Below are positions 1 through 64,000 of a stretch of DNA of 64,000 nt, piece after piece. A program made the translations under genes and the position numbers. Positions within the stretch are counted from its first letter, which is position 1. Each line of letters starts with the position of its first letter. Origin of the DNA: Phreatobacter stygius. Lineage in GTDB: Bacteria; Pseudomonadota; Alphaproteobacteria; Rhizobiales; Phreatobacteraceae. The stretch lies in assembly GCF_005144885.1 (NCBI RefSeq), contig NZ_CP039690.1, forward strand, positions 7,056,873 to 7,120,872, given 5' to 3'. Under the pieces are notes generated by a model. It was given only the letters and a program-made list of their open reading frames with translations. It had not been told where the DNA came from and did not search any database.

Positions 1-669
<669 letters not shown>

Positions 670-673
670 GATC

Positions 674-1102
674 TTACCCCACGACCTCGAGGCCCATGGA
701 ACGGGCCGAGCCTTCGATCATCGACGAGGCCGAGTCGACCGTGTCGCAGTTCATGTCGACCATCTTCGCCTTGGCGATCTCGGCGATCTGGGCGCGCGTG
801 ATCTTGCCGGCGAAACCCTTGCCGGTGGTCGGATGGCCCTTGTCGATCTTGGCCGCCTTCTTGATGAAGTAGCTCACCGGGGGCTGCTTCATTTCGAAGG
901 TGAAGGAACGGTCCTGATACGCGGTGATGATCACCGGGATCGGCACGCCCTTTTCCATCTGCTGGGTCTTCGCATTGAAGGCCTTGCAGAATTCCATGAT
1001 GTTCAGACCGCGCTGGCCGAGCGCGGGACCGATCGGCGGCGACGGGTTAGCGGCACCCGCCGGCACCTGCAGCTTGATAAAGCCGACGATTTTCTTCGCC
1101 AT
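674..1102 (-). CDS. rplK: 50S ribosomal protein L11
   Basis: L11 forms the GTPase-associated centre of the 50S subunit together with 23S rRNA and contacts elongation factors and RelA. The 142-residue product has the standard length. It carries the N-terminal [20 protein letters not shown] segment and the C-terminal rRNA-binding domain (KTPPVSYF-type region, here [14 protein letters not shown]). A strong Shine-Dalgarno (TTAGGAGG) sits 6 bases before ATG. It follows nusG after a 163-base gap that holds two potential stem-loops, and it is followed almost directly by rplA. Confidence 0.98.
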
Positions 1103-1117
1103 GATGACCTCCTAACA

Positions 1118-1133
1118 GACCCCTCGAGGGGTC
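1118..1133. other. Perfect 16-bp palindrome in the rplK leader
   Basis: GACCCCTCGAGGGGTC is a perfect dyad lying just upstream of the rplK ribosome-binding site, so in the transcript it would form an 8-bp hairpin adjacent to the Shine-Dalgarno. In E. coli L1 represses this operon by binding the rplK leader. Whether this hairpin is the L1 site here is inference from position alone. Confidence 0.4.
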
Positions 1134-1230
1134 GTCGGGTTGGGTTTCGTGGTCGGGTTCGGAGCGCTGGCGGACCGCCGCTCCTCGCCTCCCACGGGTG
1201 AACGGAACGGCTTGACCGCTCCGGCATGCC

Positions 1231-1259
1231 GGCCGCCCGGGCGAAAAGCCCGGCCGGCC
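1231..1259 (-). terminator. Stem-loop directly after nusG (attenuator-like, no U-tract)
   Basis: Twelve-base arms with one mismatch (GGCCGGCCGGGC and GCCCGGGCGGCC on the minus strand) enclose a TTTTC loop. The structure begins 6 bases after the nusG stop. No U-run follows, so it is not a complete intrinsic terminator. It could moderate read-through into rplKA or protect the nusG 3' end. Confidence 0.35.
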
Positions 1260-1265
1260 GATTGG

Positions 1266-1796
1266 TCAGAGCTTGTCGACCTGACCGAATTCCAGTTCGA
1301 CCGGCGTCGGCCGGCCGAAGATCGAGACCGCGACCTTGACCCGGGCGCGGGCGTCGTCGACCTCTTCGACGAAGCCTTCGAACGAAGCGAAGGGACCGTC
1401 ATTGACCTTGACCTTCTCGCCGACCTCGAAGGACACGGTGGCCTTCGGACGGTCGACGCCTTCCTGGACCTGCTGGGCGATGCGCATCGCCTCGGCTTCC
1501 GGGATCGGCATGGGCTTCTTGTCGGCGCCGAGGAAGCCGGTCACCTTCGGGGTGTTCTTGATCAGGTGATAGGCCTGATCGGTCATGTCCATCTTCACCA
1601 GGACATAGCCGGGGAAGAACTTGCGCTCGGTGTCGACCTTGCGGCCGCGGCGCACCTCAACCACCCGCTCCTTGGGCACCAGGATGTCCTCGAACAGTTC
1701 GGACAGGCCGCGCTGGGCCGCACCCTCGCGGATCGCCTCGGCGACCTTGTTCTCGAAGTTCGAATAGGCGTGAACGACGTACCACTGCTTGGCCAT
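1266..1796 (-). CDS. nusG: Transcription termination/antitermination protein NusG
   Basis: NusG binds RNA polymerase, suppresses pausing and couples to Rho or to the ribosome. The 176-residue product begins MAKQWYVVHAYSNFENKVAE, the NGN domain signature, and ends with a KOW domain (EVGEKVKVNDGPFASFEG). ATG at 1796 is chosen because GGGAGG lies 7 bases upstream and the family starts here; the frame is open 24 codons further but without homology. It sits 13 bases after the secE stop, giving the conserved secE-nusG pair. Confidence 0.97.
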   Translation of the reverse strand: MAKQWYVVHAYSNFENKVAEAIREGAAQRGLSELFEDILVPKERVVEVRRGRKVDTERKFFPGYVLVKMDMTDQAYHLIKNTPKVTGFLGADKKPMPIPEAEAMRIAQQVQEGVDRPKATVSFEVGEKVKVNDGPFASFEGFVEEVDDARARVKVAVSIFGRPTPVELEFGQVDKL

Positions 1797-1809
1797 GACG
1801 TCCTCCCGA

Positions 1810-2007
1810 TCAGCTGCCGACCGAAAGGAGCGCCTGGACGCCCCAGCGAATGACCGAATCAGCGGCAAAGAAGAAGATCGCCGACACGACCATGAAGATG
1901 AAGACCATCAACGTGGTGATCCCGACTTCCTTGCGGGACGGCCAGGTGACCTTGTTGGCCTCCTGGCGCACCTGCTGCATGAACTCGAACGGGTTGGTCT
2001 TGGCCAT
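1810..2007 (-). CDS. secE: Preprotein translocase subunit SecE
   Basis: SecE is the essential clamp subunit of the SecYEG channel in the inner membrane. This is the short, single-transmembrane form (65 residues) usual outside Enterobacteria. It has an amphipathic N-terminal segment with the conserved EANKVTWPSRKEV motif, then one membrane helix (VFIFMVVSAIFFFAADSVI). The start is set by that N-terminus; the same frame stays open upstream without homology. It is followed closely by nusG, and a candidate promoter lies about 125 bases upstream. Confidence 0.96.
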   Translation of the reverse strand: MAKTNPFEFMQQVRQEANKVTWPSRKEVGITTLMVFIFMVVSAIFFFAADSVIRWGVQALLSVGS

Positions 2008-2131
2008 GAACTGAATCCGAACAAGGCCGATCACCGCCCCGGCCCGTTTCGGACCAGAGCCGGCGCATCGGCCTCTCAAGAAGGAAGCGCGTCCCGCCGG
2101 ATGTCCGTCACCGGGCCGGCAGGGAGAGGGT

Positions 2132-2160
2132 CTGCTAACCGAAACCGGGCGAGGCGTCAA
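2132..2160 (-). promoter_or_regulatory. Candidate sigma-70 promoter for secE-nusG
   Basis: On the minus strand TTGACG is followed after exactly 17 bases by TAGCAG. The -35 is 5/6 of consensus and the -10 is weak. It lies between the stop of the upstream solute-binding-protein gene and secE, where a promoter for the secE-nusG-rplKA unit is expected. Visual match only. Confidence 0.45.
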
Positions 2161-2197
2161 GGAAAACGCCGCCGGTGCGGCGTCCCGGCGCAGCAGA

Positions 2198-2956
2198 TCA
2201 GGACGCTGTCGCGATACGATCGACCTCGGCCGCACCGAAGCCATGGCGCGCCATCAGCGCCCGATGAGCGGGCGTGCCGAGAAATCCGGCCAGCGCCGCG
2301 TCGACCGCCTGCGCCAGGCCGTCATTGGCCCGGCTGAAGGCAAAACCGCCGGCCCGGGCCGGCCCCGCGACATCGACGACCGCGAAAGCCGAGGCCCCGG
2401 TCTTCGCCAGATAACCCCGGTGCGCCATGGCGACGCTGGCATAGGCCTCGACCTCGCCCTGGCCGACGCCCTCGGCCGCCTCGCCTTGGGTCGCATAGAC
2501 AACGATTCGCTCCGGCGGGATGCCGCCGGCACGCGCCGCGTCATGCTGGATCTGGCCCTCGATCACGCCGAGGCGCGCCTTGGCGTCGCGCGCGATCGAA
2601 CCGTAGCCGGTCAGCCGCTTCGGATTGCCCGCGGCCACCAGCAGGCCGTCGGGCAGCGCCCAGACCGGCCGGCTGAAGGCGACCTGCCTTGCCCGTTCGG
2701 CGGTGATGAACAGCCCTGTCGTCATGGTCCAGCGTCCGTCCACCAGGCCCGGCAGCAGGTCGGCGAATTCGGCCATGACGAAATCGACCGGTCCGGCGCC
2801 GGCCGCGGCCAGCACGTGGCGGGCGAGTTCGACATCGCAGCCCGCCACCTGCCCGTCGGCCTCGCGCCGGCAGAACGGCGGCTCCTCGAGATAGGCGAAG
2901 GTCACCCGCTCCCGCCAGGCCGGCTGGGTCTGCCCCTGTGTCCGCTGCATCGTCAT
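2198..2956 (-). CDS. Family 3 solute-binding-like protein without a signal peptide
   Basis: The product (252 residues from ATG 2956) resembles periplasmic amino-acid-binding proteins of family 3. It opens with a lobe I strand (VTFAYLEEPPFCRR), then GRWTMTTGLFITAERARQV, a hinge-like region (AKARLGVIEGQIQHDAARAG), and ends with the family's terminal helix (ALMARHGFGAAEVD). No hydrophobic export signal is seen at any possible start, so it may be cytosolic. The frame is open to 2989, but that start would lie in the U-tract of the tRNA-Trp terminator. No transporter permease adjoins it. It stands alone between tRNA-Trp and secE, a spot usually empty in relatives; the ligand is unknown. Confidence 0.75.
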   Translation of the reverse strand: MTMQRTQGQTQPAWRERVTFAYLEEPPFCRREADGQVAGCDVELARHVLAAAGAGPVDFVMAEFADLLPGLVDGRWTMTTGLFITAERARQVAFSRPVWALPDGLLVAAGNPKRLTGYGSIARDAKARLGVIEGQIQHDAARAGGIPPERIVVYATQGEAAEGVGQGEVEAYASVAMAHRGYLAKTGASAFAVVDVAGPARAGGFAFSRANDGLAQAVDAALAGFLGTPAHRALMARHGFGAAEVDRIATAS

Positions 2957-2987
2957 GGCATGATCCAAGGCTGGCCGGGATGGCGCC

Positions 2988-3025
2988 AAAAAGAAAAACC
3001 CCGGCGATGCGATCGCCGGGGTTTT
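2988..3025 (-). terminator. Intrinsic terminator downstream of tRNA-Trp
   Basis: A perfect 13-bp stem (AAAACCCCGGCGA and its complement) with a 5-base loop is followed on the minus strand by TTTTCTTTTT. It begins 7 bases after the tRNA-Trp CCA end, so it should end the tuf/tRNA-Trp transcript before the solute-binding-protein gene. Confidence 0.85.
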
Positions 3026-3031
3026 CGAATT

Positions 3032-3107
3032 TGGCAGGGGCAGCAGGGTTCGAACCCGCGACCTGCGGTTTTGGAGACCGCCGCTCTACCAGCTGAGCTA
3101 TACCCCT
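3032..3107 (-). tRNA. trnW: tRNA-Trp (CCA anticodon)
   Basis: Read on the minus strand the 76-nt gene starts AGGGGTATAGCTCAG and has a 7-bp acceptor stem pairing AGGGGTA with TGCCCCT, discriminator G and an encoded CCA end. The D-arm is GCTCAGCTGGTAGAGC. The anticodon arm is CGGTCTCCAAAACCG with CCA in the loop. The T-arm is CGGGTTCGAACCCTG. It sits between tuf and secE, the usual alphaproteobacterial place. Confidence 0.97.
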
Positions 3108-3175
3108 AAGAAGAACCGCCGGACGAGCCGCAGGATATAGTCCCCCGCGGCTCGGCGATCAATCGTTCGATGCGA

Positions 3176-4366
<1,191 letters not shown>

Positions 4367-4428
4367 GGGACGCCTCTCGACGGATCGAATTGGAACCTGC
4401 GGCCGGAACGACCACATCTCGGGGCGTG

Positions 4429-4457
4429 GGGATAGTGTGAATTCGCCGGTTCTGCAA
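4429..4457 (-). promoter_or_regulatory. Candidate tuf promoter
   Basis: TTGCAG and TATCCC are separated by 17 bases on the minus strand, about 63 bases upstream of the tuf ATG. The -10 is poor (three of six positions), so the match rests mainly on spacing and position. Confidence 0.3.
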
Positions 4458-4717
4458 GAGCCAGTTCCGGCAAGTCTTCACAACTCCTGATGAAGATCGT
4501 GCCGGGGGCTGCCGGCCGGGGGTGGCGGCGGCCGTGAGCCGGGTGGTTTCGGCAGGCGTTCGCCGGCGCCCGCGGCTGCGACCGTAAGCCGTCGAATGGT
4601 CCCGCGGCAGCCGCCGGGACAGGCAGGATGGCCGCGCGCGCCCACGGATCTTCCAGTGGCAGCCCGCCCACGCACGCGAGAACGGACAGATCAGCGGGCG
4701 TGACGTCTCCAGCACGC

Positions 4718-4742
4718 AAAAGGCCCGTGATGACAACGGCCT
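4718..4742 (-). terminator. Intrinsic terminator after tRNA-Gly
   Basis: On the minus strand AGGCCGT pairs with ACGGGCCT (one bulged G) around a short loop and is followed by TTTT. It lies 26 bases beyond the tRNA-Gly 3' end, so that tRNA transcript probably stops here rather than running into tuf. Confidence 0.5.
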
Positions 4743-4768
4743 AGCGGCATTGATGTGGCGGGGGGTGC

Positions 4769-4842
4769 TGGAGCGGGTAGCGGGAATCGAACCCGCATAT
4801 TCAGCTTGGAAGGCTGCTGCTCTACCACTGAGCTATACCCGC
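4769..4842 (-). tRNA. trnG: tRNA-Gly (UCC anticodon)
   Basis: The 74-nt gene on the minus strand starts GCGGGTATAGCTCAGTGG. The acceptor pairs GCGGGTA with TACCCGC, the discriminator is T and CCA is encoded. The anticodon arm CAGCCTTCCAAGCTG has TCC at its centre; the T-arm is GCGGGTTCGATTCCCGC. It lies upstream of tuf, as glyT does in E. coli, and only 35 bases downstream of the peptide ABC transporter operon, so it could be partly cotranscribed with it. Confidence 0.97.
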
Positions 4843-4877
4843 GTCGGCATGGGAGTGACCACATTCCGCGCGCCGGA

Positions 4878-6509
4878 TCAAGAGGCAGGCTGAACCGGCG
4901 CGCTGCGCGTCGCTTCCCAGGCCCGGCCGGGGATCGCCGCCAGGAGTTCTTTCGTATAGGCGTGGCGCGGGGTTTCGAAGACGTCGCGGGTCGGGCCGAG
5001 CTCGACGATCTCGCCCTGTTTCATCACCGCGATCCGGTCGCAGATCTGGGCGGCGATGCGCAGGTCATGGGTGATGAACAGCATGGTCAGCCCAAGCCGG
5101 GCCTTGAGATCGGCGATCAGGTCGAGCACCTGGGCCTGGACCGAGACGTCGAGCGCCGAGACCGGCTCGTCGGCCACCAGGAGTTCCGGATCGAGCGCCA
5201 GCGCCCGGGCGAGCCCGATGCGCTGGCGCTGGCCGCCGGAAAACTCATGGGGAAAACGCTCGATGGCACCGGCATCGAGGCCGACAAGGGCCAGGAGCTC
5301 ACGGGCGCGGCCAAGCGCCACATCCCGCGACACGCCATGGGTTACCGGACCTTCGGCAATGATGTCGCCGATCCGCCGGCGCGGATTGAGCGAGGCGAAG
5401 GGATCCTGGAACACCATCTGGATCTTCTTGCGCAAGGGCTTCATCGCGGCCTTGCCGAGCGGCGCGATATCGACGCCGTTGAACAGGATGGCGCCGGCTG
5501 TCGGGTCGTAGAGCCGGACGACGCAGCGCGCCAGCGTCGACTTGCCCGACCCCGATTCGCCGACCAGTCCGACCGTCTCGCCGCGCGCGACCACCAGCGA
5601 GGCGTCGTTGACCGCTTTCACCTCGCTGCGCTTGATCAGGAACCCGCCGCGGTGGAACACTTTCGAGACGTCGCGAATGTCGAGCAGCGGCGCGGTCGTC
5701 ACCGCGGCGCGCGAAATCGCGGCGAAATGCGGCACGGCGGCGATCAGCCGCTGGGTATAGGGATGGCGCGGCGCGTTCAGCACCTCGTCGCGGGTGCCGA
5801 TCTCGACGATCCGGCCCTTGCTCATCACGGCGACCCGGTCGGCGATGTCGGCGACCACGCCGAAGTCGTGGGTGATGAACAAGACGCCGGTGCCCTTGGT
5901 CGCCTGCAGGTCACGGATCAGCCTGAGGATCTGCGCCTGGGTGGTGACGTCGAGCGCGGTGGTCGGCTCGTCGGCGATCAGCACCGCCGGTTCGAGCGCC
6001 AGCGCCATGGCGATCATGACGCGCTGGCGCTGGCCGCCGGAGAGCCGGAACGGATAGGCGTCGATCGTGCGCGCGGGATCGGGAATGCCGACGCTCGCCA
6101 GGAGTTCCAGCGCCTTGACCCGGCGCGAGCCGGGATCGCCGACGTCATGGGCCTCCATCACCTCGGCGATCTGCTTGCCGATCGGCATGATCGGGTTGAG
6201 CGCCGTCATCGGCTCCTGGAAGATCATCGCGACCCGGCGGCCGCGCAGCGAGCGCTTGGCCTCGGCGCTCAGCTCCAGGATGTCCTGGCCCTCGAAGATG
6301 ACCGAACCGGAGGTCACCGGCAGGCGCTTCGGCAAAAGCCCCATGATGGTCGAGGCGGCGATCGACTTGCCCGACCCGGATTCGCCGACGATGCACAAGA
6401 CCTCGCCGGGCGACAGATCGAAGGAGACGTCCGATATCGCCTCCGGCCGGTCGCCGCCCGGCGGCAGCGCGACGGTCAGGTTCTTCACCGAAAGCAGCGG
6501 CCCGGTCAT
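4878..6509 (-). CDS. Peptide-type ABC transporter, fused dual ATPase subunit
   Basis: This 543-residue protein is a head-to-tail fusion of two ABC ATPase domains that are separate (DppD, DppF) in many bacteria. Both halves have a Walker A (GESGSGKS), an LSGGQRQR-type or FSGGQRQR signature, and Walker B sites ([24 protein letters not shown]). Each half carries the C-terminal oligopeptide extension with RHPYTQRL or RHAYTKEL. It powers import by the two permeases encoded directly upstream, overlapping the second by 4 bases. Such fusions occur in YejF/GsiA-type importers. Substrate is not determined: di/oligopeptide, glutathione or nickel are the usual options. Confidence 0.93.
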
Positions 6510-7345
6510 TCGCCACCTCGGTCATGCAGGCGCGGGTTGAGGGCATCCGACAGCCCCTCCCCGATCAGGTTGAGGGCAAGCACGGTCAGGAACAGCGCGA
6601 TGCCGGGAAACACGCTGGTCCACCAGGCGAGCTGGATGGTCGAGCGCCCCGAACCGATCATGAAGCCCCAGCTCATCACATTGGGATCGCCGAGGCCCAA
6701 AAACGACAGCGCGGCCTCCAGCAGGATGGCGGTCGCCACCATGAAGGACGCCAGCACGACGATCGGCGACAGGGCATTGGGCAGGATCTGGCGGAACACG
6801 ATGGTCCAGGTGCCCTGCCCGAGGACGACCGCGGCCTGGACGAATTCGCGCGAGCGGAGCGACAGGAATTCACCGCGCACCACGCGTGCCACCGGCGGCC
6901 AGGAGACGATCGCCACCGCCAGCACGATGGAGGCGACCGAGGGCTGGAAGATCGCCACGATCAACAAGGCCAGCACGAAGCTCGGGATCGCCTGGAAAAA
7001 CTCGGTGAAACGCATGATCAGGTCGTCGATCAGGCCGCCGGCATAACCGGCGAAGGCGCCGAGCGTCACGCCGATCAAGAGCGCCGCCGCGGTCGAGACC
7101 GCGCCGATCAGGAGCGAGACCCGGGCGCCGTGGACAATGGTCGCCCAGACGTCGCGGCCGAGCATGTCGGTGCCGAGGAGATGGCCCTCGTCGAGCGGCG
7201 GCGACACCGGCGAACCCGCCATGTCCCAGGGATTGCCGGGCGCGATCCAGGGACCGAACACCGCCAGGACGAGCACCACCGCCATGATCGCCAGGCCGAT
7301 CACGGCCCCGACATTTTTGGAGAAGCGTTTCCAGAACGAGGTCAT
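6506..7345 (-). CDS. Peptide-type ABC transporter permease, DppC-like
   Basis: Inner-membrane permease of 279 residues with about six membrane helices. The family features visible are the N-terminal FWKRFSKNVGAVIGLAIMA helix, the periplasmic APGNPWDM region with GTDMLGRDVWA typical of DppC/OppC, and the EAA-type cytoplasmic loop (EFVQAAVVLGQGTWTIVFRQ) that docks on the ATPase. Its start overlaps the DppB-like gene stop by 4 bases and its stop overlaps the ATPase start by 4 bases, so the three are translationally coupled. Confidence 0.94.
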   Translation of the reverse strand: MTSFWKRFSKNVGAVIGLAIMAVVLVLAVFGPWIAPGNPWDMAGSPVSPPLDEGHLLGTDMLGRDVWATIVHGARVSLLIGAVSTAAALLIGVTLGAFAGYAGGLIDDLIMRFTEFFQAIPSFVLALLIVAIFQPSVASIVLAVAIVSWPPVARVVRGEFLSLRSREFVQAAVVLGQGTWTIVFRQILPNALSPIVVLASFMVATAILLEAALSFLGLGDPNVMSWGFMIGSGRSTIQLAWWTSVFPGIALFLTVLALNLIGEGLSDALNPRLHDRGGE

Positions 7346-8328
7346 GCGCCCACCTCGATGCGCGGATCGACCAGCGCATAGATCACATCGGTGATCAGGT
7401 TGATCACGACCGCCATGGCCGAGGTCACGATGAACACGCCGAGCAGCAGGTTGTAGTCACGCGCCAGCAAGGCCTCGAAGGCGAGCCGGCCGACGCCCGG
7501 CCAGGCGAAGACCGTTTCGACCAGCACCGAGCCGCCGACAATGGTACCGGCCTGGACGCCGGCAAAACCGATGACCGGCAGCAGCGCGTTCCTGAGAATG
7601 TGCCGGCGCACGATCGGGCCCTCCTTCAGGCCCTTGGCGCGGGCGGTGCGGACGAAGTCCTGGGTCGCCACCTCGAGCATCGAGGCGCGGGTCAGCCGGG
7701 CGTAAAGCGCCATGAAGAACAGGCCGAGGGTGAGCGACGGCAGGACCAGGTATTGCGCCACGTCCCAGGCGAACGCGAGGCCGTGCAAGTCCTCGCCGAT
7801 CGAATACATGCCGATCGCCGGCAGCCAGTTCAGCCAGATCGAAAACACCAGGATGAAGATCAGGCCAACCCAGAACAGCGGCGTGGCGTAGCAGGTCAGC
7901 GCGATGACGGTGATCAGGCTGTCGGCCCAGGTGCCGACCCGGCGCGCCGCCAGCACGCCGAGCGTGACGCCGACCGAGACGGCGAAGATGAAGGCGGTCG
8001 CGGTCAACAGGATGGTCGCCGGCAGGCGCTCGGCGATCAGGCTGCCGACGGTGCGCTGGACCCGGTGCGAATAACCGAAATCGAGTGTGGCTATGCCCTT
8101 GAGATAGATCAACAGCTGCGTGCCGAGCGACTTGTCCAGGCCGAACTGCTGGCGCAACTGGGCGAGGAACTGCGCGTCGGCCGCCCCCGACTGGCCGGCG
8201 ATGACCAGCGCCGGATCGCCCGGCGCCAGCCTGACCAGGAAGAAGGCGAGGATGACCACGCCGATCACCACGCCCAGCGCCTTGATCAGGCGCTGGACGA
8301 GGAACATGAGGAAATGGGAGGCATCCAT
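7342..8328 (-). CDS. Peptide-type ABC transporter permease, DppB-like
   Basis: Inner-membrane permease of 328 residues. It has the DppB/OppB N-terminal helix (LIKALGVVIGVVILAFFLVRLAPGDPA, shown here only in part), the long periplasmic segment with FGLDKSLGTQ, and the EAA loop (DFVRTARAKGLKEGPIVRRH) followed by ALLPVIGFAG. It pairs with the DppC-like subunit to form the translocation pore. The gene follows the binding-protein gene after 36 bases. ATG 8328 is used; a second ATG seven codons on would also fit. Confidence 0.94.
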   Translation of the reverse strand: MDASHFLMFLVQRLIKALGVVIGVVILAFFLVRLAPGDPALVIAGQSGAADAQFLAQLRQQFGLDKSLGTQLLIYLKGIATLDFGYSHRVQRTVGSLIAERLPATILLTATAFIFAVSVGVTLGVLAARRVGTWADSLITVIALTCYATPLFWVGLIFILVFSIWLNWLPAIGMYSIGEDLHGLAFAWDVAQYLVLPSLTLGLFFMALYARLTRASMLEVATQDFVRTARAKGLKEGPIVRRHILRNALLPVIGFAGVQAGTIVGGSVLVETVFAWPGVGRLAFEALLARDYNLLLGVFIVTSAMAVVINLITDVIYALVDPRIEVGA

Positions 8329-8364
8329 GTCAGATGACCCGGATCCGGGACTGCGTCACTCCGC

Positions 8365-9975
8365 TCACCCCAATGTCACGCCGGCAAAATTGTCATGGAT
8401 GCCGGTCGCCGAGGTGATGACGTTTTTCAGCCTTTTGTCGGTGATCGTCGGGAAGGCGAGTTCCAACAGCCAGATCACCGGCATCTCGTCGACCAGGATC
8501 TTCTGCACCTCGCTGAAGGCCGCCTGCCGATCCTCCGCCTTGGCCGACTGGCGGGCCTTCAGGAAGGCCGCGTCGACCTTCGGATTGGAATAGCCCATGG
8601 TGTTGGTGAAGGTGATCTTCTGGATGTTCGACGAGACATAGGTGCGCTCGACCCCAATGGTCGGATCGCCCCACTGGTAGACGAAATTGACCGTCAGGTC
8701 GTAGTCCCACTCGCCGACCCGGCGCGCCCAGGTGGCGGCATCCACGGCTTCCGCATTCAGCTTGACGCCGATCTGGCCGAAGGCCTGGCGGATATATTCG
8801 CCGAGCCGGTTCCAGATCTCGCCGTAAGGCAGCGTCATGAAGCGCAGTTCGAAGCGCGTGCCGTCGGCCTTGCGCGGCAGGCCGGCCTCGTCGAGCAGCT
8901 TGTTCGCCTCGGCGACGCTGAACGCCGGCAGCCGGACCGAGGCGTCGTGGAACTTGGTCGACGAGCAGATCGGGCTGGTCGCCACCTTGCCGACACCGAA
9001 CCACAGCCGGTTCAGGATGAAGTTGCGGTCGATCGCCATCGACAGCGCCCGCCGCACTTTCGGGTTGTCGAGCGGCTTCACCCGGTTGTTGATGTCGATC
9101 CAGGACAGGGGCGCGAACAGCTCCCAGCCGTTGATCGCGACCTCCAGATTGGGCAGGCCGCGGAAGCGCGGCACGTCGAAGGCCTCGATGTCGTTGAAGG
9201 CGGCCATCTGCACCTGGCCCGACTGCAGCGCGACGCCGCGCAGGTTGGAATCGGGAATGATGCGATAGACGATCTCGTCGAGCGTCGGTTTGCCCGGCTG
9301 CCAATATTTGTCGAACTTGACGAAGCGGATGAAATTGCCGCGCTGCCATTCGCCGAAGCGGAACGGGCCGGTCCCGACCGGGTTCTGGTTCGCCGGATTG
9401 TTGCGGACGTCGGTGCCCTCATAGAGGTGTTTCGGCAGCATCGGCAGCGTGGTCGCGTCGAAATTCAGGATGAACGGCTCGAACGGCGTCTTCAGCTTGA
9501 TGACGACGGTGGCCGGATCCTTGGCGACGGCGCTTTCGATATTGGCGAGGGTGGCGCGCAGGCGCGGGTTCACCTCCGGATGCAGCTTGGTGAGGTTGAA
9601 CACCACGTCGTCGGCCGAGAACGGCTTGCCGTCATGCCAGGTTACGCCGGTCTGCAGGTTGAACGTATAGGTCAGGTCATCGGACCCGACCTCCCAGGAC
9701 TTGGCCAGCGCCGGCCGCGCGCCGAGCCGCGGCGAATAGGACAAAAGACCTTCGAACAGCTTGCTGCCGACGATCAGCGTCGGGCCCTGGTTGTTGATAC
9801 CCGGCACGGCGATCGGCGGCTCGGGCGTGATCATCGTGTTGAGCACCTTGCGGCCCTGCGCCAGGGCTTCGGGGCACAGGAAGGTGGAAGGCAGCGCCGA
9901 GGCCAAGCCGCCCGCGGCGGTCAGCTTGATGAGCGAGCGGCGGCTCAGCCGCCGGTATGTTTGATCCACAGCCAT
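8365..9975 (-). CDS. Family 5 peptide-type solute-binding protein with Tat-like signal
   Basis: Periplasmic binding protein of 536 residues, first gene of the importer operon. The N-terminus (YRRLSRRSLIKLTAAGG, then ending PEALAQG) looks like a twin-arginine signal with a cleavage site after ALA. Mature features of SBP family 5 include LLSYSPRLGARPALAKSWEV, VTWHDGKPFSADDV, and VRRALSMAIDRNFI. The chosen ATG at 9975 has AGGGGA 8 bases upstream; the frame is open 42 codons further without homology. Export folded through Tat would suit a protein binding a cofactor or metal, but this is inference. Confidence 0.92.
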   Translation of the reverse strand: MAVDQTYRRLSRRSLIKLTAAGGLASALPSTFLCPEALAQGRKVLNTMITPEPPIAVPGINNQGPTLIVGSKLFEGLLSYSPRLGARPALAKSWEVGSDDLTYTFNLQTGVTWHDGKPFSADDVVFNLTKLHPEVNPRLRATLANIESAVAKDPATVVIKLKTPFEPFILNFDATTLPMLPKHLYEGTDVRNNPANQNPVGTGPFRFGEWQRGNFIRFVKFDKYWQPGKPTLDEIVYRIIPDSNLRGVALQSGQVQMAAFNDIEAFDVPRFRGLPNLEVAINGWELFAPLSWIDINNRVKPLDNPKVRRALSMAIDRNFILNRLWFGVGKVATSPICSSTKFHDASVRLPAFSVAEANKLLDEAGLPRKADGTRFELRFMTLPYGEIWNRLGEYIRQAFGQIGVKLNAEAVDAATWARRVGEWDYDLTVNFVYQWGDPTIGVERTYVSSNIQKITFTNTMGYSNPKVDAAFLKARQSAKAEDRQAAFSEVQKILVDEMPVIWLLELAFPTITDKRLKNVITSATGIHDNFAGVTLG

Positions 9976-10310
9976 AAAGTTCCCCTGTCGGTGCCGTTCG
10001 CCCGTGCAGCCGTTAGCCGGCCACTTGGCCCGAGTATGGGCGGCTGCCGCCAATCGTGCCAAGCGATAAAAGCAGGCAGCGCGTGATGCGCTACACGGCA
10101 AAGGCGCAAGGGCCCGCCGGCAGGGCCGGCCCGGTTCAATCGCGGGCTGCGCCGCGCGCCCGACGACGCCGTCGATCGGCTTGCCCGTCGCGGCGCCGGC
10201 GATCGCTGCGCCCGGCGGGATCGCGGCTCGCAGCGGCCCGAGGACGCTGAGCAGCCGCGCTTTTTCTCAGGGTTGTAAGCCCCTGCCCGCTCAAGCAATT
10301 TTGACGGGAA
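9976..10310. other. Divergent intergenic region between ABC operon and MFS gene
   Basis: About 335 bases with no supported gene. It contains the candidate promoter of the ABC operon (10033-10062) and several GC-rich inverted repeats around 10110-10135. Nothing else is recognised. Confidence 0.45.
10033..10062 (-). promoter_or_regulatory. Candidate promoter of the peptide ABC operon
   Basis: TTGGCA and CATACT are 18 bases apart on the minus strand, about 58 bases upstream of the binding-protein start. Each half matches four or five of six consensus positions. Visual call. Confidence 0.35.
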
Positions 10311-11543
10311 ATGCCGAGTCCGCCCGTCCCGACAAACCCCGCCACCACCCGCGTCGCTGGTCTCCTTGCCATCACCCAGGTGTTCGGCTGGGGCACGACC
10401 TATTACCTGCCCTCGACCATGGCCGGCCCGCTCACCGCCGAGCTCGGCTTGACCGGCGAAGGCATTTTTGCCGGCATTTCGGTCATGCTGCTGGTCAGCG
10501 CCGTGGTCGCGCCGCGGCTCGGGCGGGTCATCGACCGCCATGGCGCGCACTGGCCAATGGTGGCCGGCTCGCTCCTGATGGCCATCGCCCTGGTCATCCT
10601 GTCGCGCGCCACCGGCCTGGTCAGTTATCTCGCCGCCTGGGTGGTGATCGGCATCGGCACGCCCTTGTCGCTGACCCAGGCCGCGACCGCAGCGCTCGCC
10701 CAGCTCGACCGCCAGCGCGCCCGCCAGTCGATCGGCCTGCTGATGCTGATGGGCGGCCTGTCCTCGACCGTGTTCTGGCCGCTGACCGCCTGGCTCAACA
10801 CCAGCATCGGCTGGCGCGACACCTGCCTCCTGTTCGCGCTCGCCCAACTCGTCGTCTGCCTGCCGATCCACGCCTTCGGCCTGCGCGTCTCCAATGGCCG
10901 CAACCACGCCGATAGCGTGCCCGGCGAACCGGCGACAGCCGCCCTGTCCTTGACCCCGGCCGACCGGCGCAAGGCCTTCATCCTGATGGCGGCCGGCTTC
11001 TCGCTGACCGGCTTCGTCTCCTGGGGCCTGCCGCTACATGTCATCGGCATTCTCGAAGGTTATGGCCATTCCGCGGCCTTCGCGGTCGCCGCCGGCGCGC
11101 TGATGGGGCCGGCCCAGGTCTCGGCGCGGCTTGCCGAAATGACCTTCGGCAAACGCCACGGCATCCTCACCATTGGCGTGGTCTCGGCGGCGATCATGCC
11201 GGTCGCGGTCGCCTTGCCGGTGATCGGCAACGCTTCGCCGGCCATCGCCATCGGCTTCGTCGTCGGCTACGGCCTGGCCGCCGGCGCCATGACCATCGTG
11301 CGCAATGTCGCGCCGCTCGCCCTGTTCGGCTGGCAGACCTATGCCACCATGACCGGCTGGCTGTCGCTGCCGCAGAACATCGTCTTCGCCATTTCGCCGA
11401 TGATCTTCGCCGCGCTGATCCGCCATTCCGGCCCGACCGCCGCACTGATCGTCGCCTTCGGCGCGGCGCTGGCCGCGCTCGGCGTGATGATCATGCTGGA
11501 GCGCCATTTCCGCCGGGCCACCGCCGGCGGACGGGCGGCCTGA
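10311..11543 (+). CDS. MFS transporter
   Basis: The 410-residue protein is a 12-helix major facilitator. The N-terminal half begins AGLLAITQVFGWGTTYYLP and has the loop 2-3 motif A region (PRLGRVIDRHGAHWPM). A hydrophilic centre around residue 200 (GEPATAALSLTPADRRK) separates the two six-helix bundles. The QVFGWGTTYY start resembles uncharacterised MFS carriers of Rhizobiales. Substrate and direction are unknown. It is divergent from the ABC operon and convergent with the DUF2848 gene. Confidence 0.9.
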   Translation: MPSPPVPTNPATTRVAGLLAITQVFGWGTTYYLPSTMAGPLTAELGLTGEGIFAGISVMLLVSAVVAPRLGRVIDRHGAHWPMVAGSLLMAIALVILSRATGLVSYLAAWVVIGIGTPLSLTQAATAALAQLDRQRARQSIGLLMLMGGLSSTVFWPLTAWLNTSIGWRDTCLLFALAQLVVCLPIHAFGLRVSNGRNHADSVPGEPATAALSLTPADRRKAFILMAAGFSLTGFVSWGLPLHVIGILEGYGHSAAFAVAAGALMGPAQVSARLAEMTFGKRHGILTIGVVSAAIMPVAVALPVIGNASPAIAIGFVVGYGLAAGAMTIVRNVAPLALFGWQTYATMTGWLSLPQNIVFAISPMIFAALIRHSGPTAALIVAFGAALAALGVMIMLERHFRRATAGGRAA

Positions 11544-11655
11544 AGCCGGTCCGATCGGTCGGCCGACCCCGCAGGCGGATTGCACCGACTGCTGGACCGG
11601 CCCGAAGAAACATTTCGATCCGACGCGGCGCGAACCCAAAAAGGGCTGACGCGCC

Positions 11656-12336
11656 TCAGCTGACGACGGGCAGATCCGCAATGTCATAGGCATGGCTGAT
11701 CGCCCGGTTCAGCACGGGATCGATCAATTCCATCTCGAACCGCGCGGCCGGCCGGATGCCGCCGATGGCACCGAGCGTGCCGCCGAACATGACGGTCGCC
11801 GGCGGCAGCGTCGCGTGTCCCGTCCATTTGGCGATCAGGTCGGACGGCGGGCGGAGCGCCGAGAGCTTGCCCTCCTGATAGAGCACGCGGGCGCCGTCGA
11901 TCACCGCATGCGACCGCAGGATCAGCTCGTCCCAATGGGCGGTCACCTCGTCGAGCTTCCATAAGGCCGTCGCGACCGGCTTGGCGCACATCTGCTTGGA
12001 CAGGGCGATGCCGACGGTTTCGGCCTTGCGGTCGGTGTGATCGGAACCGACCGTCACCCACAGGCCGTCGGCGAGCGACACGATGACCGGCTCGATCTCG
12101 CCTGACGAATCGGGCCCGAGCACCTCGACCCGCGTCGCCTGGGTCAACAGCGCATTGGCGCCGCGATAGAACACCGGCACGGATGACGGCGGCGGCACGC
12201 CGATCGCCGCGAGCTCCTCGATATGGTGATGGATCGCCTTTTCGTCGCGCCCGGCCCAGCCGGCAATGACCAGGGTTTCCGGGGTGAAGGCGATATGGTC
12301 GAAACGGTCGGCCTGATGGCGTGTGAACGTCAGCAT
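11656..12336 (-). CDS. DUF2848 family protein
   Basis: The 226-residue product matches the DUF2848 family of soluble proteins related to the fumarylacetoacetate hydrolase fold. Recognised segments are LVIAGWAGRDEKAIHHHIEELAAIGVP (near residue 20-45, quoted in part), TVGSDHTDRKAE, KQMCAKPVA and PPATVMFGGTLGAIGG. ATG 12336 (MLTFTRHQ) is chosen because AGGA lies upstream and the family begins here. It lies downstream of tctCBA on the same strand, separated by a dispersed repeat, suggesting it acts on the imported carboxylate; no reaction is established. Confidence 0.85.
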   Translation of the reverse strand: MLTFTRHQADRFDHIAFTPETLVIAGWAGRDEKAIHHHIEELAAIGVPPPSSVPVFYRGANALLTQATRVEVLGPDSSGEIEPVIVSLADGLWVTVGSDHTDRKAETVGIALSKQMCAKPVATALWKLDEVTAHWDELILRSHAVIDGARVLYQEGKLSALRPPSDLIAKWTGHATLPPATVMFGGTLGAIGGIRPAARFEMELIDPVLNRAISHAYDIADLPVVS

Positions 12337-12435
12337 GAAAACGGGTCCTGTCGAAAGATGAGCAAGCGATAGCGGTTCAGGCGCGATGGCGCCAGCAGCC
12401 GATGGCTGGCGGAGGTTCGCGCGCGGGAAGGAGTT

Positions 12436-12505
12436 CCCCCTCTCCCGGCCTTCGGCCGACCTCTCCCCGCCGGGGCGAGGTGGGTCGGTGGTTCTCGTGC
12501 GATCC
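12436..12505. repeat. Dispersed palindromic intergenic repeat, copy 1
   Basis: CCCCCTCTCCCGG, a short TTCGG hairpin, then CTCTCCCCGCCGG and GAGGTGGGTCGGTGGTTCTCGTGCG. The same modular arrangement recurs at 16317, 17579, 22751 and 22871. It lies in the gap between tctA and the DUF2848 gene. Confidence 0.7.
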
Positions 12506-12570
12506 TCGAAGGACGACAACCTGCTCTGGGGGGTACTGGAGGCAGACCCTCTCGATATCCCGCCCCGCCC

Positions 12571-14073
12571 CTACCCCTCGACCGCTATCTCCTTGCGCTT
12601 GGCATTGATCCAGGGCACCAGCGCGGTCAGCAGCACGACCGCCGAGGCGATGATGAACACCGCCGAGATCGGCCGCTCCAGGAAGGTCATCCAGCTGCCG
12701 CGCGACAGGATCAGCGCCTTCCTGAGGTTGTTTTCCAGGAGCGGCCCGAGCACGAAACCGAGCACCAGCGGCGCCGGCTCGAAACCGAAGCGCGCGACCG
12801 CCCAGCCGACGACGCCGAAAGCGATCATCACATAGACGTCGAAGATATGGCCGGAGACCGAGAACACCCCGATGCAGCAGAGCAGCAGGATGATCGGGAA
12901 CAGGATGCCATAGGGCACGCTCAGGCAACGCACCCACAGGCCGATCAGCGGCAGATTGAGGATCAGCAGCATGACATTGCCGACATACATGGAGGCGACC
13001 ACGCCCCAGAACAGGTCGGGCCGCTGGCTGATCAGGGTTGGACCGATCGGCACGTTGTGGATGATCAGCGCGCCCATCAGCAGGGCCAGCACGGCATTGG
13101 GCGGGATGCCGAGCGTCAAGAGCGGAATGAAGGCCGAGCCGGCGGCCGCATTATTGGCGGCTTCAGGCGCCGCCACGCCCTCGATGGCGCCATGGCCGAA
13201 GCGCTCCGGCGTCTTCGAAATGCGCTTTTCCACGGCATAAGCGACAAAGGACGAGATCACCGCGCCGCCGCCGGGCAGGATGCCCAGCACGAAACCGATC
13301 ACTGTGCCGCGCAGGATGGCGAAGCGGCTGGCCAGCCAGTCGGCCCGCTTCGGCATCAGGCCGGTCACCTTGCTCTGCACCAGGCTGCGGCTGGTGCCCT
13401 GTTCGAGGTTCTTCAGGATCTCGGCAACCCCGAACAGCCCCATCACGACCGGCACCAGGCCAACTCCGTCGATCAGTTCCAGCCGGTCGAAGGTCAGCCG
13501 CGGCAGGCCGGTGATCGAATCGAGGCCGGCGAGGCCGAGCACCAGGCCGATCGCCGCCATGATCAGCGATTTCAGCACCGAGGCCTGGGACAGATAGGCG
13601 ATGAGGCAAAGGCCCAGCACCATCAGCGCGCAATATTCGGCCGGCCCGAAGGCCAGGGCCGCGGTCACCATGACCGGCGCCAGCAGGACGAGCCCGACCA
13701 GCGCGGCGGTGCCGGCAATGAACGAGCCGATGGCGGAAATGGCGAGCGCCGGGCCGGCCCGGCCCTGCTTGGCCATCTCATGGCCGTCGAGGCAGGTGAC
13801 GACGGAAGCCGCCTCGCCTGGAATGCGCACCAGGATCGAGGTGGTCGAGCCGCCATACATCGAGCCGTAATAGATGCCGGCCAGCATGATCACCGCCGCG
13901 GTCGGCGGGATGGCGAGCGTCGCCGGCAGCAGCAGCGACATGGCGGCGATCGGGCCGATGCCCGGCAGAACCCCGACCAGCGTGCCGATGACCACGCCGG
14001 CGAGGCAGTAGAACAGGTTTTCCGGCGCGAGCGCGACCAGAAAGCCGGTTCCGAGCTGGCTCAGGAGATCCAT
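12571..14073 (-). CDS. tctA: Tripartite tricarboxylate transporter, large permease TctA
   Basis: The 500-residue protein with about 12 membrane helices is the TctA channel subunit of TTT secondary transporters. Hallmarks are GVLPGIGPIAAMSLLLP near residue 35, IYYGSMYGGSTTSIL, IPGEAASVVTCLDGHEMA, and the second inverted copy with ILPGGGAVISSFVAY and LTLGIPPNAVLALLMGAL. It couples carboxylate import to an ion gradient with TctB and the periplasmic TctC. It starts 3 bases after the tctB stop. The substrate of this set is not evident. Confidence 0.95.
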   Translation of the reverse strand: MDLLSQLGTGFLVALAPENLFYCLAGVVIGTLVGVLPGIGPIAAMSLLLPATLAIPPTAAVIMLAGIYYGSMYGGSTTSILVRIPGEAASVVTCLDGHEMAKQGRAGPALAISAIGSFIAGTAALVGLVLLAPVMVTAALAFGPAEYCALMVLGLCLIAYLSQASVLKSLIMAAIGLVLGLAGLDSITGLPRLTFDRLELIDGVGLVPVVMGLFGVAEILKNLEQGTSRSLVQSKVTGLMPKRADWLASRFAILRGTVIGFVLGILPGGGAVISSFVAYAVEKRISKTPERFGHGAIEGVAAPEAANNAAAGSAFIPLLTLGIPPNAVLALLMGALIIHNVPIGPTLISQRPDLFWGVVASMYVGNVMLLILNLPLIGLWVRCLSVPYGILFPIILLLCCIGVFSVSGHIFDVYVMIAFGVVGWAVARFGFEPAPLVLGFVLGPLLENNLRKALILSRGSWMTFLERPISAVFIIASAVVLLTALVPWINAKRKEIAVEG

Positions 14074-14076
14074 GGC

Positions 14077-14541
14077 TCAACTCCCGGCCAAGATGCCGGC
14101 GAGCAGGCCGGGCGGCAAAGGGCTCGACAGGAGCCGGGCGAACACGAACCAGGACAGGACGGCGGTGCCGGCGCCGAGCCCGAGCGCGACCGGCCAGGCA
14201 TAGCGGCCGACCACCACGAACAGGCCGGTGAGCAATGCGATGGTCGAGGGAATGAAGCCGAGCGGCTGGAACACCAGCGCATAAGCGAGCACGGCGGCGG
14301 CGGCGGCCAGCGCCAGCTGCCAGCGCCCCTCGCCCGCTGGCACCGGATCGGCCGGCGGCGCGGCAAGGCCGATCAGGCCAAGCGCCCCGGCGGCTGCGAT
14401 CAGGATCACGCCGATCCACCAGAAGATGAAGCCGGAACCCGGATTGGCCGGCCGGCCGAGGCCGAGGTCCAGCCCCTCCCGCACCAGCAAGGCGCCGAGC
14501 GCGGCAGTGGCCGCCGCCGCCACGAGATCCGCAACGCGCAT
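14077..14541 (-). CDS. tctB: Tripartite tricarboxylate transporter, small permease TctB
   Basis: This 154-residue hydrophobic protein has four membrane helices, as TctB does. It starts MRVADLVAAAATAALGALLV, and PANPGSGFIFWWIGVILIAA and FQPLGFIPSTIALLTGLF are typical TctB segments. An in-frame ATG at 14553 is an alternative start; ATG 14541 follows an AGGATGG element at better spacing. It lies 35 bases downstream of tctC and directly upstream of tctA. Confidence 0.9.
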   Translation of the reverse strand: MRVADLVAAAATAALGALLVREGLDLGLGRPANPGSGFIFWWIGVILIAAAGALGLIGLAAPPADPVPAGEGRWQLALAAAAAVLAYALVFQPLGFIPSTIALLTGLFVVVGRYAWPVALGLGAGTAVLSWFVFARLLSSPLPPGLLAGILAGS

Positions 14542-14576
14542 CGTGAGCACCATCCTGATCGTGTGCGGAACCGGCG

Positions 14577-15566
14577 TCAGCCGCGCAGGTTGAGGCCTTC
14601 GACCTGGCTCTTCATCTCGTCGAAGGTCTTGCGGACGAAGGCCTCGTAGGTTGCCGTGTCCATATAGTCGACCTCCTGGTCGAGCTGCGCCATGACGCGC
14701 AGGTGATCCGGGTCCTCGATGCCCTTCTTGAAGGCGTCGTGCAGGATCTTGACCACGCCCGGGTCCATGCCTTTCGGCCCGGCCAGGCCAAAGGGCGAGT
14801 TCGAGACGATGTCGATGCCGCTTTCCTGGAGGGTCGGAACGGTTGGCCAGGACTTCGTCCGGCTCTTGCCCCAGGTGCACAGGAGCCGGAGCTGCCCGCC
14901 ATTGACCAGCGGCGCCCAGCCGCTGGAATCGGCCTGCACCATGACATGGCCGCCGAGCACCGCCGCATTGGTCTCGGCCGCGCCGCGAAACGGCACATGG
15001 GTCCACTTGATGTTCTCGCGCTTGGCGATCTCCATCATGGTGATGTGCAGCGAGGTGCCGGCGCCCGGCGTGCCATAGGTCACCTCGTCGGGCTTGGCGC
15101 GGGCGAACTCGATCAGGTCGCGCATGGTCTTGTGCGGGCTGTCGGCCCGGACCGTGACGCCGAAGCAATAACCGGCGACATGGACCACATAGCTGAAATC
15201 GGTCAGCGGGTTGAAGGTCACCCGCGTCATGTGCGGCAACCGGAACATGGTGATCGGCATCTGCGCCAGGGTATAGCCGTCGGGCTTGGCATTGGCCGCC
15301 ATCTGCGCCGGCCCGAGGGTGCCGCCGGCGCCCGGCCGGTTCTCCACCACGATCCGCTCGCCGAGATGTTTTTGCGTCGCCTCGGCGAGCGCCCGGAACC
15401 CGACATCCGACGACCCGCCGGCCGTCCACGGCACGATCAGCGTCACCGGCCTCGCCGGGAAACGCGGCTGCGCCAGCACCGCCGGTGCCGCGGCGCCCGA
15501 CAGCGCCAGGCCGGCCGACCCGGTCAATATCGTCCGTCGCGACGGAATCCAGACTTTCGTGGACAT
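14577..15566 (-). CDS. tctC: Tripartite tricarboxylate transporter substrate-binding protein TctC
   Basis: Periplasmic Bug-family receptor of 329 residues that delivers a carboxylate to TctAB. The N-terminus (IPSRRTILTGSAGLALSG, ending AVLAQ) looks like a Tat signal. The mature part begins FPARPVTLIVPWTAGGSSDV, the Bug signature, followed by VENRPGAGGTLGPAQMA and VTYGTPGAGTSLHITMME. ATG 15566 has GGAGGAAG 8 bases upstream. It heads the tctCBA operon, with a candidate promoter about 85 bases upstream and a cupin gene divergent. Confidence 0.94.
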   Translation of the reverse strand: MSTKVWIPSRRTILTGSAGLALSGAAAPAVLAQPRFPARPVTLIVPWTAGGSSDVGFRALAEATQKHLGERIVVENRPGAGGTLGPAQMAANAKPDGYTLAQMPITMFRLPHMTRVTFNPLTDFSYVVHVAGYCFGVTVRADSPHKTMRDLIEFARAKPDEVTYGTPGAGTSLHITMMEIAKRENIKWTHVPFRGAAETNAAVLGGHVMVQADSSGWAPLVNGGQLRLLCTWGKSRTKSWPTVPTLQESGIDIVSNSPFGLAGPKGMDPGVVKILHDAFKKGIEDPDHLRVMAQLDQEVDYMDTATYEAFVRKTFDEMKSQVEGLNLRG

Positions 15567-15649
15567 GGGGCGCTTCCTCCTCGATGCGCTGAAAACAAGC
15601 CAACGGTCTTGATGCCGTCCGGGCGGAGCTTTGGTCCGCATTTTTGACG

Positions 15650-15678
15650 AGTAGACAGTGCCGCCGGGCACTCTTCAA
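15650..15678 (-). promoter_or_regulatory. Candidate promoter of tctCBA
   Basis: TTGAAG-N17-TCTACT on the minus strand, about 85 bases upstream of the tctC start. Four of six positions match consensus in each hexamer. Visual call. Confidence 0.4.
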
Positions 15679-15795
15679 GTGCGGCAATCGCCGCGGCGCC
15701 CCGGCCGCCGCGCTAATCATAACGGCAGTCGCGGGTTGCCCGCGGACGGGCCTTGCGGTTTGATCCGGCCCGGACACATGCGAGGGGAGAATATC

Positions 15796-16251
15796 ATGCA
15801 GCCGATGACCGCTGGGGTCACCAAGGCCGGCACCGGGATCGACGGGATCGTCTGGAACATCATGGGCCAGACCTATGTGCCGAAACAGCTGAGCGAGGGC
15901 TCGCTGTCATGGCACGCGACCTTCCCGCCGGGCACCTTCGTGCCGCCGCATATCCATCCGACCCAGGACGAGTTCATCTATATGCTCGAGGGCCGGCTCG
16001 ACCTGGTGCTGGAAGGCCGGGATTTCGCCGCCACATCAGGCGACGTCATCCGGCTGCCGATGGGCCAGGCCCACGGCATTTTCAACAAGAGCGACCAGAC
16101 GGTGAAATGTTTCTTCTGGGTCACCCCGACGCGCAAGCTCTACGACCTGTTCTGGGGCATCCATTCGCTGCCCGAGCAGACGCCCGAGGCGGTCGTCGCG
16201 ATCTCGGCCAAGCATGAAGTGGTGTTCCTGCCGCCGCCTCCGGGGGCGTGA
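15796..16251 (+). CDS. Cupin-domain protein
   Basis: The 151-residue protein is a single-domain cupin. Motif 1 appears as PPHIHPTQDEFIYMLEG, supplying two His and a Glu to a metal site, and motif 2 as GDVIRLPMGQAHGIFN, supplying the last His. ATG 15796 is preceded by GAGGGGAG; an ATG six codons earlier has no ribosome-binding site. It is divergent from tctCBA, so a role as a small dioxygenase, isomerase or sensor in the same carboxylate pathway is plausible but not shown. Confidence 0.88.
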   Translation: MQPMTAGVTKAGTGIDGIVWNIMGQTYVPKQLSEGSLSWHATFPPGTFVPPHIHPTQDEFIYMLEGRLDLVLEGRDFAATSGDVIRLPMGQAHGIFNKSDQTVKCFFWVTPTRKLYDLFWGIHSLPEQTPEAVVAISAKHEVVFLPPPPGA

Positions 16252-16316
16252 GCTGGTCGAAGCTCCGACACGGCTGGCCGATTCACGTCTGTTGCGAAAG
16301 CCGACCTCATCGGGAT

Positions 16317-16368
16317 GCCGCCGACCTCCCCCCGGCGGGGGGAGGTCGGCGCTTTAGCGCCGGGAGAG
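16317..16368. repeat. Dispersed palindromic repeat, copy 2 (interrupted by the IS)
   Basis: GCCGACCTCCCCCCGGCGGG, GGAGGTCGGCGC and GCGCCGGGAGAG, nearly the same modules as copy 4 at 22751. In copy 4 the text continues GGTGAA; here it stops at GGGAGAG where the IS110 element begins, and AGGGTGAA reappears at 17445. Confidence 0.65.
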
Positions 16369-17446
16369 CATCTGTGTTTCGGGTCAAGCCTGTTTTGGAG
16401 CGTGAGTGGCCCAAGTGCGGTCCTGAGCGATAAGGGTGTTGGCGAGGACGACGAGCTTTCGAGCCACGGCGATGAGGGCGCATTTGGGCTTCTTGCCCTT
16501 GGCGATCAGGCGGTCGTGGAAACTTTTCATGTCGACGTTGCAGCGCGTGGCCGAGAGCGCCGCCAGGTAGAGAACGCGGCGCACCCGGGAGCGTCCGCCC
16601 CAGATGACGCGGACGCCCTGTCGTTCACCCGAATCATCGGCGATCGGGGCTAGTCCCGCCAACAGGCTGATCTGTTTGATGTTGCAGGTCCCCAGCTCGG
16701 TCAGGGCGGCCACCAGGGTCGTGGCGACCGCCGGGCCGAACGAAGGGATCGAGATCAGAATGTCGTGGCGTCTGGCCAGGCATGGATCGGCCGCGATGCG
16801 TTTGGCGATCTCGCCGGCGATGGCTTCGATAGCCTTGGCGATCCGGGTGAGACGGTGAGCGAGATGGCGGATCAGGAACTTGTCGGTGACCGCGTGCCGC
16901 TGGTTCTTGAGGGCTGTCTGTTCGTCGACGGCCGCATCGCGGGCGCTGACCAACTCATTGAGCGCATCGAGGGCTTCCGGTGCCGGCGGTCGCTGGGCCG
17001 GGTTCATGGCCCGCGCGAACAGGGCCAACACGCGGGCATCGAGCCGGTCGGTCTTGGCCAAGGTGCCCGTGGCACGCGCGAACATGCGCACGCGATAAGG
17101 ATCGACCACGGCAACCGGCACGCCCGAGGCATGCAGGCTTCGGCGAACCTGGCGGTGCCACTTGCCGGTCGCCTCGACCACGACCAGCGCCAGATCAAAG
17201 CGCTGAAGCCAGCGCTTCAACTGCCGGATGCCCAACTCGGCATTGGCAAAACGGTGGGTCTCCCCGCCGGGCAGAACGTGGATGTCGAGCCAGCTCTTGC
17301 TGACGTCGATTCCCACGGTAGACTTGCCTTCGGTCTCTTGTTTGGACGCTTCCTTGCCTTGCATACGGGACTTCCTCCCCAGCATCTGTTCAGGACAAGA
17401 GCCAGAGGACGGCCGGACCATGCTCTCCCGCGGTGCTGAGCCAAAG
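16367..17446 (-). mobile_element. IS110-family insertion sequence (proposed boundaries)
   Basis: One transposase gene fills the element. The left junction follows GCGCCGGGAG and the right junction precedes GGTGAA, joining into the sequence seen uninterrupted at 22828-22843. The dinucleotide AG (CT on the transposase strand) is present at both junctions, as expected for IS110/IS621-type recombination with a CT core. An 11-bp inverted repeat (CGGGAGAGCAT) lies at 16361 and 17420. The right boundary is uncertain: only about 80 non-coding bases lie inside it, little for a bridge RNA, and the element could extend toward 17575. Confidence 0.55.
16384..17364 (-). CDS. IS110-family transposase (DEDD recombinase)
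   Basis: Intact 326-residue recombinase. The N-terminal RuvC-like domain has the DEDD residues D20 (GIDVSK), E64 (VVVEATG), D106 and D109 (KTDRLDARVLA). The C-terminal Tnp domain contains PSFGPAVATTLVAAL, SLLAGLAPIADDSGERQG with candidate catalytic Ser245, and RRVLYLAALSATRCN. ATG 17364 has GGGAGGAAG upstream. IS110 enzymes act with a bridge RNA specifying target and donor. All key residues are present, so the protein may be active. Confidence 0.93.
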   Translation of the reverse strand: MQGKEASKQETEGKSTVGIDVSKSWLDIHVLPGGETHRFANAELGIRQLKRWLQRFDLALVVVEATGKWHRQVRRSLHASGVPVAVVDPYRVRMFARATGTLAKTDRLDARVLALFARAMNPAQRPPAPEALDALNELVSARDAAVDEQTALKNQRHAVTDKFLIRHLAHRLTRIAKAIEAIAGEIAKRIAADPCLARRHDILISIPSFGPAVATTLVAALTELGTCNIKQISLLAGLAPIADDSGERQGVRVIWGGRSRVRRVLYLAALSATRCNVDMKSFHDRLIAKGKKPKCALIAVARKLVVLANTLIAQDRTWATHAPKQA

Positions 17447-17468
17447 GGTGAAACGGTCCCGGACATCC

Positions 17469-17500
17469 GCGTCGAGGCCGGTGGCCACCGGCCTCGACGC
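17469..17500. other. Perfect 32-bp palindrome near the IS110 right end
   Basis: GCGTCGAGGCCGGTGG is followed directly by its exact reverse complement. A second hairpin (CTCAGC / GCTGAG) follows at 17505-17520. As RNA these would be strong stem-loops. They could belong to a structured non-coding end of the IS or to the surrounding repeat; no coding function is seen. Confidence 0.6.
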
Positions 17501-17578
17501 ACCTCTCAGCCTGCGCTGAGTCGGTCCCGCAAACATGCAAGGGGGAGGGAGTTGTGGTGCCCGTGCAAAGCAACGCCC

Positions 17579-17720
17579 GTTTCGCATGGCGCCCGTCGGT
17601 TGAGTGCTTTGCCCCCTCTCCCGCCCCATAACGTCGAGCGAACCCAAGATGTGTTCGCACGCGCTATGGGCCGAGCCCTCCCCGCCGGGAGAGGCGAAGG
17701 GCAGAGGTTCACGTGCAAGA
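17579..17720. repeat. Dispersed palindromic repeat, copy 3
   Basis: Modules: GTTTCGCATGGCGC, GCTTTGCCCCCTCTCCCG, an internal hairpin with arms around CCCATA and TATGGG, then CTCCCCGCCGGGAGAGGCGA and GGTTCACGTGCAAG. Outer modules match copy 5 at 22871; the internal hairpin differs, so the unit is mosaic. With the IS and copy 2 it fills 16252-17765, where only the transposase is coding. Confidence 0.65.
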
Positions 17721-17765
17721 CCAAAAAAGGACGGACAACCCGAGTGCTCAGGTCGTCAGGCCCAC

Positions 17766-18047
17766 TCAGGCTCTCGGCTGCTCGACCAGCGCGCCGACAA
17801 TGCGCCGGACCAGCGGCAGCACCACCAGCAAGGTCGGGAAGGCGACCAGCCAGGACAGCGCCCAGGCGCCGGTCCAGCGCCCGAGGAATGGCCCCGACAG
17901 GCCGAGATTGAGTGCGGTCGAGATCGCCGAGACCACCGCGGTCATCAGGATCGACAGCACCAGCGGCATGACGATGCCGGCATAGCGCGGCGGCAATTTG
18001 CGTCGGACGCGGCGGCCGCCGGCATGGCTGAATTCAGATGTCATCAT
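17766..18047 (-). CDS. DUF2798 family membrane protein
   Basis: This 93-residue protein has two membrane helices (IVMPLVLSILMTAVVSAIST and WALSWLVAFPTLLVVLPLVR) preceded by a basic segment, RRKLPPRYAGI. That arrangement is the DUF2798 family. The family has no established function. Two adjacent ATG codons (18047, 18044) are equally possible starts. It stands alone between the repeat-IS region and an EamA exporter. Confidence 0.8.
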   Translation of the reverse strand: MMTSEFSHAGGRRVRRKLPPRYAGIVMPLVLSILMTAVVSAISTALNLGLSGPFLGRWTGAWALSWLVAFPTLLVVLPLVRRIVGALVEQPRA

Positions 18048-18235
18048 GAGAAGTTCCGTTCACAGGCTCGAGCCGCGCCGCGGCCCGGCGGGAGAACCCG
18101 GACGCGCCGCCCCAAGGCTCGAAGCCTCCTCAAGGGTTTGGCGCGTTGATTCTCGTGAACGCTTACGATCCCGCCTTTGGCCGGCGGAACGCCGCCCTCA
18201 TAACCAGAGCGCGGCGGCGATGCAATCCTCGATCG

Positions 18236-19135
18236 CTATTGGCGCGCCTGCGAATAGGTCACCAGCGCGACGCCGGCGACGATCACCAGGGCGCCGAGCC
18301 AGGTCGCCAGCGGATAGCTTTCGCCCAGCATGACGGTGCCCGAAACGAGCCCGACCGCGGCCGCGACATAACCGATCTGGCTGAGATAGACCGGCCCGCC
18401 GACCTGCTGCAGGCGGAAGAACAGCGACAGCATCATGCCGGTCGAAAGGATCTGCGCCGCCAGCAATCCCGGCGTCGCAGCCAAGGAGGCAAGGCCGGCA
18501 CTGCCCTCGCCGCTCAGGAAAACCGCCAGGAACAGCATCGCGGCGGCGGTGATATTGGTCGCCGCGGCCAGCGCCAGCGGATCGGCGCCGTCGGGCCAAT
18601 GCAGCGTCCGGTAGATATTGCCGGCGGCCAGGAAGGCCGGGATCAGCAAGGCCAGCGCGACCCAGCCGAGCGCGGCCGGCTGGCCGACCCCGCCGCCATT
18701 GCGCGTGGCGATGATGATGAGCGCGCCGATGAGGCCGAGCGCGATGCCGGCGACCCCGGCGACATCCAGCCGGCGCATGCGCAGGAGCCGGGCGAGCGCC
18801 AGCGTCAGCACCGGCGACAGCGCCAGCATGACCGAGGTGAGACCGGCGCCAATGCGCGGGATGCAGAAGAAGATGATCAGGTTCGGGATGACGAAGGAGA
18901 TCGGCGCGCTGATCAGGTAATAGCGCAGATGCAGCCGCGACGCCGGCAGCCGCCGGCCGGCGAGCAGCGCCCAGGCCAGCAGGAACAGGCTCGCGCCCGA
19001 GGTCATGGCAAAGACCCAGGAGGTCGGCGGCACGCCGGCCTCGCCCGCAAGCTTGCCGATCGGAAAGGTCGCACCGAGAAACAGCCCGGTCGCCACCAGC
19101 AGGACGGCGGCCTGGCGGGTCGCCGAGATCACCAT
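18236..19135 (-). CDS. EamA/DMT-family transporter
   Basis: The 299-residue protein has about ten membrane helices in two EamA repeats. The first repeat starts AAVLLVATGLFLGATFPIGK and contains FVIPNLIIFFCIPRIGAG; the second ends GTVMLGESYPLATWLGALVI, where GES is characteristic of the family. DMT proteins export amino acids or metabolites; the substrate here is unknown. It lies 77 bases downstream of the flavin monooxygenase gene on the same strand, so cotranscription is possible. Confidence 0.88.
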   Translation of the reverse strand: MVISATRQAAVLLVATGLFLGATFPIGKLAGEAGVPPTSWVFAMTSGASLFLLAWALLAGRRLPASRLHLRYYLISAPISFVIPNLIIFFCIPRIGAGLTSVMLALSPVLTLALARLLRMRRLDVAGVAGIALGLIGALIIIATRNGGGVGQPAALGWVALALLIPAFLAAGNIYRTLHWPDGADPLALAAATNITAAAMLFLAVFLSGEGSAGLASLAATPGLLAAQILSTGMMLSLFFRLQQVGGPVYLSQIGYVAAAVGLVSGTVMLGESYPLATWLGALVIVAGVALVTYSQARQ

Positions 19136-19212
19136 CGCCGCATGGCCCCGGGCGGCGGCGCCCGCCGCGAGGTGCCGTTCGGCCCGGTCCGAAAACGCAC
19201 TGCCGGCATGGA

Positions 19213-20463
19213 TCAGGCGGCCTTGGCCCGGTTCACCTTGTCCTGGGTGAACCCGGCGGTCGAGGCATAACCCCTGACGATCGCCTTGCGCTCGTCGAAG
19301 GTCAGCACCTTGTCGATATCGGTGAAACCGTCGGGCGCGCGGGCTTCCACCGCGTCGATGACGCCTTCCGGCCCGCCGCTGCGATTCATCCGGACGATCT
19401 GGGCGGTGGCCGGCAGGCGTGCCTGCTCATAGGCCCACAAGGCCTGGACCGGATGGTCGGCCGAGACCAGCAGGTCGGCCAGGCAGCGCGCATCCAGAAT
19501 GGCCTGCGAGGCGCCGTTCGAGCCGACCGGATACATCGGATGGGCGGCGTCGCCCAAGAGCGTCACCCGGCCATGGCTCCAGCGCGGCAGCGGATCGCGG
19601 TCGCACATCGGATATTCCCAGAACTCGATGGTCGCCTCGATCATCCGCTGGGCGTCGAGATAGGGGATCGAGAAGCGCTTGAGATAGGGCATGATGTCTT
19701 CGAACCGGCCGACCCGCGACCAGTCCTCGCGCCGCGGCGGCGGGCTCGAGCCGTCGCCGAGCTTGGCGGCGATCGCCCAATTGGTCAGCTTGCGGCCGGG
19801 CGACAGCCCCTCGGCGATCGGATAGATCACCAGCTTGGCGCTCATGCCGCCGGCGATCACCATCGAGCGTCCGGTCAGGAATTCCGGCCAGTCGAGCGCG
19901 CCGCGCCACAACATGATGCCGTTCCAGGCCGGCGGACCTTCATTGGGAAACAACCTGGCGCGAACCGTCGAGTGGATGCCGTCGGCTCCAACAAGTACGT
20001 CGCCGGTAGCGGTGTGGCGGTGCCGTCCCTCGCGATCGAAGAAATAGGCGGTGACGCCGGCCTCGTCCTCGCGCCATGACCCCAGCCGGTGGCCGGTGAA
20101 GATCCGGCTTTCGCCCAGCCGCGAACGCACCGCCTGGTGGATCACCGTCTGCAGGCGGCCGCGATGGATCGAGAATTGCGGCACGTCGAAGCCGGCCTCG
20201 AGCCCGCGCGGCTCGCGCCAGACCTCCTGGCCGAAGCGGTTGGTATAGATCAGCTCATGGGTGCGCACCGCCACCTCGTCGAGCCGGGGCAGCAGGCCGA
20301 GGCCGGCCAACTCCTTGATCGCATGCGGCAGCGTGTTGATGCCGACGCCCAGTTCGCGGACCTCGGACGCCTGTTCGTAGATCTCGCAGTCGATGCCGCG
20401 CTCGGTGAGCATCAAGGCGGTGGTGAGCCCGCCGATGCCGCCGCCGACGATGATGGCCTTCAT
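19213..20463 (-). CDS. FAD-dependent monooxygenase (salicylate hydroxylase/PhzS-like)
   Basis: The 416-residue flavoprotein has the N-terminal Rossmann motif GGGIGGLTTALMLTERGI, the mid DG motif (VLVGADGIHSTVRA) and the FAD ribityl motif (VTLLGDAAHPMYPVGSNGA), defining class A aromatic hydroxylases. Overall it resembles the PhzS-like flavin-dependent oxidoreductases. ATG 20463 places the dinucleotide motif at the N-terminus as required; the frame is open 23 codons upstream without homology. NAD(P)H-driven hydroxylation of an aromatic acid is likely, but the substrate cannot be read from sequence. No ring-cleavage gene adjoins it. Confidence 0.88.
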   Translation of the reverse strand: MKAIIVGGGIGGLTTALMLTERGIDCEIYEQASEVRELGVGINTLPHAIKELAGLGLLPRLDEVAVRTHELIYTNRFGQEVWREPRGLEAGFDVPQFSIHRGRLQTVIHQAVRSRLGESRIFTGHRLGSWREDEAGVTAYFFDREGRHRHTATGDVLVGADGIHSTVRARLFPNEGPPAWNGIMLWRGALDWPEFLTGRSMVIAGGMSAKLVIYPIAEGLSPGRKLTNWAIAAKLGDGSSPPPRREDWSRVGRFEDIMPYLKRFSIPYLDAQRMIEATIEFWEYPMCDRDPLPRWSHGRVTLLGDAAHPMYPVGSNGASQAILDARCLADLLVSADHPVQALWAYEQARLPATAQIVRMNRSGGPEGVIDAVEARAPDGFTDIDKVLTFDERKAIVRGYASTAGFTQDKVNRAKAA

Positions 20464-20719
20464 GGATTTCACGCTCCCCAACGCGAAGGCAAGACGAGCC
20501 GCCACTATCACTATGCCAAGCCGGCCACGCAAGCCGGCGGCGGCCGAGATGTCCCGAGAATGACACGAAAATTCAGCTTCGGTTCAGCTGAGCTGCCGGA
20601 AGGTTAAGGCCAGCCGGATCGAGCAGGATCCGGACGTCGGCAAGCAGCGGCAGGAACCCGCACCTTGGGCCCGCGCCTTGAGCGCGCGCGGATCTGTGCC
20701 GCGCGATCAGGAGGACACC

Positions 20720-21286
20720 ATGCGCAAGATCGGCTCACACCTTGGCATCGTCTTCGGCTCGCTCGCCATGGCGCTGGCGGCGACCGCGGCGGCTCCCGTC
20801 CGCGCCGCCGAACCACAAAACGAGCGCGTCGCACTGGCCCCCGTCGCCGGCCCGGCGACCCTGCCGATCGAGATGCGCCGCGGTGGCGGCCATCGCGGCG
20901 GCTTCCATCGCGGCGGCGGCTTCCATCGCGGCGGGTTTCATCGGGGTGGCGGCTTCCACCGCGGCGGCTGGGGCGGCCATCGTCACTTCGGCGGCGGTTG
21001 GGGCCATCGGCGTCACTTCGGCGGCGGCTGGGGCCGGCCCGCCTGGCACGGTCATCATTGGCGTCGCCACCATCACTGGCACCGCCCGGGCTGGGGCTGG
21101 CGCCGTCCCTGGGGACCGGCCTTTATCGGCGCGCCGATCGTCGCCGGCGGCTGGGGCTACGGGCCGGCCTGCCGGCGCGTGCTGCGCGTCAACGCCTGGG
21201 GCGAGCCCATGTGGGTGACCCGCTGCTGTCGCGTCGTCGTGACCTATGACGGTTTCCGCCAGCGGATCTGCCGGCGCGCCTGGTAA
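20720..21286 (+). CDS. Secreted His/Gly/Arg-rich protein
   Basis: The 188-residue protein has a Sec signal (GIVFGSLAMALAATAAAPVRAA). Residues about 50-135 are a low-complexity tract built on HRGGG(F/W) units turning into HHHWHRPGWGWRRPWG. A conserved-looking C-terminal part with Cys pairs follows (ACRRVLRV, VTRCCRVVVTYDGFRQ). AGGAGGA lies just upstream of ATG 20720. His richness suggests metal binding; the basic Gly/Arg/His tract could also bind polyanions. No characterised family is recognised. Confidence 0.75.
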   Translation: MRKIGSHLGIVFGSLAMALAATAAAPVRAAEPQNERVALAPVAGPATLPIEMRRGGGHRGGFHRGGGFHRGGFHRGGGFHRGGWGGHRHFGGGWGHRRHFGGGWGRPAWHGHHWRRHHHWHRPGWGWRRPWGPAFIGAPIVAGGWGYGPACRRVLRVNAWGEPMWVTRCCRVVVTYDGFRQRICRRAW

Positions 21287-21333
21287 GCCCCCGGCCATGA
21301 CGGATGCCCACCGGCCAGGGCCCGGCGGTGCCT

Positions 21334-21702
21334 TCATTCGGGCGAACCGCGGACGATGCCGTTCTTGAAGAAGACCCGGAACGGCGTCGTACCCGAAGCA
21401 CTGCCGTCGGCGGAGCGCCAGCGGCCGTTGGTGCACAGCGTGCCGCCCTGCGCTTCCACCGCGTCGAACTCCACGACATTGCGATAGACCGTGCCGTTCG
21501 GCTCGGTCGCGGTGAAATTGGTCGTGCAGAGCTTGCCGACGATCACCGGCCGGTATTCGCCGATCATGATGCCGCCGCCACCGGTGCTCGGAAAGCTCGG
21601 CTGCAAGACCGCCCAGCTCTCATAGTTCTCCTGCGGCTGCGCGCCGGCCGACGCGAGCGATAGAACCGCGGCAGCCGCGGCGGCCAGGATCAGGTTGCGC
21701 AT
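21334..21702 (-). CDS. Small secreted protein of unknown function
   Basis: A 122-residue product with a clear Sec signal (MRNLILAAAAAAVLSLASAGAQ) and a mature part of about 100 residues with two Cys (GKLCTTNFTAT and GGTLCTNGRWRS), probably one disulfide. It ends FRVFFKNGIVRGSPE. The Gly run GGGG at the start of the mature part is a possible flexible loop. No family is recognised. It is divergent from ppk2 and convergent with the His-rich gene. The same frame stays open far upstream, antisense to ppk2; that extension is discounted. Confidence 0.75.
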   Translation of the reverse strand: MRNLILAAAAAAVLSLASAGAQPQENYESWAVLQPSFPSTGGGGIMIGEYRPVIVGKLCTTNFTATEPNGTVYRNVVEFDAVEAQGGTLCTNGRWRSADGSASGTTPFRVFFKNGIVRGSPE

Positions 21703-21873
21703 GGTGCTGTCTCCCCTGCTTGTGGCCAGGCGACGCTTCCCGCGCGGCGCCTGGTGCCTGCCTGAACACGGAAAGCGACCGAACGGATGCATGCCCAAGG
21801 ATGCATTCCCCTTGCATCCGGCGCCAGCTGAACCAAACAATGGGGCCGGTCCACCAACCCCCGGTCGCACGCC

Positions 21874-22698
<825 letters not shown>

Positions 22699-22750
22699 GC
22701 TGGCTGGAGGGTGGCTGCCCACGCCTCGAGCTCTGGCACCTGAAGCACCG

Positions 22751-22845
22751 GCCCCACCTCGCCCCGGCGCGGGAGGTCGGCGCGGATAGCGAGTGCGAAC
22801 GCATCTCGCGTTCGCTCGATGCTATTGCGCCGGGAGAGGGTGAAT
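22751..22845. repeat. Dispersed palindromic repeat, copy 4 (uninterrupted)
   Basis: CCACCTCGCCCCGGCGCGGG, AGGTCGGCGC, an extra hairpin built from GCGAGTGCGAACGC and GCGTTCGCTC, then GCGCCGGGAGAGGGTGAA. It serves as the uninterrupted reference for the IS110 target at 16368. Confidence 0.7.
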
Positions 22846-22870
22846 AATACTTTCAGAACAAGGCTTTACG

Positions 22871-22986
22871 CGTTTCGCATGGTGCTTTGTCGTCGAGCGC
22901 CTTGCCCTCTCTCTCCCGAGCTTTCGCTGCGCTCAAGGTCGACCTCGCCCCGCCGGCGAGAGGTGAAGGCAGTGGTTCTTGTGCGA
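22871..22986. repeat. Dispersed palindromic repeat, copy 5
   Basis: GTTTCGCATGGTGC, GCCTTGCCCTCTCTCTCCCG, a small GAGC/GCTC hairpin, GACCTCGCCCCGCCGGCGAG, AGGTGAAGGCAGTGGTTC. Outer modules match copies 1 and 3. Confidence 0.7.
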
Positions 22987-23035
22987 ACACGCGAAGTGCC
23001 GCAACCCGGCGTGCGCGGCTCCAGCGTAAACCCGC

Positions 23036-24223
23036 TCAGCCGCCATAAGGCGCGAGATCGCCGCGCTGCCAGCCCGCGCGCACCTCGGCGGCATAATCGG
23101 TGAAGCGGCCGGCGGCGATCGCCGCGCGGGCGCCGGCCATCAGGTCCTGGTAATAGGCCAGGTTGATCCAGGTCACCAGCATCGAACCCAGCATCTCCTC
23201 GGTGCGGATGAGATGATGCAGATAGGCGCGCGAATAGTCGCGCGCCGCCGGGCATGACGACGTCTCGTCCACCGGCCGCGGATCCTCGGCGTGGCGGGCA
23301 TTGCGGAAATTGAGCTTGCCGAAACGCGAAAAGGCCTGGCCGTGGCGGCCATTGCGCGTCGGCATGACGCAGTCGAACATGTCGACGCCGCGCGCGATCG
23401 CTCCGATCAGGTCGTCGGGCGTGCCGACCCCCATCAGGTAATGCGGCTTGTCGTCGGGCAAATGTGGCATGACCGTCTCGATCATCGCCAGCATGACGTC
23501 CTGCGGCTCGCCGACCGCCAGGCCGCCGATCGAATAACCGGGAAAGTCCATCGCGGCGAGCGCCCGGGCGCTCTCGACCCGCAGGTCCGGCTGATCGCCG
23601 CCCTGGACGATGCCGAACAGCGCCCTGCCCTTCGGCTGGCTCTCGAAGGCGCGCCTGGAGCGCTCGGCCCAGCGGATCGACAGGCGCATGGCCTTGTCGA
23701 TCACCGCCCGCTCATTGGGCAGCGCCACGCATTCGTCGAGCTGCATCTGGATGTCCGAGCCGAGCAGGCCCTGGATCTCGATCGAACGCTCGGGCGTCAG
23801 CTCGAAACGGCTGCCGTCGATATGGCTCGCAAAGGTCACGCCCTGCTCGCTGAGCTTGCGCAGCTTGGACAGCGACATCACCTGGAAACCGCCGGAATCG
23901 GTCAGGATCGGCCCGCTCCAGCCGCCGAAACGATGCAGGCCGCCAAGTCCGGCGACCCGCTCGGCGCCGGGCCTGAGCATCAGGTGATAGGTATTGCCCA
24001 GGATCACATCGGCGCCGAGCGCGCGGACCTGGTCCATATACATGCCCTTCACCGTCGCCTGGGTGCCGACCGGCATGAAGGCCGGCGTGCGGATGGCCCC
24101 GCGCGGCGTCGTGATCACGCCGGTGCGCGCCGCGCCGTCGCGGCCGTCGATCCGGAACGAGAAGCCGGCCGGGGCGTCGCCGGCCGACGCGGTCGACGGC
24201 TCATGGTCAGGGCGATGCGACAT
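23036..24223 (-). CDS. tgt: tRNA-guanine transglycosylase with degenerate zinc site
   Basis: Tgt exchanges guanine-34 of GUN-anticodon tRNAs for preQ1 on the queuosine pathway. The 395-residue protein has the (beta/alpha)8 core: [15 protein letters not shown] with the conserved Asp, [19 protein letters not shown] and the nucleophile region [18 protein letters not shown]. The C-terminal zinc-binding subdomain normally has C-x-C-x2-C plus a His. Here it reads [17 protein letters not shown] and [11 protein letters not shown], so only one Cys is left and the His is Ile. ATG 24223 lies one base after the queA stop; the two are cotranscribed. Confidence 0.93.
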
Positions 24224-24224
24224 T

Positions 24225-25346
24225 TTAGCTGGCCTCTCCAGGCGCTGCGGCCGGCTGGCGGAACAGCAGGCTGCCGTCGCCATAAGAATAGAAGCGATAG
24301 CCGGTCTCGATCGCGCGGCCATAGGCGGCCTGCATGGTCGCAAGGCCGGCAAAGGCCGAGACCAGCATGAACAGGGTCGAGCGCGGCAGGTGGAAATTGG
24401 TCATCAGCGCGTCGACGGCGCGGAACCGGTAGCCCGGCGTGATGAAGATCGCGGTTTCCGCGGCGAACGGCCGGATCACGCCATCCTCGGCCGTCGCGCT
24501 TTCCAGCAGCCGGAGCGAGGTGGTGCCGACGGCGACGATCCGGCCGCCGCGGGCGCGCGTCCGGTTGAGCGCATCGGCCACCTCAGGCGTCACCAGGCCG
24601 AATTCGGGATGCATCTTGTGGTCGGCGGTATCATCCGACTTGACCGGCAGGAAGGTGCCGGCGCCGACATGCAAGGTCAGGAAATGCAGGTCGATGCCGC
24701 GGGCTCTCAGCCGGTCCATCAGCCCGGCGGTGAAATGCAGGCCGGCGGTGGGCGCCGCCACCGACCCTTCGTCGCGGGCATAGACGGTCTGGTAATCGGC
24801 CCGGTCCGCCGCGTCCTCGGGCCGTTTCGAGGCAATATAGGGCGGCAGCGGCACGTGGCCGACCCGCGCGACCGCCTCGTCCAGGATGACGCCCGACAGG
24901 TCGAAAGCGAAGACCACGCCGTCATCGTCCTTCGACACGACGGTCGCGTCCAGCGCCCCGAGCAGGCAGGTTTGCGCGGTCTCGCCGAAATGGATGCGGT
25001 CGCCGGGCTGGACCTTCTTGGCGCCCCGGACGAAGGCCAGCCAGCGGTCGTCGGCAAGCCGCCGGTGCAGCGTCGCCGAGATCGACGCCATCGCGCCGTC
25101 GCGGTTGCGCAGGCCTTCGAGCTGGGCCGGGATCACCCGGGTGTCGTTGAACACCAGCGCGTCGCCGGGCGCGAGCAGATCGGCCAGGTCGCGGACATGG
25201 GCATCGCGGATATGGGCATCGGCGATCGCCTGGCCGGGCGCGGTGCCGGGACGCACGACCATCAGCCGGGCGTCGTCGCGCGGGCTTATCGGGCGAAGCG
25301 CGATCCGGTCGGGCGGCAGGTCGAAATCGAACAGGTCGACGCGCAT
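24225..25346 (-). CDS. queA: S-adenosylmethionine:tRNA ribosyltransferase-isomerase
   Basis: QueA adds the cyclopentene ring precursor to preQ1-tRNA using SAM as ribosyl donor, directly after Tgt in queuosine synthesis. The 373-residue protein starts [19 protein letters not shown] and shows [39 protein letters not shown]-type [10 protein letters not shown] and [20 protein letters not shown]. The start sits only 11 bases from the U-tract of a strong terminator that ends the upstream cyclophilin unit, and no good Shine-Dalgarno is visible. Expression therefore depends on read-through or on an unusual start. Confidence 0.95.
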
Positions 25347-25357
25347 GGCGTTTCCAG

Positions 25358-25397
25358 AAAAACACACGGCGCCCGGGCCAGGCCCGGGCGCCGTGTG
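25358..25397 (-). terminator. Strong intrinsic terminator (possible attenuator) before queA
   Basis: A perfect 17-bp stem (CACACGGCGCCCGGGCC and its complement, separated by one base) is followed on the minus strand by TTTTT. It starts 15 bases after the cyclophilin stop and ends 11 bases before the queA ATG. Confidence 0.88.
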
Positions 25398-25412
25398 ACC
25401 TATCACAAGCAA

Positions 25413-25916
25413 TCAGAGCTTGGCGATGACGTCGCCATAGGTGGCCAGGTCGTCGGCGGCGATCTTCGCCACGACGATCTTGTCGGGATCGCGCACCGGC
25501 TCGCCGCGCTTGATCGTGTCGACATTGTCCATGCCGTCAACGACCTTGCCCCAGACGGTATATTGCTTGTCGAGGAAGCGGGCGTCGTCGAACACGATGA
25601 AGAACTGCGAATTGGCCGAATTCGGGTTCTGCGCGCGCGCCATCGAGGTGATGCCGCGGACATGCGGCTCGGCATTGAACTCGGCCTTCAGGTCGGGATA
25701 ACGCGAGCCGCCGGTGCCGGTGCCGTTCGGGCAGCCGGTCTGGGCCATGAAGCCGTCGATGACGCGGTGGAAGACGATACCGTCATAGAAGCCTTCCTTG
25801 ACCAGCTTCTTGATGTGGTCGACGTGGCCGGGAGCCAGGTCCGGACGCATGGCAATGATCACCCGGCCCTTCGTCGTTTCGAGGATCATGGTGTTTTCGG
25901 GATCGAGAGCCATCAT
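25413..25916 (-). CDS. ppiB: Peptidyl-prolyl cis-trans isomerase, cytoplasmic cyclophilin
   Basis: This 167-residue cyclophilin catalyses proline isomerisation during folding. It has the family active-site segments FYDGIVFHRVIDGFMAQTG (catalytic Arg in FHRV), MARAQNPNSANSQFFI and VDGMDNVDTIKRGEP. It lacks a signal peptide, so it is the cytoplasmic partner of the exported homologue encoded directly upstream. ATG 25916 follows GAGAAGG by 6 bases; ATG 25922 and 25913 are alternatives. It ends before the strong terminator at 25358-25397. Confidence 0.94.
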   Translation of the reverse strand: MMALDPENTMILETTKGRVIIAMRPDLAPGHVDHIKKLVKEGFYDGIVFHRVIDGFMAQTGCPNGTGTGGSRYPDLKAEFNAEPHVRGITSMARAQNPNSANSQFFIVFDDARFLDKQYTVWGKVVDGMDNVDTIKRGEPVRDPDKIVVAKIAADDLATYGDVIAKL

Positions 25917-25948
25917 CGGCATCCTTCTCGTGAGGGTAGGTCGGAAGT

Positions 25949-26518
25949 CTAGCGGATATCGGCGGCGACGCGCACGCGGATCATCTTGTCCGGCTCGGCG
26001 CGCACCTGGCCGTTGGCGCGCGGGTCGCCGCGCTTGATCTTGTCGACGGCATCCATGCCCTGCACGACCTGGCCGAACACCGTGTACTGGTTGTTCAGCG
26101 AGGGATATTCGTTGAACATGATGAAGAACTGCGAATTGGCCGAGTTCGGATCCTGGGCGCGGGCCATGCCGAGCACGCCGCGGACGAACGGCTCACGCGA
26201 GAATTCGGCGCTGATATTGCCGAGCTGCGAGCGGCCGGTGCCGGTGCCGGTGGGGTCGCCGGTCTGGGCCATGAAGCCCTCGATCACCCGGTGGAACACC
26301 AGGCCGTTATAAAAACCCTGGCGCGCCAAGGCCTTGACCTGGGCGACATGGTTCGGCGCCAGGTCCGGGCGCAGCTTGACGATGACCGGGCCGTCCTTGA
26401 GTTCGATCACCAGGGTGTTTTCCGGATCGAGGCCCGCCGGCAGGCGGATCGCCTGGGCGGCAGCTGGCAGAGCCGCGCCAAGAACCAGCGCTTGGGCAAG
26501 AAAGACACGACGTTTCAC
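25949..26518 (-). CDS. Peptidyl-prolyl cis-trans isomerase, exported cyclophilin
   Basis: This 189-residue cyclophilin has an N-terminal Sec signal (MKRRVFLAQALVLGAALPAAAQA). The catalytic segments are FYNGLVFHRVIEGFMAQTG, MARAQDPNSANSQFFIMF and VQGMDAVDKIKRGDP. It is closely similar to the following cytoplasmic cyclophilin over its whole mature length, which points to a tandem duplication with later gain or loss of the signal. It lies between coaD and the second cyclophilin on one strand with short gaps, so all three may be cotranscribed. Confidence 0.94.
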   Translation of the reverse strand: MKRRVFLAQALVLGAALPAAAQAIRLPAGLDPENTLVIELKDGPVIVKLRPDLAPNHVAQVKALARQGFYNGLVFHRVIEGFMAQTGDPTGTGTGRSQLGNISAEFSREPFVRGVLGMARAQDPNSANSQFFIMFNEYPSLNNQYTVFGQVVQGMDAVDKIKRGDPRANGQVRAEPDKMIRVRVAADIR

Positions 26519-26540
26519 GATGAAATCTCCGACAAAAAAG

Positions 26541-27047
26541 TCAGGCCCGCTTGGGCGCCTTGGCGACGAGCGCGCTGGCGACGGCGGGCGGCACGAACTG
26601 GGTCACATCGCCACCCATCAGCGCGATCTGCCGCACCAGCGTGGCGGTGACATGGCGAACATTGGGGGAAGCGGGCAGAAAAATGGTCTGCACGTCGGGC
26701 GCCATGCCACCATTCATGCCGGCCATCTGCATCTCATAGTCGAGATCGGTACCATCGCGCAGGCCGCGAATGAACAAGGTCGCGCCAACCCGTTGCGCCG
26801 CCCAGACCGCCAGGTCGTCGAAGGTGATGACCTTGAGCACGCAGTCTTCGGCCGCCGCCACCGGGCCGCAGACCTCGTCCAGCATGGCCACGCGTTCATC
26901 GGCCGAGAACAAGGGTGCCTTGCCGGGATGAACGCCAATGCCGATCACCAGCTCGTCGGCGAGCCGGCAGGCGTGGCGGATGACGTCCAGGTGGCCATTG
27001 GTCACCGGATCGAAAGAGCCCGTATAGAGCGCAATGCGTCTGGTCAT
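26541..27047 (-). CDS. coaD: Phosphopantetheine adenylyltransferase
   Basis: CoaD makes dephospho-CoA from ATP and 4'-phosphopantetheine, the penultimate step of coenzyme A synthesis. The 168-residue protein has the nucleotidyl-transferase motif [15 protein letters not shown] (T/HxGH), the conserved [18 protein letters not shown] and the C-terminal SSS/TRE-like segment [23 protein letters not shown] 27047 ([14 protein letters not shown]) is canonical. It heads a minus-strand group with the cyclophilins and is divergent from the M20 peptidase gene. Confidence 0.96.
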
Positions 27048-27154
27048 GGATGATCGCTTAACGAAGCGGGCCGCCCGACGCAAGGGAACCATGCCCTGCA
27101 TGCGTTGCGCTTCGCGCCCGGCATCGAAACAATGCGCGCCGAAGGAGACACCCG

Positions 27155-28318
27155 ATGTCGCAGACCGATGAAACCCGCATCACCCAATGGCTGAGCGAGC
27201 AGCGCCAGGCGATGCTCGACCTCTTGCGCGATGTGGTCGACACCGATTCAGGTTCCTACGACAAGGCCGGCGTGGACGCGGTCGGCGCCCATTTCGAGCG
27301 CTTTCTGGCGAACCATGAGATCGAGACCTGGCGTGAGCCCCATGGCATCTTCGGCGACGCCATCCATGCCAAGGTCGGCGAGCCCGGCGCCAATGAAAAG
27401 CCGATCCTGCTGATGGGCCATCGCGACACGGTGTTCCCCAAGGGCGAGGCCGGCCGCCGGCCGTTCACCATCGAGGGCACCAGGGCTTATGGGCCGGGGG
27501 TCTCCGACATGAAATCCGGCATCGTGATGAACCTGTTCGTCGCCGCCGCCTTCAGGAAGTTCGGCGGCGCGCCCTGCCCGATCAAGATCCTGATCACCTC
27601 GGACGAGGAGATCGCCTCGCCGTCGTCCCGGCCGGTGATCGAGCGCGAAGGCCGCGCCGCCCGCGCGGTCTATAATTCCGAGCCCGGACGGCCGACCGGC
27701 AATGTCACCACCGGCCGCAAGGGCGGCGTCTTCATGCGCTTCGAAGTGGCTGGAAAAGCGGCCCACTCCGGAGGCAATTTCACCAGCGGTATCAGTGCGA
27801 TCGGCGAACTTGCTCACAAGATCGTTGCGATCCATGCGCTGACCGATCTCGCCAAGGGCATCACGCTGAATGTCGGCCTGATCTCCGGCGGCCAGTCGGT
27901 CAACACCACGGCGCCCCATGCCGAGGGCCAGATCGACATGCGCTATATCGATCCGGCCGACCGCAAGCGGACGCTGGAGGCGATCGAGAAGATCATTGCC
28001 GGCTCCACCGTTCCGGGCACGACCGCCAAGCTGCACATCAACGGCGAATTCCTGCCGGTGGTCCAGACCGAGGCCTCGAAGGCGATCTTCATCGCCTACC
28101 AGGCCTCGGCGAAAGATGCCGGGCTCACCGTCGATGGCGAATTCTCCGGCGGCTGCGCCGATTCGGGCTTCACCGCTTCGGTCGGCACGCCGACCATTTG
28201 TGGCGTCGGGCCGGTCGGCGGCAATGCCCACACGGTCGAGGAATATATGGAGGTCGACACCATGGTGCCGCGCGCCCAGGCGCTGGCCCTGTCGATCCTG
28301 CGCACCAGGGTCGACTGA
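27155..28318 (+). CDS. M20-family metallopeptidase (CPG2/ArgE-like)
   Basis: This 387-residue zinc hydrolase is of the M20 type. Metal-ligand motifs appear in order: [13 protein letters not shown] (His/Asp), [15 protein letters not shown] (bridging Asp), [16 protein letters not shown] (Glu pair) and [12 protein letters not shown]. The dimerisation domain follows ([20 protein letters not shown]), with the last His near [17 protein letters not shown] precedes ATG 27155. The order of motifs resembles glutamate carboxypeptidase CPG2; N-acyl or C-terminal amino-acid hydrolysis is likely, substrate unknown. No signal peptide is seen. Confidence 0.92.
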
Positions 28319-28349
28319 GGCGTAAGCCGACCGAAGCCCTCGGGGGCGA

Positions 28350-29783
28350 TCACTCCGCCGGCCGGGACGCCGGTCCCGGCAGCAGGAACAGGGCAGCGGC
28401 GACCCCGCCCAGGGATGCCGCCGCGGCCAGCAGAAAGGCGGCTGGGAACCCCTTGGCGGTCTCGGCCGCGCCAAGCGCCGCGATGCCGAGAGCGAAACCC
28501 GCCTGGCGCAGCACGACAGTGACCGCGGAGGCCATTCCCGCCTGCGACGGCGGCGCCAAGGTGACCACGACGGCCGACAGCTGCGAATGGACCATCGCCG
28601 TGCCCAAGCCGATCAGCACCATGCCGACCAGCGCCAGCCCGAACGGGACAAGGTCGAACCGGGTCACGTCCAGGAGCCCGGGCGCGAAGCCTGCGCCGGC
28701 TCCCGCGCCCAGCGATGTCCAGGCCAGGACGAGGTCACCGGCGACGACAGCCGCGAGCCCGGTCGCGAACAGCCGGGGCCAGCCCCAGCGGATGACGAGC
28801 CGGCCCGCCATCGGCGGCAGGACCAGCATCGGCAGCGTCGCCGCCAGCAGCGCGAACCCGACCTGCTCCGGCGTCAGGCCGAAGCCGGTGCGCAGGAACA
28901 GCGGCAGATAGACCAGCACGGCCCAGTAGCCGACCGACAGTGAGAGCAGAAGGATGGCGACGCCCGCCATGGCCGGACGGGCGAACAGGTCCGGGTCGAG
29001 CAAAGGCCGCGGCAGCCGTCGCTGGCGCGTGATGAAGAGGGCGCCGAGGGTGGCGCTCGCCAGCAATCCGGCGAACAGAACCGCGGGTGCCCGGGCACCT
29101 TGCAGCAGCGCCACGATGGCGACGCCGAGCGCCGCGGTCAGTTGGAGGATGCCGACGGGATCGAGAGGCGGGCCGCCGGCGTCGCGGGTTTCCCGGATGA
29201 GCCGCGGCACAGCGACCGCGATCATCAGGCCGATCGGCAGGTTGGCCAGGAAGATCCACCGCCACCCGAACCAGGCTCCGACCAGGCCGCCGAGCGTCGG
29301 CCCGAGCGCCATGGCCATGCCGGAGACGACGCCCATCAGGCCGAAGGCCCTTGCCCGCTCCGTCGGCTCGGCATAGAGGCCGGCGATCAGCGCGATCGCC
29401 CCGGTGACCACGAAGGCAGCCCCCGCGCCCTGCACGCCACGCGCGATCCACAGCGAGGGACCATTCCAGGCGAGGCCGCATCCAAGCGAGCCCAGGGCGA
29501 ACAGGGCATTGCCATGGAGCATGGCCAGGCGCCGGCCATGCCGGTCGGCAAGCGCGCCGGCCGCCAGAAGCAGGGCGGTGAAGGCCAGGCTATAGGCGTC
29601 CATCACCCAGGCGAAGCCGGCCGAACCGAAGCCGAGCTCGGCGCCGATCGAGGGCATCACCACCACCACCGCGGTGACGTCGAGCTGGGTCAGGAAGACG
29701 GCGAGGCTGAGGGCCAGGGCCGGCGCCAGGCGTCGGGCGCCCGCCGCCGCCGCCGGGGCGCGGAGCGCATGGGATCTGAACAT
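28350..29783 (-). CDS. MFS exporter, EmrB/QacA (DHA2) type
   Basis: The 477-residue membrane protein fits the 14-helix drug:H+ antiporter family. It shows FLTQLDVTAVVVVMPSIG in helix 1 (DHA2 motif D1-like), LADRHGRRLAMLHG (motif A), and LGPTLGGLVGAWFGWRWIFLAN (motif C plus WRW). GAGG lies 9 bases before ATG 29783. It is divergent from a LysR-type regulator 105 bases away, which suggests regulation by it. The compounds exported are unknown. Confidence 0.92.
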   Translation of the reverse strand: MFRSHALRAPAAAAGARRLAPALALSLAVFLTQLDVTAVVVVMPSIGAELGFGSAGFAWVMDAYSLAFTALLLAAGALADRHGRRLAMLHGNALFALGSLGCGLAWNGPSLWIARGVQGAGAAFVVTGAIALIAGLYAEPTERARAFGLMGVVSGMAMALGPTLGGLVGAWFGWRWIFLANLPIGLMIAVAVPRLIRETRDAGGPPLDPVGILQLTAALGVAIVALLQGARAPAVLFAGLLASATLGALFITRQRRLPRPLLDPDLFARPAMAGVAILLLSLSVGYWAVLVYLPLFLRTGFGLTPEQVGFALLAATLPMLVLPPMAGRLVIRWGWPRLFATGLAAVVAGDLVLAWTSLGAGAGAGFAPGLLDVTRFDLVPFGLALVGMVLIGLGTAMVHSQLSAVVVTLAPPSQAGMASAVTVVLRQAGFALGIAALGAAETAKGFPAAFLLAAAASLGGVAAALFLLPGPASRPAE

Positions 29784-29862
29784 CGGGAACCTCGCGCGAT
29801 GGGAATTGCGCCAAGCCTCGCCGGTCGGGCCGGCGCGGGCGAGCGCCAAGAGTTCACATCGT

Positions 29863-29879
29863 CATGAATCTGCTTCATG
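29863..29879. promoter_or_regulatory. LysR-type operator (TGAA-N5-TTCA)
   Basis: CATGAATCTGCTTCATG is a perfect 6-5-6 inverted repeat containing the T-N11-A LysR box. It lies between the divergent MFS and lysR genes, 9 bases before the preferred lysR start, the expected place for an autoregulatory LysR site. Confidence 0.6.
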
Positions 29880-29887
29880 TTGCTCGG

Positions 29888-30808
29888 ATGCGGTCACTCC
29901 CCCCATTCGACGCCCTGGTCGCCTTCGACACCACGCTCCGCCATCGCAGCATGACGCTGGCGGCGGCGGAACTCGGCATCACCCAAAGCGCCATCAGTCA
30001 CCGCCTGCGCCGGCTCGAAAGCTTCATCGGCGCGCCCTTGCTCAGCCGGACGAGCGCCGGGCTCTATGCCACGCCGACGGGGGCCGCACTCGCCGCCGGC
30101 CTCGCCGACCTGCTCGACGGGCTCGCCGACCTCCGCGCACGCTGCCGCGTCGCCTCGGCTCCCGCCGGGCTGCGGGTCGGGGTCGGCGCGGCGCTCGCCG
30201 ACAATTGGCTGGTCCGCCGCCTGCCTGGCTTCGCCCAGACTTATCCCGCCATTGCGGTGGAGCTGAGCATCGTCGAGACGGCGGCCCAGGCCGGCGCGCC
30301 CGATGTCGACGTCCAGGTTCTGTGGCTGCCGGCGGCGACCGCGCGGGCCGCCTCGACCCAGCGACTGCTGTTCCAGGAACAGGTGTTTCCGGTCTGTCAC
30401 CCCGGCCTGCTGCCCGATGGCCCTCTGGTCGATCCCGCCGGCCTTGCCCGCCTGCCGCTGCTGCACAAGGGACCGGCCGGCCGGCCGGGTGGCGCGGAAT
30501 GGTCCTGGTCCGCCTGGTTCGAGCGGCTCGGTATCGCCGGCCCCCCGCCCGCAGGCCTTCGGTTCGGCACGGTCGGCACGGCGATCGCCGCCGCCCTGCA
30601 GGGCGCCGGCGTGGTTCTCGCCCGCTCGCTGCTGGTCCACGACGCGCTCGCCGAAGGCCGTCTGGTGCGTGTCCTGCCGGAGAGCTGGGACATGGCCTCG
30701 AGCAAGGCCCATCTGGTGCGCTGGCCGGGCGCGCTCACCGGCGACCCGCGTGTGCGCCAATTCGTGACCTGGCTCACCGCCGAGGCGGACCGAACGGTTG
30801 CTTCGTGA
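29888..30808 (+). CDS. LysR-type transcriptional regulator (GcvA-like)
   Basis: This 306-residue regulator has an N-terminal winged helix (FDALVAFDTTLRHRSMTLAA, ELGITQSAISHRLRRLES) followed by the LysR effector domain (residues about 90-300) with RLLFQEQVFPVCHPGLL and the AALQGAGVVLARSLLV segment. MRSLPPFDALVAFD is the usual start of the GcvA-like group. An upstream ATG at 29864 would place the LysR box inside the coding region, so 29888 is preferred. It probably controls the divergent exporter. Confidence 0.92.
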   Translation: MRSLPPFDALVAFDTTLRHRSMTLAAAELGITQSAISHRLRRLESFIGAPLLSRTSAGLYATPTGAALAAGLADLLDGLADLRARCRVASAPAGLRVGVGAALADNWLVRRLPGFAQTYPAIAVELSIVETAAQAGAPDVDVQVLWLPAATARAASTQRLLFQEQVFPVCHPGLLPDGPLVDPAGLARLPLLHKGPAGRPGGAEWSWSAWFERLGIAGPPPAGLRFGTVGTAIAAALQGAGVVLARSLLVHDALAEGRLVRVLPESWDMASSKAHLVRWPGALTGDPRVRQFVTWLTAEADRTVAS

Positions 30809-30825
30809 CGGCACGGCCGGGGGCG

Positions 30826-30857
30826 AACCCTCCCCCACGAAGACGTGGGCGAGGGTT
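30826..30857. terminator. Hairpin between convergent lysR and gyrA
   Basis: AACCCTCCCCCACG pairs with CGTGGGCGAGGGTT (one mismatch) around AAGA. It lies in the 80-base gap between convergent genes. No T-run follows on either strand, so its terminator role is only likely. Confidence 0.45.
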
Positions 30858-30888
30858 GATGCGCGGCGCCTCGGCGAAGCCCGGGCGA

Positions 30889-33663
30889 TCAGGCCTCGGG
30901 CGTGCCTTCGGGCGCCTCGCCATTGGCCTCCGGCGCCTCGCCATTGCCTTCGGCTTCGCCGTCCAGGGCCTCGTCGTCGCCCTCGTCGGTGATCCGTTCC
31001 ACCGACACGACCTTCTCGGTCTCGTGGGTGTCGAAGACGATCACGCCCTGGGTCGAGCGGCCGGCCACGCGGATGCCGTCGACCGGGCAGCGGATCAACT
31101 GTCCGCCATCGGTGACCAGCATGATCTGATCCTTGTCCTCCACCGGGAAGGAGGCGATCAGGCGGCCGTTGCGTTCGTTCACCACCATGGCGACGATACC
31201 TTTGCCGCCGCGGCCGGTGATGCGGTACTCGAAGGTCGAGGTGCGCTTGCCGTAGCCGTTCTCGGAGAGCGTCAGCACCACCTGCTCGGCCGCCGACATC
31301 TCGGCATAACGCTCCGACGACAGCTCGCCGGTGCCGGCGGCTTCCTCGTCGTCGCCGCCTTCCTCGCCGGTCACCGCCCGGCGCATCTTGAGATAGGCGG
31401 AGCGCTCTTCGGAGGTCGCCTCGAAATGGTGCAGGATCGCCATCGAGATGATGCGGTCGCCCTCGGCCAGCGAAATGCCGCGCACACCCATGGAATCGCG
31501 GCCCTTGAAGACGCGCACCTCGTCGACGGGGAAGCGGATGCACTGGCCGCCATCGGTGGTCAGCAGCACGTCGTCATGCTCGGAACAGACCGCGACATTG
31601 ACGATCGCCTCGCCCTCGTCGAGCTTCATGGCGATCTTGCCGTTGCGGTTGACCTGGACGAAGTCGGACAGCTTGTTGCGCCGGACCGTGCCGCGGGTCG
31701 TGGCGAACATGGCGTCGAGCGTATCCCAGGTGGTCTCGTCCTCCGGCAGCGGCAGGATCGTGGTGATCCGCTCGTCCTGTTCGAGGGGCAGGATGTTGAC
31801 GAAGGCCTTGCCGCGCGCCTGCGGCGCTGCCAGCGGCAGCCGCCAGACCTTCAGCTTGTAGACCTGGCCCTTCGACGAGAAGAACAGCATGGGCGTGTGG
31901 GTATTGGCCACGAACAGCCGGGTGACGAAATCTTCGTCCTTGGTCTGCATGCCCGAGCGGCCCTTGCCGCCGCGGCGCTGGGCCCGGTAGGTCGACAGCG
32001 GCACACGCTTGACGTAGCCGGTATGCGAGACGGTGACGACCATGTCCTCGCGCTGGATCAGGTCCTCGTCGTCGAGGTCGCCGCCATGTTCGAGAATCTC
32101 GGTCTTGCGCGGCGTGGCGAACTCGTTCTTCACCGAAGTGAGTTCGTCCCGGATGATGTTCTGAATGCGCAGCCGCGACCGCAGGATGTCGAGATAGTTG
32201 ACGATCTCGTCGGCGAGCTTCTTCAACTCGTCGCCGATTTCGTCGCGGCCGAGAGCCGTCAGGCGCTGCAGGCGCAGGTCGAGGATGGCGCGGGCCTGGG
32301 TGTCGGACAGCTTGTAGGTGCCGTCGTCGCGCACCGGGTAGCGCGGATCGTCGACCAGCCGGATCAGCGCCGCGATGTCGACGGCGTTCCAGTTCGGCGC
32401 CATCAGGCGCTCGCGCGCGGTCGCCGGGTCCGGCGCGGTGCGGATGATCCGGATGACTTCGTCGATATTGGCCACCGCGATCGCCAGGCCGCACAACACA
32501 TGGGCGCGCTCGCGCGCCTTGTTGAGCAGGAACTTGGTCCGCCGGCTGACCACCTCTTCGCGGAAGGCGATGAAGGCGACGATCAGGTCCTTGAGGTTCA
32601 TCACCTCGGGACGGCCACCGTTCAGCGCCACCATGTTGCAGCCGAAGCTGGTCTGCAGCGCGGTGAAGCGGAACAGCTGGTTCAGCACGACATCGGCGAC
32701 CGCGTCGCGCTTCAGCTCGATGACGACGCGCATGCCGTCGCGATCGCTTTCGTCGCGGAACTCGGCAATACCTTCGACCCGCTTCTCGCGCACCAGTTCG
32801 GCCAGATGCTCGAGCATCTGCGCCTTGTTCACCTGATACGGGATCTCGGTGACGATGATCGCCTCGCGCTCCTTGCGCACCGTCTCGATCAGCGTGCGCG
32901 CCCGCATCACCACCGAGCCGCGGCCGGTCAGATAGGCCTGGCGGATGCCCGAGCGGCCGAGGATCAGGCCGGCGGTCGGGAAATCCGGGCCCGGAATGAA
33001 CTCGTTCAGCTCTTCGATCGAGATTTCCGGATTGTCGATGGTGGCGAGACAGCCATCGATGACCTCGCCGAGATTGTGCGGGGGAATATTGGTCGCCATG
33101 CCGACCGCGATGCCGCCGCCGCCATTGACCAGGAGGTTGGGGAAGCGCGCCGGCAGGACCTTCGGCTCGCGCTCGGAACTGTCGTAATTGTCCTGGAAAT
33201 CGACGGTGGCCTTGTCGAGGTCGGAGACCAGCTCGCCGGCGATCTTCTGGAGACGCACCTCGGTATAGCGCATGGCCGCCGGCATATCGCCGTCGACCGA
33301 ACCGAAATTGCCCTGGCCTTCGACCAGCATGACGCGCATGGAAAATTCCTGCGCCATGCGGACCAGCGCGAAATAGACCGACTGGTCGCCATGCGGATGG
33401 TATTTACCGATGACGTCGCCGACCACGCGCGCCGACTTGCGATAGGGCTTGTTCCACTCGTAGCCGTTCTCGTGCATCGAATAGAGGATGCGCCGGTGCA
33501 CCGGCTTCAGGCCGTCGCGCACGTCGGGCAAGGCCCGGCTGACGATCACGCTCATCGCGTAATCGAGATAGCTGCGGCGCATCTCGTCGGTGATCGAGAT
33601 CAGGCGGATTTCGGTCGGATCCGAGGGCGTGGCGCCCGCCGGCGTGTCGTTGTCGTCAGCCAA
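30889..33663 (-). CDS. gyrA: DNA gyrase subunit A
   Basis: GyrA is the breakage-reunion subunit of gyrase. The 924-residue protein uses a TTG start at 33663; an in-frame stop lies just upstream. Catalytic Tyr133 sits in [10 protein letters not shown]. The C-terminal domain has the GyrA-box (QRRGGKG), and an acidic tail of about 60 residues follows ([20 protein letters not shown] in part). The quinolone-determining segment reads [17 protein letters not shown], so E. coli positions Ser83 and Asp87 are Gln94 and Phe98 here. An extra acidic insertion ([15 protein letters not shown]) lies in the C-terminal domain. Confidence 0.97.
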
Positions 33664-33875
33664 AGAGTTTCAGTCCGGTGAGGCGGGTCAGGAGGCCCGC
33701 TAGGTAGCTCTGTTTCTAGACGATTCCTTGACGCGGGACCAATCGAATCGGTCGCGGCGACCCTGTCATTTCATCAGTCTTTTCAGATGCTTGCGGAAAT
33801 CGCCTCGCAGGCTGTGGACGAACCTGTCACGAAATGGGCACAAAGGGCCCTCCGCGTCCGCGGCCGGGGCCGATC

Positions 33876-34505
33876 ATGACCATCGAATTCCTGACCAATG
33901 CGCTCGTCACCTTGTTCGTGATCGTCGAGCCTCTGGCCCTGGTCCCGATCTTTCTGAGCGTCACCCAGGGCTTCTCCGCCGACCAGCGCCGCCAGGTCGC
34001 CTGGCGCGCCAGCCTGATCGCCTTCATCGTGCTGGCGCTCTGCGCCTTCTTCGGCGACTGGGTGCTGCGCAAGCTCGGCATCTCGCTGCCGGCCTTCCGC
34101 ATCGCCGGCGGCCTCCTGCTCTTCGTCATCGGTTTCGAAATGGTCTTCGGCCTGCGCGCCGACCGCAAGGGCGCGGTCGACCGCGAGGTCATCGACAAGG
34201 ACCACATCATCCGGGTGGCCGCCTTCCCCATGGCCATCCCGCTGCTCGCCGGCCCCGGCGCGATCGCCGCGACCTTGCTGATCTCCGGCCAGGCGGCCGG
34301 CGACCCGGGCCTGATGGCCGGGCTGATCGCGGTGCTGGCGGTGGTTCTCGCCGCCTCCTGGGCCTGCCTGCGCATCGCCGAACGGGTCAACCGGCTGCTC
34401 GGCACGCTCGGCAATGTCGTGGTCTCGCGCCTGCTCGGCATCCTGCTGGCGGCGCTCGCCGTGCAATTCGTCATTGACGGCGTACGCGCGGCGATCCGGG
34501 CCTGA
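33876..34505 (+). CDS. MarC family membrane protein
   Basis: The 209-residue protein has six membrane helices of the MarC (UPF0056) family. Motifs are VIVEPLALVPIFLSVTQGF in helix 1, LPAFRIAGGLLLFVIGFEMV, and FPMAIPLLAGPGAIAATLL. ATG 33876 (MTIEFLTNALV) is the family start; the frame is open 14 codons upstream with only Pro/Arg/Gly. The family was once linked to multiple antibiotic resistance without proof; NAAT transport is proposed for some members. It stands alone, divergent from gyrA. Confidence 0.9.
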   Translation: MTIEFLTNALVTLFVIVEPLALVPIFLSVTQGFSADQRRQVAWRASLIAFIVLALCAFFGDWVLRKLGISLPAFRIAGGLLLFVIGFEMVFGLRADRKGAVDREVIDKDHIIRVAAFPMAIPLLAGPGAIAATLLISGQAAGDPGLMAGLIAVLAVVLAASWACLRIAERVNRLLGTLGNVVVSRLLGILLAALAVQFVIDGVRAAIRA

Positions 34506-34542
34506 GGCCAATCCCAGCCTGAAGCCCCGCGTCCGGGCGCCC

Positions 34543-34938
34543 TCACCCGGCCCAGGTCATCATGGCCATCACCCGCCCGGGCAGGAAGGCGAACAGGCCG
34601 GCGGCGACCCAGCCCCCCGTCACCATCATCATGATGCGGCGGTGACGGGCGATATCGCCGCGCCGCCGCGCGATGATCGCGCCGAACAGGCCGAACAGCG
34701 TGATGAGCGACAGGATGTGGATCGGGCTGAACGGTCCGATCAGGCGGATCGAATGGATCCAGAACGACGAGATGGCGACGATCGCCATCAGCACGACCCA
34801 GGACCAGCCGAGGACCCGATGCGCCGAGCCCCCCTTGCGGCGCATGAATTGCGCCAAAGTCAGCGGAATCAGGGCCAGCGCCGCGATGGCATGGATCTGG
34901 ATCATGACGGGTGCGGCAAGCAGCGGAGCGAGGGTCAT
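34543..34938 (-). CDS. DUF2306 family membrane protein
   Basis: The 131-residue protein has four predicted membrane helices. The family signature is visible: IQIHAIAALALIPLTLAQFM, then KGGSAHRVLGWSWVVLMAIVA, FSPIHILSLITLFGL and ARRRGDIARHRRIMM. His residues placed in or near helices resemble heme- or quinone-binding membrane families, but no function is proven. A perfect -35 box and a 12-bp inverted repeat lie just upstream, so it appears tightly repressed. The matching regulator is not next to it. Confidence 0.85.
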   Translation of the reverse strand: MTLAPLLAAPVMIQIHAIAALALIPLTLAQFMRRKGGSAHRVLGWSWVVLMAIVAISSFWIHSIRLIGPFSPIHILSLITLFGLFGAIIARRRGDIARHRRIMMMVTGGWVAAGLFAFLPGRVMAMMTWAG

Positions 34939-34959
34939 GGCGGGTCTCGGGTGGGTCAG

Positions 34960-34989
34960 GGAATGTAAAGTAAATAAACTTTACATTCC
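34960..34989. promoter_or_regulatory. AT-rich operator upstream of the DUF2306 gene
   Basis: GGAATGTAAAGT and ACTTTACATTCC are perfect 12-base inverted arms with a 6-base spacer (AAATAA). The palindrome covers the -10 and spacer of the promoter reading into the DUF2306 gene. Size and symmetry suit a TetR- or MarR-type dimer. Confidence 0.75.
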
Positions 34990-34999
34990 GGCATGTCAA
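34971..34999 (-). promoter_or_regulatory. Promoter of the DUF2306 gene
   Basis: A perfect TTGACA is followed after 17 bases by TATTTA on the minus strand, with the transcript start expected about 25 bases before the gene. The operator at 34960-34989 overlaps it, implying repression by steric block. Confidence 0.65.
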
Positions 35000-35335
35000 C
35001 CGCGCCTGCCGCGGCGCCTCGCCCTGCGGCCGGACGAGCCCCAAGCCCTGCCGAAAGCCTTGCCGAACGTCGCCGGGCAACCCGCGACACGGATGGCCAG
35101 ATGTCGGTGCGGCAGGCTCGCCGGTGCTTGCATCAGGTCAGGCGCAGATGGCGGGCCGCCGCACCATCAACGGTCATTGCCGTGGACCTCGATCGGCGGC
35201 GGTATCGCCGATCCTTGCGTCGCTATATCCAATAGAGCATAACGACGATGCCGGCCCCCTATCCGGCGCCAGCAGCCGCCGATGACGAAGACCTGTCCTC
35301 ATGAAGCCAGTTCGTGAAACAGAATCGAGCCTTGC
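34990..35335. other. Gap between DUF2306 operator and moeA; Mo-box but no gene
   Basis: About 345 bases. A plus-strand frame from ATG 34993 (MSTAPAAAPRPAAG) lies where a divergent repressor gene would be expected. Its Arg-rich sequence shows no helix-turn-helix and is not called. A Mo-box-like palindrome lies at 35221-35244. Confidence 0.5.
35221..35244. promoter_or_regulatory. Mo-box-like palindrome upstream of moeA
   Basis: CGCTAT-N12-ATAACG, 24 bp, with further symmetry outside (CGT on the left, ACG on the right). The reported Rhodobacter Mo-box is CGCTATATA-N6-TATATAACG, also 24 bp. It lies 91 bases upstream of the moeA start. Two sites of the same layout occur at 38716 and 38828. Confidence 0.7.
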
Positions 35336-36616
35336 GTGACCGATCGACGCGCCACTGCCGAAGCTTTCCACGCGGCACGCGGCGCCGGCAGCGCGGCGGC
35401 CGCCGGGCTGCTCTCGCTTGACCAGGCCTGCGCACGTGCCGCGAGCTTCGTGCGTCCGATCCCGGACGCCGAGACGGTGCCCTTGTCGGCGGCGGTTGGC
35501 CGCGTGCTCGCCCGCCCGCTGATGGCGCGGATCGCCATTCCGCCGTTCACCCAATCGGCGATGGACGGCTATGCCATCCTGGCCGGCCAAGGGCTCGCCG
35601 CGGGGACAGGCCTGATCGTCATCGATCGCATTCCGGCGGGGCATCCCGGCAGGCCGCTTGGCGCGGGCGAAGCCGCGCGCATCTTCACCGGCGCGCCGCT
35701 GCCTGAAGGCGCGGACGCCGTCATCATGCAGGAACATGTCCTCGGCGACGCCGGCAGGATCGTCCTCGGCCGGGAGATACGCGCCGGCGACAATGTCCGC
35801 CCTCGCGGCGAGGACATCGACCCTCCCGAGCTCATCCTTGCCAAGGGAACGCGGCTCGACCCCCGTCACATCGGCCTCATTGCGGCGCAAGGTTATTGCG
35901 ACGTGACAGTGGTCGCCCGGCCGCGCATTGCGGTCGTCTCGACCGGTGACGAACTGCGCCAGCCCGGCGACCGGCTCGCGCCGGCCACCATTTACGATTC
36001 CAACCGGTTGATGCTTCTGGCGCTGATCACCGCGGCGGGCTTCGAGGCGCGGGATGGCGGCTGGGTTCCCGACGCCCCGCAAGCCATCGCCGAACGGCTC
36101 GGGAGCCTCGCGGGTGACACCGACCTGATCGTCACGACCGGCGGCGCCTCGGCTGGCGACGAGGATCATTCGGCGACCGCGCTGACGCTCGCCGGCGGGC
36201 TTGGCGGAGCCTTGAGGATCGCCCTGAAGCCGGGCAAGCCGGCGGTCGTCGGCCGGATCGGCGCGACCGGCTATCTCGGCCTGCCCGGCAATCCGGTCGC
36301 GAGCCTCGTCACCTGGATGCTGCTGGGCCAGGCCATGACCAGCGCTCTGACCGGAGCGCGGTCGCACCGCGACCGCGGCTACCCGCTGAAAAGCCTGTCC
36401 TGGTACCGCCGGCGCCCGGGCCGGACCGAGTTCGTGCCGGCCATCCTGTCGGAAGACGCGCAAGGCCTGATCGGCATCGAGATCCTCGGGCGCGGCGGAT
36501 CGGCGCGGCTGAGACCGCTCGCCATCGCCGACGGCCTTGCCGAGATCCCGCCGCAGGCCGACGGGATCGAGCCTGGCGACGAGCTTCACTTTCACCCGTT
36601 CCGCAGCATCATCTGA
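35336..36616 (+). CDS. moeA: Molybdopterin molybdotransferase
   Basis: MoeA inserts molybdate into adenylylated molybdopterin in the last step of Moco synthesis. The 426-residue protein shows PPFTQSAMDGYAI, FTGAPLPEGADAVIMQE, RPRGEDI, the MoCF-fold strand VVSTGDELRQPGD, IYDSNRLML, TTGGASAGDEDH and LPGNPVASLVTW. The GTG start at 35336 is forced by an upstream in-frame stop. It is longer at the N-terminus than E. coli MoeA by about 20 residues. A Mo-box-like site lies upstream, and molybdenum-linked DUF2478/DUF2325 genes and a modA fragment lie downstream, convergent. Confidence 0.93.
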   Translation: MTDRRATAEAFHAARGAGSAAAAGLLSLDQACARAASFVRPIPDAETVPLSAAVGRVLARPLMARIAIPPFTQSAMDGYAILAGQGLAAGTGLIVIDRIPAGHPGRPLGAGEAARIFTGAPLPEGADAVIMQEHVLGDAGRIVLGREIRAGDNVRPRGEDIDPPELILAKGTRLDPRHIGLIAAQGYCDVTVVARPRIAVVSTGDELRQPGDRLAPATIYDSNRLMLLALITAAGFEARDGGWVPDAPQAIAERLGSLAGDTDLIVTTGGASAGDEDHSATALTLAGGLGGALRIALKPGKPAVVGRIGATGYLGLPGNPVASLVTWMLLGQAMTSALTGARSHRDRGYPLKSLSWYRRRPGRTEFVPAILSEDAQGLIGIEILGRGGSARLRPLAIADGLAEIPPQADGIEPGDELHFHPFRSII

Positions 36617-36640
36617 GGTCGGCGCGTCCAGCGATGGCGA

Positions 36641-36778
36641 TCATGCGGTCGGATGCCTCAGCGGCTCGCCGGTCTCGAGCCTCTGGCGCAGCGCGCCCGA
36701 CGGCCCGAACACCGCCTCCGCCGCCACGCCGGACAGGGTGACGAGCTCTTTCAGCGACGCGCTGAGGCTGCCGGCGCG
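36641..36778 (-). pseudogene. modA: Decayed fragment of a ModA-like molybdate-binding protein
   Basis: About 46 codons read RAGSLSASLKELV, then SGVAAEAVFGPSGALRQRLE, TGEP, LRHPTA and a stop. This matches lobe I of ModA-type proteins, where AAGSL near the N-terminus is followed by FGPSG.LR.RIE.GEP and a downstream HP. Several residues appear deleted between KELV and SGV, and again between GEP and RHP. Signal peptide and the remaining about 180 residues are missing. It lies between moeA and the DUF2478 stop. Confidence 0.6.
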
Positions 36779-36794
36779 CTGCGGCCGCCGACGA

Positions 36795-37403
36795 TCATTT
36801 GAAGCGCTCGCAGAACGTCGCGCCGGAAACCGCATCCGAGGTGGCGTCCAAGGGGCTGTTGCCGAGCGAGTGCCACCAGGCGTCGAGGCTTGGTCGATCC
36901 GGCCGGAGCTTCACCGCCAGCCCTTCGGCTCTTGCCAGCCAGTGGGGAAACAGGGCTTCGGGAACGGCGATCAGCACGGGAATATCCCGGTCGATCGCCT
37001 GGGCGAGGACATCGAGCAGCCCTGCCCCGGCCGCTTCGAGGGATCCGTAGCGGTTGAGGATCACGACATCGGGGCGCCGCTTCAACGCCAGGGACAGCCT
37101 GGCGCCAATGCCCTGCAAGGCGGTGCCGCAAGCGGCCATGTTGGATTTCCCGGCGCCATTCGCATCGCCGCGCCATCCGTCGTCGGGAACCAGGGTGAAC
37201 TCCGCCGTCCCGTCAAAGCCCGGATGATCAGGGCGGCGCCTCTGGACCACGCCGAGCGCGTCGAAACCCAGCCCCAGGAGGTGGCGAAGAAAACCCGTCA
37301 GCACCGCGTCCGGATTGTCGCCGGGGCCATAGACCATGGCGGCGACATCGCAGTCGCCATGGAACTTGGGCCTGTCGGATCGCGCGCCGGCATGTTCCGT
37401 CAT
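36795..37403 (-). CDS. DUF2478 family protein, molybdenum-locus associated
   Basis: The 202-residue soluble protein matches DUF2478, a family found beside molybdate transport genes. Features are DVAAMVYGPGDNPDAVLTGF near residue 20, LGFDALGVVQRR, then RPDVVILNRYGSLEAAGAGL and DIPVLIAVPEALFPHW. The last two resemble the Walker B region of the THEP1-type nucleotidase fold, while the Gly-rich N-terminal loop is not a complete P-loop. ATG 37403 is the family start. It follows the DUF2325 gene by 29 bases, so the two form one unit, apparently under Mo-box control. Confidence 0.82.
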   Translation of the reverse strand: MTEHAGARSDRPKFHGDCDVAAMVYGPGDNPDAVLTGFLRHLLGLGFDALGVVQRRRPDHPGFDGTAEFTLVPDDGWRGDANGAGKSNMAACGTALQGIGARLSLALKRRPDVVILNRYGSLEAAGAGLLDVLAQAIDRDIPVLIAVPEALFPHWLARAEGLAVKLRPDRPSLDAWWHSLGNSPLDATSDAVSGATFCERFK

Positions 37404-37432
37404 CGGCTTTCCCCTGGTGGTTCGCGCCGCGC

Positions 37433-38701
37433 TCAGGCGACAGCCGCCGGCCGTGCCGGCAGATCGCCCCCGGCGATCGCCGCGATGAAGCTGGCAAGGC
37501 TCGCCGTGCGCAGCGGAACGAAAGGCTTGCCGGCATCCCGGCAGAGCTTCTTCACCTGGCCCGCGGCGTGGTGGCTGATGCAATCGACCGGAAAGAAGGC
37601 CGCATCCGCCTGGCTGATCAGGCCCGGCAGCAGCGCCGCGCTGTCCTCGATCCCGCCATCATGGGCCAGCAGCACGCCGCCGCGTCCGGCCGCGAGCGCC
37701 TTCAGCTGGTCGAGCAGCTTGGGACGGCCGCCGACATAAAGCAGGGTCAGATCCGCCAGGTCCCGCGCGGCCGCTTTCGGCCCGTCCTGGTTCGGTCCGC
37801 CAAGGTGCAAGCTGGCTTCGAGGGCTGAGAGCTCGCGCTGCAGATGGGCCTCCCGCTCGATCAGCTCGGCATTGCGTTTCCGTTCGATCGCGGCCTGGTC
37901 CTCGACCTCCTTCAGGCGCGCGGCCAGGACCTGGGCATGGGCCTTCTCGGCATCGCTGCGCTGCGCCAGCGCGGCCATGGCCGCGGGCGCAAGCTGCGGA
38001 CCGGCCTTGGCCTGGTCCTGCACCGTTCGCCGCGCCGCCTCGATCTCCAGGCTTTCGATGCGCCGCAAGAGCTCGGAGCGTTCATTGGCCGCCGTCTGGA
38101 GGCGCGCCTCCTGCCGGGCGATCTTTTCGTCGCGCGCGCCGAGATCCCGTTCGAGCTTGCGCAGCCGCGCGATGTCGACCCGGTTGGAGGTACCGACCAT
38201 GTGCGACAGCATATGCACTTCGCCGAAGACCTCCTGGATCAGCGGCCGGTCGGCGGCGGGATGGGTCAGGACCGCCCAATAGGCGCCCGGAATATCGCCC
38301 TGGTCGAGCGCCTGGAGCCAGAGATCCCGCACCTCGGCCACCGTCGAGGCCCTGGTGAAACGCTTGATCGCCGTCTCGTGGCGCTTGTCGAGGGTCTTGT
38401 GCAGCAGTTTGCCCGCGAGGTCGTGCTGCCCCGCGGTGCGCACCCCCCGCCCGTGCAGGACGTGGTCGGTCGCCCCTTTCGCGTCGGCCTCGCCGAGCCT
38501 GACGAAGAACTGGCGCAGCTCCGCGGCACTCAGGCAGGTGCCGATGATCGAGCAGTGAAAATGCGAGGATATGTCCCAGATCTTCGACCGGCGATGGCCC
38601 TTGGGATCGACGGCAACGAACGGCGCCTGGCTTCGCGCCTGCTCGAGCACCGCATTGATCCCGGTCTGACGATGGAGGTGGAGGACTGTCAGGGTCGACA
38701 C
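37433..38701 (-). CDS. DUF2325 domain protein with coiled coil
   Basis: The 422-residue protein uses a GTG start at 38701. The N-terminal part has a putative metal site, SSHFHCSIIGTCLSAAEL (H47, H49, C50, C56). A long coiled coil spans about residues 175-300 (repeated ERD/EKIAR/ERSELL segments). The C-terminal DUF2325 domain shows LLYVGGRPKLLDQLKALA, LLAHDGGIEDSAALLP and FFPVDCISHHAAGQVKKLC. Two Mo-box-like palindromes lie upstream, the nearer only 14 bases from the start. Function unknown; a metal-linked sensor or chaperone is a guess. Confidence 0.82.
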   Translation of the reverse strand: MSTLTVLHLHRQTGINAVLEQARSQAPFVAVDPKGHRRSKIWDISSHFHCSIIGTCLSAAELRQFFVRLGEADAKGATDHVLHGRGVRTAGQHDLAGKLLHKTLDKRHETAIKRFTRASTVAEVRDLWLQALDQGDIPGAYWAVLTHPAADRPLIQEVFGEVHMLSHMVGTSNRVDIARLRKLERDLGARDEKIARQEARLQTAANERSELLRRIESLEIEAARRTVQDQAKAGPQLAPAAMAALAQRSDAEKAHAQVLAARLKEVEDQAAIERKRNAELIEREAHLQRELSALEASLHLGGPNQDGPKAAARDLADLTLLYVGGRPKLLDQLKALAAGRGGVLLAHDGGIEDSAALLPGLISQADAAFFPVDCISHHAAGQVKKLCRDAGKPFVPLRTASLASFIAAIAGGDLPARPAAVA

Positions 38702-38715
38702 TTGGCCACTCGTCT

Positions 38716-38739
38716 CGTTATGTTCGTACAGCTATAACG
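38716..38739. promoter_or_regulatory. Mo-box-like palindrome next to the DUF2325 start
   Basis: CGTTAT-N12-ATAACG, exactly 24 bp, ending 14 bases upstream of the GTG. Bound protein here would block transcription or initiation of the DUF2325-DUF2478 unit. Confidence 0.65.
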
Positions 38740-38827
38740 CTACCCGGCATTCCGCCTGCCCGCAACACGCCCATGGCGACAGGCGAGATCGCCGCATCCG
38801 ATCGCCTCATCCCGGTCTTGCGTCCAG

Positions 38828-38851
38828 CGCTATTCCCATTGGAGAATAACG
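38828..38851. promoter_or_regulatory. Mo-box-like palindrome, distal
   Basis: CGCTAT-N12-ATAACG, exactly 24 bp. Its centre also resembles the moeA site (CCA.T.GAG shared), 19 of 24 positions in all. It is 127 bases upstream of DUF2325 and 4 bases before a small plus-strand frame. Confidence 0.65.
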
Positions 38852-38855
38852 CGCC

Positions 38856-38984
38856 ATGATCTGTCGCGACGCCTGGCACGGCCCGCCGACGCGCGGCCGG
38901 CATTGGGAGATCACCGCGATCCCCGACATTCGCAAGCGCGCGGCGACGATGGCCGCGGATTTCATCCGGAAACTGGCGTCCTGA
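38856..38984 (+). CDS. Possible small ORF or gene remnant behind a Mo-box
   Basis: Forty-two codons starting MICRDAWHGPPTRGRH and ending AATMAADFIRKLAS. The second half has the character of a real helical protein end. There is no ribosome-binding site because the Mo-box occupies that position. It may be the fused remains of a deleted molybdenum-regulated gene. No family recognised. Confidence 0.25.
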   Translation: MICRDAWHGPPTRGRHWEITAIPDIRKRAATMAADFIRKLAS

Positions 38985-39138
38985 TGATCGATCAGGGTGA
39001 TCTGCCACGGCGTGAGACAGCCCGTGGTGATGCGTTGCGGAGACGGGCGCGCTCGCCCTGTTGGCCGGGTCCGAGGGCTATCGATCCGCAGCGGTCATCG
39101 GCAAGGTCGCGGCCGGCACCGCTGAGCGGGGGGCCACC

Positions 39139-39642
39139 TCAGGGCGCGCGCCACTCGCGTCTCAGGAGCGACATCAGCATCTGGTCGGCCCGCGCGCCAT
39201 CGGCCCGCTTCACCGCCTCGCGCAGCAGCCCCTCCTCGACGAAGCCGAGGGAACGATAGACATGCCGGGCGCGCGGATTGTCGGTGAACACTTCGAGCAG
39301 GAACCGGTGGCAGCGCGTTTCGGCAAAGACCCAGTCGATGACCGCGGTCAGGAATGGCTTGCCGAAGCCCTGCCCGGCTGCCGCCGAGACGATGCGCTGC
39401 AGGCCAATATTGTCGGAGGCATTGTTGAGGTCGCGCAGGATGGCGAAGCCGGCGGGCAGCCCGCCAGGGCCCATGCCGATCAGATAGGCGAAATCCGCGG
39501 AGGCCATGGCGGCCTGGTGCCGCTCGGCGGACCAGCGCCCGACCTGCCGTTCGAAGGCGGGCTGACGCTCCGCCGCCATGATGAAATCGAGATCGTCAGG
39601 CGCCGCCCGGCGCAACGACACGTCGATCGCCGGGCCCGCCAT
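39139..39642 (-). CDS. GNAT-family N-acetyltransferase
   Basis: The 167-residue protein has the Gcn5-related fold: a beta-alpha start (VSLRRAAPDDLDFIMAAER), the acetyl-CoA pyrophosphate loop in variant form (SAAAGQGFGKPFLTAVIDW) and the C-terminal DNPRARHVYRSLGFVEEGLL motif typical of RimJ/RimL-like members. It probably acetylates a protein N-terminus or small amine. It is 14 bases downstream of ssb and likely cotranscribed with it. Confidence 0.88.
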   Translation of the reverse strand: MAGPAIDVSLRRAAPDDLDFIMAAERQPAFERQVGRWSAERHQAAMASADFAYLIGMGPGGLPAGFAILRDLNNASDNIGLQRIVSAAAGQGFGKPFLTAVIDWVFAETRCHRFLLEVFTDNPRARHVYRSLGFVEEGLLREAVKRADGARADQMLMSLLRREWRAP

Positions 39643-39656
39643 GGTCGCCTGGTCGC

Positions 39657-40178
39657 TCAGAACGGGATTTCGTCGTCATCCATCCGGCCGCCGCCAGCCG
39701 GAGCCGCCGGGCGACGCGGCGCCTCGGCGCGGCCCATGCCCGACCGGTTTTCGATACCACCCGACGAACCGAAGCTGTCGTCGCCATAACCCGAACCGCC
39801 GCCGGCATCCGCGCCACCGCCGCCACCGCGGCCGTCGAGCAGCACCATTTCACCGCGGAAGCGCTGCAGCACCACTTCGGTCGAGTATTTCTCGACGCCC
39901 GACTGGTCCTGCCATTTGCGGGTCTGCAACTGGCCCTCGAGATAGACCTTGGCGCCCTTGCGCAGATATTGCTCGGCGACCTTCACCAGGTTCTCGTTAT
40001 AAATGACGACCGCATGCCACTCGGTGCGCTCCTTGCGCTCGCCCGAGCCCTTGTCCCGCCAGCTTTCGGTGGTCGCGATGCGGAGGCTGCAGACCTGCTC
40101 GCCGTTGTTCATCCGCCTGACTTCCGGATCCTTGCCCAGATTGCCGATCAGGATGACCTTGTTGACGCTGCCTGCCAT
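39657..40178 (-). CDS. ssb: Single-stranded DNA-binding protein
   Basis: SSB coats single-stranded DNA in replication and repair. The 173-residue protein has the OB fold ([58 protein letters not shown]), a Gly-rich linker and the acidic tip MDDDEIPF that binds partner proteins. ATG 40178 is the canonical start. It is divergent from uvrA with a LexA box in between, the same arrangement as in E. coli. Confidence 0.97.
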
Positions 40179-40625
40179 GTCGCTCTCCCTCTCCCCGCAG
40201 CCGCTGCCCGGGGCGCTTTCAGCCTGAACCGATCGGAGCCATCCCATGTTCGGCCGGCTCCGTCACCGCGCGATCGACGGGAATTCGAGATCTATCCCCA
40301 GTTTCCCGACCTCTGCTCTCGGGAATTCCGATCCGCAGCAATGTTCATTATTTGTTCTTGTCGGTTCTGGCAAGCCCCGATAAGCTCCGCCGGCGTGATC
40401 GTCTCGAATCGGCCAGCGCATCCTGTGCAAATCAGCCATCCGGTGGCCTTCAGCCCCTGGCGGTGAGGCGCTGCCGTTTCTACTTTGGGGGCTTGCTTCT
40501 TGACACGTCGACCCTTGCGCAGGTTTGGCGATCCCGCATGCCCCATGCCTGTTCTTCAGAATGCCCGCCTGCCGACAGCCTGCTTGCGCCGCTTCCCGCG
40601 TGATCGTGTTCAACGGACCTGATAG
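40179..40625. other. ssb-uvrA divergent regulatory region
   Basis: About 447 bases with one LexA box at 40343-40357. A minus-strand frame of 84 codons (40292-40546, with CTGC in GWLICTGCAGRFETI) overlaps the LexA box and lacks a convincing start, so it is not called. Confidence 0.5.
40343..40357. promoter_or_regulatory. LexA (SOS) box, alphaproteobacterial type
   Basis: GTTCATTATTTGTTC is GTTC-N7-GTTC, the known direct-repeat LexA motif of alphaproteobacteria. A third GTTC follows after 6 bases. It lies 165 bases from ssb and 269 bases from uvrA and could serve both. Confidence 0.85.
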
Positions 40626-43547
<2,922 letters not shown>

Positions 43548-43620
43548 CCGCCACGGCCGCCATTGGCAGAGCGCGCCGCACCGGGCATATCTGGCGGGTC
43601 GGTTGCGGTGCGGGCCTGCC

Positions 43621-44919
43621 ATGAATGACATCGAGCTGTTTCAGCGCTTCGGGCTGGCGATTGCGATCGGCGCGCTGGTCGGTGTCGAACGGCACTGGCG
43701 CGAGCGCGACGAGCCGCAGGGCCAGCGCACCGCCGGCGTCAGGACCTTCGCGCTGATCGGCATGCTCGGCGGCGGCGCCGGCCTGCTCGAGCTGGCGCTG
43801 AAGTCCGCCGGCCAGGTCGCCGGCCAAATTGCCGGCCAGTTCTCCGGTATCGTGCTGGTTGGCCTGTTCCTCGGTTTCGCCGCGACCTTCACCCGCTTCA
43901 AGCTGCGCGAGGCGGCGGCCGAAAACGACTTCAGCGCGACCACAGCCATCGCCGCCATGCTGACCTATGTGCTCGGCGCCGTCGCCGTGCTCGGCGACAT
44001 GCGGGTGGCCGCCGCCGGCGGCGTGGTGCTCGCCACGATCCTCGCCAGCCGCGAGGCCTTGCACGGCTTCATGCGCACGCTGACCTGGCCGGAACTGCGC
44101 TCGGCCATCGTCCTCCTGGCCATGACCCTGGTCATCCTGCCGCTGGTTCCAACCGATCCGATCGGCCCGTTCGGCGGCATTTCGCCGGCCCGGATCTGGA
44201 CGCTTGCCATCCTTCTGGCCGGCGTCTCCTTTGCCGGTTATGTCGCGGTGCGCGTGCTCGGCGGCAGTTCCGGCGAACTGGTCGCGGGCGCCGCCGGCGG
44301 GCTTTTGTCGTCGACCGCGGTGAGCCTCGCCAATGCCCGCCGCTCGACCGAACAGGACGCGCCCGACCTGCTGGCCGCCGGCGTGCTCACCGCAGGAGCT
44401 GTGTCTTATGCCCGCACCGGCGTGCTGATCGTGCTGCTCGCCCCGGCCCTGACCGGCCATGTCGTGCCGGCGCTCGCCGCCGGCACCCTGGTCATGATCG
44501 CCCTGGCCCTGCTGCTGGCGCGCCGCGGCGGTGCGCTCGAGGGCCGGCAGGAAACCCGCAATCCGTTCGAGCTCTGGTCGGTGCTGCAGATGGCGCTGCT
44601 GCTCGCCGCCATCGGCTTTCTGGCGCGCGCCGCCGCCACCTGGTTCGGCAGCACCGGCACCATCGTCGTCTCGGCGCTCGCCGGTTTCGCCGATGTCGAC
44701 GCCGCCACCCTCACCGTCGCCGGCATGGCGACGGCAGGCCTGCCGGCCGATACCGCGGCGCAGGCGATTCTCGCCGCCGTCCTGTCCAACACGGTCGCCA
44801 AGGCCGGTTATGGCCTGGCACTCGGCACCTGGGGCTTCGGCTGGCGTTTCGCTGCCGCATCGGCGGCGGCCCTGTTTGCCGGCTTTCTAGGCCTCATTGC
44901 CGGGTCCGCGCTCACCTGA
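43621..44919 (+). CDS. MgtC/SapB-type membrane protein with DUF4010 domain
   Basis: The 432-residue membrane protein has an N-terminal MgtC/SapB-like part (residues about 1-140: FQRFGLAIAIGALVGVERHW, GVRTFALIGMLGG, FSATTAIAAMLTYVLG) and a C-terminal DUF4010 part (about 170-430: FAGYVAVRVLGGSSGELVAG, LSSTAVSLANARRS, LSNTVAKAGYGLALG). This fused form is widespread and uncharacterised; an ion- or small-molecule-transport role is often supposed. ATG 43621 starts 73 bases after uvrA on the same strand. Confidence 0.87.
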   Translation: MNDIELFQRFGLAIAIGALVGVERHWRERDEPQGQRTAGVRTFALIGMLGGGAGLLELALKSAGQVAGQIAGQFSGIVLVGLFLGFAATFTRFKLREAAAENDFSATTAIAAMLTYVLGAVAVLGDMRVAAAGGVVLATILASREALHGFMRTLTWPELRSAIVLLAMTLVILPLVPTDPIGPFGGISPARIWTLAILLAGVSFAGYVAVRVLGGSSGELVAGAAGGLLSSTAVSLANARRSTEQDAPDLLAAGVLTAGAVSYARTGVLIVLLAPALTGHVVPALAAGTLVMIALALLLARRGGALEGRQETRNPFELWSVLQMALLLAAIGFLARAAATWFGSTGTIVVSALAGFADVDAATLTVAGMATAGLPADTAAQAILAAVLSNTVAKAGYGLALGTWGFGWRFAAASAAALFAGFLGLIAGSALT

Positions 44920-44965
44920 GCCCAGGCGCCTGCATTCGCGCATAGCTGCGGTGCAACATTTTCTC

Positions 44966-44979
44966 TTCGCAACTGCGAA
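44966..44979. promoter_or_regulatory. Short palindrome upstream of the DUF1127 gene
   Basis: TTCGCAACTGCGAA is a 6-2-6 perfect inverted repeat; TCGCAACT recurs 14 bases later. It lies 70 bases upstream of the DUF1127 gene near a possible TATCTC -10 and could be an operator. Weak evidence. Confidence 0.3.
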
Positions 44980-45049
44980 ATCGCAACTATCTCTGGTGCA
45001 GCGAACGTCATGGGAGGGGCGTTCGAGTGATCCGCTTGGAGATATCCCG

Positions 45050-45214
45050 ATGCTTTACCTGTTCAACGCTCTCGTGACCCGTTTCAAGGCCTGGCTGACT
45101 TACCAGCGCACCAAGGCCGAGCTGACCCAGCTCGACGACCGCTCGCTGGCCGACATGGGCTTCCAGCGCGGCGAGATCGAATTCCTCGCCCGCAAGGCGT
45201 CCCGGTCGCACTAA
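45050..45214 (+). CDS. DUF1127 family small protein
   Basis: The 54-residue basic protein begins MLYLFNALVTRFKAWLTYQR and has the family core QLDDRSLADMGFQRGEIEFL. DUF1127 proteins of alphaproteobacteria have been linked to RNA turnover and phosphate or stress responses in some species; here the role is inferred only. GGAGA lies 9 bases before the ATG. An intrinsic terminator follows 13 bases after the stop, so it is monocistronic. Confidence 0.9.
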   Translation: MLYLFNALVTRFKAWLTYQRTKAELTQLDDRSLADMGFQRGEIEFLARKASRSH

Positions 45215-45227
45215 CCAGAGCTGTCAG

Positions 45228-45246
45228 ACCGCTCAGGCGGTTTTTG
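45228..45246 (+). terminator. Intrinsic terminator of the DUF1127 gene
   Basis: ACCGC-TCAG-GCGGT followed by TTTTG. A short 5-bp GC-rich stem with a T-run directly after the DUF1127 stop. Confidence 0.75.
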
Positions 45247-45251
45247 CCCCA

Positions 45252-45337
45252 GGGGTCCGGACTCAATAGGGCTGGGTCGACATCCCCCGTCCATTTTGGC
45301 CTCGCCGTGAGCCCCGGCCCTATTGAGGCCGGACCCT
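45252..45337. repeat. Long imperfect inverted repeat (86 bp)
   Basis: GGGTCCGGACTCAATAGGGC at 45253 pairs with GCCCTATTGAGGCCGGACCC at 45317 with one mismatch; pairing continues inward by about four more pairs, leaving a loop of roughly 36 bases. The right arm ends on the stop codon of the phytoene-synthase-like gene. It resembles a small non-autonomous repeat or a strong 3'-end structure. Confidence 0.65.
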
Positions 45338-46217
45338 AGAGATCGGCGAGCCTCGGACCAAACCGGGCTCGCCGGGCAGCACGCCACAGCAGCCACTGGC
45401 GGCGCCATTGCGGCGCTTCGACCTGATTGGCGAACGGCGCCTTGATGAACTGATCCATCCGATCGAGGTAGAGGCGGCAGAGCGCCATCGGCAGGAACGC
45501 CGCGGCCACCTCGACCGCGACCTGGCCCTGCAAAGCTTCGGCCGCCGCCACATGGCGCCGCGCGAGTTCGCGCAGGTCTTCCAGCGCCCGGCTGATCCCG
45601 TCCGAACTTCTGCCGCTCAGAATGTCGTCGCGTTGCGCCCCGTTGCGCGCGAGGATGTCGGCCGGCACGAAGATCTGGCCGCGTGCCGCGTGCAGCGGAA
45701 AGGCCCTGATCAGTCCGGTCAGCGCATAGGCGACACCGGCATGGCCTGCAATGTCGGCGGTTCCGGGGTCGCGGCCGTCGGCCAGGACCAGCGCCGCAAG
45801 CTGCATCAAGGCCGACGAGGTCTCGCCGCAATAGCCTTCGAGATCAGCCACCGACGGCATGGCATCGTCATAGAGATCGAACACCCGCGCATCGATCAGG
45901 TCGATCAGCGGCTTTGCCGGCAGATGCCGGCGGGCGATCACCTGCGCGAGCGCCGCGGCCACCGGATGGCCCGAGACATCACCCCTCGCCTCGCCATCAA
46001 ACACGTCGCGCCACCATTGCAGCCGGACCTCGCCCGGCAAGGGCGCGGACACCCGCTCGCGCACCCCGGCGACCTCGATGTTGAAGGCATAGAGCGCCAT
46101 CAGGTCGGCGCGCAGCGGCGCCGGCACGAACAGGCTCGCCAGCCAGCGGTCCTTGTCCGCCGTCCGCACCAGATCTTCGCAAGCCTGAAAGGCGTTCGCC
46201 GCCCCGTCCGCAGCCAT
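45336..46217 (-). CDS. Squalene/phytoene synthase-like protein (NDUFAF6 relative)
   Basis: The 293-residue soluble protein has the all-alpha prenyl-synthase-like fold: DLVRTADKDRWLASLFVPAP, LMALYAFNIEVAGVRE, VRLQWWRDVFDGEA, a DLYDDAMPSVADLEGYCGET segment and GVAYALTGLIRAFP. The second Asp-rich motif of true synthases is weak. The short form with RWLASLFVP belongs to the group that includes the mitochondrial complex I assembly factor NDUFAF6. No carotenoid or hopanoid genes lie nearby, but an NDUFAF3-like gene does, which favours the assembly role. Confidence 0.82.
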   Translation of the reverse strand: MAADGAANAFQACEDLVRTADKDRWLASLFVPAPLRADLMALYAFNIEVAGVRERVSAPLPGEVRLQWWRDVFDGEARGDVSGHPVAAALAQVIARRHLPAKPLIDLIDARVFDLYDDAMPSVADLEGYCGETSSALMQLAALVLADGRDPGTADIAGHAGVAYALTGLIRAFPLHAARGQIFVPADILARNGAQRDDILSGRSSDGISRALEDLRELARRHVAAAEALQGQVAVEVAAAFLPMALCRLYLDRMDQFIKAPFANQVEAPQWRRQWLLWRAARRARFGPRLADL

Positions 46218-46351
46218 GATGGCCTTCGCTTAAGAGAGCATGGTCAGCTGCCGCGACATCGCCTGCCCGAGACGAACACGCGGCACAACAACAGGATAGC
46301 GGCTTTTCCCGAATCGCATTGGCAAGGATCGACGCCCCGGATCGGCCGCTG

Positions 46352-46750
46352 TCAGTCCACCGCGACGAGGGCTGCCGCGACGCGCCGGCCCTCGGCGAGC
46401 ATGATGTTGTAGGTTCGCGCCGCGGCCCCGGTGGTCATTACGTCGAGGCCGATGCCGGCGTCGCGCAAGGTCCAGCGGATTTCGTCGGCGGGCGGATAAG
46501 GCGCGTCGCCTGCCCCGATCAGCAGCACGTCGATCGCCTGGCGCTCGGCGACCACCTTGGCGAAGGCCTCGGCGGTGAAATCGAGGTGGCTCTTCACCGC
46601 CCAGGCGTGAATGCCCGAGGGCAGCGCCAGGATCGAGCCGCGATGGCTCATCTCGGCGAAGCGAAAGCCCCCGCGGCCATAGGCGTCGATGACGAACCGG
46701 CCCGGCACGAACCCGTCATGCAGCTGGCGGAGCGGTTCGCCGCGCGGCAC
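46352..46750 (-). CDS. Mth938/DUF498 domain protein (NDUFAF3 relative)
   Basis: The 132-residue protein matches the Mth938-like fold (DUF498), the family of mitochondrial NDUFAF3. Segments are DAYGRGGFRFAEMSHRGSIL, IHAWAVKSHLDFT, DVLLIGAGDAPYPPADEI, GIGLDVMTTGAAARTYNIML. A GTG start at 46750 lies 1 base after the secF stop, so it is translationally linked to the Sec genes. The next gene downstream is the NDUFAF6 relative. Confidence 0.87.
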   Translation of the reverse strand: MPRGEPLRQLHDGFVPGRFVIDAYGRGGFRFAEMSHRGSILALPSGIHAWAVKSHLDFTAEAFAKVVAERQAIDVLLIGAGDAPYPPADEIRWTLRDAGIGLDVMTTGAAARTYNIMLAEGRRVAAALVAVD

Positions 46751-46751
46751 G

Positions 46752-47702
46752 TCAGGCTTTGACCTTTGTCGATGCCGCGGCGGGGGCCGGCGCGGCCGCG
46801 CCGAAACCGCCGGTCTTCAGGCCGAAATAGATCAGGATCGACGGCGCGATCAGCAGCGACGAATAGGTGCAGATCAGCACGCCGACCAGCATGGACGCGG
46901 TGAAGCCGCGGATCACTTCGCCGCCGAAGAAGAACAGGCCGAGCAGCGCCAGGAACGTCGTCATATGGGTGATCGTGGTGCGCGCCAGCGTCGAGTTGAT
47001 CGCCTCGTCGAGCAATTCGTCGATCGGCATCTTCTTGTGCTTGCGCAGCATTTCCCGGATGCGGTCGTAGATCACCACGGTGTTGTTCAGCGAATAGCCG
47101 ACAATGGTCAGAAGCGACGCGATCGACGTGATGTCGAAATCCGACTGGGTGACCACGTAGAAAAAGACGATGACGGTGATGTCGTGAATGGTGGCGACCA
47201 TGGCGCCGAGCGCGAACTGCCACTCGAAGCGGAACCACAGATAGATCAGCACCGCCAGGATCGACAGGATCAGGCCGACCACCGACATCTGCACCAGTTC
47301 GGACGAGACGGTGGGCCCGACCACCTCGGTGCGGCGGACCTCGTAATCGGCATCGACCACTTCGCGGACGCGCTTGAGTGCCGCCTGCTGGCCGGGGTCA
47401 CCGCCGGGCTGCTCGCCATAACGCACCAGAACCAGCGACGGACCGCCGAATTCCTGCAGCTGGACCTCGCCGACATTGACCGTGCCGAGCCGGGCGCGCA
47501 GCTGCTGCATATTGGCCGCACCTTGCTTCGCCTGCAGTTCGACCAGCGTGCCGCCCTTGAAGTCGATGCCGACATGCAGGCCGAGCAGCAGGAAGCCGGC
47601 AATGGTCGCCAGCGTCACGACCATCGAGATGGCGAAGGCGATCGGCCGGATTCGCAGGAAGCCGAATTTGGTGTCGTCCGGAACAAGTCGCAGCAGGCGC
47701 AC
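46752..47702 (-). CDS. secF: Protein translocase subunit SecF
   Basis: SecF works with SecD to drive late steps of protein export using proton motive force. The 316-residue protein has six membrane helices, the early GIDFKGGTLVELQ motif, the periplasmic P4-like domain, then VVGPTVSSELVQM, LRFEW-type WFRFEWQFALGAMVATIHD and SLNNTVVIYDRIREML with NSTLARTTITHMTT. GTG 47702 follows GGGAGA. It lies 24 bases after secD. Confidence 0.96.
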   Translation of the reverse strand: MRLLRLVPDDTKFGFLRIRPIAFAISMVVTLATIAGFLLLGLHVGIDFKGGTLVELQAKQGAANMQQLRARLGTVNVGEVQLQEFGGPSLVLVRYGEQPGGDPGQQAALKRVREVVDADYEVRRTEVVGPTVSSELVQMSVVGLILSILAVLIYLWFRFEWQFALGAMVATIHDITVIVFFYVVTQSDFDITSIASLLTIVGYSLNNTVVIYDRIREMLRKHKKMPIDELLDEAINSTLARTTITHMTTFLALLGLFFFGGEVIRGFTASMLVGVLICTYSSLLIAPSILIYFGLKTGGFGAAAPAPAAASTKVKA

Positions 47703-47726
47703 GGTAAAGATCTCCCTTTCGCGCGA

Positions 47727-49343
47727 TCACATCGGGATGCGCGCGGGTTTGAACCAGCGCAGCCAGAGGACGACGATGAACCGCGTGAAGGTGATGGCGG
47801 TGAACATGGTGGTGATGATGCCCAGGCCCAGCGTCAGGGCAAAGCCCTTCACCGGACCGGTGCCGAGATAGAACAGGATGGCCGCCGCCAGGAACTGGGT
47901 GACGTTGGCGTCCATGATGGTGCCCATGGCCTTGGTGAAGCCGGTATCGATGGCGGCGATCACCGAGCGGCCCATGCGCGCCTCTTCACGGATGCGCTCG
48001 AAGATCAGCACGTTGCTGTCGACCGCCATGCCGACGGTGAGCACGACGCCGGCAATGCCGGGCAAGGTCAGGGTCGCCCCGACCAGGCTCAACAGGCCGA
48101 ACATCATGGTGACGTTGACCATCACGGCGATATTGGCGAACAGGCCGAACAGGCCATAGGTCGCGAACATGAAGATGATCACGAAGATCGAGCCGATAAT
48201 GGCCGCCCGCGTGCCCGCCGCGACCGAATCGGCGCCGAGCGAGGCGCCGACGGTGCGCTCCTCGACCACCGTCAGCGGTGCCGGCAGGGCGCCGGCGCGC
48301 AGGAGCAGCGCCAGATTGGCCGAGCTCTCGGCGGTGAACCGGCCGGAAATCTGGCCGGAACCGCCAAGGATCGGCTCGCGGATGACCGGCGCCGAGACCA
48401 CCTTGCCGTCGAGGATGATGGCGAAAGGCCGGTTGACGTTCTCCTGGGTGACCTGCGCGAATTTGCGGCCGCCGCTGGAATTGAAGCGGAAATTGACGAT
48501 CCACTCGGCCGACTGGGCGCTGAACGCCGCCTGGGCGTCGACCAGTTCGTCGCCGGAGACGATCACCCGCCGCTGCACCAGATAGGGGATCTGCTGGACG
48601 ACCCGGCCGCCTTCCTTGACCTCTTCATACATGACGACGGAATCGGCTGGCGCCCGGCCGGCAAGCGCCTCCTCGACCCGCATCGACTGGTCGACCAGGC
48701 GGAATTCGAGCTTGGCGGTGGTGCCGATGATGCCCTTGACCCGCTCCGGATCCTTTTCGCCCGGCACCTGCACCAGGATGCGGTCGATGCCCTGGCGCTG
48801 GATCACCGGTTCGGTCGTGCCGAGCTGATCGATCCGTCGCCGGATCACCTCGATCGACTGGGTCACCGCCCGCGAAATGCGCTCGCGCAGGCCGGGATCG
48901 GTTGCCGTCACGGTGAAGATGTCGCCCTGGCGGGTGACCTCGAAATCAAACTGGCCGGAGGTCGAGAACACCCCGCCCAGCGGCTGCGGGATCTTGCGCA
49001 ACTCGGTATTGGCCAGCTCGGCGTTCTGGCCTTCGCGCAGCCGCACCACCACGCTGTTGCCCTGGAACGTCGCGCTCAGGATCTGCACACGCGCGTCGCG
49101 CAGGATCCGGCGAATGTCCTCGCGCAGGCTCTCCAGTCGCTCGCGGCGCACCGCGTCGGCATCGACCTGCACCATCAGATGCACGCCGCCCTGCAGGTCG
49201 AGGCCCAGCGTCATATGCGTGCGCAACGCGCTGGGCAGCCGGTCGACCCATGACTGCGGCATGATATTGGGCGCAGCCAGCAGCATGGTGACGAAGGCCG
49301 TCACCAGGATGAGGGTGGCTTTCCAGCGCACGATGTTGAGCAT
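47727..49343 (-). CDS. secD: Protein translocase subunit SecD
   Basis: The 538-residue SecD has an N-terminal helix, a large periplasmic region (GLDLQGGVHLMVQVD, RRRIDQLGTTEPVIQRQG, RILVQVPGEKDPERVKGI) and a C-terminal six-helix RND-type domain with GASLGADSVAAGTRAAIIGS, GMAVDSNVLIFERIREE and IDTGFTKAMGTIMDANVTQF. It forms SecDF-YajC with the adjacent genes. ATG 49343 is used; the stretch just upstream (GACCTCC) is not a normal Shine-Dalgarno. Confidence 0.97.
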   Translation of the reverse strand: MLNIVRWKATLILVTAFVTMLLAAPNIMPQSWVDRLPSALRTHMTLGLDLQGGVHLMVQVDADAVRRERLESLREDIRRILRDARVQILSATFQGNSVVVRLREGQNAELANTELRKIPQPLGGVFSTSGQFDFEVTRQGDIFTVTATDPGLRERISRAVTQSIEVIRRRIDQLGTTEPVIQRQGIDRILVQVPGEKDPERVKGIIGTTAKLEFRLVDQSMRVEEALAGRAPADSVVMYEEVKEGGRVVQQIPYLVQRRVIVSGDELVDAQAAFSAQSAEWIVNFRFNSSGGRKFAQVTQENVNRPFAIILDGKVVSAPVIREPILGGSGQISGRFTAESSANLALLLRAGALPAPLTVVEERTVGASLGADSVAAGTRAAIIGSIFVIIFMFATYGLFGLFANIAVMVNVTMMFGLLSLVGATLTLPGIAGVVLTVGMAVDSNVLIFERIREEARMGRSVIAAIDTGFTKAMGTIMDANVTQFLAAAILFYLGTGPVKGFALTLGLGIITTMFTAITFTRFIVVLWLRWFKPARIPM

Positions 49344-49399
49344 CGGAGGTCGTTCCTAGGCGAAAACGGGCGTGCCTGGGCGGCGCGCCGGAGGCAATC

Positions 49400-49729
49400 T
49401 TATTTCTCTTCCGCCGGTTCGCCCTTGGAGCGCACCTCCGCGACGAATTGCCTCGCCGCGCGGATCCGCACGTTGTCGGCGATTTCGATCTCCAGGGTGG
49501 CGTCGTCGACCACCTTGGTGATCCGTCCGATCACGCCGCCCGAAAGCGTCACCTGGTCGCCGCGGCGCAGGTTGCCGAGCATTTCCTGCTGGGCCTTTAC
49601 CCGCTTCTGCTGCGGCCGCAGGATCAGGAAATACATGATGACGAAGATCAAGACGAAGGGCAGCAGCGACGGGAGGATTTCGCTGATGGAACCCGATCCG
49701 GTCTGGGCGAAGGCCGGGGTGATGAACAT
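49400..49729 (-). CDS. yajC: Preprotein translocase subunit YajC
   Basis: This 109-residue protein has a single membrane helix (SLLPFVLIFVIMYFLILRPQQKR) typical of YajC, then MLGNLRRGDQVTLSGGVIGR and TLEIADN-like ATLEIEIADNVRI. ATG 49729 (MFITPAFAQTG) gives the usual N-terminus. It heads yajC-secD-secF-Mth938-like on the minus strand. Confidence 0.95.
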   Translation of the reverse strand: MFITPAFAQTGSGSISEILPSLLPFVLIFVIMYFLILRPQQKRVKAQQEMLGNLRRGDQVTLSGGVIGRITKVVDDATLEIEIADNVRIRAARQFVAEVRSKGEPAEEK

Positions 49730-49933
49730 GGACGGTCCTTTGTGGAGATCCCGCCGCATCATCGCAACAGGGATGGAAATTCGCGCGGACTATAGCCACC
49801 AAACTGTCGATTGCAACGGCAGCGGGCGCCTCATCGAGCCATGTGGGTCGCGCGGGGCGATCTTTCCAGTCCCGCAATTGATCGAAGGCCTTAGCTGGTG
49901 CAAGTGACAGGCGACTGATCCTGGAGTTTTCCC

Positions 49934-50827
49934 GTGTCCGACGACCTCGCCCGCGCCACCCAACTCGCAACCGACACGCTGGCGCGCATCGCCGCCGCGC
50001 TCGAGCGCCTCGCTCCGCCGGTGCCGGTGGTACCGGACCTCGCCGCGGCCCAGGCTTTCGTCTGGAACCCGGTCGGGCCGCGGCTCGAGCCGGTCCAGCG
50101 CGTCAACCGGGTCGAAATGGTGCTGCTGCAGGGCATCGACCGGTCGCGCGACACCCTGATCGAGAACACCCGCCGCTTCGCCGCCGGCCTGCCCGCCAAC
50201 AATGCCCTGCTCTGGGGCGCGCGCGGCATGGGCAAGTCGTCGTTGGTCAAGGCGGCGCATGCGACCGTCAATGGCGGCCTGGTCCAATCCGGCGGCGAGG
50301 CGATCCTGAAGCTCGTCGAGATCCACCGCGAGGACATCGAGACGCTGCCCGGCCTGATGACCCTGGTGCGCGCTTCGCCCTATCGTTTCATCGTCTTCTG
50401 CGACGATCTGTCCTTCGACAACAACGACACCTCCTACAAGTCGCTGAAGGCGGTGCTCGAGGGTGGCATCGAAGGCCGGCCCGACAATGTCATCTTCTAC
50501 GCCACCTCGAACCGGCGCCACCTCCTGCCGCGCGACATGATGGAGAACGAGCGCTCGACCGCGATCAATCCGAGCGAGGCGGTCGAGGAAAAGGTGTCGC
50601 TGTCGGACCGCTTCGGCCTGTGGCTCGGCTTCCACAAATGCAGCCAGGACGAATATCTGGCCATGGTGTTCGGTTACGCCGCCCATTTCGGCCTGAGCCA
50701 GGACGAGAACCTCACCCGCGCCGAGGCGCTGGAATGGTCGACCACCCGCGGCTCGCGCTCCGGCCGAGTCGCCTGGCAATATATCCAGGACCTCGCCGGC
50801 CGGCTCGAAGTGCGGCTGGAGAGCTGA
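49934..50827 (+). CDS. DUF815 family AAA-type ATPase
   Basis: The 297-residue protein is a DUF815 ATPase. Walker A is ALLWGARGMGKSSLVKA and Walker B FIVFCDDLSFDNND; a sensor-like Asn/Arg region follows (VIFYATSNRRHLLPRDMMEN) and then EEKVSLSDRFGLWLGFHKC. The GTG start at 49934 is preceded by CTGGAG. The family is conserved in proteobacteria without a known role. It is divergent from yajC and convergent with nlpD. Confidence 0.9.
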   Translation: MSDDLARATQLATDTLARIAAALERLAPPVPVVPDLAAAQAFVWNPVGPRLEPVQRVNRVEMVLLQGIDRSRDTLIENTRRFAAGLPANNALLWGARGMGKSSLVKAAHATVNGGLVQSGGEAILKLVEIHREDIETLPGLMTLVRASPYRFIVFCDDLSFDNNDTSYKSLKAVLEGGIEGRPDNVIFYATSNRRHLLPRDMMENERSTAINPSEAVEEKVSLSDRFGLWLGFHKCSQDEYLAMVFGYAAHFGLSQDENLTRAEALEWSTTRGSRSGRVAWQYIQDLAGRLEVRLES

Positions 50828-51003
50828 GAACCCTCAGCATTGAAAGAAAGTGGGGCGGCACTGCCGTGCCGCCCCGAAAATGACCAGCCCCCTTTGGAGG
50901 TCGCAGGAGAAGGGCTGATCGACTACCCGTGTCGGCGCGCCGGCCGGCAAGCGAGGGATACCCTGCCCGCTTGCAACCGGACGCGTCGGAAAGGTTGAAG
51001 AGC

Positions 51004-52626
51004 TTAGTTCGCGCCGAGGAAGGTCATCGGATCGACCGGGGTCGCCCCGCGGCGGATCTCGAAGTGGAGTTGCGGCGAGTTGACATTGCCGGTCTGGCCC
51101 GCCGAGGCGATGGTCTGCCCCCTGCGCACCTGTTCGCCGCGGCGCACCTTGATGTCGCTGTTATGCGCATAGGCCGTGACGAAACCGTTCGAGTGACGCA
51201 CCAGCACCAGATTGCCGTAACCGCGCAATTCGCTGCCGGCATAAGCCACCACACCGTCTTCCGCGGCCTTGATCGGCGTTCCCTCCGGCACCGACAGCTT
51301 GATGCCGTCAGAGGAGCCGGGCCGGAAGTTCGAGATCACCCGGCCGCGCACCGGCCAGCGGAATTGCGGATCGGCCGATGCCGCCGGCGCCGCGGCCTGT
51401 TCGGTCCGCGCCGGCGGCGTGGCGGGAGCCTCGGCGGCCGGAGCCGGCGCAGGCGCGGCGGGAGCCGGTGCCTGAGCTTGAACCGGCGCCGTCGGCCGTT
51501 CGGCCGGAGCCTGGCGGGCGGTTGGCGCGGTCGGTGCGATCGAGCCGGTGAATTGCTGGTCGGCACGCTGGCCGGCCGGCGTATTGCGCGCCTGGGCAAC
51601 CGCCCGTTGCGCATGGTCGCGCTGGGCGGTGGCGGCCGGCGCGCCCGGCAGCCGGAGCGTCTGGCCGATCCGGACCGGGCGATCGAGCGGCACGCTGTTG
51701 GCGCTGGCGAGCTGCTGGCGCGTCACGCCGTATTTCGTGGCGATCGAGGTCAGGCTCTCGCCCATGACCACGGTATGCGACGCCGGACGGGCGGCCTGCG
51801 GCCGGGCCGGGGCCGGCGCCGCGGCCGGACGGTTATTGGCCTGCGCGCCGGCCTGCCAGTTCATCCGGGCCGGCGGCACCGGTGCGGTCGCCGCATCGGT
51901 GCGGGTCGGCTGAACCGTGGCGATCTGGCGCGGTGCCGGACGCGGAGCCGTGGCCTGCCGCGGCGCTTCGACCTGGGTCCGCATCGGCTCGGCCGGACGG
52001 GCCGGCGCGGTACCGGCGGTCTGGGCGTTGAGCCCCATGGAATAGGTCGGAATGACCACGGCCTGGCCGGCACTGAGCGACTGGCCTGGGCTGAGATTGT
52101 TGGCCTGCGCGATCGCCGAGCCGGGTACGCCGTAGCGGCGCGACAACGTCTCGACCGTATCGCCGGAATTGGCGCGGATGCTGGTGCCGCCGGCGGCCGA
52201 CCAGCCGCCGCGGCCGGAATTGGCCGGCGGCTCGCCGGTCCGCGACATGGCCATCTGGCGCACGGCGGGCGTCGGCGGATTGGACGAACCGAAGCCCGGG
52301 CGCTGCGCCACCGAACCGGTGGTCAGGCCCGGATCCGAATTGGCGCCGAACGGCGAGCTTTCGACCGGCGATCTTTCAACCGAATCCTGACGGGCCGGCG
52401 GCTGCGCCACCACGAAATCATTGGCTGGCGTCAGCGGCGCGCGGTCGACCCGCGTGGTCGGCACGGAGGCAACGGTCTCGTGGCGCTGCGGCGCGCTGGC
52501 GACCTGCTGCGATCGGAAGGGGTTTTCGTCAAAGCGCGCGATGTCGGAGCTGCAAGCAGCACCCAAGCCCGAAACGGCGACGACGAGGGCAATCTTGGAT
52601 AGCCCGGAAAACGCGCTGGCACGCAT
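51004..52626 (-). CDS. NlpD-like lipoprotein: two LysM domains and degenerate LytM/M23 domain
   Basis: The 540-residue envelope protein has an N-terminal signal ending GLGAAC (C25, probable but imperfect lipobox). LysM 1 lies near 149-194 (SGDTVETLSRRYGVPG) and LysM 2 near 283-328 (MGESLTSIATKYGVTR), joined by Pro/Ala-rich linkers. The C-terminal M23 domain has lost zinc ligands: the usual H..GID is SSDGIKLSVPEG and the final H-x-H is QLHFEI. It thus resembles NlpD/EnvC factors that activate amidases rather than cut peptidoglycan. ATG 52626 has GAGAG upstream; a GTG four codons earlier is possible. Confidence 0.9.
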   Translation of the reverse strand: MRASAFSGLSKIALVVAVSGLGAACSSDIARFDENPFRSQQVASAPQRHETVASVPTTRVDRAPLTPANDFVVAQPPARQDSVERSPVESSPFGANSDPGLTTGSVAQRPGFGSSNPPTPAVRQMAMSRTGEPPANSGRGGWSAAGGTSIRANSGDTVETLSRRYGVPGSAIAQANNLSPGQSLSAGQAVVIPTYSMGLNAQTAGTAPARPAEPMRTQVEAPRQATAPRPAPRQIATVQPTRTDAATAPVPPARMNWQAGAQANNRPAAAPAPARPQAARPASHTVVMGESLTSIATKYGVTRQQLASANSVPLDRPVRIGQTLRLPGAPAATAQRDHAQRAVAQARNTPAGQRADQQFTGSIAPTAPTARQAPAERPTAPVQAQAPAPAAPAPAPAAEAPATPPARTEQAAAPAASADPQFRWPVRGRVISNFRPGSSDGIKLSVPEGTPIKAAEDGVVAYAGSELRGYGNLVLVRHSNGFVTAYAHNSDIKVRRGEQVRRGQTIASAGQTGNVNSPQLHFEIRRGATPVDPMTFLGAN

Positions 52627-52677
52627 TGTCACTCTCACGCGGTACGCAACTTGACACGCCGTGATTAAGACCTGTTC

Positions 52678-52707
52678 AGGTTAAGGTTCGGTTTCTTTTA
52701 ACCTCAA
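52678..52707 (-). promoter_or_regulatory. Candidate nlpD promoter with inverted repeat
   Basis: TTGAGG-N17-TTAACC on the minus strand, with AGGTTAA/TTAACCT arms overlapping both hexamers. Several TTAA units lie here, but the spacing is not the CtrA TTAA-N7-TTAA. The call rests on the exact spacing and position. Confidence 0.35.
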
Positions 52708-52721
52708 ATATTGCGCCGACG

Positions 52722-53381
52722 TTACAGCCTTCGGGCAACCCCTGATACCGCCGGCTCCACCCGCGCCCGGCTGAAAGCCGTCGAAACCAGGCCTTCCGGG
52801 CCGCGCACCACGCGCACGATGTCCTGGGCCCCTGCCCCGTCGCCGAGCGGCGCGACCAGCACGCCCCCCGGCGCCAGCTGACCCGACAGGCCCGCCGGGA
52901 TCGCCGTCATGGCGCAGGTCACCAGGATCCGGTCATAGGGCGCGCGCGGCGGATGGCCATCGAGGCCGTCGCCGAAAACGGTTTCGATCATGTCGTAGCC
53001 GAGCCCGCGCAGCCGGGCATGGGCCTGGTCGGCGAGCGTGCGCCAGCGCTCGACGGTGATGACGCTGGCCGCCAGCCGCCCGAGGATCGCCGCGGAATAA
53101 CCCGAGCCGGTGCCGACCTGCAGGACGCGATGGGCCGGCTCGACGCCGAGCGCGTCGATCATCAAGGCCGTCAGCGAGGGGGGCAGGATCGACTGGCCGC
53201 AGGCGATCGGCAGCGCAATGTCTTCGTCGGCCAGCGCGAACCAGCGCTGGTCGAGGAACGGCACCCGCGGCACCTGTTCCATGGCGCGCAGCACGCGGGT
53301 GCCATAAAGGCCGGTCTGGCGCAGCATCAGAACGAATTCCGCCGCCGCCAGATAATGGTTCGGGCCCGGCGTTTCGTTCAT
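52722..53381 (-). CDS. pcm: Protein-L-isoaspartate O-methyltransferase
   Basis: PCM methylates isoaspartyl residues of ageing proteins to start their repair. The 219-residue SAM enzyme shows PRVPFLDQRWFALADEDIAL, GQSILPPSLTALMIDAL, motif I VLQVGTGSGYSAAILGRL, FGDGLDGHPPRAPYDRILVT and LAPGGVLVAPLGDG. It sits between surE and the nlpD-like gene, as in the E. coli surE-pcm-nlpD order. Confidence 0.92.
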   Translation of the reverse strand: MNETPGPNHYLAAAEFVLMLRQTGLYGTRVLRAMEQVPRVPFLDQRWFALADEDIALPIACGQSILPPSLTALMIDALGVEPAHRVLQVGTGSGYSAAILGRLAASVITVERWRTLADQAHARLRGLGYDMIETVFGDGLDGHPPRAPYDRILVTCAMTAIPAGLSGQLAPGGVLVAPLGDGAGAQDIVRVVRGPEGLVSTAFSRARVEPAVSGVARRL

Positions 53382-53395
53382 CTGAGCGTCCTGGT

Positions 53396-54177
53396 TCAGG
53401 AGCCGGGAGCGCGGTCGCCGGCGAACACCGCGGCGTAACGCGTCATGGTCGGCTCGTCCGTCAGATCGATCCTCAAGGGCGTCACCGAGATATGGCCCTC
53501 GGACAGCGCCCAGATGTCGGCGCCATATTCCAGCCGCTGCGGCCGCCGGACGAAGGCGATCCAGTAATAAGGATTGCCGCGGCCGTCGTGGCGCGGGTCG
53601 ATGGTCAGGATCTCCTGGTCGCGCCGCCCCTGCACGGTCACCTTGACGCCCTTGACGTCGCCGGGCTTGCGGTTCGGGAAATTGATGTTGATCAGCGTGC
53701 CCTTGGGCATGCCTTCTTCCAGGATGGTCTTGATCACCCCGGGGGCATGGGCCTCCGCCGTCTCGAACGGCACGGATTTCCGGGTCTCCGGACCATAGGC
53801 CTGCGACAGCGCGATCGACCGGACGCCCAGGATCGTGCCCTCGATGGCGCCGGCGATCGTGCCGGAATAGGTGACGTCCTCGGCGACGTTCTGGCCGCGG
53901 TTGACGCCCGACAGCACCAGGTCGGGCGGATCGCCGGCCATCAGGTGCTTCACCGCCATGATCACGCAGTCGGTCGGCGTGCCCTTCACCGCGAAGGTCT
54001 TTTCGGAAATCTCGCGCAGCCGCAACGGATCGTTCAGCGACAGCGAATGCGACACGCCGGACTGATCGCTCTCGGGCGCCACGACCCAGACGTCGTCGGA
54101 CAGGGATCTGGCGATCCGTTCGGCGCTCTGCAGGCCGGGGGCGTGAATGCCGTCGTCATTGGTGACCAGGATGCGCA

Positions 54178-54178
<1 letters not shown>
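53396..54178 (-). CDS. surE: 5'-nucleotidase SurE
   Basis: SurE is a metal-dependent 5'(3')-nucleotidase/exopolyphosphatase. The 260-residue protein has [17 protein letters not shown] with the catalytic DD pair, [37 protein letters not shown] and [13 protein letters not shown]. Its ATG overlaps the serS stop by one base (TGATG), implying coupled translation. It is followed by pcm after 14 bases. Confidence 0.95.
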
Positions 54179-55497
<1,319 letters not shown>

Positions 55498-55551
55498 TCA
55501 GGTTGCGGGATTAAGCGAGCGCATCGGCGATGGCAAGCAAAGCATAATCGC

Positions 55552-56262
55552 TCAACCCAACGAACGGATGAAAGCCTCGCGCGCGTCGGGCATGGTCAGC
55601 CCGCGCGGCTCGAAAACGTGGCGGGACAGGAAATAGCCGGTCAGCCGGAACCCGGCGAGCACATCTTCGAGCACCACCGGCCCGGGTCCGGCCAGGAAGG
55701 CCGGCAGCGCCAGCAGCTTGTCCTTCCAGGGTTCGCCCGCGCTCGCCGACACCGCCCGCGCCGATTTCGGCGAGACATAGATGAGATCGGCGGTCGCCCC
55801 GGTGGCCGCGCATTCCGTCAGGTCGAGCCCGAAGCCGAGCTCCTGCAGGATTTCCAGCTCGAAACGCACCACCAGCGGCGCGGCGATCTCGCGGTCCGGC
55901 AAGGCGTCGGCAATCATGGTCAGCCCTTCGAACAACCCTGGATGCGGATCGCGCTCCGGCATCAGGCGAGCCAGGGCCGCCAGATGGGTGATGCCGGCAA
56001 CCCCCACCCTGCCCTCCATCAGCCGGGCGGCCCGCGACAGCACCGGTTCGATGGTGAAATTGCCGAGATGCTCGTCGAGCCGGGCGTGCCAGCTGGCATG
56101 CACGGTATTGCCCGGCTGCAGCACCGGCTGGTTGCGCCGCGACCGGCCGCCGCGCACCAGCCCGAGATGGCGGCCATGGTCGCGGGTATAGAGCTCCAGG
56201 ATCACGCTGGCTTCCCCGTGCATGCGGGTGCCAAGCACGATGCCGTCATCGATCCATTGCAT
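55552..56262 (-). CDS. recO: DNA repair protein RecO
   Basis: RecO anneals single strands and helps RecR load RecA. The 236-residue protein starts MQWIDDGIVLGTRMHGEASV, the OB-fold N-terminus of RecO, then LVRGGRSRRNQPVLQPGN, and has a helical C-terminal part (FELEILQELGFGLDLTECAA). The usual Cys cluster of some RecO proteins is not present. In relatives recO follows era directly; here an autotransporter gene lies between. Confidence 0.92.
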   Translation of the reverse strand: MQWIDDGIVLGTRMHGEASVILELYTRDHGRHLGLVRGGRSRRNQPVLQPGNTVHASWHARLDEHLGNFTIEPVLSRAARLMEGRVGVAGITHLAALARLMPERDPHPGLFEGLTMIADALPDREIAAPLVVRFELEILQELGFGLDLTECAATGATADLIYVSPKSARAVSASAGEPWKDKLLALPAFLAGPGPVVLEDVLAGFRLTGYFLSRHVFEPRGLTMPDAREAFIRSLG

Positions 56263-56433
56263 GAGCACGACCATGACCGGTTCGCCCGCCGGAGGGAAGG
56301 CCCGGCCGGCCTTTCCGCAGTGGTCCGACCGCTCCGGCGATGCCCAAATGCCAATCGATTGCAGTGTCATGAATGTTTCAACAAAGCGTCATGCGGCCCC
56401 CCTATCAAGCCTCGGCAAGCATGGGGCTGAACA

Positions 56434-59430
56434 ATGACATCGACATTCCTGCGTGGCGTGTGCCTGCGCGCGCTGGTGGTTGCCGCCGGCAGCCACAGCC
56501 TTCCCGCCGGCGCTCAGACCGTCATCACCAACGGCCAGACGGTCACCACCACCCAGACGATCTCGGGCACCCAGACCCTCACCGTCGATAGCGGCGGCAC
56601 GCTCAGGACATCGGGCATCGGCATCAACTGGAACGGTGCCTCGACGGCCGCGACCATCACCAATAGCGGCATCATCGAATCGACCGGCGGTCGGGCCTTC
56701 GATTCGAGCAGCGCCGCCACGGCACCGCGCACGATCACCATTACCAACAATGCCGGCGCCCTGATCCAGGCCAGCACGACCGATGCGCTGCGCGTCAATA
56801 CCAACCTCTCCGGCGGCACCTTCATCCTCGACAATGCCGGCCGGATCATCGCCAACAATACCAGCGTCATCGCCGACGGCGGCCAGGCGGTCGATCTGCG
56901 CGGCATCGCCGCCGGCACGGCCAGCGTCACCGTCATCAACCGGGCAACCGGCCTGATCGAGGCCAAGTCGGATGACGCGCTGCGTGTCGGCCAGAACACC
57001 CAGGTCGAGAATTACGGCAGGATCTACTCCTCCGGCACCAACACCTCCTCGGGCAGTTCCGACGGCATCGACGCCGGCGGCCGCACCGGCGTGGTCATCG
57101 ACAACCGGGCCGGCGGCGAGATCAGCGGCGCGCGTCACGGCATCACCGCCGACACCGACATCACCGTCATCAACGCCGCCGGCGCAACCATCACCGGCCG
57201 CAACGGCTCGGGTGTCGGGTCCGACGGCACCGCCACGGTGACCAATTACGGCACCATCATTGGCGCCTATGCCGGGCCCGGCAATATCTTCACCAATACC
57301 AACACCGCTTCGCTCAATGGCGATGGCGACGGCGTCGACATCGACCTGATCGGCACGGTGCGCAATTTCGGCATCATCCGCGGCACGGGCGCAGGCGGGG
57401 TCGATTCCGGCGGCTTGCCCAATGGCTCGGAAGGCATTGCGATCGGCGGCGGCCTCGTTGAGAACGCCGCGGGCGCGCTGATTTCCGGCGCCACGCGCGG
57501 CATCCTGGTCGACAATGGCAGCGGCGGAACCGCCTATGGCGCCATCACCATCCGCAATGCCGGCACCATCGAAGGCGTCGCCAGTTCGGCCATCGGCATC
57601 GTCGGAACCTTCGCCAATGTGCTGGAGAACTCCGGCACGATCACCGGCAAGGGCAGCGAAGCGGCGGTCTGGATGGGCGACGGCGCCGACACCGTGACCA
57701 ATTCCGGCCTGATCGCGGCGGCCAGCGCATCGGGCGTCGCGCTCGATCTCGGCGGCGGCAATGACAGCCTGACGGTGCGCGGCGGCGCCTTCATTGGCGC
57801 GGTGCGCGGCGGCGCGGGCACCGATACGCTGGTCTTCGACCCCGGCGCCGGCGCCACCCAGACCATCGACAGCAACTTCTCGCAATTCGAAACGACACGT
57901 TTCGTCAGCGGCCGGTCGGTGCTGACAGGCACGATCGAGAGCGCAAGCTCGATCGAGGTTCTGGCCGGCGCGACGCTTGCCGGCATCGGCACGCTGACCA
58001 CTGCGGTCCTGACCAATTCCGGCGTGATCGCGCCGGGGATGAGCCCCGGCACGCTGAACCTCAACGGCAATTACGTTCAGACCGCCGCGGGTACGCTGCA
58101 GATCCAGCTGGGCGCCGCCACCGCCAGCCGGCTGGCCCTATCAGGCACGGCAGCGCTCGACGGCACGCTGCAGATCGTCGCGGCCGGTCCGGCCGTGGTC
58201 AACGGCACCCAGCGCATCCTGACCGCGGCCGCGGTGACCGGCCAGTTCGCCAGCATCTCCTCGACATCGCCGCTGTTCACGGTCACCACCCTCTATGGCG
58301 CGACCTTTGTCGACCTGCAGATCGCCACGCGTTTTGCCGCGGCACTTGGCACCACCGCCAACCGGGCGGCCCTCGGCGCGGCGCTCGACGGCGTCAGCGG
58401 CACCGGACCGAACGGCGCCCTGGTCGGCACGCTCGCTACCGCCGCGCCGGCGGCGGTCGCCGGCCTGCTCGACACGCTCTCGGCCCAGGTTCATGCCGAA
58501 GCCCGACGGGCCGCCGCCCGCAACGTCTCGGACGTCCAGTCGGCGATCGGCGATCATGTGGCCGGCCTGCGCGCGGACAGCCGGCCGGCGCCGGCCTCCG
58601 GCTGGACGCTGTGGGGCACCGCAACCGGTCAGATCGGCAACCGCTCCAGCGACGGCAATGCCGCGCGTTCGTCAGCCTCGGCTTTCGGCTTCACCGCCGG
58701 CTTCACGCGCCATGCCAGCCCGGACACCGTCATCGGCGTCGCACTCGGCTGGGCGTCGTCCTCGCTGTCGCTCCGCGCGATCGCCCAGAACGGCCGGGTC
58801 GAGACATCGACCGCGACGCTTTATGCCAGCCATCGCGCCGGCCCCTGGTTCGCCGATGGTTCGGCGACCGTCGGCTGGCTGACCGGCACGACCGCGCGCG
58901 ACCTGCGCGCCGTTCCCGGCACCGGCATCGCCACCGGCTCGCTCGGCGGTTATGTCGGCGGCGTCTCGGCGCTGGCGGGTTATCGTTTCGCCGGCACCGG
59001 CTGGTCGATCGAACCGGCCATCGGCCTCGATTACGCCGGGGCCTTCGTCAACGATGTCATCGAGACCGGCGCTACGACCGGTGGCCTGATGGTTCGCGGC
59101 TCGGGCTTCGACAGCCTGCGGGCAACGGCGGGCGCCCGCTTCGTCGCCTCCGCCCCGGTCGGCACCGGCATCGCCAGCGTCGATCTCCGGCTGCGTTATG
59201 CCCGCGAGCTGCTGTCGACCATTCCGGCGGTGAGCGCTTCGTTCACCGGCGATCCGGCCAGTGGCTTCACCACGCTTGGTGTTGCCGGCGGACGGGACCT
59301 GCTGCTGGTCGGCGCCGGCCTCGGCTACAGCCCCAATGCCGGCACCCGGCTGTTCGTGCGTTATGACGGCACGCTTGGCCAGCGCGAGACCAGCCACGCC
59401 CTGCGCGCCGGCGCCAGCGTCAGCTGGTAG
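56434..59430 (+). CDS. Autotransporter (type Va) with beta-helix passenger
   Basis: The 998-residue protein has a signal peptide (ending LPAGAQ), a passenger of about 450 residues and a C-terminal beta-barrel. The passenger repeats rungs such as TITNSGIIEST, VENYGRIYSS, VTNYGTIIGAY, VRNFGIIRGTG and LENSGTITGKG, a right-handed beta-helix pattern rich in Asn, Gly and Thr. A linker region (NRAALGAALDGVSGTGPNGA) precedes the autotransporter domain, about 740-998 (GWTLWGTATGQIGNRSSDG), which ends in the required aromatic residue (GASVSW). No protease triad is seen, so an adhesin-like role is inferred. Confidence 0.92.
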   Translation: MTSTFLRGVCLRALVVAAGSHSLPAGAQTVITNGQTVTTTQTISGTQTLTVDSGGTLRTSGIGINWNGASTAATITNSGIIESTGGRAFDSSSAATAPRTITITNNAGALIQASTTDALRVNTNLSGGTFILDNAGRIIANNTSVIADGGQAVDLRGIAAGTASVTVINRATGLIEAKSDDALRVGQNTQVENYGRIYSSGTNTSSGSSDGIDAGGRTGVVIDNRAGGEISGARHGITADTDITVINAAGATITGRNGSGVGSDGTATVTNYGTIIGAYAGPGNIFTNTNTASLNGDGDGVDIDLIGTVRNFGIIRGTGAGGVDSGGLPNGSEGIAIGGGLVENAAGALISGATRGILVDNGSGGTAYGAITIRNAGTIEGVASSAIGIVGTFANVLENSGTITGKGSEAAVWMGDGADTVTNSGLIAAASASGVALDLGGGNDSLTVRGGAFIGAVRGGAGTDTLVFDPGAGATQTIDSNFSQFETTRFVSGRSVLTGTIESASSIEVLAGATLAGIGTLTTAVLTNSGVIAPGMSPGTLNLNGNYVQTAAGTLQIQLGAATASRLALSGTAALDGTLQIVAAGPAVVNGTQRILTAAAVTGQFASISSTSPLFTVTTLYGATFVDLQIATRFAAALGTTANRAALGAALDGVSGTGPNGALVGTLATAAPAAVAGLLDTLSAQVHAEARRAAARNVSDVQSAIGDHVAGLRADSRPAPASGWTLWGTATGQIGNRSSDGNAARSSASAFGFTAGFTRHASPDTVIGVALGWASSSLSLRAIAQNGRVETSTATLYASHRAGPWFADGSATVGWLTGTTARDLRAVPGTGIATGSLGGYVGGVSALAGYRFAGTGWSIEPAIGLDYAGAFVNDVIETGATTGGLMVRGSGFDSLRATAGARFVASAPVGTGIASVDLRLRYARELLSTIPAVSASFTGDPASGFTTLGVAGGRDLLLVGAGLGYSPNAGTRLFVRYDGTLGQRETSHALRAGASVSW

Positions 59431-59488
59431 GCGCCCGGTCCAGGCCGCGATCCGCTCCTGGCAGCGGGTCGCGCCCGGCCTGCCAGCC

Positions 59489-59734
59489 TCAGTAGTCCGA
59501 CAGCTTCAGATCCGGCGAATAGGCGATATCCTCGACCTCGCGGACGATCGCCTGGCCGCAGACGACACGGCCTTTCAAGGCATCGAAGGTCAGCGTCGGA
59601 TGGCCGTAGAGCTGCCAGCCCTTGTTGATCGCCTCGCTGACCCGATGGCAGAACGTCGCATCGTCAGGCCCGGTCAGATAGCGGTAGAGCGTGGTGGTCT
59701 TCTTCGAACTGATGGCGGTCAGCATGGCGGTCAT
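59489..59734 (-). CDS. DUF1737 family protein
   Basis: The 81-residue protein contains the DUF1737 core, TTTLYRYLTGPDDATFCHRV, SEAINKGWQLYGHPTLTFD and CGQAIVREV. The family is widespread and uncharacterised. ATG 59734 has GAAAGG upstream and overlaps the era stop by 4 bases, so the two are coupled. The end of the gene faces the convergent autotransporter 58 bases away. Confidence 0.85.
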   Translation of the reverse strand: MTAMLTAISSKKTTTLYRYLTGPDDATFCHRVSEAINKGWQLYGHPTLTFDALKGRVVCGQAIVREVEDIAYSPDLKLSDY

Positions 59735-60639
59735 CGGCCTTTCGGAAATTCCAGCCCCATGCGCTCGTAGCGCTCGGGCTCGTTGCCCCAATCCTCGCGC
59801 ACCTTGATGAACAAGAACAAGTGCACCGGCACTTCAAAAAGCTTTGACAGTTCCTCGCGGGCCGATTTGGAGATCGCCTTGATCGTCTCGCCGCCCTTGC
59901 CCAGCATGATCTTCCGCTGGCCCTCGCGCACCACGTAGATGGTCTGCTCGATCCGGATCGAACCGTCCTTCCGCTCCTCGTAGGATTCGGTCTCGACGGT
60001 CGAATCATAAGGCAGTTCGTCGTTCAGCCGCTTGTAGAGCTTCTCGCGGGTGATCTCGGAGGCGAGCATGCGCGCCGGCAGGTCGGACACCTCGTCTTCC
60101 GGATAATGCCACGGCCCGGCCGGTACGACTTCGGCGAGGTGCCGGCGCAGGTCCTTCACGCCCGACCCGCTCAGCGCCGAGACCATGAAGGTCTTGTCGA
60201 ACTTGGCGCGCGCGGCGAATTCGGCGGCGAGATCGAGCAGCTTGCGCGGTTCGACCAGGTCGACCTTGTTGAGCACGAGGTCGACCGGCTGGCGAACATC
60301 CCGGAGCTTGTCCAGGATCGCCTCGACGGTCTCGTCGAGGCCCCGGCGCACGTCGATCAGCACCAGCACCCGGTCGGCATCGGCAGCCCCGCCCCAGGCC
60401 GCCGAAACCATCGCCCGGTCGAGCCGGCGCTTCGGCGCGAACAGGCCGGGCGTGTCGACCAGCACGATCTGCGACGTGCCTTCCATGACGATGCCGCGCA
60501 CCAGCGCGCGCGTCGTCTGCACCTTGTGCGAGACGATCGTCACCTTGGCGCCGACCAGCGCATTGACCAATGTCGATTTGCCGGCATTCGGAGCGCCAAT
60601 GATGGCGACGAAGCCGCAACGTGTCGGAATGTCAGTCAT
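59731..60639 (-). CDS. era: GTPase Era
   Basis: Era binds the 3' end of 16S rRNA and is needed for 30S maturation. The 302-residue protein has G1 IIGAPNAGKSTLVNALVG, G3 VDTPGLFAPKRRLDRA, G4 NKVDLVEP and a C-terminal KH domain (GQRKIMLGKGGETIKAISKS). It starts 3 bases after the rnc stop, giving the standard lepB-rnc-era order. Confidence 0.97.
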   Translation of the reverse strand: MTDIPTRCGFVAIIGAPNAGKSTLVNALVGAKVTIVSHKVQTTRALVRGIVMEGTSQIVLVDTPGLFAPKRRLDRAMVSAAWGGAADADRVLVLIDVRRGLDETVEAILDKLRDVRQPVDLVLNKVDLVEPRKLLDLAAEFAARAKFDKTFMVSALSGSGVKDLRRHLAEVVPAGPWHYPEDEVSDLPARMLASEITREKLYKRLNDELPYDSTVETESYEERKDGSIRIEQTIYVVREGQRKIMLGKGGETIKAISKSAREELSKLFEVPVHLFLFIKVREDWGNEPERYERMGLEFPKGR

Positions 60640-60642
60640 GGC

Positions 60643-61449
60643 TCAATCCCAGGGTGGCGGATCGGCCGGTCCGGCGGCGCGTTCGGCCTGCCGCTTCGGT
60701 TCCGCAGGTTTGGTTGTGCTCCGATCCGAAGCTGCGGTCCAGACACCTTCGCGTACCAGCACGGCGGTGGCGGCGGCGATCTCGGCCGGACGTTTGGCTG
60801 GCCCTTGGCCGCGGCCGTCCTCGATGCCCGGAATGACCACCGCCATGGTGAACACCGGGGCATGGTCCGGGCCGGTGCGATCGATCACCAGATAGGTCGG
60901 GGTCGGCAGGCCCCGCCCCTGCGCCCATTCCTGCAATTCGCTCTTGGCATCGCGGTTGTGCACCGGGCCGGCCGCGACGCGCGCGCGCCAGTGCCGCGCC
61001 ACCAGGGCCTCGGCCGCCGTCCAGCCACCGTCGAGATAAACCGCGCCGATCACCGCTTCGGCGAGATCGGCGAGCACGCTGGCGCGCCGGCCGACCTGCA
61101 GGGCGCTTTCGGTCGGGCCGACCCGCACGCCGGCGCCGAGATCGAGCTCGGCCGCGACATCGGCGCAGGTTTCGGCGCGAACCAGGTCCGACAGCCGGCG
61201 CGACAGCGTGCCCTCGTCATCCGAGGGCAGCATCTGGAACAACATGTCCGCGACCGCCAGGCCCAGCACGCGGTCGCCGAGGAATTCCAGCCGCTGATAA
61301 GATTTGTCGCGCTTGTCGGCGCCGGTGACGGCGCTCGGATGGGTCAGGGCGCGGACCAGCAGGTCCTTGTCGGCAAAGACATGGCCAACCCGGGCCTCGA
61401 GCTCATCGAGGCTCGGGCGGATCGGCTTTGCTTTGCGACCGGGAGCCAA
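60643..61449 (-). CDS. rnc: Ribonuclease III
   Basis: RNase III cleaves double-stranded RNA in rRNA precursors and regulatory duplexes. The 268-residue protein has the endonuclease signature YQRLEFLGDRVLGLAVADML, the second acidic site LADLAEAVIGAVYLDGG and a dsRNA-binding domain (KSELQEWAQGRGLPTPTY to the PAEIAAATAVL helix). A Pro/Arg-rich tail of about 40 residues follows. The start codon is TTG at 61449 with GAGAAGG upstream. It follows lepB by 7 bases. Confidence 0.95.
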   Translation of the reverse strand: MAPGRKAKPIRPSLDELEARVGHVFADKDLLVRALTHPSAVTGADKRDKSYQRLEFLGDRVLGLAVADMLFQMLPSDDEGTLSRRLSDLVRAETCADVAAELDLGAGVRVGPTESALQVGRRASVLADLAEAVIGAVYLDGGWTAAEALVARHWRARVAAGPVHNRDAKSELQEWAQGRGLPTPTYLVIDRTGPDHAPVFTMAVVIPGIEDGRGQGPAKRPAEIAAATAVLVREGVWTAASDRSTTKPAEPKRQAERAAGPADPPPWD

Positions 61450-61456
61450 GACCTTC

Positions 61457-62203
61457 TCACCTCACGATATTGGCGAGCCGGGACCAGCGGATCGACCACG
61501 GCCAGCGCCAGAACGCCCAGGCGCGCTCGCCCTCTTCGATCGAGAAGAACAGCAGCTCGGCCCGACCGACCAGGTTTTCCATCGGGATCGGCCCGACCTG
61601 GCTGATCACCCGGCTGTCGGTGGAATTGTCGCGGTTGTCGCCCATCATGAACAGGTGCCCCTGCGGCACCTCATAGACCGGCGTATTGTCGTAGAAACCG
61701 TTCTCATAGAGGTCGAGCGTCGAATAGCTCACCCCGTTCGGCAGGGTTTCGCGGTAGCGGCGGGTGCGCGTCTCGCGCCCGTCCTCGATCTCGACGAAAT
61801 CGTCGATCTTCTCGCGCTTCACCGCCACGCCGTTGATATGCACGACGCCGCCCAGCACCTGGATGCGGTCGCCCGGCAGGCCGATCACCCGCTTGATGTA
61901 GTCGACGTCGGGCTCGCGCGGCAGGCGGAACACCACGACATCGCCGCGCTTGGGCTCCGAACCCCAGATCCGCCCGTCGAACAGGGCGGGTGAGAACGGC
62001 AGTGAATATTTCGAATAGCCATAGGCATATTTGGACACGAACAGGTAGTCGCCGACCAGCAGCGTATCCTTCATCGAGCCCGAGGGAATGTTGAACGGCT
62101 GGAACAGGAAAGTCCGGATCACCAGGGCGATCAACAGTGCATGGATGACCACGCGGACGGTTTCGCCCATTCCGCCTTTGGCGGTCTTGCTGGTTTCAGC
62201 CAC
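61457..62203 (-). CDS. lepB: Signal peptidase I
   Basis: LepB removes signal peptides at the outer face of the inner membrane. The 248-residue protein has one N-terminal helix (VVIHALLIALVIRTFLFQPF), the box B nucleophile S43 in IPSGSMKDTLLVGDYLFVSK, and box D general base K104 in DYIKRVIGLPGD, with box E GDNRDNSTDSR. GTG at 62203 is the start. It opens the lepB-rnc-era-DUF1737 unit. Confidence 0.96.
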   Translation of the reverse strand: MAETSKTAKGGMGETVRVVIHALLIALVIRTFLFQPFNIPSGSMKDTLLVGDYLFVSKYAYGYSKYSLPFSPALFDGRIWGSEPKRGDVVVFRLPREPDVDYIKRVIGLPGDRIQVLGGVVHINGVAVKREKIDDFVEIEDGRETRTRRYRETLPNGVSYSTLDLYENGFYDNTPVYEVPQGHLFMMGDNRDNSTDSRVISQVGPIPMENLVGRAELLFFSIEEGERAWAFWRWPWSIRWSRLANIVR

Positions 62204-62311
62204 TGTGTCGCGCCCGTGATCCCTCTGGAGCCCGCCCTATAGCCCGCTTCACCGCGCCGGTGCAATGACAGCGGCGTGATGCAGGCGCGCGGTGTCCGCG
62301 CGAACATCCAT

Positions 62312-63658
62312 CTAGCTGCAATTGGTCGCCTGGTTCGAGCACAGGCTGCGCCACCAGCCGCGCGTGCCGGCCCGGGTCTCGACCAGCGCCCAGGCCCCGG
62401 AACAGGCGAGAATGTGCCGCGGCGACCCATCCAGGCTCAGGGGCTGGCCCGCTTCGTCCAGCGCCTCGCGGGTCGCGGCATCGGCATGCGGCGCGCGGTA
62501 CAGCCGGCCGGTCGGCAGGCCGCCATTGGCATAGGCCGCGCCGACGAGGCCTGCGCTGACCCAGCCGCGACCGGCGAAGGGGCGCGGCAGGCTGACCGGA
62601 TAGCGTTCGCCATAGGCGACGCCCGGCGCCTGGATCTTGTCGATCAGGAACCAGCCGTCGTGAAAGCCGAGGATCCTGAACTCGGATTTCACCGGCTGGT
62701 CGCCGAAAGCCTCGCGCGCCGGCAACGGCCGGGCCGGTGGCACCTGTCCCAGCACACGGGCCCGCGCCGATGGCGCGGCGCGGACATTCATGCCGCGCGG
62801 ATCGGCGTCATTGGACCAGCCGGCGAGATCGCATGGCTCGGCGCCATCAGGCAGCCCGGCGCGCAACCGCGCGCGGGCGGCATCCTCGCTCGCCGCGGCC
62901 GCGGCTTCGGCCGGTTCGGTCAGGGCCGCCCGGCTCTCGAACCGGGCCTCGTCGTCATGGGCGAGCCCGAGCGTTTCGCCATGCCAGGCGAGCCTGACCA
63001 CCAGCACGGAGCCGCGGTCCGAGACGCTGCCGGGGCTGGCCGGATCGTCGGCGTCGCCCCGGAAGAACACCAGCCGGCCTTCCAGCCTGGTGAAATCGAC
63101 CTTGAGGACCTGGCCGATCCCGGCGCCGCGGCTGACCAGCCGTTCGGCCTGTCCGACCCAGGCATCAGCGCGAAACGGCGTCACCGCGCCCGGCTCGATC
63201 CGATAGGCGACCGCCAGCCCCGGCGCCAGCGTCAGCACGGGGTTGGCGGGGTCGCCGGCGATTTCAGGCGCGACGGACGGCGCATCGCGCGACACGTCAT
63301 AGGGCACCAGGAAGCGGCCGATGACCGTCCCGGCGCCATTGTCCCAGCGCAAGACGCTGATCAGGTTGACGCGCAGCTGCGCGCCGACGCCGCCTGGAGA
63401 CGACGACGAGCGCTCGTAGACCTTCGACCGCAGGACGGTGAAACGCGTGCCGGCATGGCCAAGCGCAAAGACCTGCACGGTCCGGCACAGGATCCCGTCG
63501 ATGCGCTGATGCCGGAGCGCCGGGTGCAGCGCGGCCTGAAACACGGCGTCGGTGCGCCAGGCGAGCCCATCGGTCGAACAGGCGGGCGTCGAAATCTCCG
63601 CGGCTGCGCCGCCGCCGAGCCACGCCGAGGTCAGCAGAACCAGGACAAGGCGTTTCAT
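62312..63658 (-). CDS. Secreted SH3-like domain protein of unknown function
   Basis: The 448-residue protein has a Sec signal (MKRLVLVLLTSAWLGGGAAA). A long N-terminal part (about 25-260) contains DGILCRTVQVFALGHAGTRF. An SH3b-like module near 285-370 shows DPRGMNVRAAPSARARVLGQV, and a second lies near the C-terminus (ACSGAWALVETRAGTRGWWR, then Cys-containing CSNQATNCS). Bacterial SH3 modules often bind cell-wall peptides. No enzymatic motif is seen. It follows the small SH3-like gene by 30 bases on the same strand. Confidence 0.78.
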   Translation of the reverse strand: MKRLVLVLLTSAWLGGGAAAEISTPACSTDGLAWRTDAVFQAALHPALRHQRIDGILCRTVQVFALGHAGTRFTVLRSKVYERSSSSPGGVGAQLRVNLISVLRWDNGAGTVIGRFLVPYDVSRDAPSVAPEIAGDPANPVLTLAPGLAVAYRIEPGAVTPFRADAWVGQAERLVSRGAGIGQVLKVDFTRLEGRLVFFRGDADDPASPGSVSDRGSVLVVRLAWHGETLGLAHDDEARFESRAALTEPAEAAAAASEDAARARLRAGLPDGAEPCDLAGWSNDADPRGMNVRAAPSARARVLGQVPPARPLPAREAFGDQPVKSEFRILGFHDGWFLIDKIQAPGVAYGERYPVSLPRPFAGRGWVSAGLVGAAYANGGLPTGRLYRAPHADAATREALDEAGQPLSLDGSPRHILACSGAWALVETRAGTRGWWRSLCSNQATNCS

Positions 63659-63688
63659 TGCGGGACTTCTCGCGGTTTGGGCGACACG

Positions 63689-64000
63689 TCAGCCGCAGAT
63701 GTCGATGAGTTGTGCGTGGACCCAGCCGCGCCGGCCGTTGCTGGCCGCGGGCTGCGCCGTCCGCGTGCCGCCGGGCCAATACAGAACCTCCTGCCAGACA
63801 CCGCGGCGGCCGGCACGAAGCATCACTTCGTCGCCGCCCTTCATGCGCGCCAGGGTCGCGGCGTTGCGGTCAGGCGCCACCCGCAGAGCCACGAAGCCGT
63901 CGGAGGTTTCCTTGACCGCGCAGAAGGCGGTCGCCGACGCCGACGTCTGAGCCGCCGACATCGCCGCGGCGACAACGGCGCCGGCCAGGATGACGCGGCG
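63689..64000 (-). CDS. Small secreted SH3-like protein, start beyond window edge
   Basis: The visible frame runs to the window edge. RRVILAGAVVAAAMSAAQTSA upstream of the apparent ATG (63961) is the rest of a Sec or Tat-type signal, so the true start lies past 64000. The mature part of about 80 residues has an SH3b pattern (GFVALRVAPDRNAATLARMK, GGDEVMLRAGRRGVWQEVLY, GRRGWVHAQLIDICG) with two Cys. It probably shares an operon with the larger SH3-like gene downstream. Confidence 0.75.
   Translation of the reverse strand, partial: RRVILAGAVVAAAMSAAQTSASATAFCAVKETSDGFVALRVAPDRNAATLARMKGGDEVMLRAGRRGVWQEVLYWPGGTRTAQPAASNGRRGWVHAQLIDICG

Follow-up and report, generated by a model that had tools for sequence, protein, structure and literature searches.

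Mo-box-like sites at moeA and a DUF2325–DUF2478 gene pair in Phreatobacter stygius: a probable ModE-type regulon

The 64-kb stretch of the Phreatobacter stygius genome analysed here (the window) contains moeA and, beside it, two genes encoding a DUF2325 and a DUF2478 protein. An earlier note had claimed that three palindromes around these genes are Mo-boxes, and that the locus is therefore an uncharacterised molybdenum regulon. Are these sites operators, and what do the two proteins do? The Mo-box of the ModE and MopA/MopB regulons of Escherichia coli and Rhodobacter capsulatus is a 24-bp palindrome with CGYTAT and ATARCG ends. The window sites share these ends, a likeness that refers to the consensus rather than to R. 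capsulatus DNA. The locus probably belongs to a ModE-type regulon with the sites as its operators, in which the DUF2325–DUF2478 pair would form a molybdenum-starvation accessory unit serving MoeA; we hold this reading with good confidence.

Palindromic sites in the window and the genome

The pattern CG(C/T)TAT-N12-ATAACG is found in the window at exactly 35221-35244, 38716-38739 and 38828-38851 and nowhere else, against a chance expectation of 0.00 (100 shuffles, maximum 0); the 38716 site, with its palindromic ends, is matched on either strand. A weight matrix derived only from sites of other genomes (56 of 80 DUF2325-related loci) gives these sites, in the same order, the highest scores of the window (29.3, 28.9 and 18.8), followed by a next best score of 2.1; the maximum in 20 Markov surrogates of the window is 7.5. 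Because DUF2325 sites served to train the matrix, its scores at such sites are partly circular; neither the spacer control nor the replicons from outside the sample, both described below, share this circularity. By shuffles, reversed pattern and matrix alike, the three sites are real and not due to chance.

Mo-box 1 (35221..35244, + strand, CGCTATATCCAATAGAGCATAACG, matrix score 29.3) ends 91 bp before the GTG start of moeA (35336..36616, +). The moeA product contains all three MoeA Pfam domains (MoeA_N, MoCF_biosynth and MoeA_C) above their cut-offs and scores 339 bits against the NCBIfam MoeA equivalog NF007960, under the cut-off of 440. Mo-box 2 (38716..38739, − strand, reading CGTTATAGCTGTACGAACATAACG on that strand) lies 14 bp before the GTG start of the DUF2325 gene, so the sites do not have the identical layout once attributed to them. 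Mo-box 3 (38828..38851, +, score 18.8) could be a second operator of the DUF2325–DUF2478 unit or the operator of a divergent gene. It lies 4 bp before the ATG of a 42-codon frame (38856..38984, +) on the strand opposite to DUF2325, in which 33 codons (38880-38978) match, with 88% identity, the last 33 amino acids of a FAD-NAD(P)-binding protein whose gene is intact in the nearest relative, L098 (Pfam NAD_binding_9 in the intact gene). Mo-box 3 may thus serve a divergent gene that has been reduced to a 33-codon tail.

Across the genome (7.35 Mb, one contig, C1), the relaxed pattern CGNTAT-N12-ATANCG has 9 sites, compared with 1 for the reversed control pattern. CGYTAT...ATARCG is satisfied by five of the nine, namely the three window sites, one 10 bp upstream of modA (C1:4341227) and one upstream of an aldehyde dehydrogenase and mop pair (C1:5151251). 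All five adjoin molybdenum genes or the DUF2325–DUF2478 unit; matrix scoring in this genome covered 20 listed sites. Order-wide, a strict version of the motif (so strict that it misses the window sites and this genome scores 0) adjoins modA, a modE-like gene, DUF2325 or an aldehyde dehydrogenase gene at 16 of 22 loci. Together with the sites before modA and the aldehyde dehydrogenase–mop pair, these neighbours bear out the identification of the palindromes as Mo-boxes.

Conservation at DUF2325 loci

We assembled 80 related loci by DUF2325 sequence alone, 78 of them alphaproteobacterial by title. In 56 of the 80, a box matching at 11-12 of 12 positions with the 12-bp spacer lies within −350 to +60 of the projected DUF2325 start, whereas the reversed pattern at the same stringency occurs in 2 of 80 and spacers of any other length from 7 to 17 in none. 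The other 24 loci score 10/12 or less; because the reversed control attains 10/12 in 31 of 80 loci, matches at that level are inseparable from the control and the threshold was abandoned. These counts come from interdependent loci, in that close species are repeated, some genomes hold two loci, and one locus (L140) is the same contig as query member L079. In an out-of-sample set of replicons (9 of 15 matched plasmid records, two of them betaproteobacterial), all nine have a site upstream of DUF2325, with scores of 28.5–41.5.

Within five genes of DUF2325 are found ModA-family (28 loci), ModE-like (23) and Mop (17) genes, counted over 79 loci after omission of 4 of 83 in which the gene caller missed DUF2325; moeA and DUF2478 genes also occur. 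The order DUF2325-(ModA)-DUF2478 recurs in L098, L078, L108, L110 and L111, and Caballeronia has DUF2325 with a ModE-like gene and a gene annotated nifQ. The 83 DUF2325 sequences of this kind, two of which are one contig, form a single Mo-type clade (support 0.995, midpoint root) that contains none of 16 distant members. No Mo-box was found near 18 starts of distant DUF2325 genes (best matrix score 0.8), several of which adjoin nickel or heme/iron genes. The conserved spacer, the molybdenum-gene neighbours and the absence of the site at distant genes therefore place Mo-type DUF2325 in the Mo-box regulon and support it as a strongly conserved target.

The two proteins and the regulator

The Mo-type DUF2325 protein (37433..38701, −; 422 aa) consists of an N-terminal Cys/His part, a coiled coil and a C-terminal DUF2325 domain. 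It scores 54.4 bits against PF10087 (gathering cut-off 33.6), a model that also matches all 58 aligned relatives at E ≤ 1, and a solved-structure search with its profile returned mainly coiled-coil or long-helix proteins; Pfam recognises no catalytic domain in it. The HFHC...C motif had been taken as a sign of molybdenum handling. Distant DUF2325 proteins share the Pfam domain and the same Cys/His core, yet have no Mo-box near their starts, and some lie beside nickel or heme genes (nikR-cbiM, ABM monooxygenase, ExbB/ExbD or imelysin genes). The motif therefore does not support molybdenum handling, a molybdenum-specific HFHC site was rejected, and no residue is singled out as molybdenum-binding. 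Histidines 80, 108 and 147 are characteristic of the Mo-type and present in half or fewer of the distant proteins. Mo-type DUF2325 occurs in just 3 of 249 genomes sampled from the order (this one, G087 and G174), and 9 further genomes of the genus yield no match. Molybdenum metabolism can therefore do without it. A viral carrier of the unit was also considered and rejected, as the 13 pattern matches in viral contigs include no relatives.

The DUF2478 protein (36795..37403, −; 202 aa), encoded by the second gene of the unit, scores 95.7 bits against PF10649 (gathering cut-off 22.3). A weak NTPase_1-like signal is present at E ≤ 10 in six of ten aligned members, with 5e-4 as the best value; an NTPase_1/THEP1 identity was rejected for the window protein, which reaches 12.5 bits against a gathering score of 23.9, and the solved-structure search with the DUF2478 profile gave nothing under E 0.09. 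The claim that DUF2478 is molybdate-controlled holds in part. The linked DUF2478 gene would belong to the regulon through a shared operon, its co-transcription with DUF2325 being predicted. Such control is not a trait of the family in a class sample, where a box (11/12, within 1.5 kb) accompanies one of 26 other loci with DUF2478.

A search of the genome for modE located a ModE-like gene (C1:4344369-4344782) about 3 kb from modA and beside modA-modC, whose products were identified as ModA and ModC by NCBIfam; modB lies apart, with no Mo-box in its 3.6-kb locus. The ModE-like protein is a single helix-turn-helix domain without the molybdenum-binding TOBE domain. It scores 88.1 bits against TIGR00637, under the curated cut-off of 98.5, and 22.6 against HTH_1, below 26.6. 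A regulator gene of the expected kind is thus present, but a two-domain ModE of the E. coli type is excluded, hence the label ModE-like. The closest solved structure is 2ijl (E 2.5e-29, matching residues 26-127 of the 137), annotated as a molybdenum-binding transcriptional repressor and similar in its single-domain size (a 135-residue chain). The ModE-like gene is present in 39 of 40 tested genomes with Mo-type DUF2325 (40 of the 80 loci were chosen), compared with 141 of 249 in the order. The system resembles ModE/MopA-MopB regulons in its mod and mop targets and its ModE-type helix-turn-helix protein; it differs in the one-domain regulator, in having an uncharacterised DUF2325 protein as its main conserved target and in the molybdenum-free isozymes near further sites.

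A molybdenum-starvation unit and its alternatives

With sites, conservation, adjoining genes and regulator gene directly observed, the following course of regulation can be proposed. When molybdate is plentiful, the ModE-like protein would bind the palindrome and shut off moeA, the DUF2325–DUF2478 operon, modA-modC and the aldehyde dehydrogenase–mop unit; when molybdenum is scarce, these genes would be switched on. Repression is the likely direction of control because most boxes lie within a few tens of base pairs of the start. Lacking a TOBE domain, the regulator probably relies on molybdate sensing in trans, for which the separate Mop protein is a candidate. DUF2325 would act in molybdenum-starved cells as an accessory protein of oligomeric, coiled-coil build, and with DUF2478 may aid the uptake or reallocation of scarce molybdate toward MoeA. 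Both proteins probably help cells in molybdenum shortage, since they stand behind a conserved molybdenum switch and one lies next to uptake and cofactor genes in many relatives. Mo-type DUF2325 could be the molybdenum-linked branch of a family with some other members beside nickel or heme/iron acquisition genes.

Controls for position and spacer have refuted chance palindromes, leaving that explanation a practically negligible probability. Further LysR genes near some loci would fit sites for another regulator, such as a nearby LysR protein, with a molybdenum link through neighbourhood only. This is very improbable, given that the motif lies order-wide before modA and ModE-like genes and that, among genomes having the strict motif, 21 of 22 also carry a ModE-like gene, compared with 120 of 227 lacking the motif. 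DUF2325 might instead oligomerise and tune the regulator as its molybdenum sensor or co-regulator, and indeed in 15 loci the gene directly upstream of DUF2325 is the ModE-like one and the Mo-type histidines could serve such a role; however, the regulator, found in far more genomes of the order than Mo-type DUF2325, has no general need of it, so a general ModE sensor was rejected and we judge the idea improbable.

It is also possible, though we lean against it, that the DUF2325–DUF2478 unit handles no molybdenum but helps to replace molybdoenzymes, as one of several molybdenum-independent functions sharing this operator, together with NAD formate dehydrogenase, NAD aldehyde dehydrogenase and periplasmic MsrB-DsbD. 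Such molybdenum sparing is compatible with the regulon. In an order-wide survey of formate dehydrogenase loci (30 of 31 places read), a site precedes a LysR gene beside the metal-free NAD enzyme in 8 of 9 loci with LysR (score at least 11.5; at least 15.5 in 6), and the 21 loci without LysR have no site above 12.1, although two of these eight sites, at 11.5 and 13.4, are hardly above, or below, that value. Sites scoring at least 18 lie within 250 bp of aldehyde dehydrogenase genes in 7 loci and of zinc alcohol dehydrogenase genes in 6, four of each outside the reach of DUF2325, and this genome has its own aldehyde dehydrogenase behind a Mo-box. DsbD-like genes have their own site in L101 and L109, and MsrB-DsbD genes follow DUF2325 in 11 Rhizobium loci; however, the DUF2325–msrB gap has no box in 10 of the 11, so msrB may be independent, or may share an operon with DUF2325 across gaps of 68–285 bp. 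DUF2325's commonest neighbours are molybdenum uptake and regulation genes, which, with the lack of a recognised catalytic domain, speaks against the unit itself replacing enzymes.

The switch before molybdenum-free isozymes nevertheless suggests a sparing programme, and we put forward a wider synthesis tentatively. In Alphaproteobacteria and some Burkholderiales, the one-domain ModE-like repressor might de-repress both molybdenum acquisition and molybdenum-free isozymes (NAD formate dehydrogenase via the adjoining LysR gene, NAD aldehyde dehydrogenase, zinc alcohol dehydrogenase and periplasmic MsrB-DsbD). Mo-type DUF2325 with DUF2478 might then be a dedicated hub reallocating scarce molybdenum, as one branch of a larger DUF2325 family that cells would use when particular metals are scarce. 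It would be a sign of molybdenum sparing in bacteria, among them rhizobia and methylotrophs, whose growth may be limited by molybdenum supply. Two protein families of uncharacterised function would gain a physiological setting in molybdenum limitation, and the DUF2325–DUF2478 unit comes with a directly testable operator. With such a regulon, one must also ask how a ModE-like repressor lacking a molybdenum-binding domain senses molybdenum.

The full texts searched, mostly excluding subscription papers, link neither DUF2325 nor DUF2478 to molybdenum; an earlier description, for example in regulon databases, is possible. According to PMC9426514, the Campylobacter jejuni DUF2325 protein Cj1384 is encoded by a gene clustered with katA and a gene for heme trafficking, is regulated by PerR and RacRS, and is linked to oxidative stress; it shares the domain with the window protein but is short (104 aa). 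Through MopA/MopB, molybdenum represses anfA and the Fe-nitrogenase (PMC6925177), a precedent for molybdenum-controlled change to a molybdenum-free isozyme; the isozymes here would be formate, aldehyde and possibly methionine-sulfoxide enzymes.

Mo-boxes and a ModE-like regulator in Phreatobacter stygius

The three 24-bp Mo-boxes that the earlier note placed at 35221, 38716 and 38828, near moeA (35336..36616, + strand), the DUF2478 gene (36795..37403, − strand) and the DUF2325 gene (37433..38701, − strand), are all present, and exact matches are absent from the rest of the window and from 100 shuffles. In the single 7.35-Mb contig of the genome (C1), CGNTAT-N12-ATANCG occurs at nine sites versus one for the reversed pattern. 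Five of the nine fit CGYTAT...ATARCG, two of them outside the window: the box at C1:4341227 ends 10 bp before modA, and the box at C1:5151251 (L042:5252-7257) precedes a gene for an NAD aldehyde dehydrogenase, behind which lies mop. An imperfect box at C1:3960815 (L043:4816-5649; 11/12 end positions, matrix score 26.6) covers part of the earliest start codon that a TauE/SafE permease gene could use; the next in-frame ATG of this gene lies 3 bp behind the box. This protein is a candidate oxyanion permease of the Mo-box regulon. Among 20 listed sites of this genome, six (the five exact sites and C1:3960815) have matrix scores of at least 18, and the other 14 all score at most 0.1. The modA gene (C1:4341261) is directly followed by modC, without modB between them; the sole modB over the cut-off lies approximately 46 kb away (C1:4388071), and its 3.6-kb locus contains no Mo-box.

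A ModE-like gene, expected if these sites are operators, was found approximately 1.2 kb behind modC on the opposite strand. The ModE domain model singles out one 137-aa protein in the genome (E 1.7e-24; next E 3e-4), which comprises the helix-turn-helix part only, has no TOBE match, and has 2ijl as its best solved relative (E 2.5e-29). It is named ModE-like here because its 88.1 bits fall below the curated cut-off of 98.5. A separate gene encodes Mop, which consists of a single TOBE domain. In L098, the locus of the nearest relative, one gene (L098:15413-16489) combines a ModE-type helix-turn-helix with a segment that matches the C-terminal portion of the molybdopterin biosynthesis protein model NF011068.

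Conservation of the Mo-box at DUF2325 genes

Named genomes were scanned with an alignment of the window DUF2325 protein and two relatives (genomes G087 and G174), and the best 80 of 369 loci were selected on protein similarity alone. These loci are non-independent: close species recur, some genomes appear twice, and L140 and the query member L079 share one contig. When −350..+60 around each projected start was searched, the highest-scoring site matched 12/12 end positions in 11 of these 80 loci, 11/12 in 45, 10/12 in 17, and fewer in 7. The reversed pattern reached 11 in 2 and at least 10 in 31 of the 80 loci; altered spacers of 7 to 17 gave 0 loci, 6 gave 1, and 18 gave 3; and control 410-bp tiles from the same loci reached at least 11 in 1.9% of 2726. 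Sites of at least 11 lie a median of 17 bp from the called DUF2325 gene. The record L103 bears the name Mycobacterium sp. KBS0706, which looks doubtful: in similarity to the query it falls among Inquilinus loci.

A weight matrix built from the 56 sites of at least 11/12 (consensus CGTTATATTCAATTGAATATAACG) finds 160 sites scoring at least 18 in 1.25 Mb, none of them deep inside a called gene and six without a gene start within 250 bp. In the sample itself, 69 of 83 loci have such a site at DUF2325. Out of sample, a DUF2325 relative was found on 15 plasmid or megaplasmid records, and all nine replicons examined carry an upstream site of 28.5–41.5, even where the protein is only 39% identical (Caballeronia) or 35% identical (Burkholderia). 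A NUDIX gene stands between the site and DUF2325 in Shinella HZN7, and in Aureimonas the site falls within the annotated 5′ end. In the Ensifer replicon L294, a TauE/SafE gene also adjoins DUF2325.

In L098, DUF2325 is 80% identical and an FAD-NAD(P)-binding gene stands divergently upstream; the part of the window that contains the third box has no alignable counterpart there. Of this gene the window retains only a 33-codon tail, in a reading frame that begins at an ATG 4 bp past the third box. This box may be a second operator of DUF2325, or may have belonged to the divergent gene.

A ModE-like gene is present in 39 of 40 tested genomes from the 80 DUF2325 loci, versus 141 of the 249 genomes sampled from the order (p 3e-8). 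The strict motif CGYTATAT-N8-ATATARCG occurs in 22 of the 249 genomes, once each (reversed control in 2), and 21 of these 22 contain a ModE-like gene (E ≤1e-10), versus 120 of the 227 others (Fisher p 5e-5, uncorrected for relatedness). A modA-like, ModE-like, DUF2325 or aldehyde dehydrogenase match lies within 1.5 kb on either side at 16 of the 22 strict-motif loci.

The Mo-type DUF2325 clade and DUF2478

The 83 DUF2325 sequences of the Mo type group into a single clade with a support of 0.995 in a midpoint-rooted tree. In the 79 loci evaluated (gene calling had missed DUF2325 in the other 4 of 83), and with family names assigned from scans of example members, the genes within five positions encode a ModA-family binding protein (28), ABC ATPase (26), ModE-like protein (23), Mop (17), aldehyde dehydrogenase (16), FecCD permease (13) and Fec-type binding protein (13). 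A moeA gene with a site of at least 11/12 within 300 bp was found at five loci, including the window. In Caballeronia the order is DUF2325, a ModE-like gene (confirmed by scan) and a gene annotated nifQ, whose product has no NCBIfam match.

Distant DUF2325 members of the order (30–41% identity) have no Mo-box nearby, the best scores being 0.8 around 18 starts and 11.5 anywhere in the loci. Their neighbors include, in some loci, nikR with cbiM, an ABM monooxygenase, ExbB or ExbD, and imelysin. In L085, L086 and L088, DUF2325 adjoins nikR, DUF4198 and cbiM (L085 by scan, the others by similarity), and these loci are a nickel-linked branch of the family; no metal gene was seen beside DUF2325 in, for example, L090 and L091. 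The earlier note had tied the Cys/His motif to Mo handling. The core residues H49, C50, C56, H83, H163, H167, H347, H377 and C387 are 99–100% conserved in the Mo type, and are also kept in 75–100% of the distant sequences with a letter there (12–16 sequences); the core is therefore a family trait rather than a Mo trait. H80, H108 and H147 are 99–100% conserved in the Mo type and occur in at most half of distant members. No DUF2325 match at E 1e-10 was found in the nine other genomes of the genus in the order sample, and because these genomes are also smaller (4.1–5.0 versus 7.35 Mb), the unit may have been acquired.

The pairing of DUF2325 with DUF2478 recurs: L098, L110 and L111 have DUF2478 behind DUF2325 in the same orientation, and in L078 and L108 a ModA-family gene stands between the two. 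By tblastn it appears in 14 of the 80 DUF2325 loci, several weakly. DUF2478 as a whole was found at 27 places in 25 of 289 genomes of the class, and at the 26 loci other than the window's an 11/12 box lies within 1.5 kb at one, and MoeA at three. The proposed Mo-box control thus stands for operon-linked DUF2478 proteins and does not extend to the family. A weak NTPase_1 match (12.5 bits for the window protein versus 23.9; best relative E 5e-4) hints at an NTPase_1-like fold. The genome also encodes a second, canonical DUF2478 (L201, C1:6133426-6133905) in a locus without an 11/12 Mo-box; a small gene near it may encode a TusA-like protein, judging by its motif.

Mo-independent enzymes and the proposed regulon

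Mo-boxes and ModE are already known, and the operators described here, their conservation and the regulator gene are established at the level of sequence. As far as the literature searched shows, the clade of Mo-type DUF2325 proteins and the DUF2478 linked to it are new as regulon members. In the mechanism that we propose, the ModE-like protein would repress at high Mo, with Mo sensed in trans, and DUF2325–DUF2478 would serve the uptake or reallocation of scarce Mo.

Also new, within the same literature, is a link between Mo-boxes and Mo-free isozymes. Sites of at least 18 lie within 250 bp of NAD aldehyde dehydrogenase genes at seven loci and of Zn alcohol dehydrogenase genes at six, four of each with the site beyond the reach of DUF2325. 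At five loci, all beyond that reach, they lie within 250 bp of a LysR gene beside a metal-free NAD formate dehydrogenase (named by NF005750, 695 versus 329 bits). The box stands directly before LysR, followed by the dehydrogenase, in L136:9305-11717, L078:2-2217, L264 and L266; the L264 pair is also the site of one further strict-motif locus, L184. An order-wide test independent of DUF2325 located this formate dehydrogenase in 27 of the 249 genomes, at 31 places in all. Nine of the 30 loci examined have the partner LysR gene, with a site of at least 11.5 just upstream of it in eight and of at least 15.5 in six; the 21 loci without LysR have no site above 12.1 anywhere. The arrangement suggests that formate dehydrogenases are exchanged under Mo control. 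For this type of formate dehydrogenase, the P. stygius genome itself gives no match at E 1e-100.

In 11 Rhizobium loci (L106, L116–L118, L120, L121, L123, L126, L127, L129 and L170), DUF2325 is followed by genes for a periplasmic-looking MsrB and a DsbD-like protein, and the DUF2325–msrB gaps of 68–285 bp contain no convincing box (best 9.1, in L170). Sites of at least 18 lie within 250 bp of DsbD-like genes at two loci, both beyond the reach of DUF2325.
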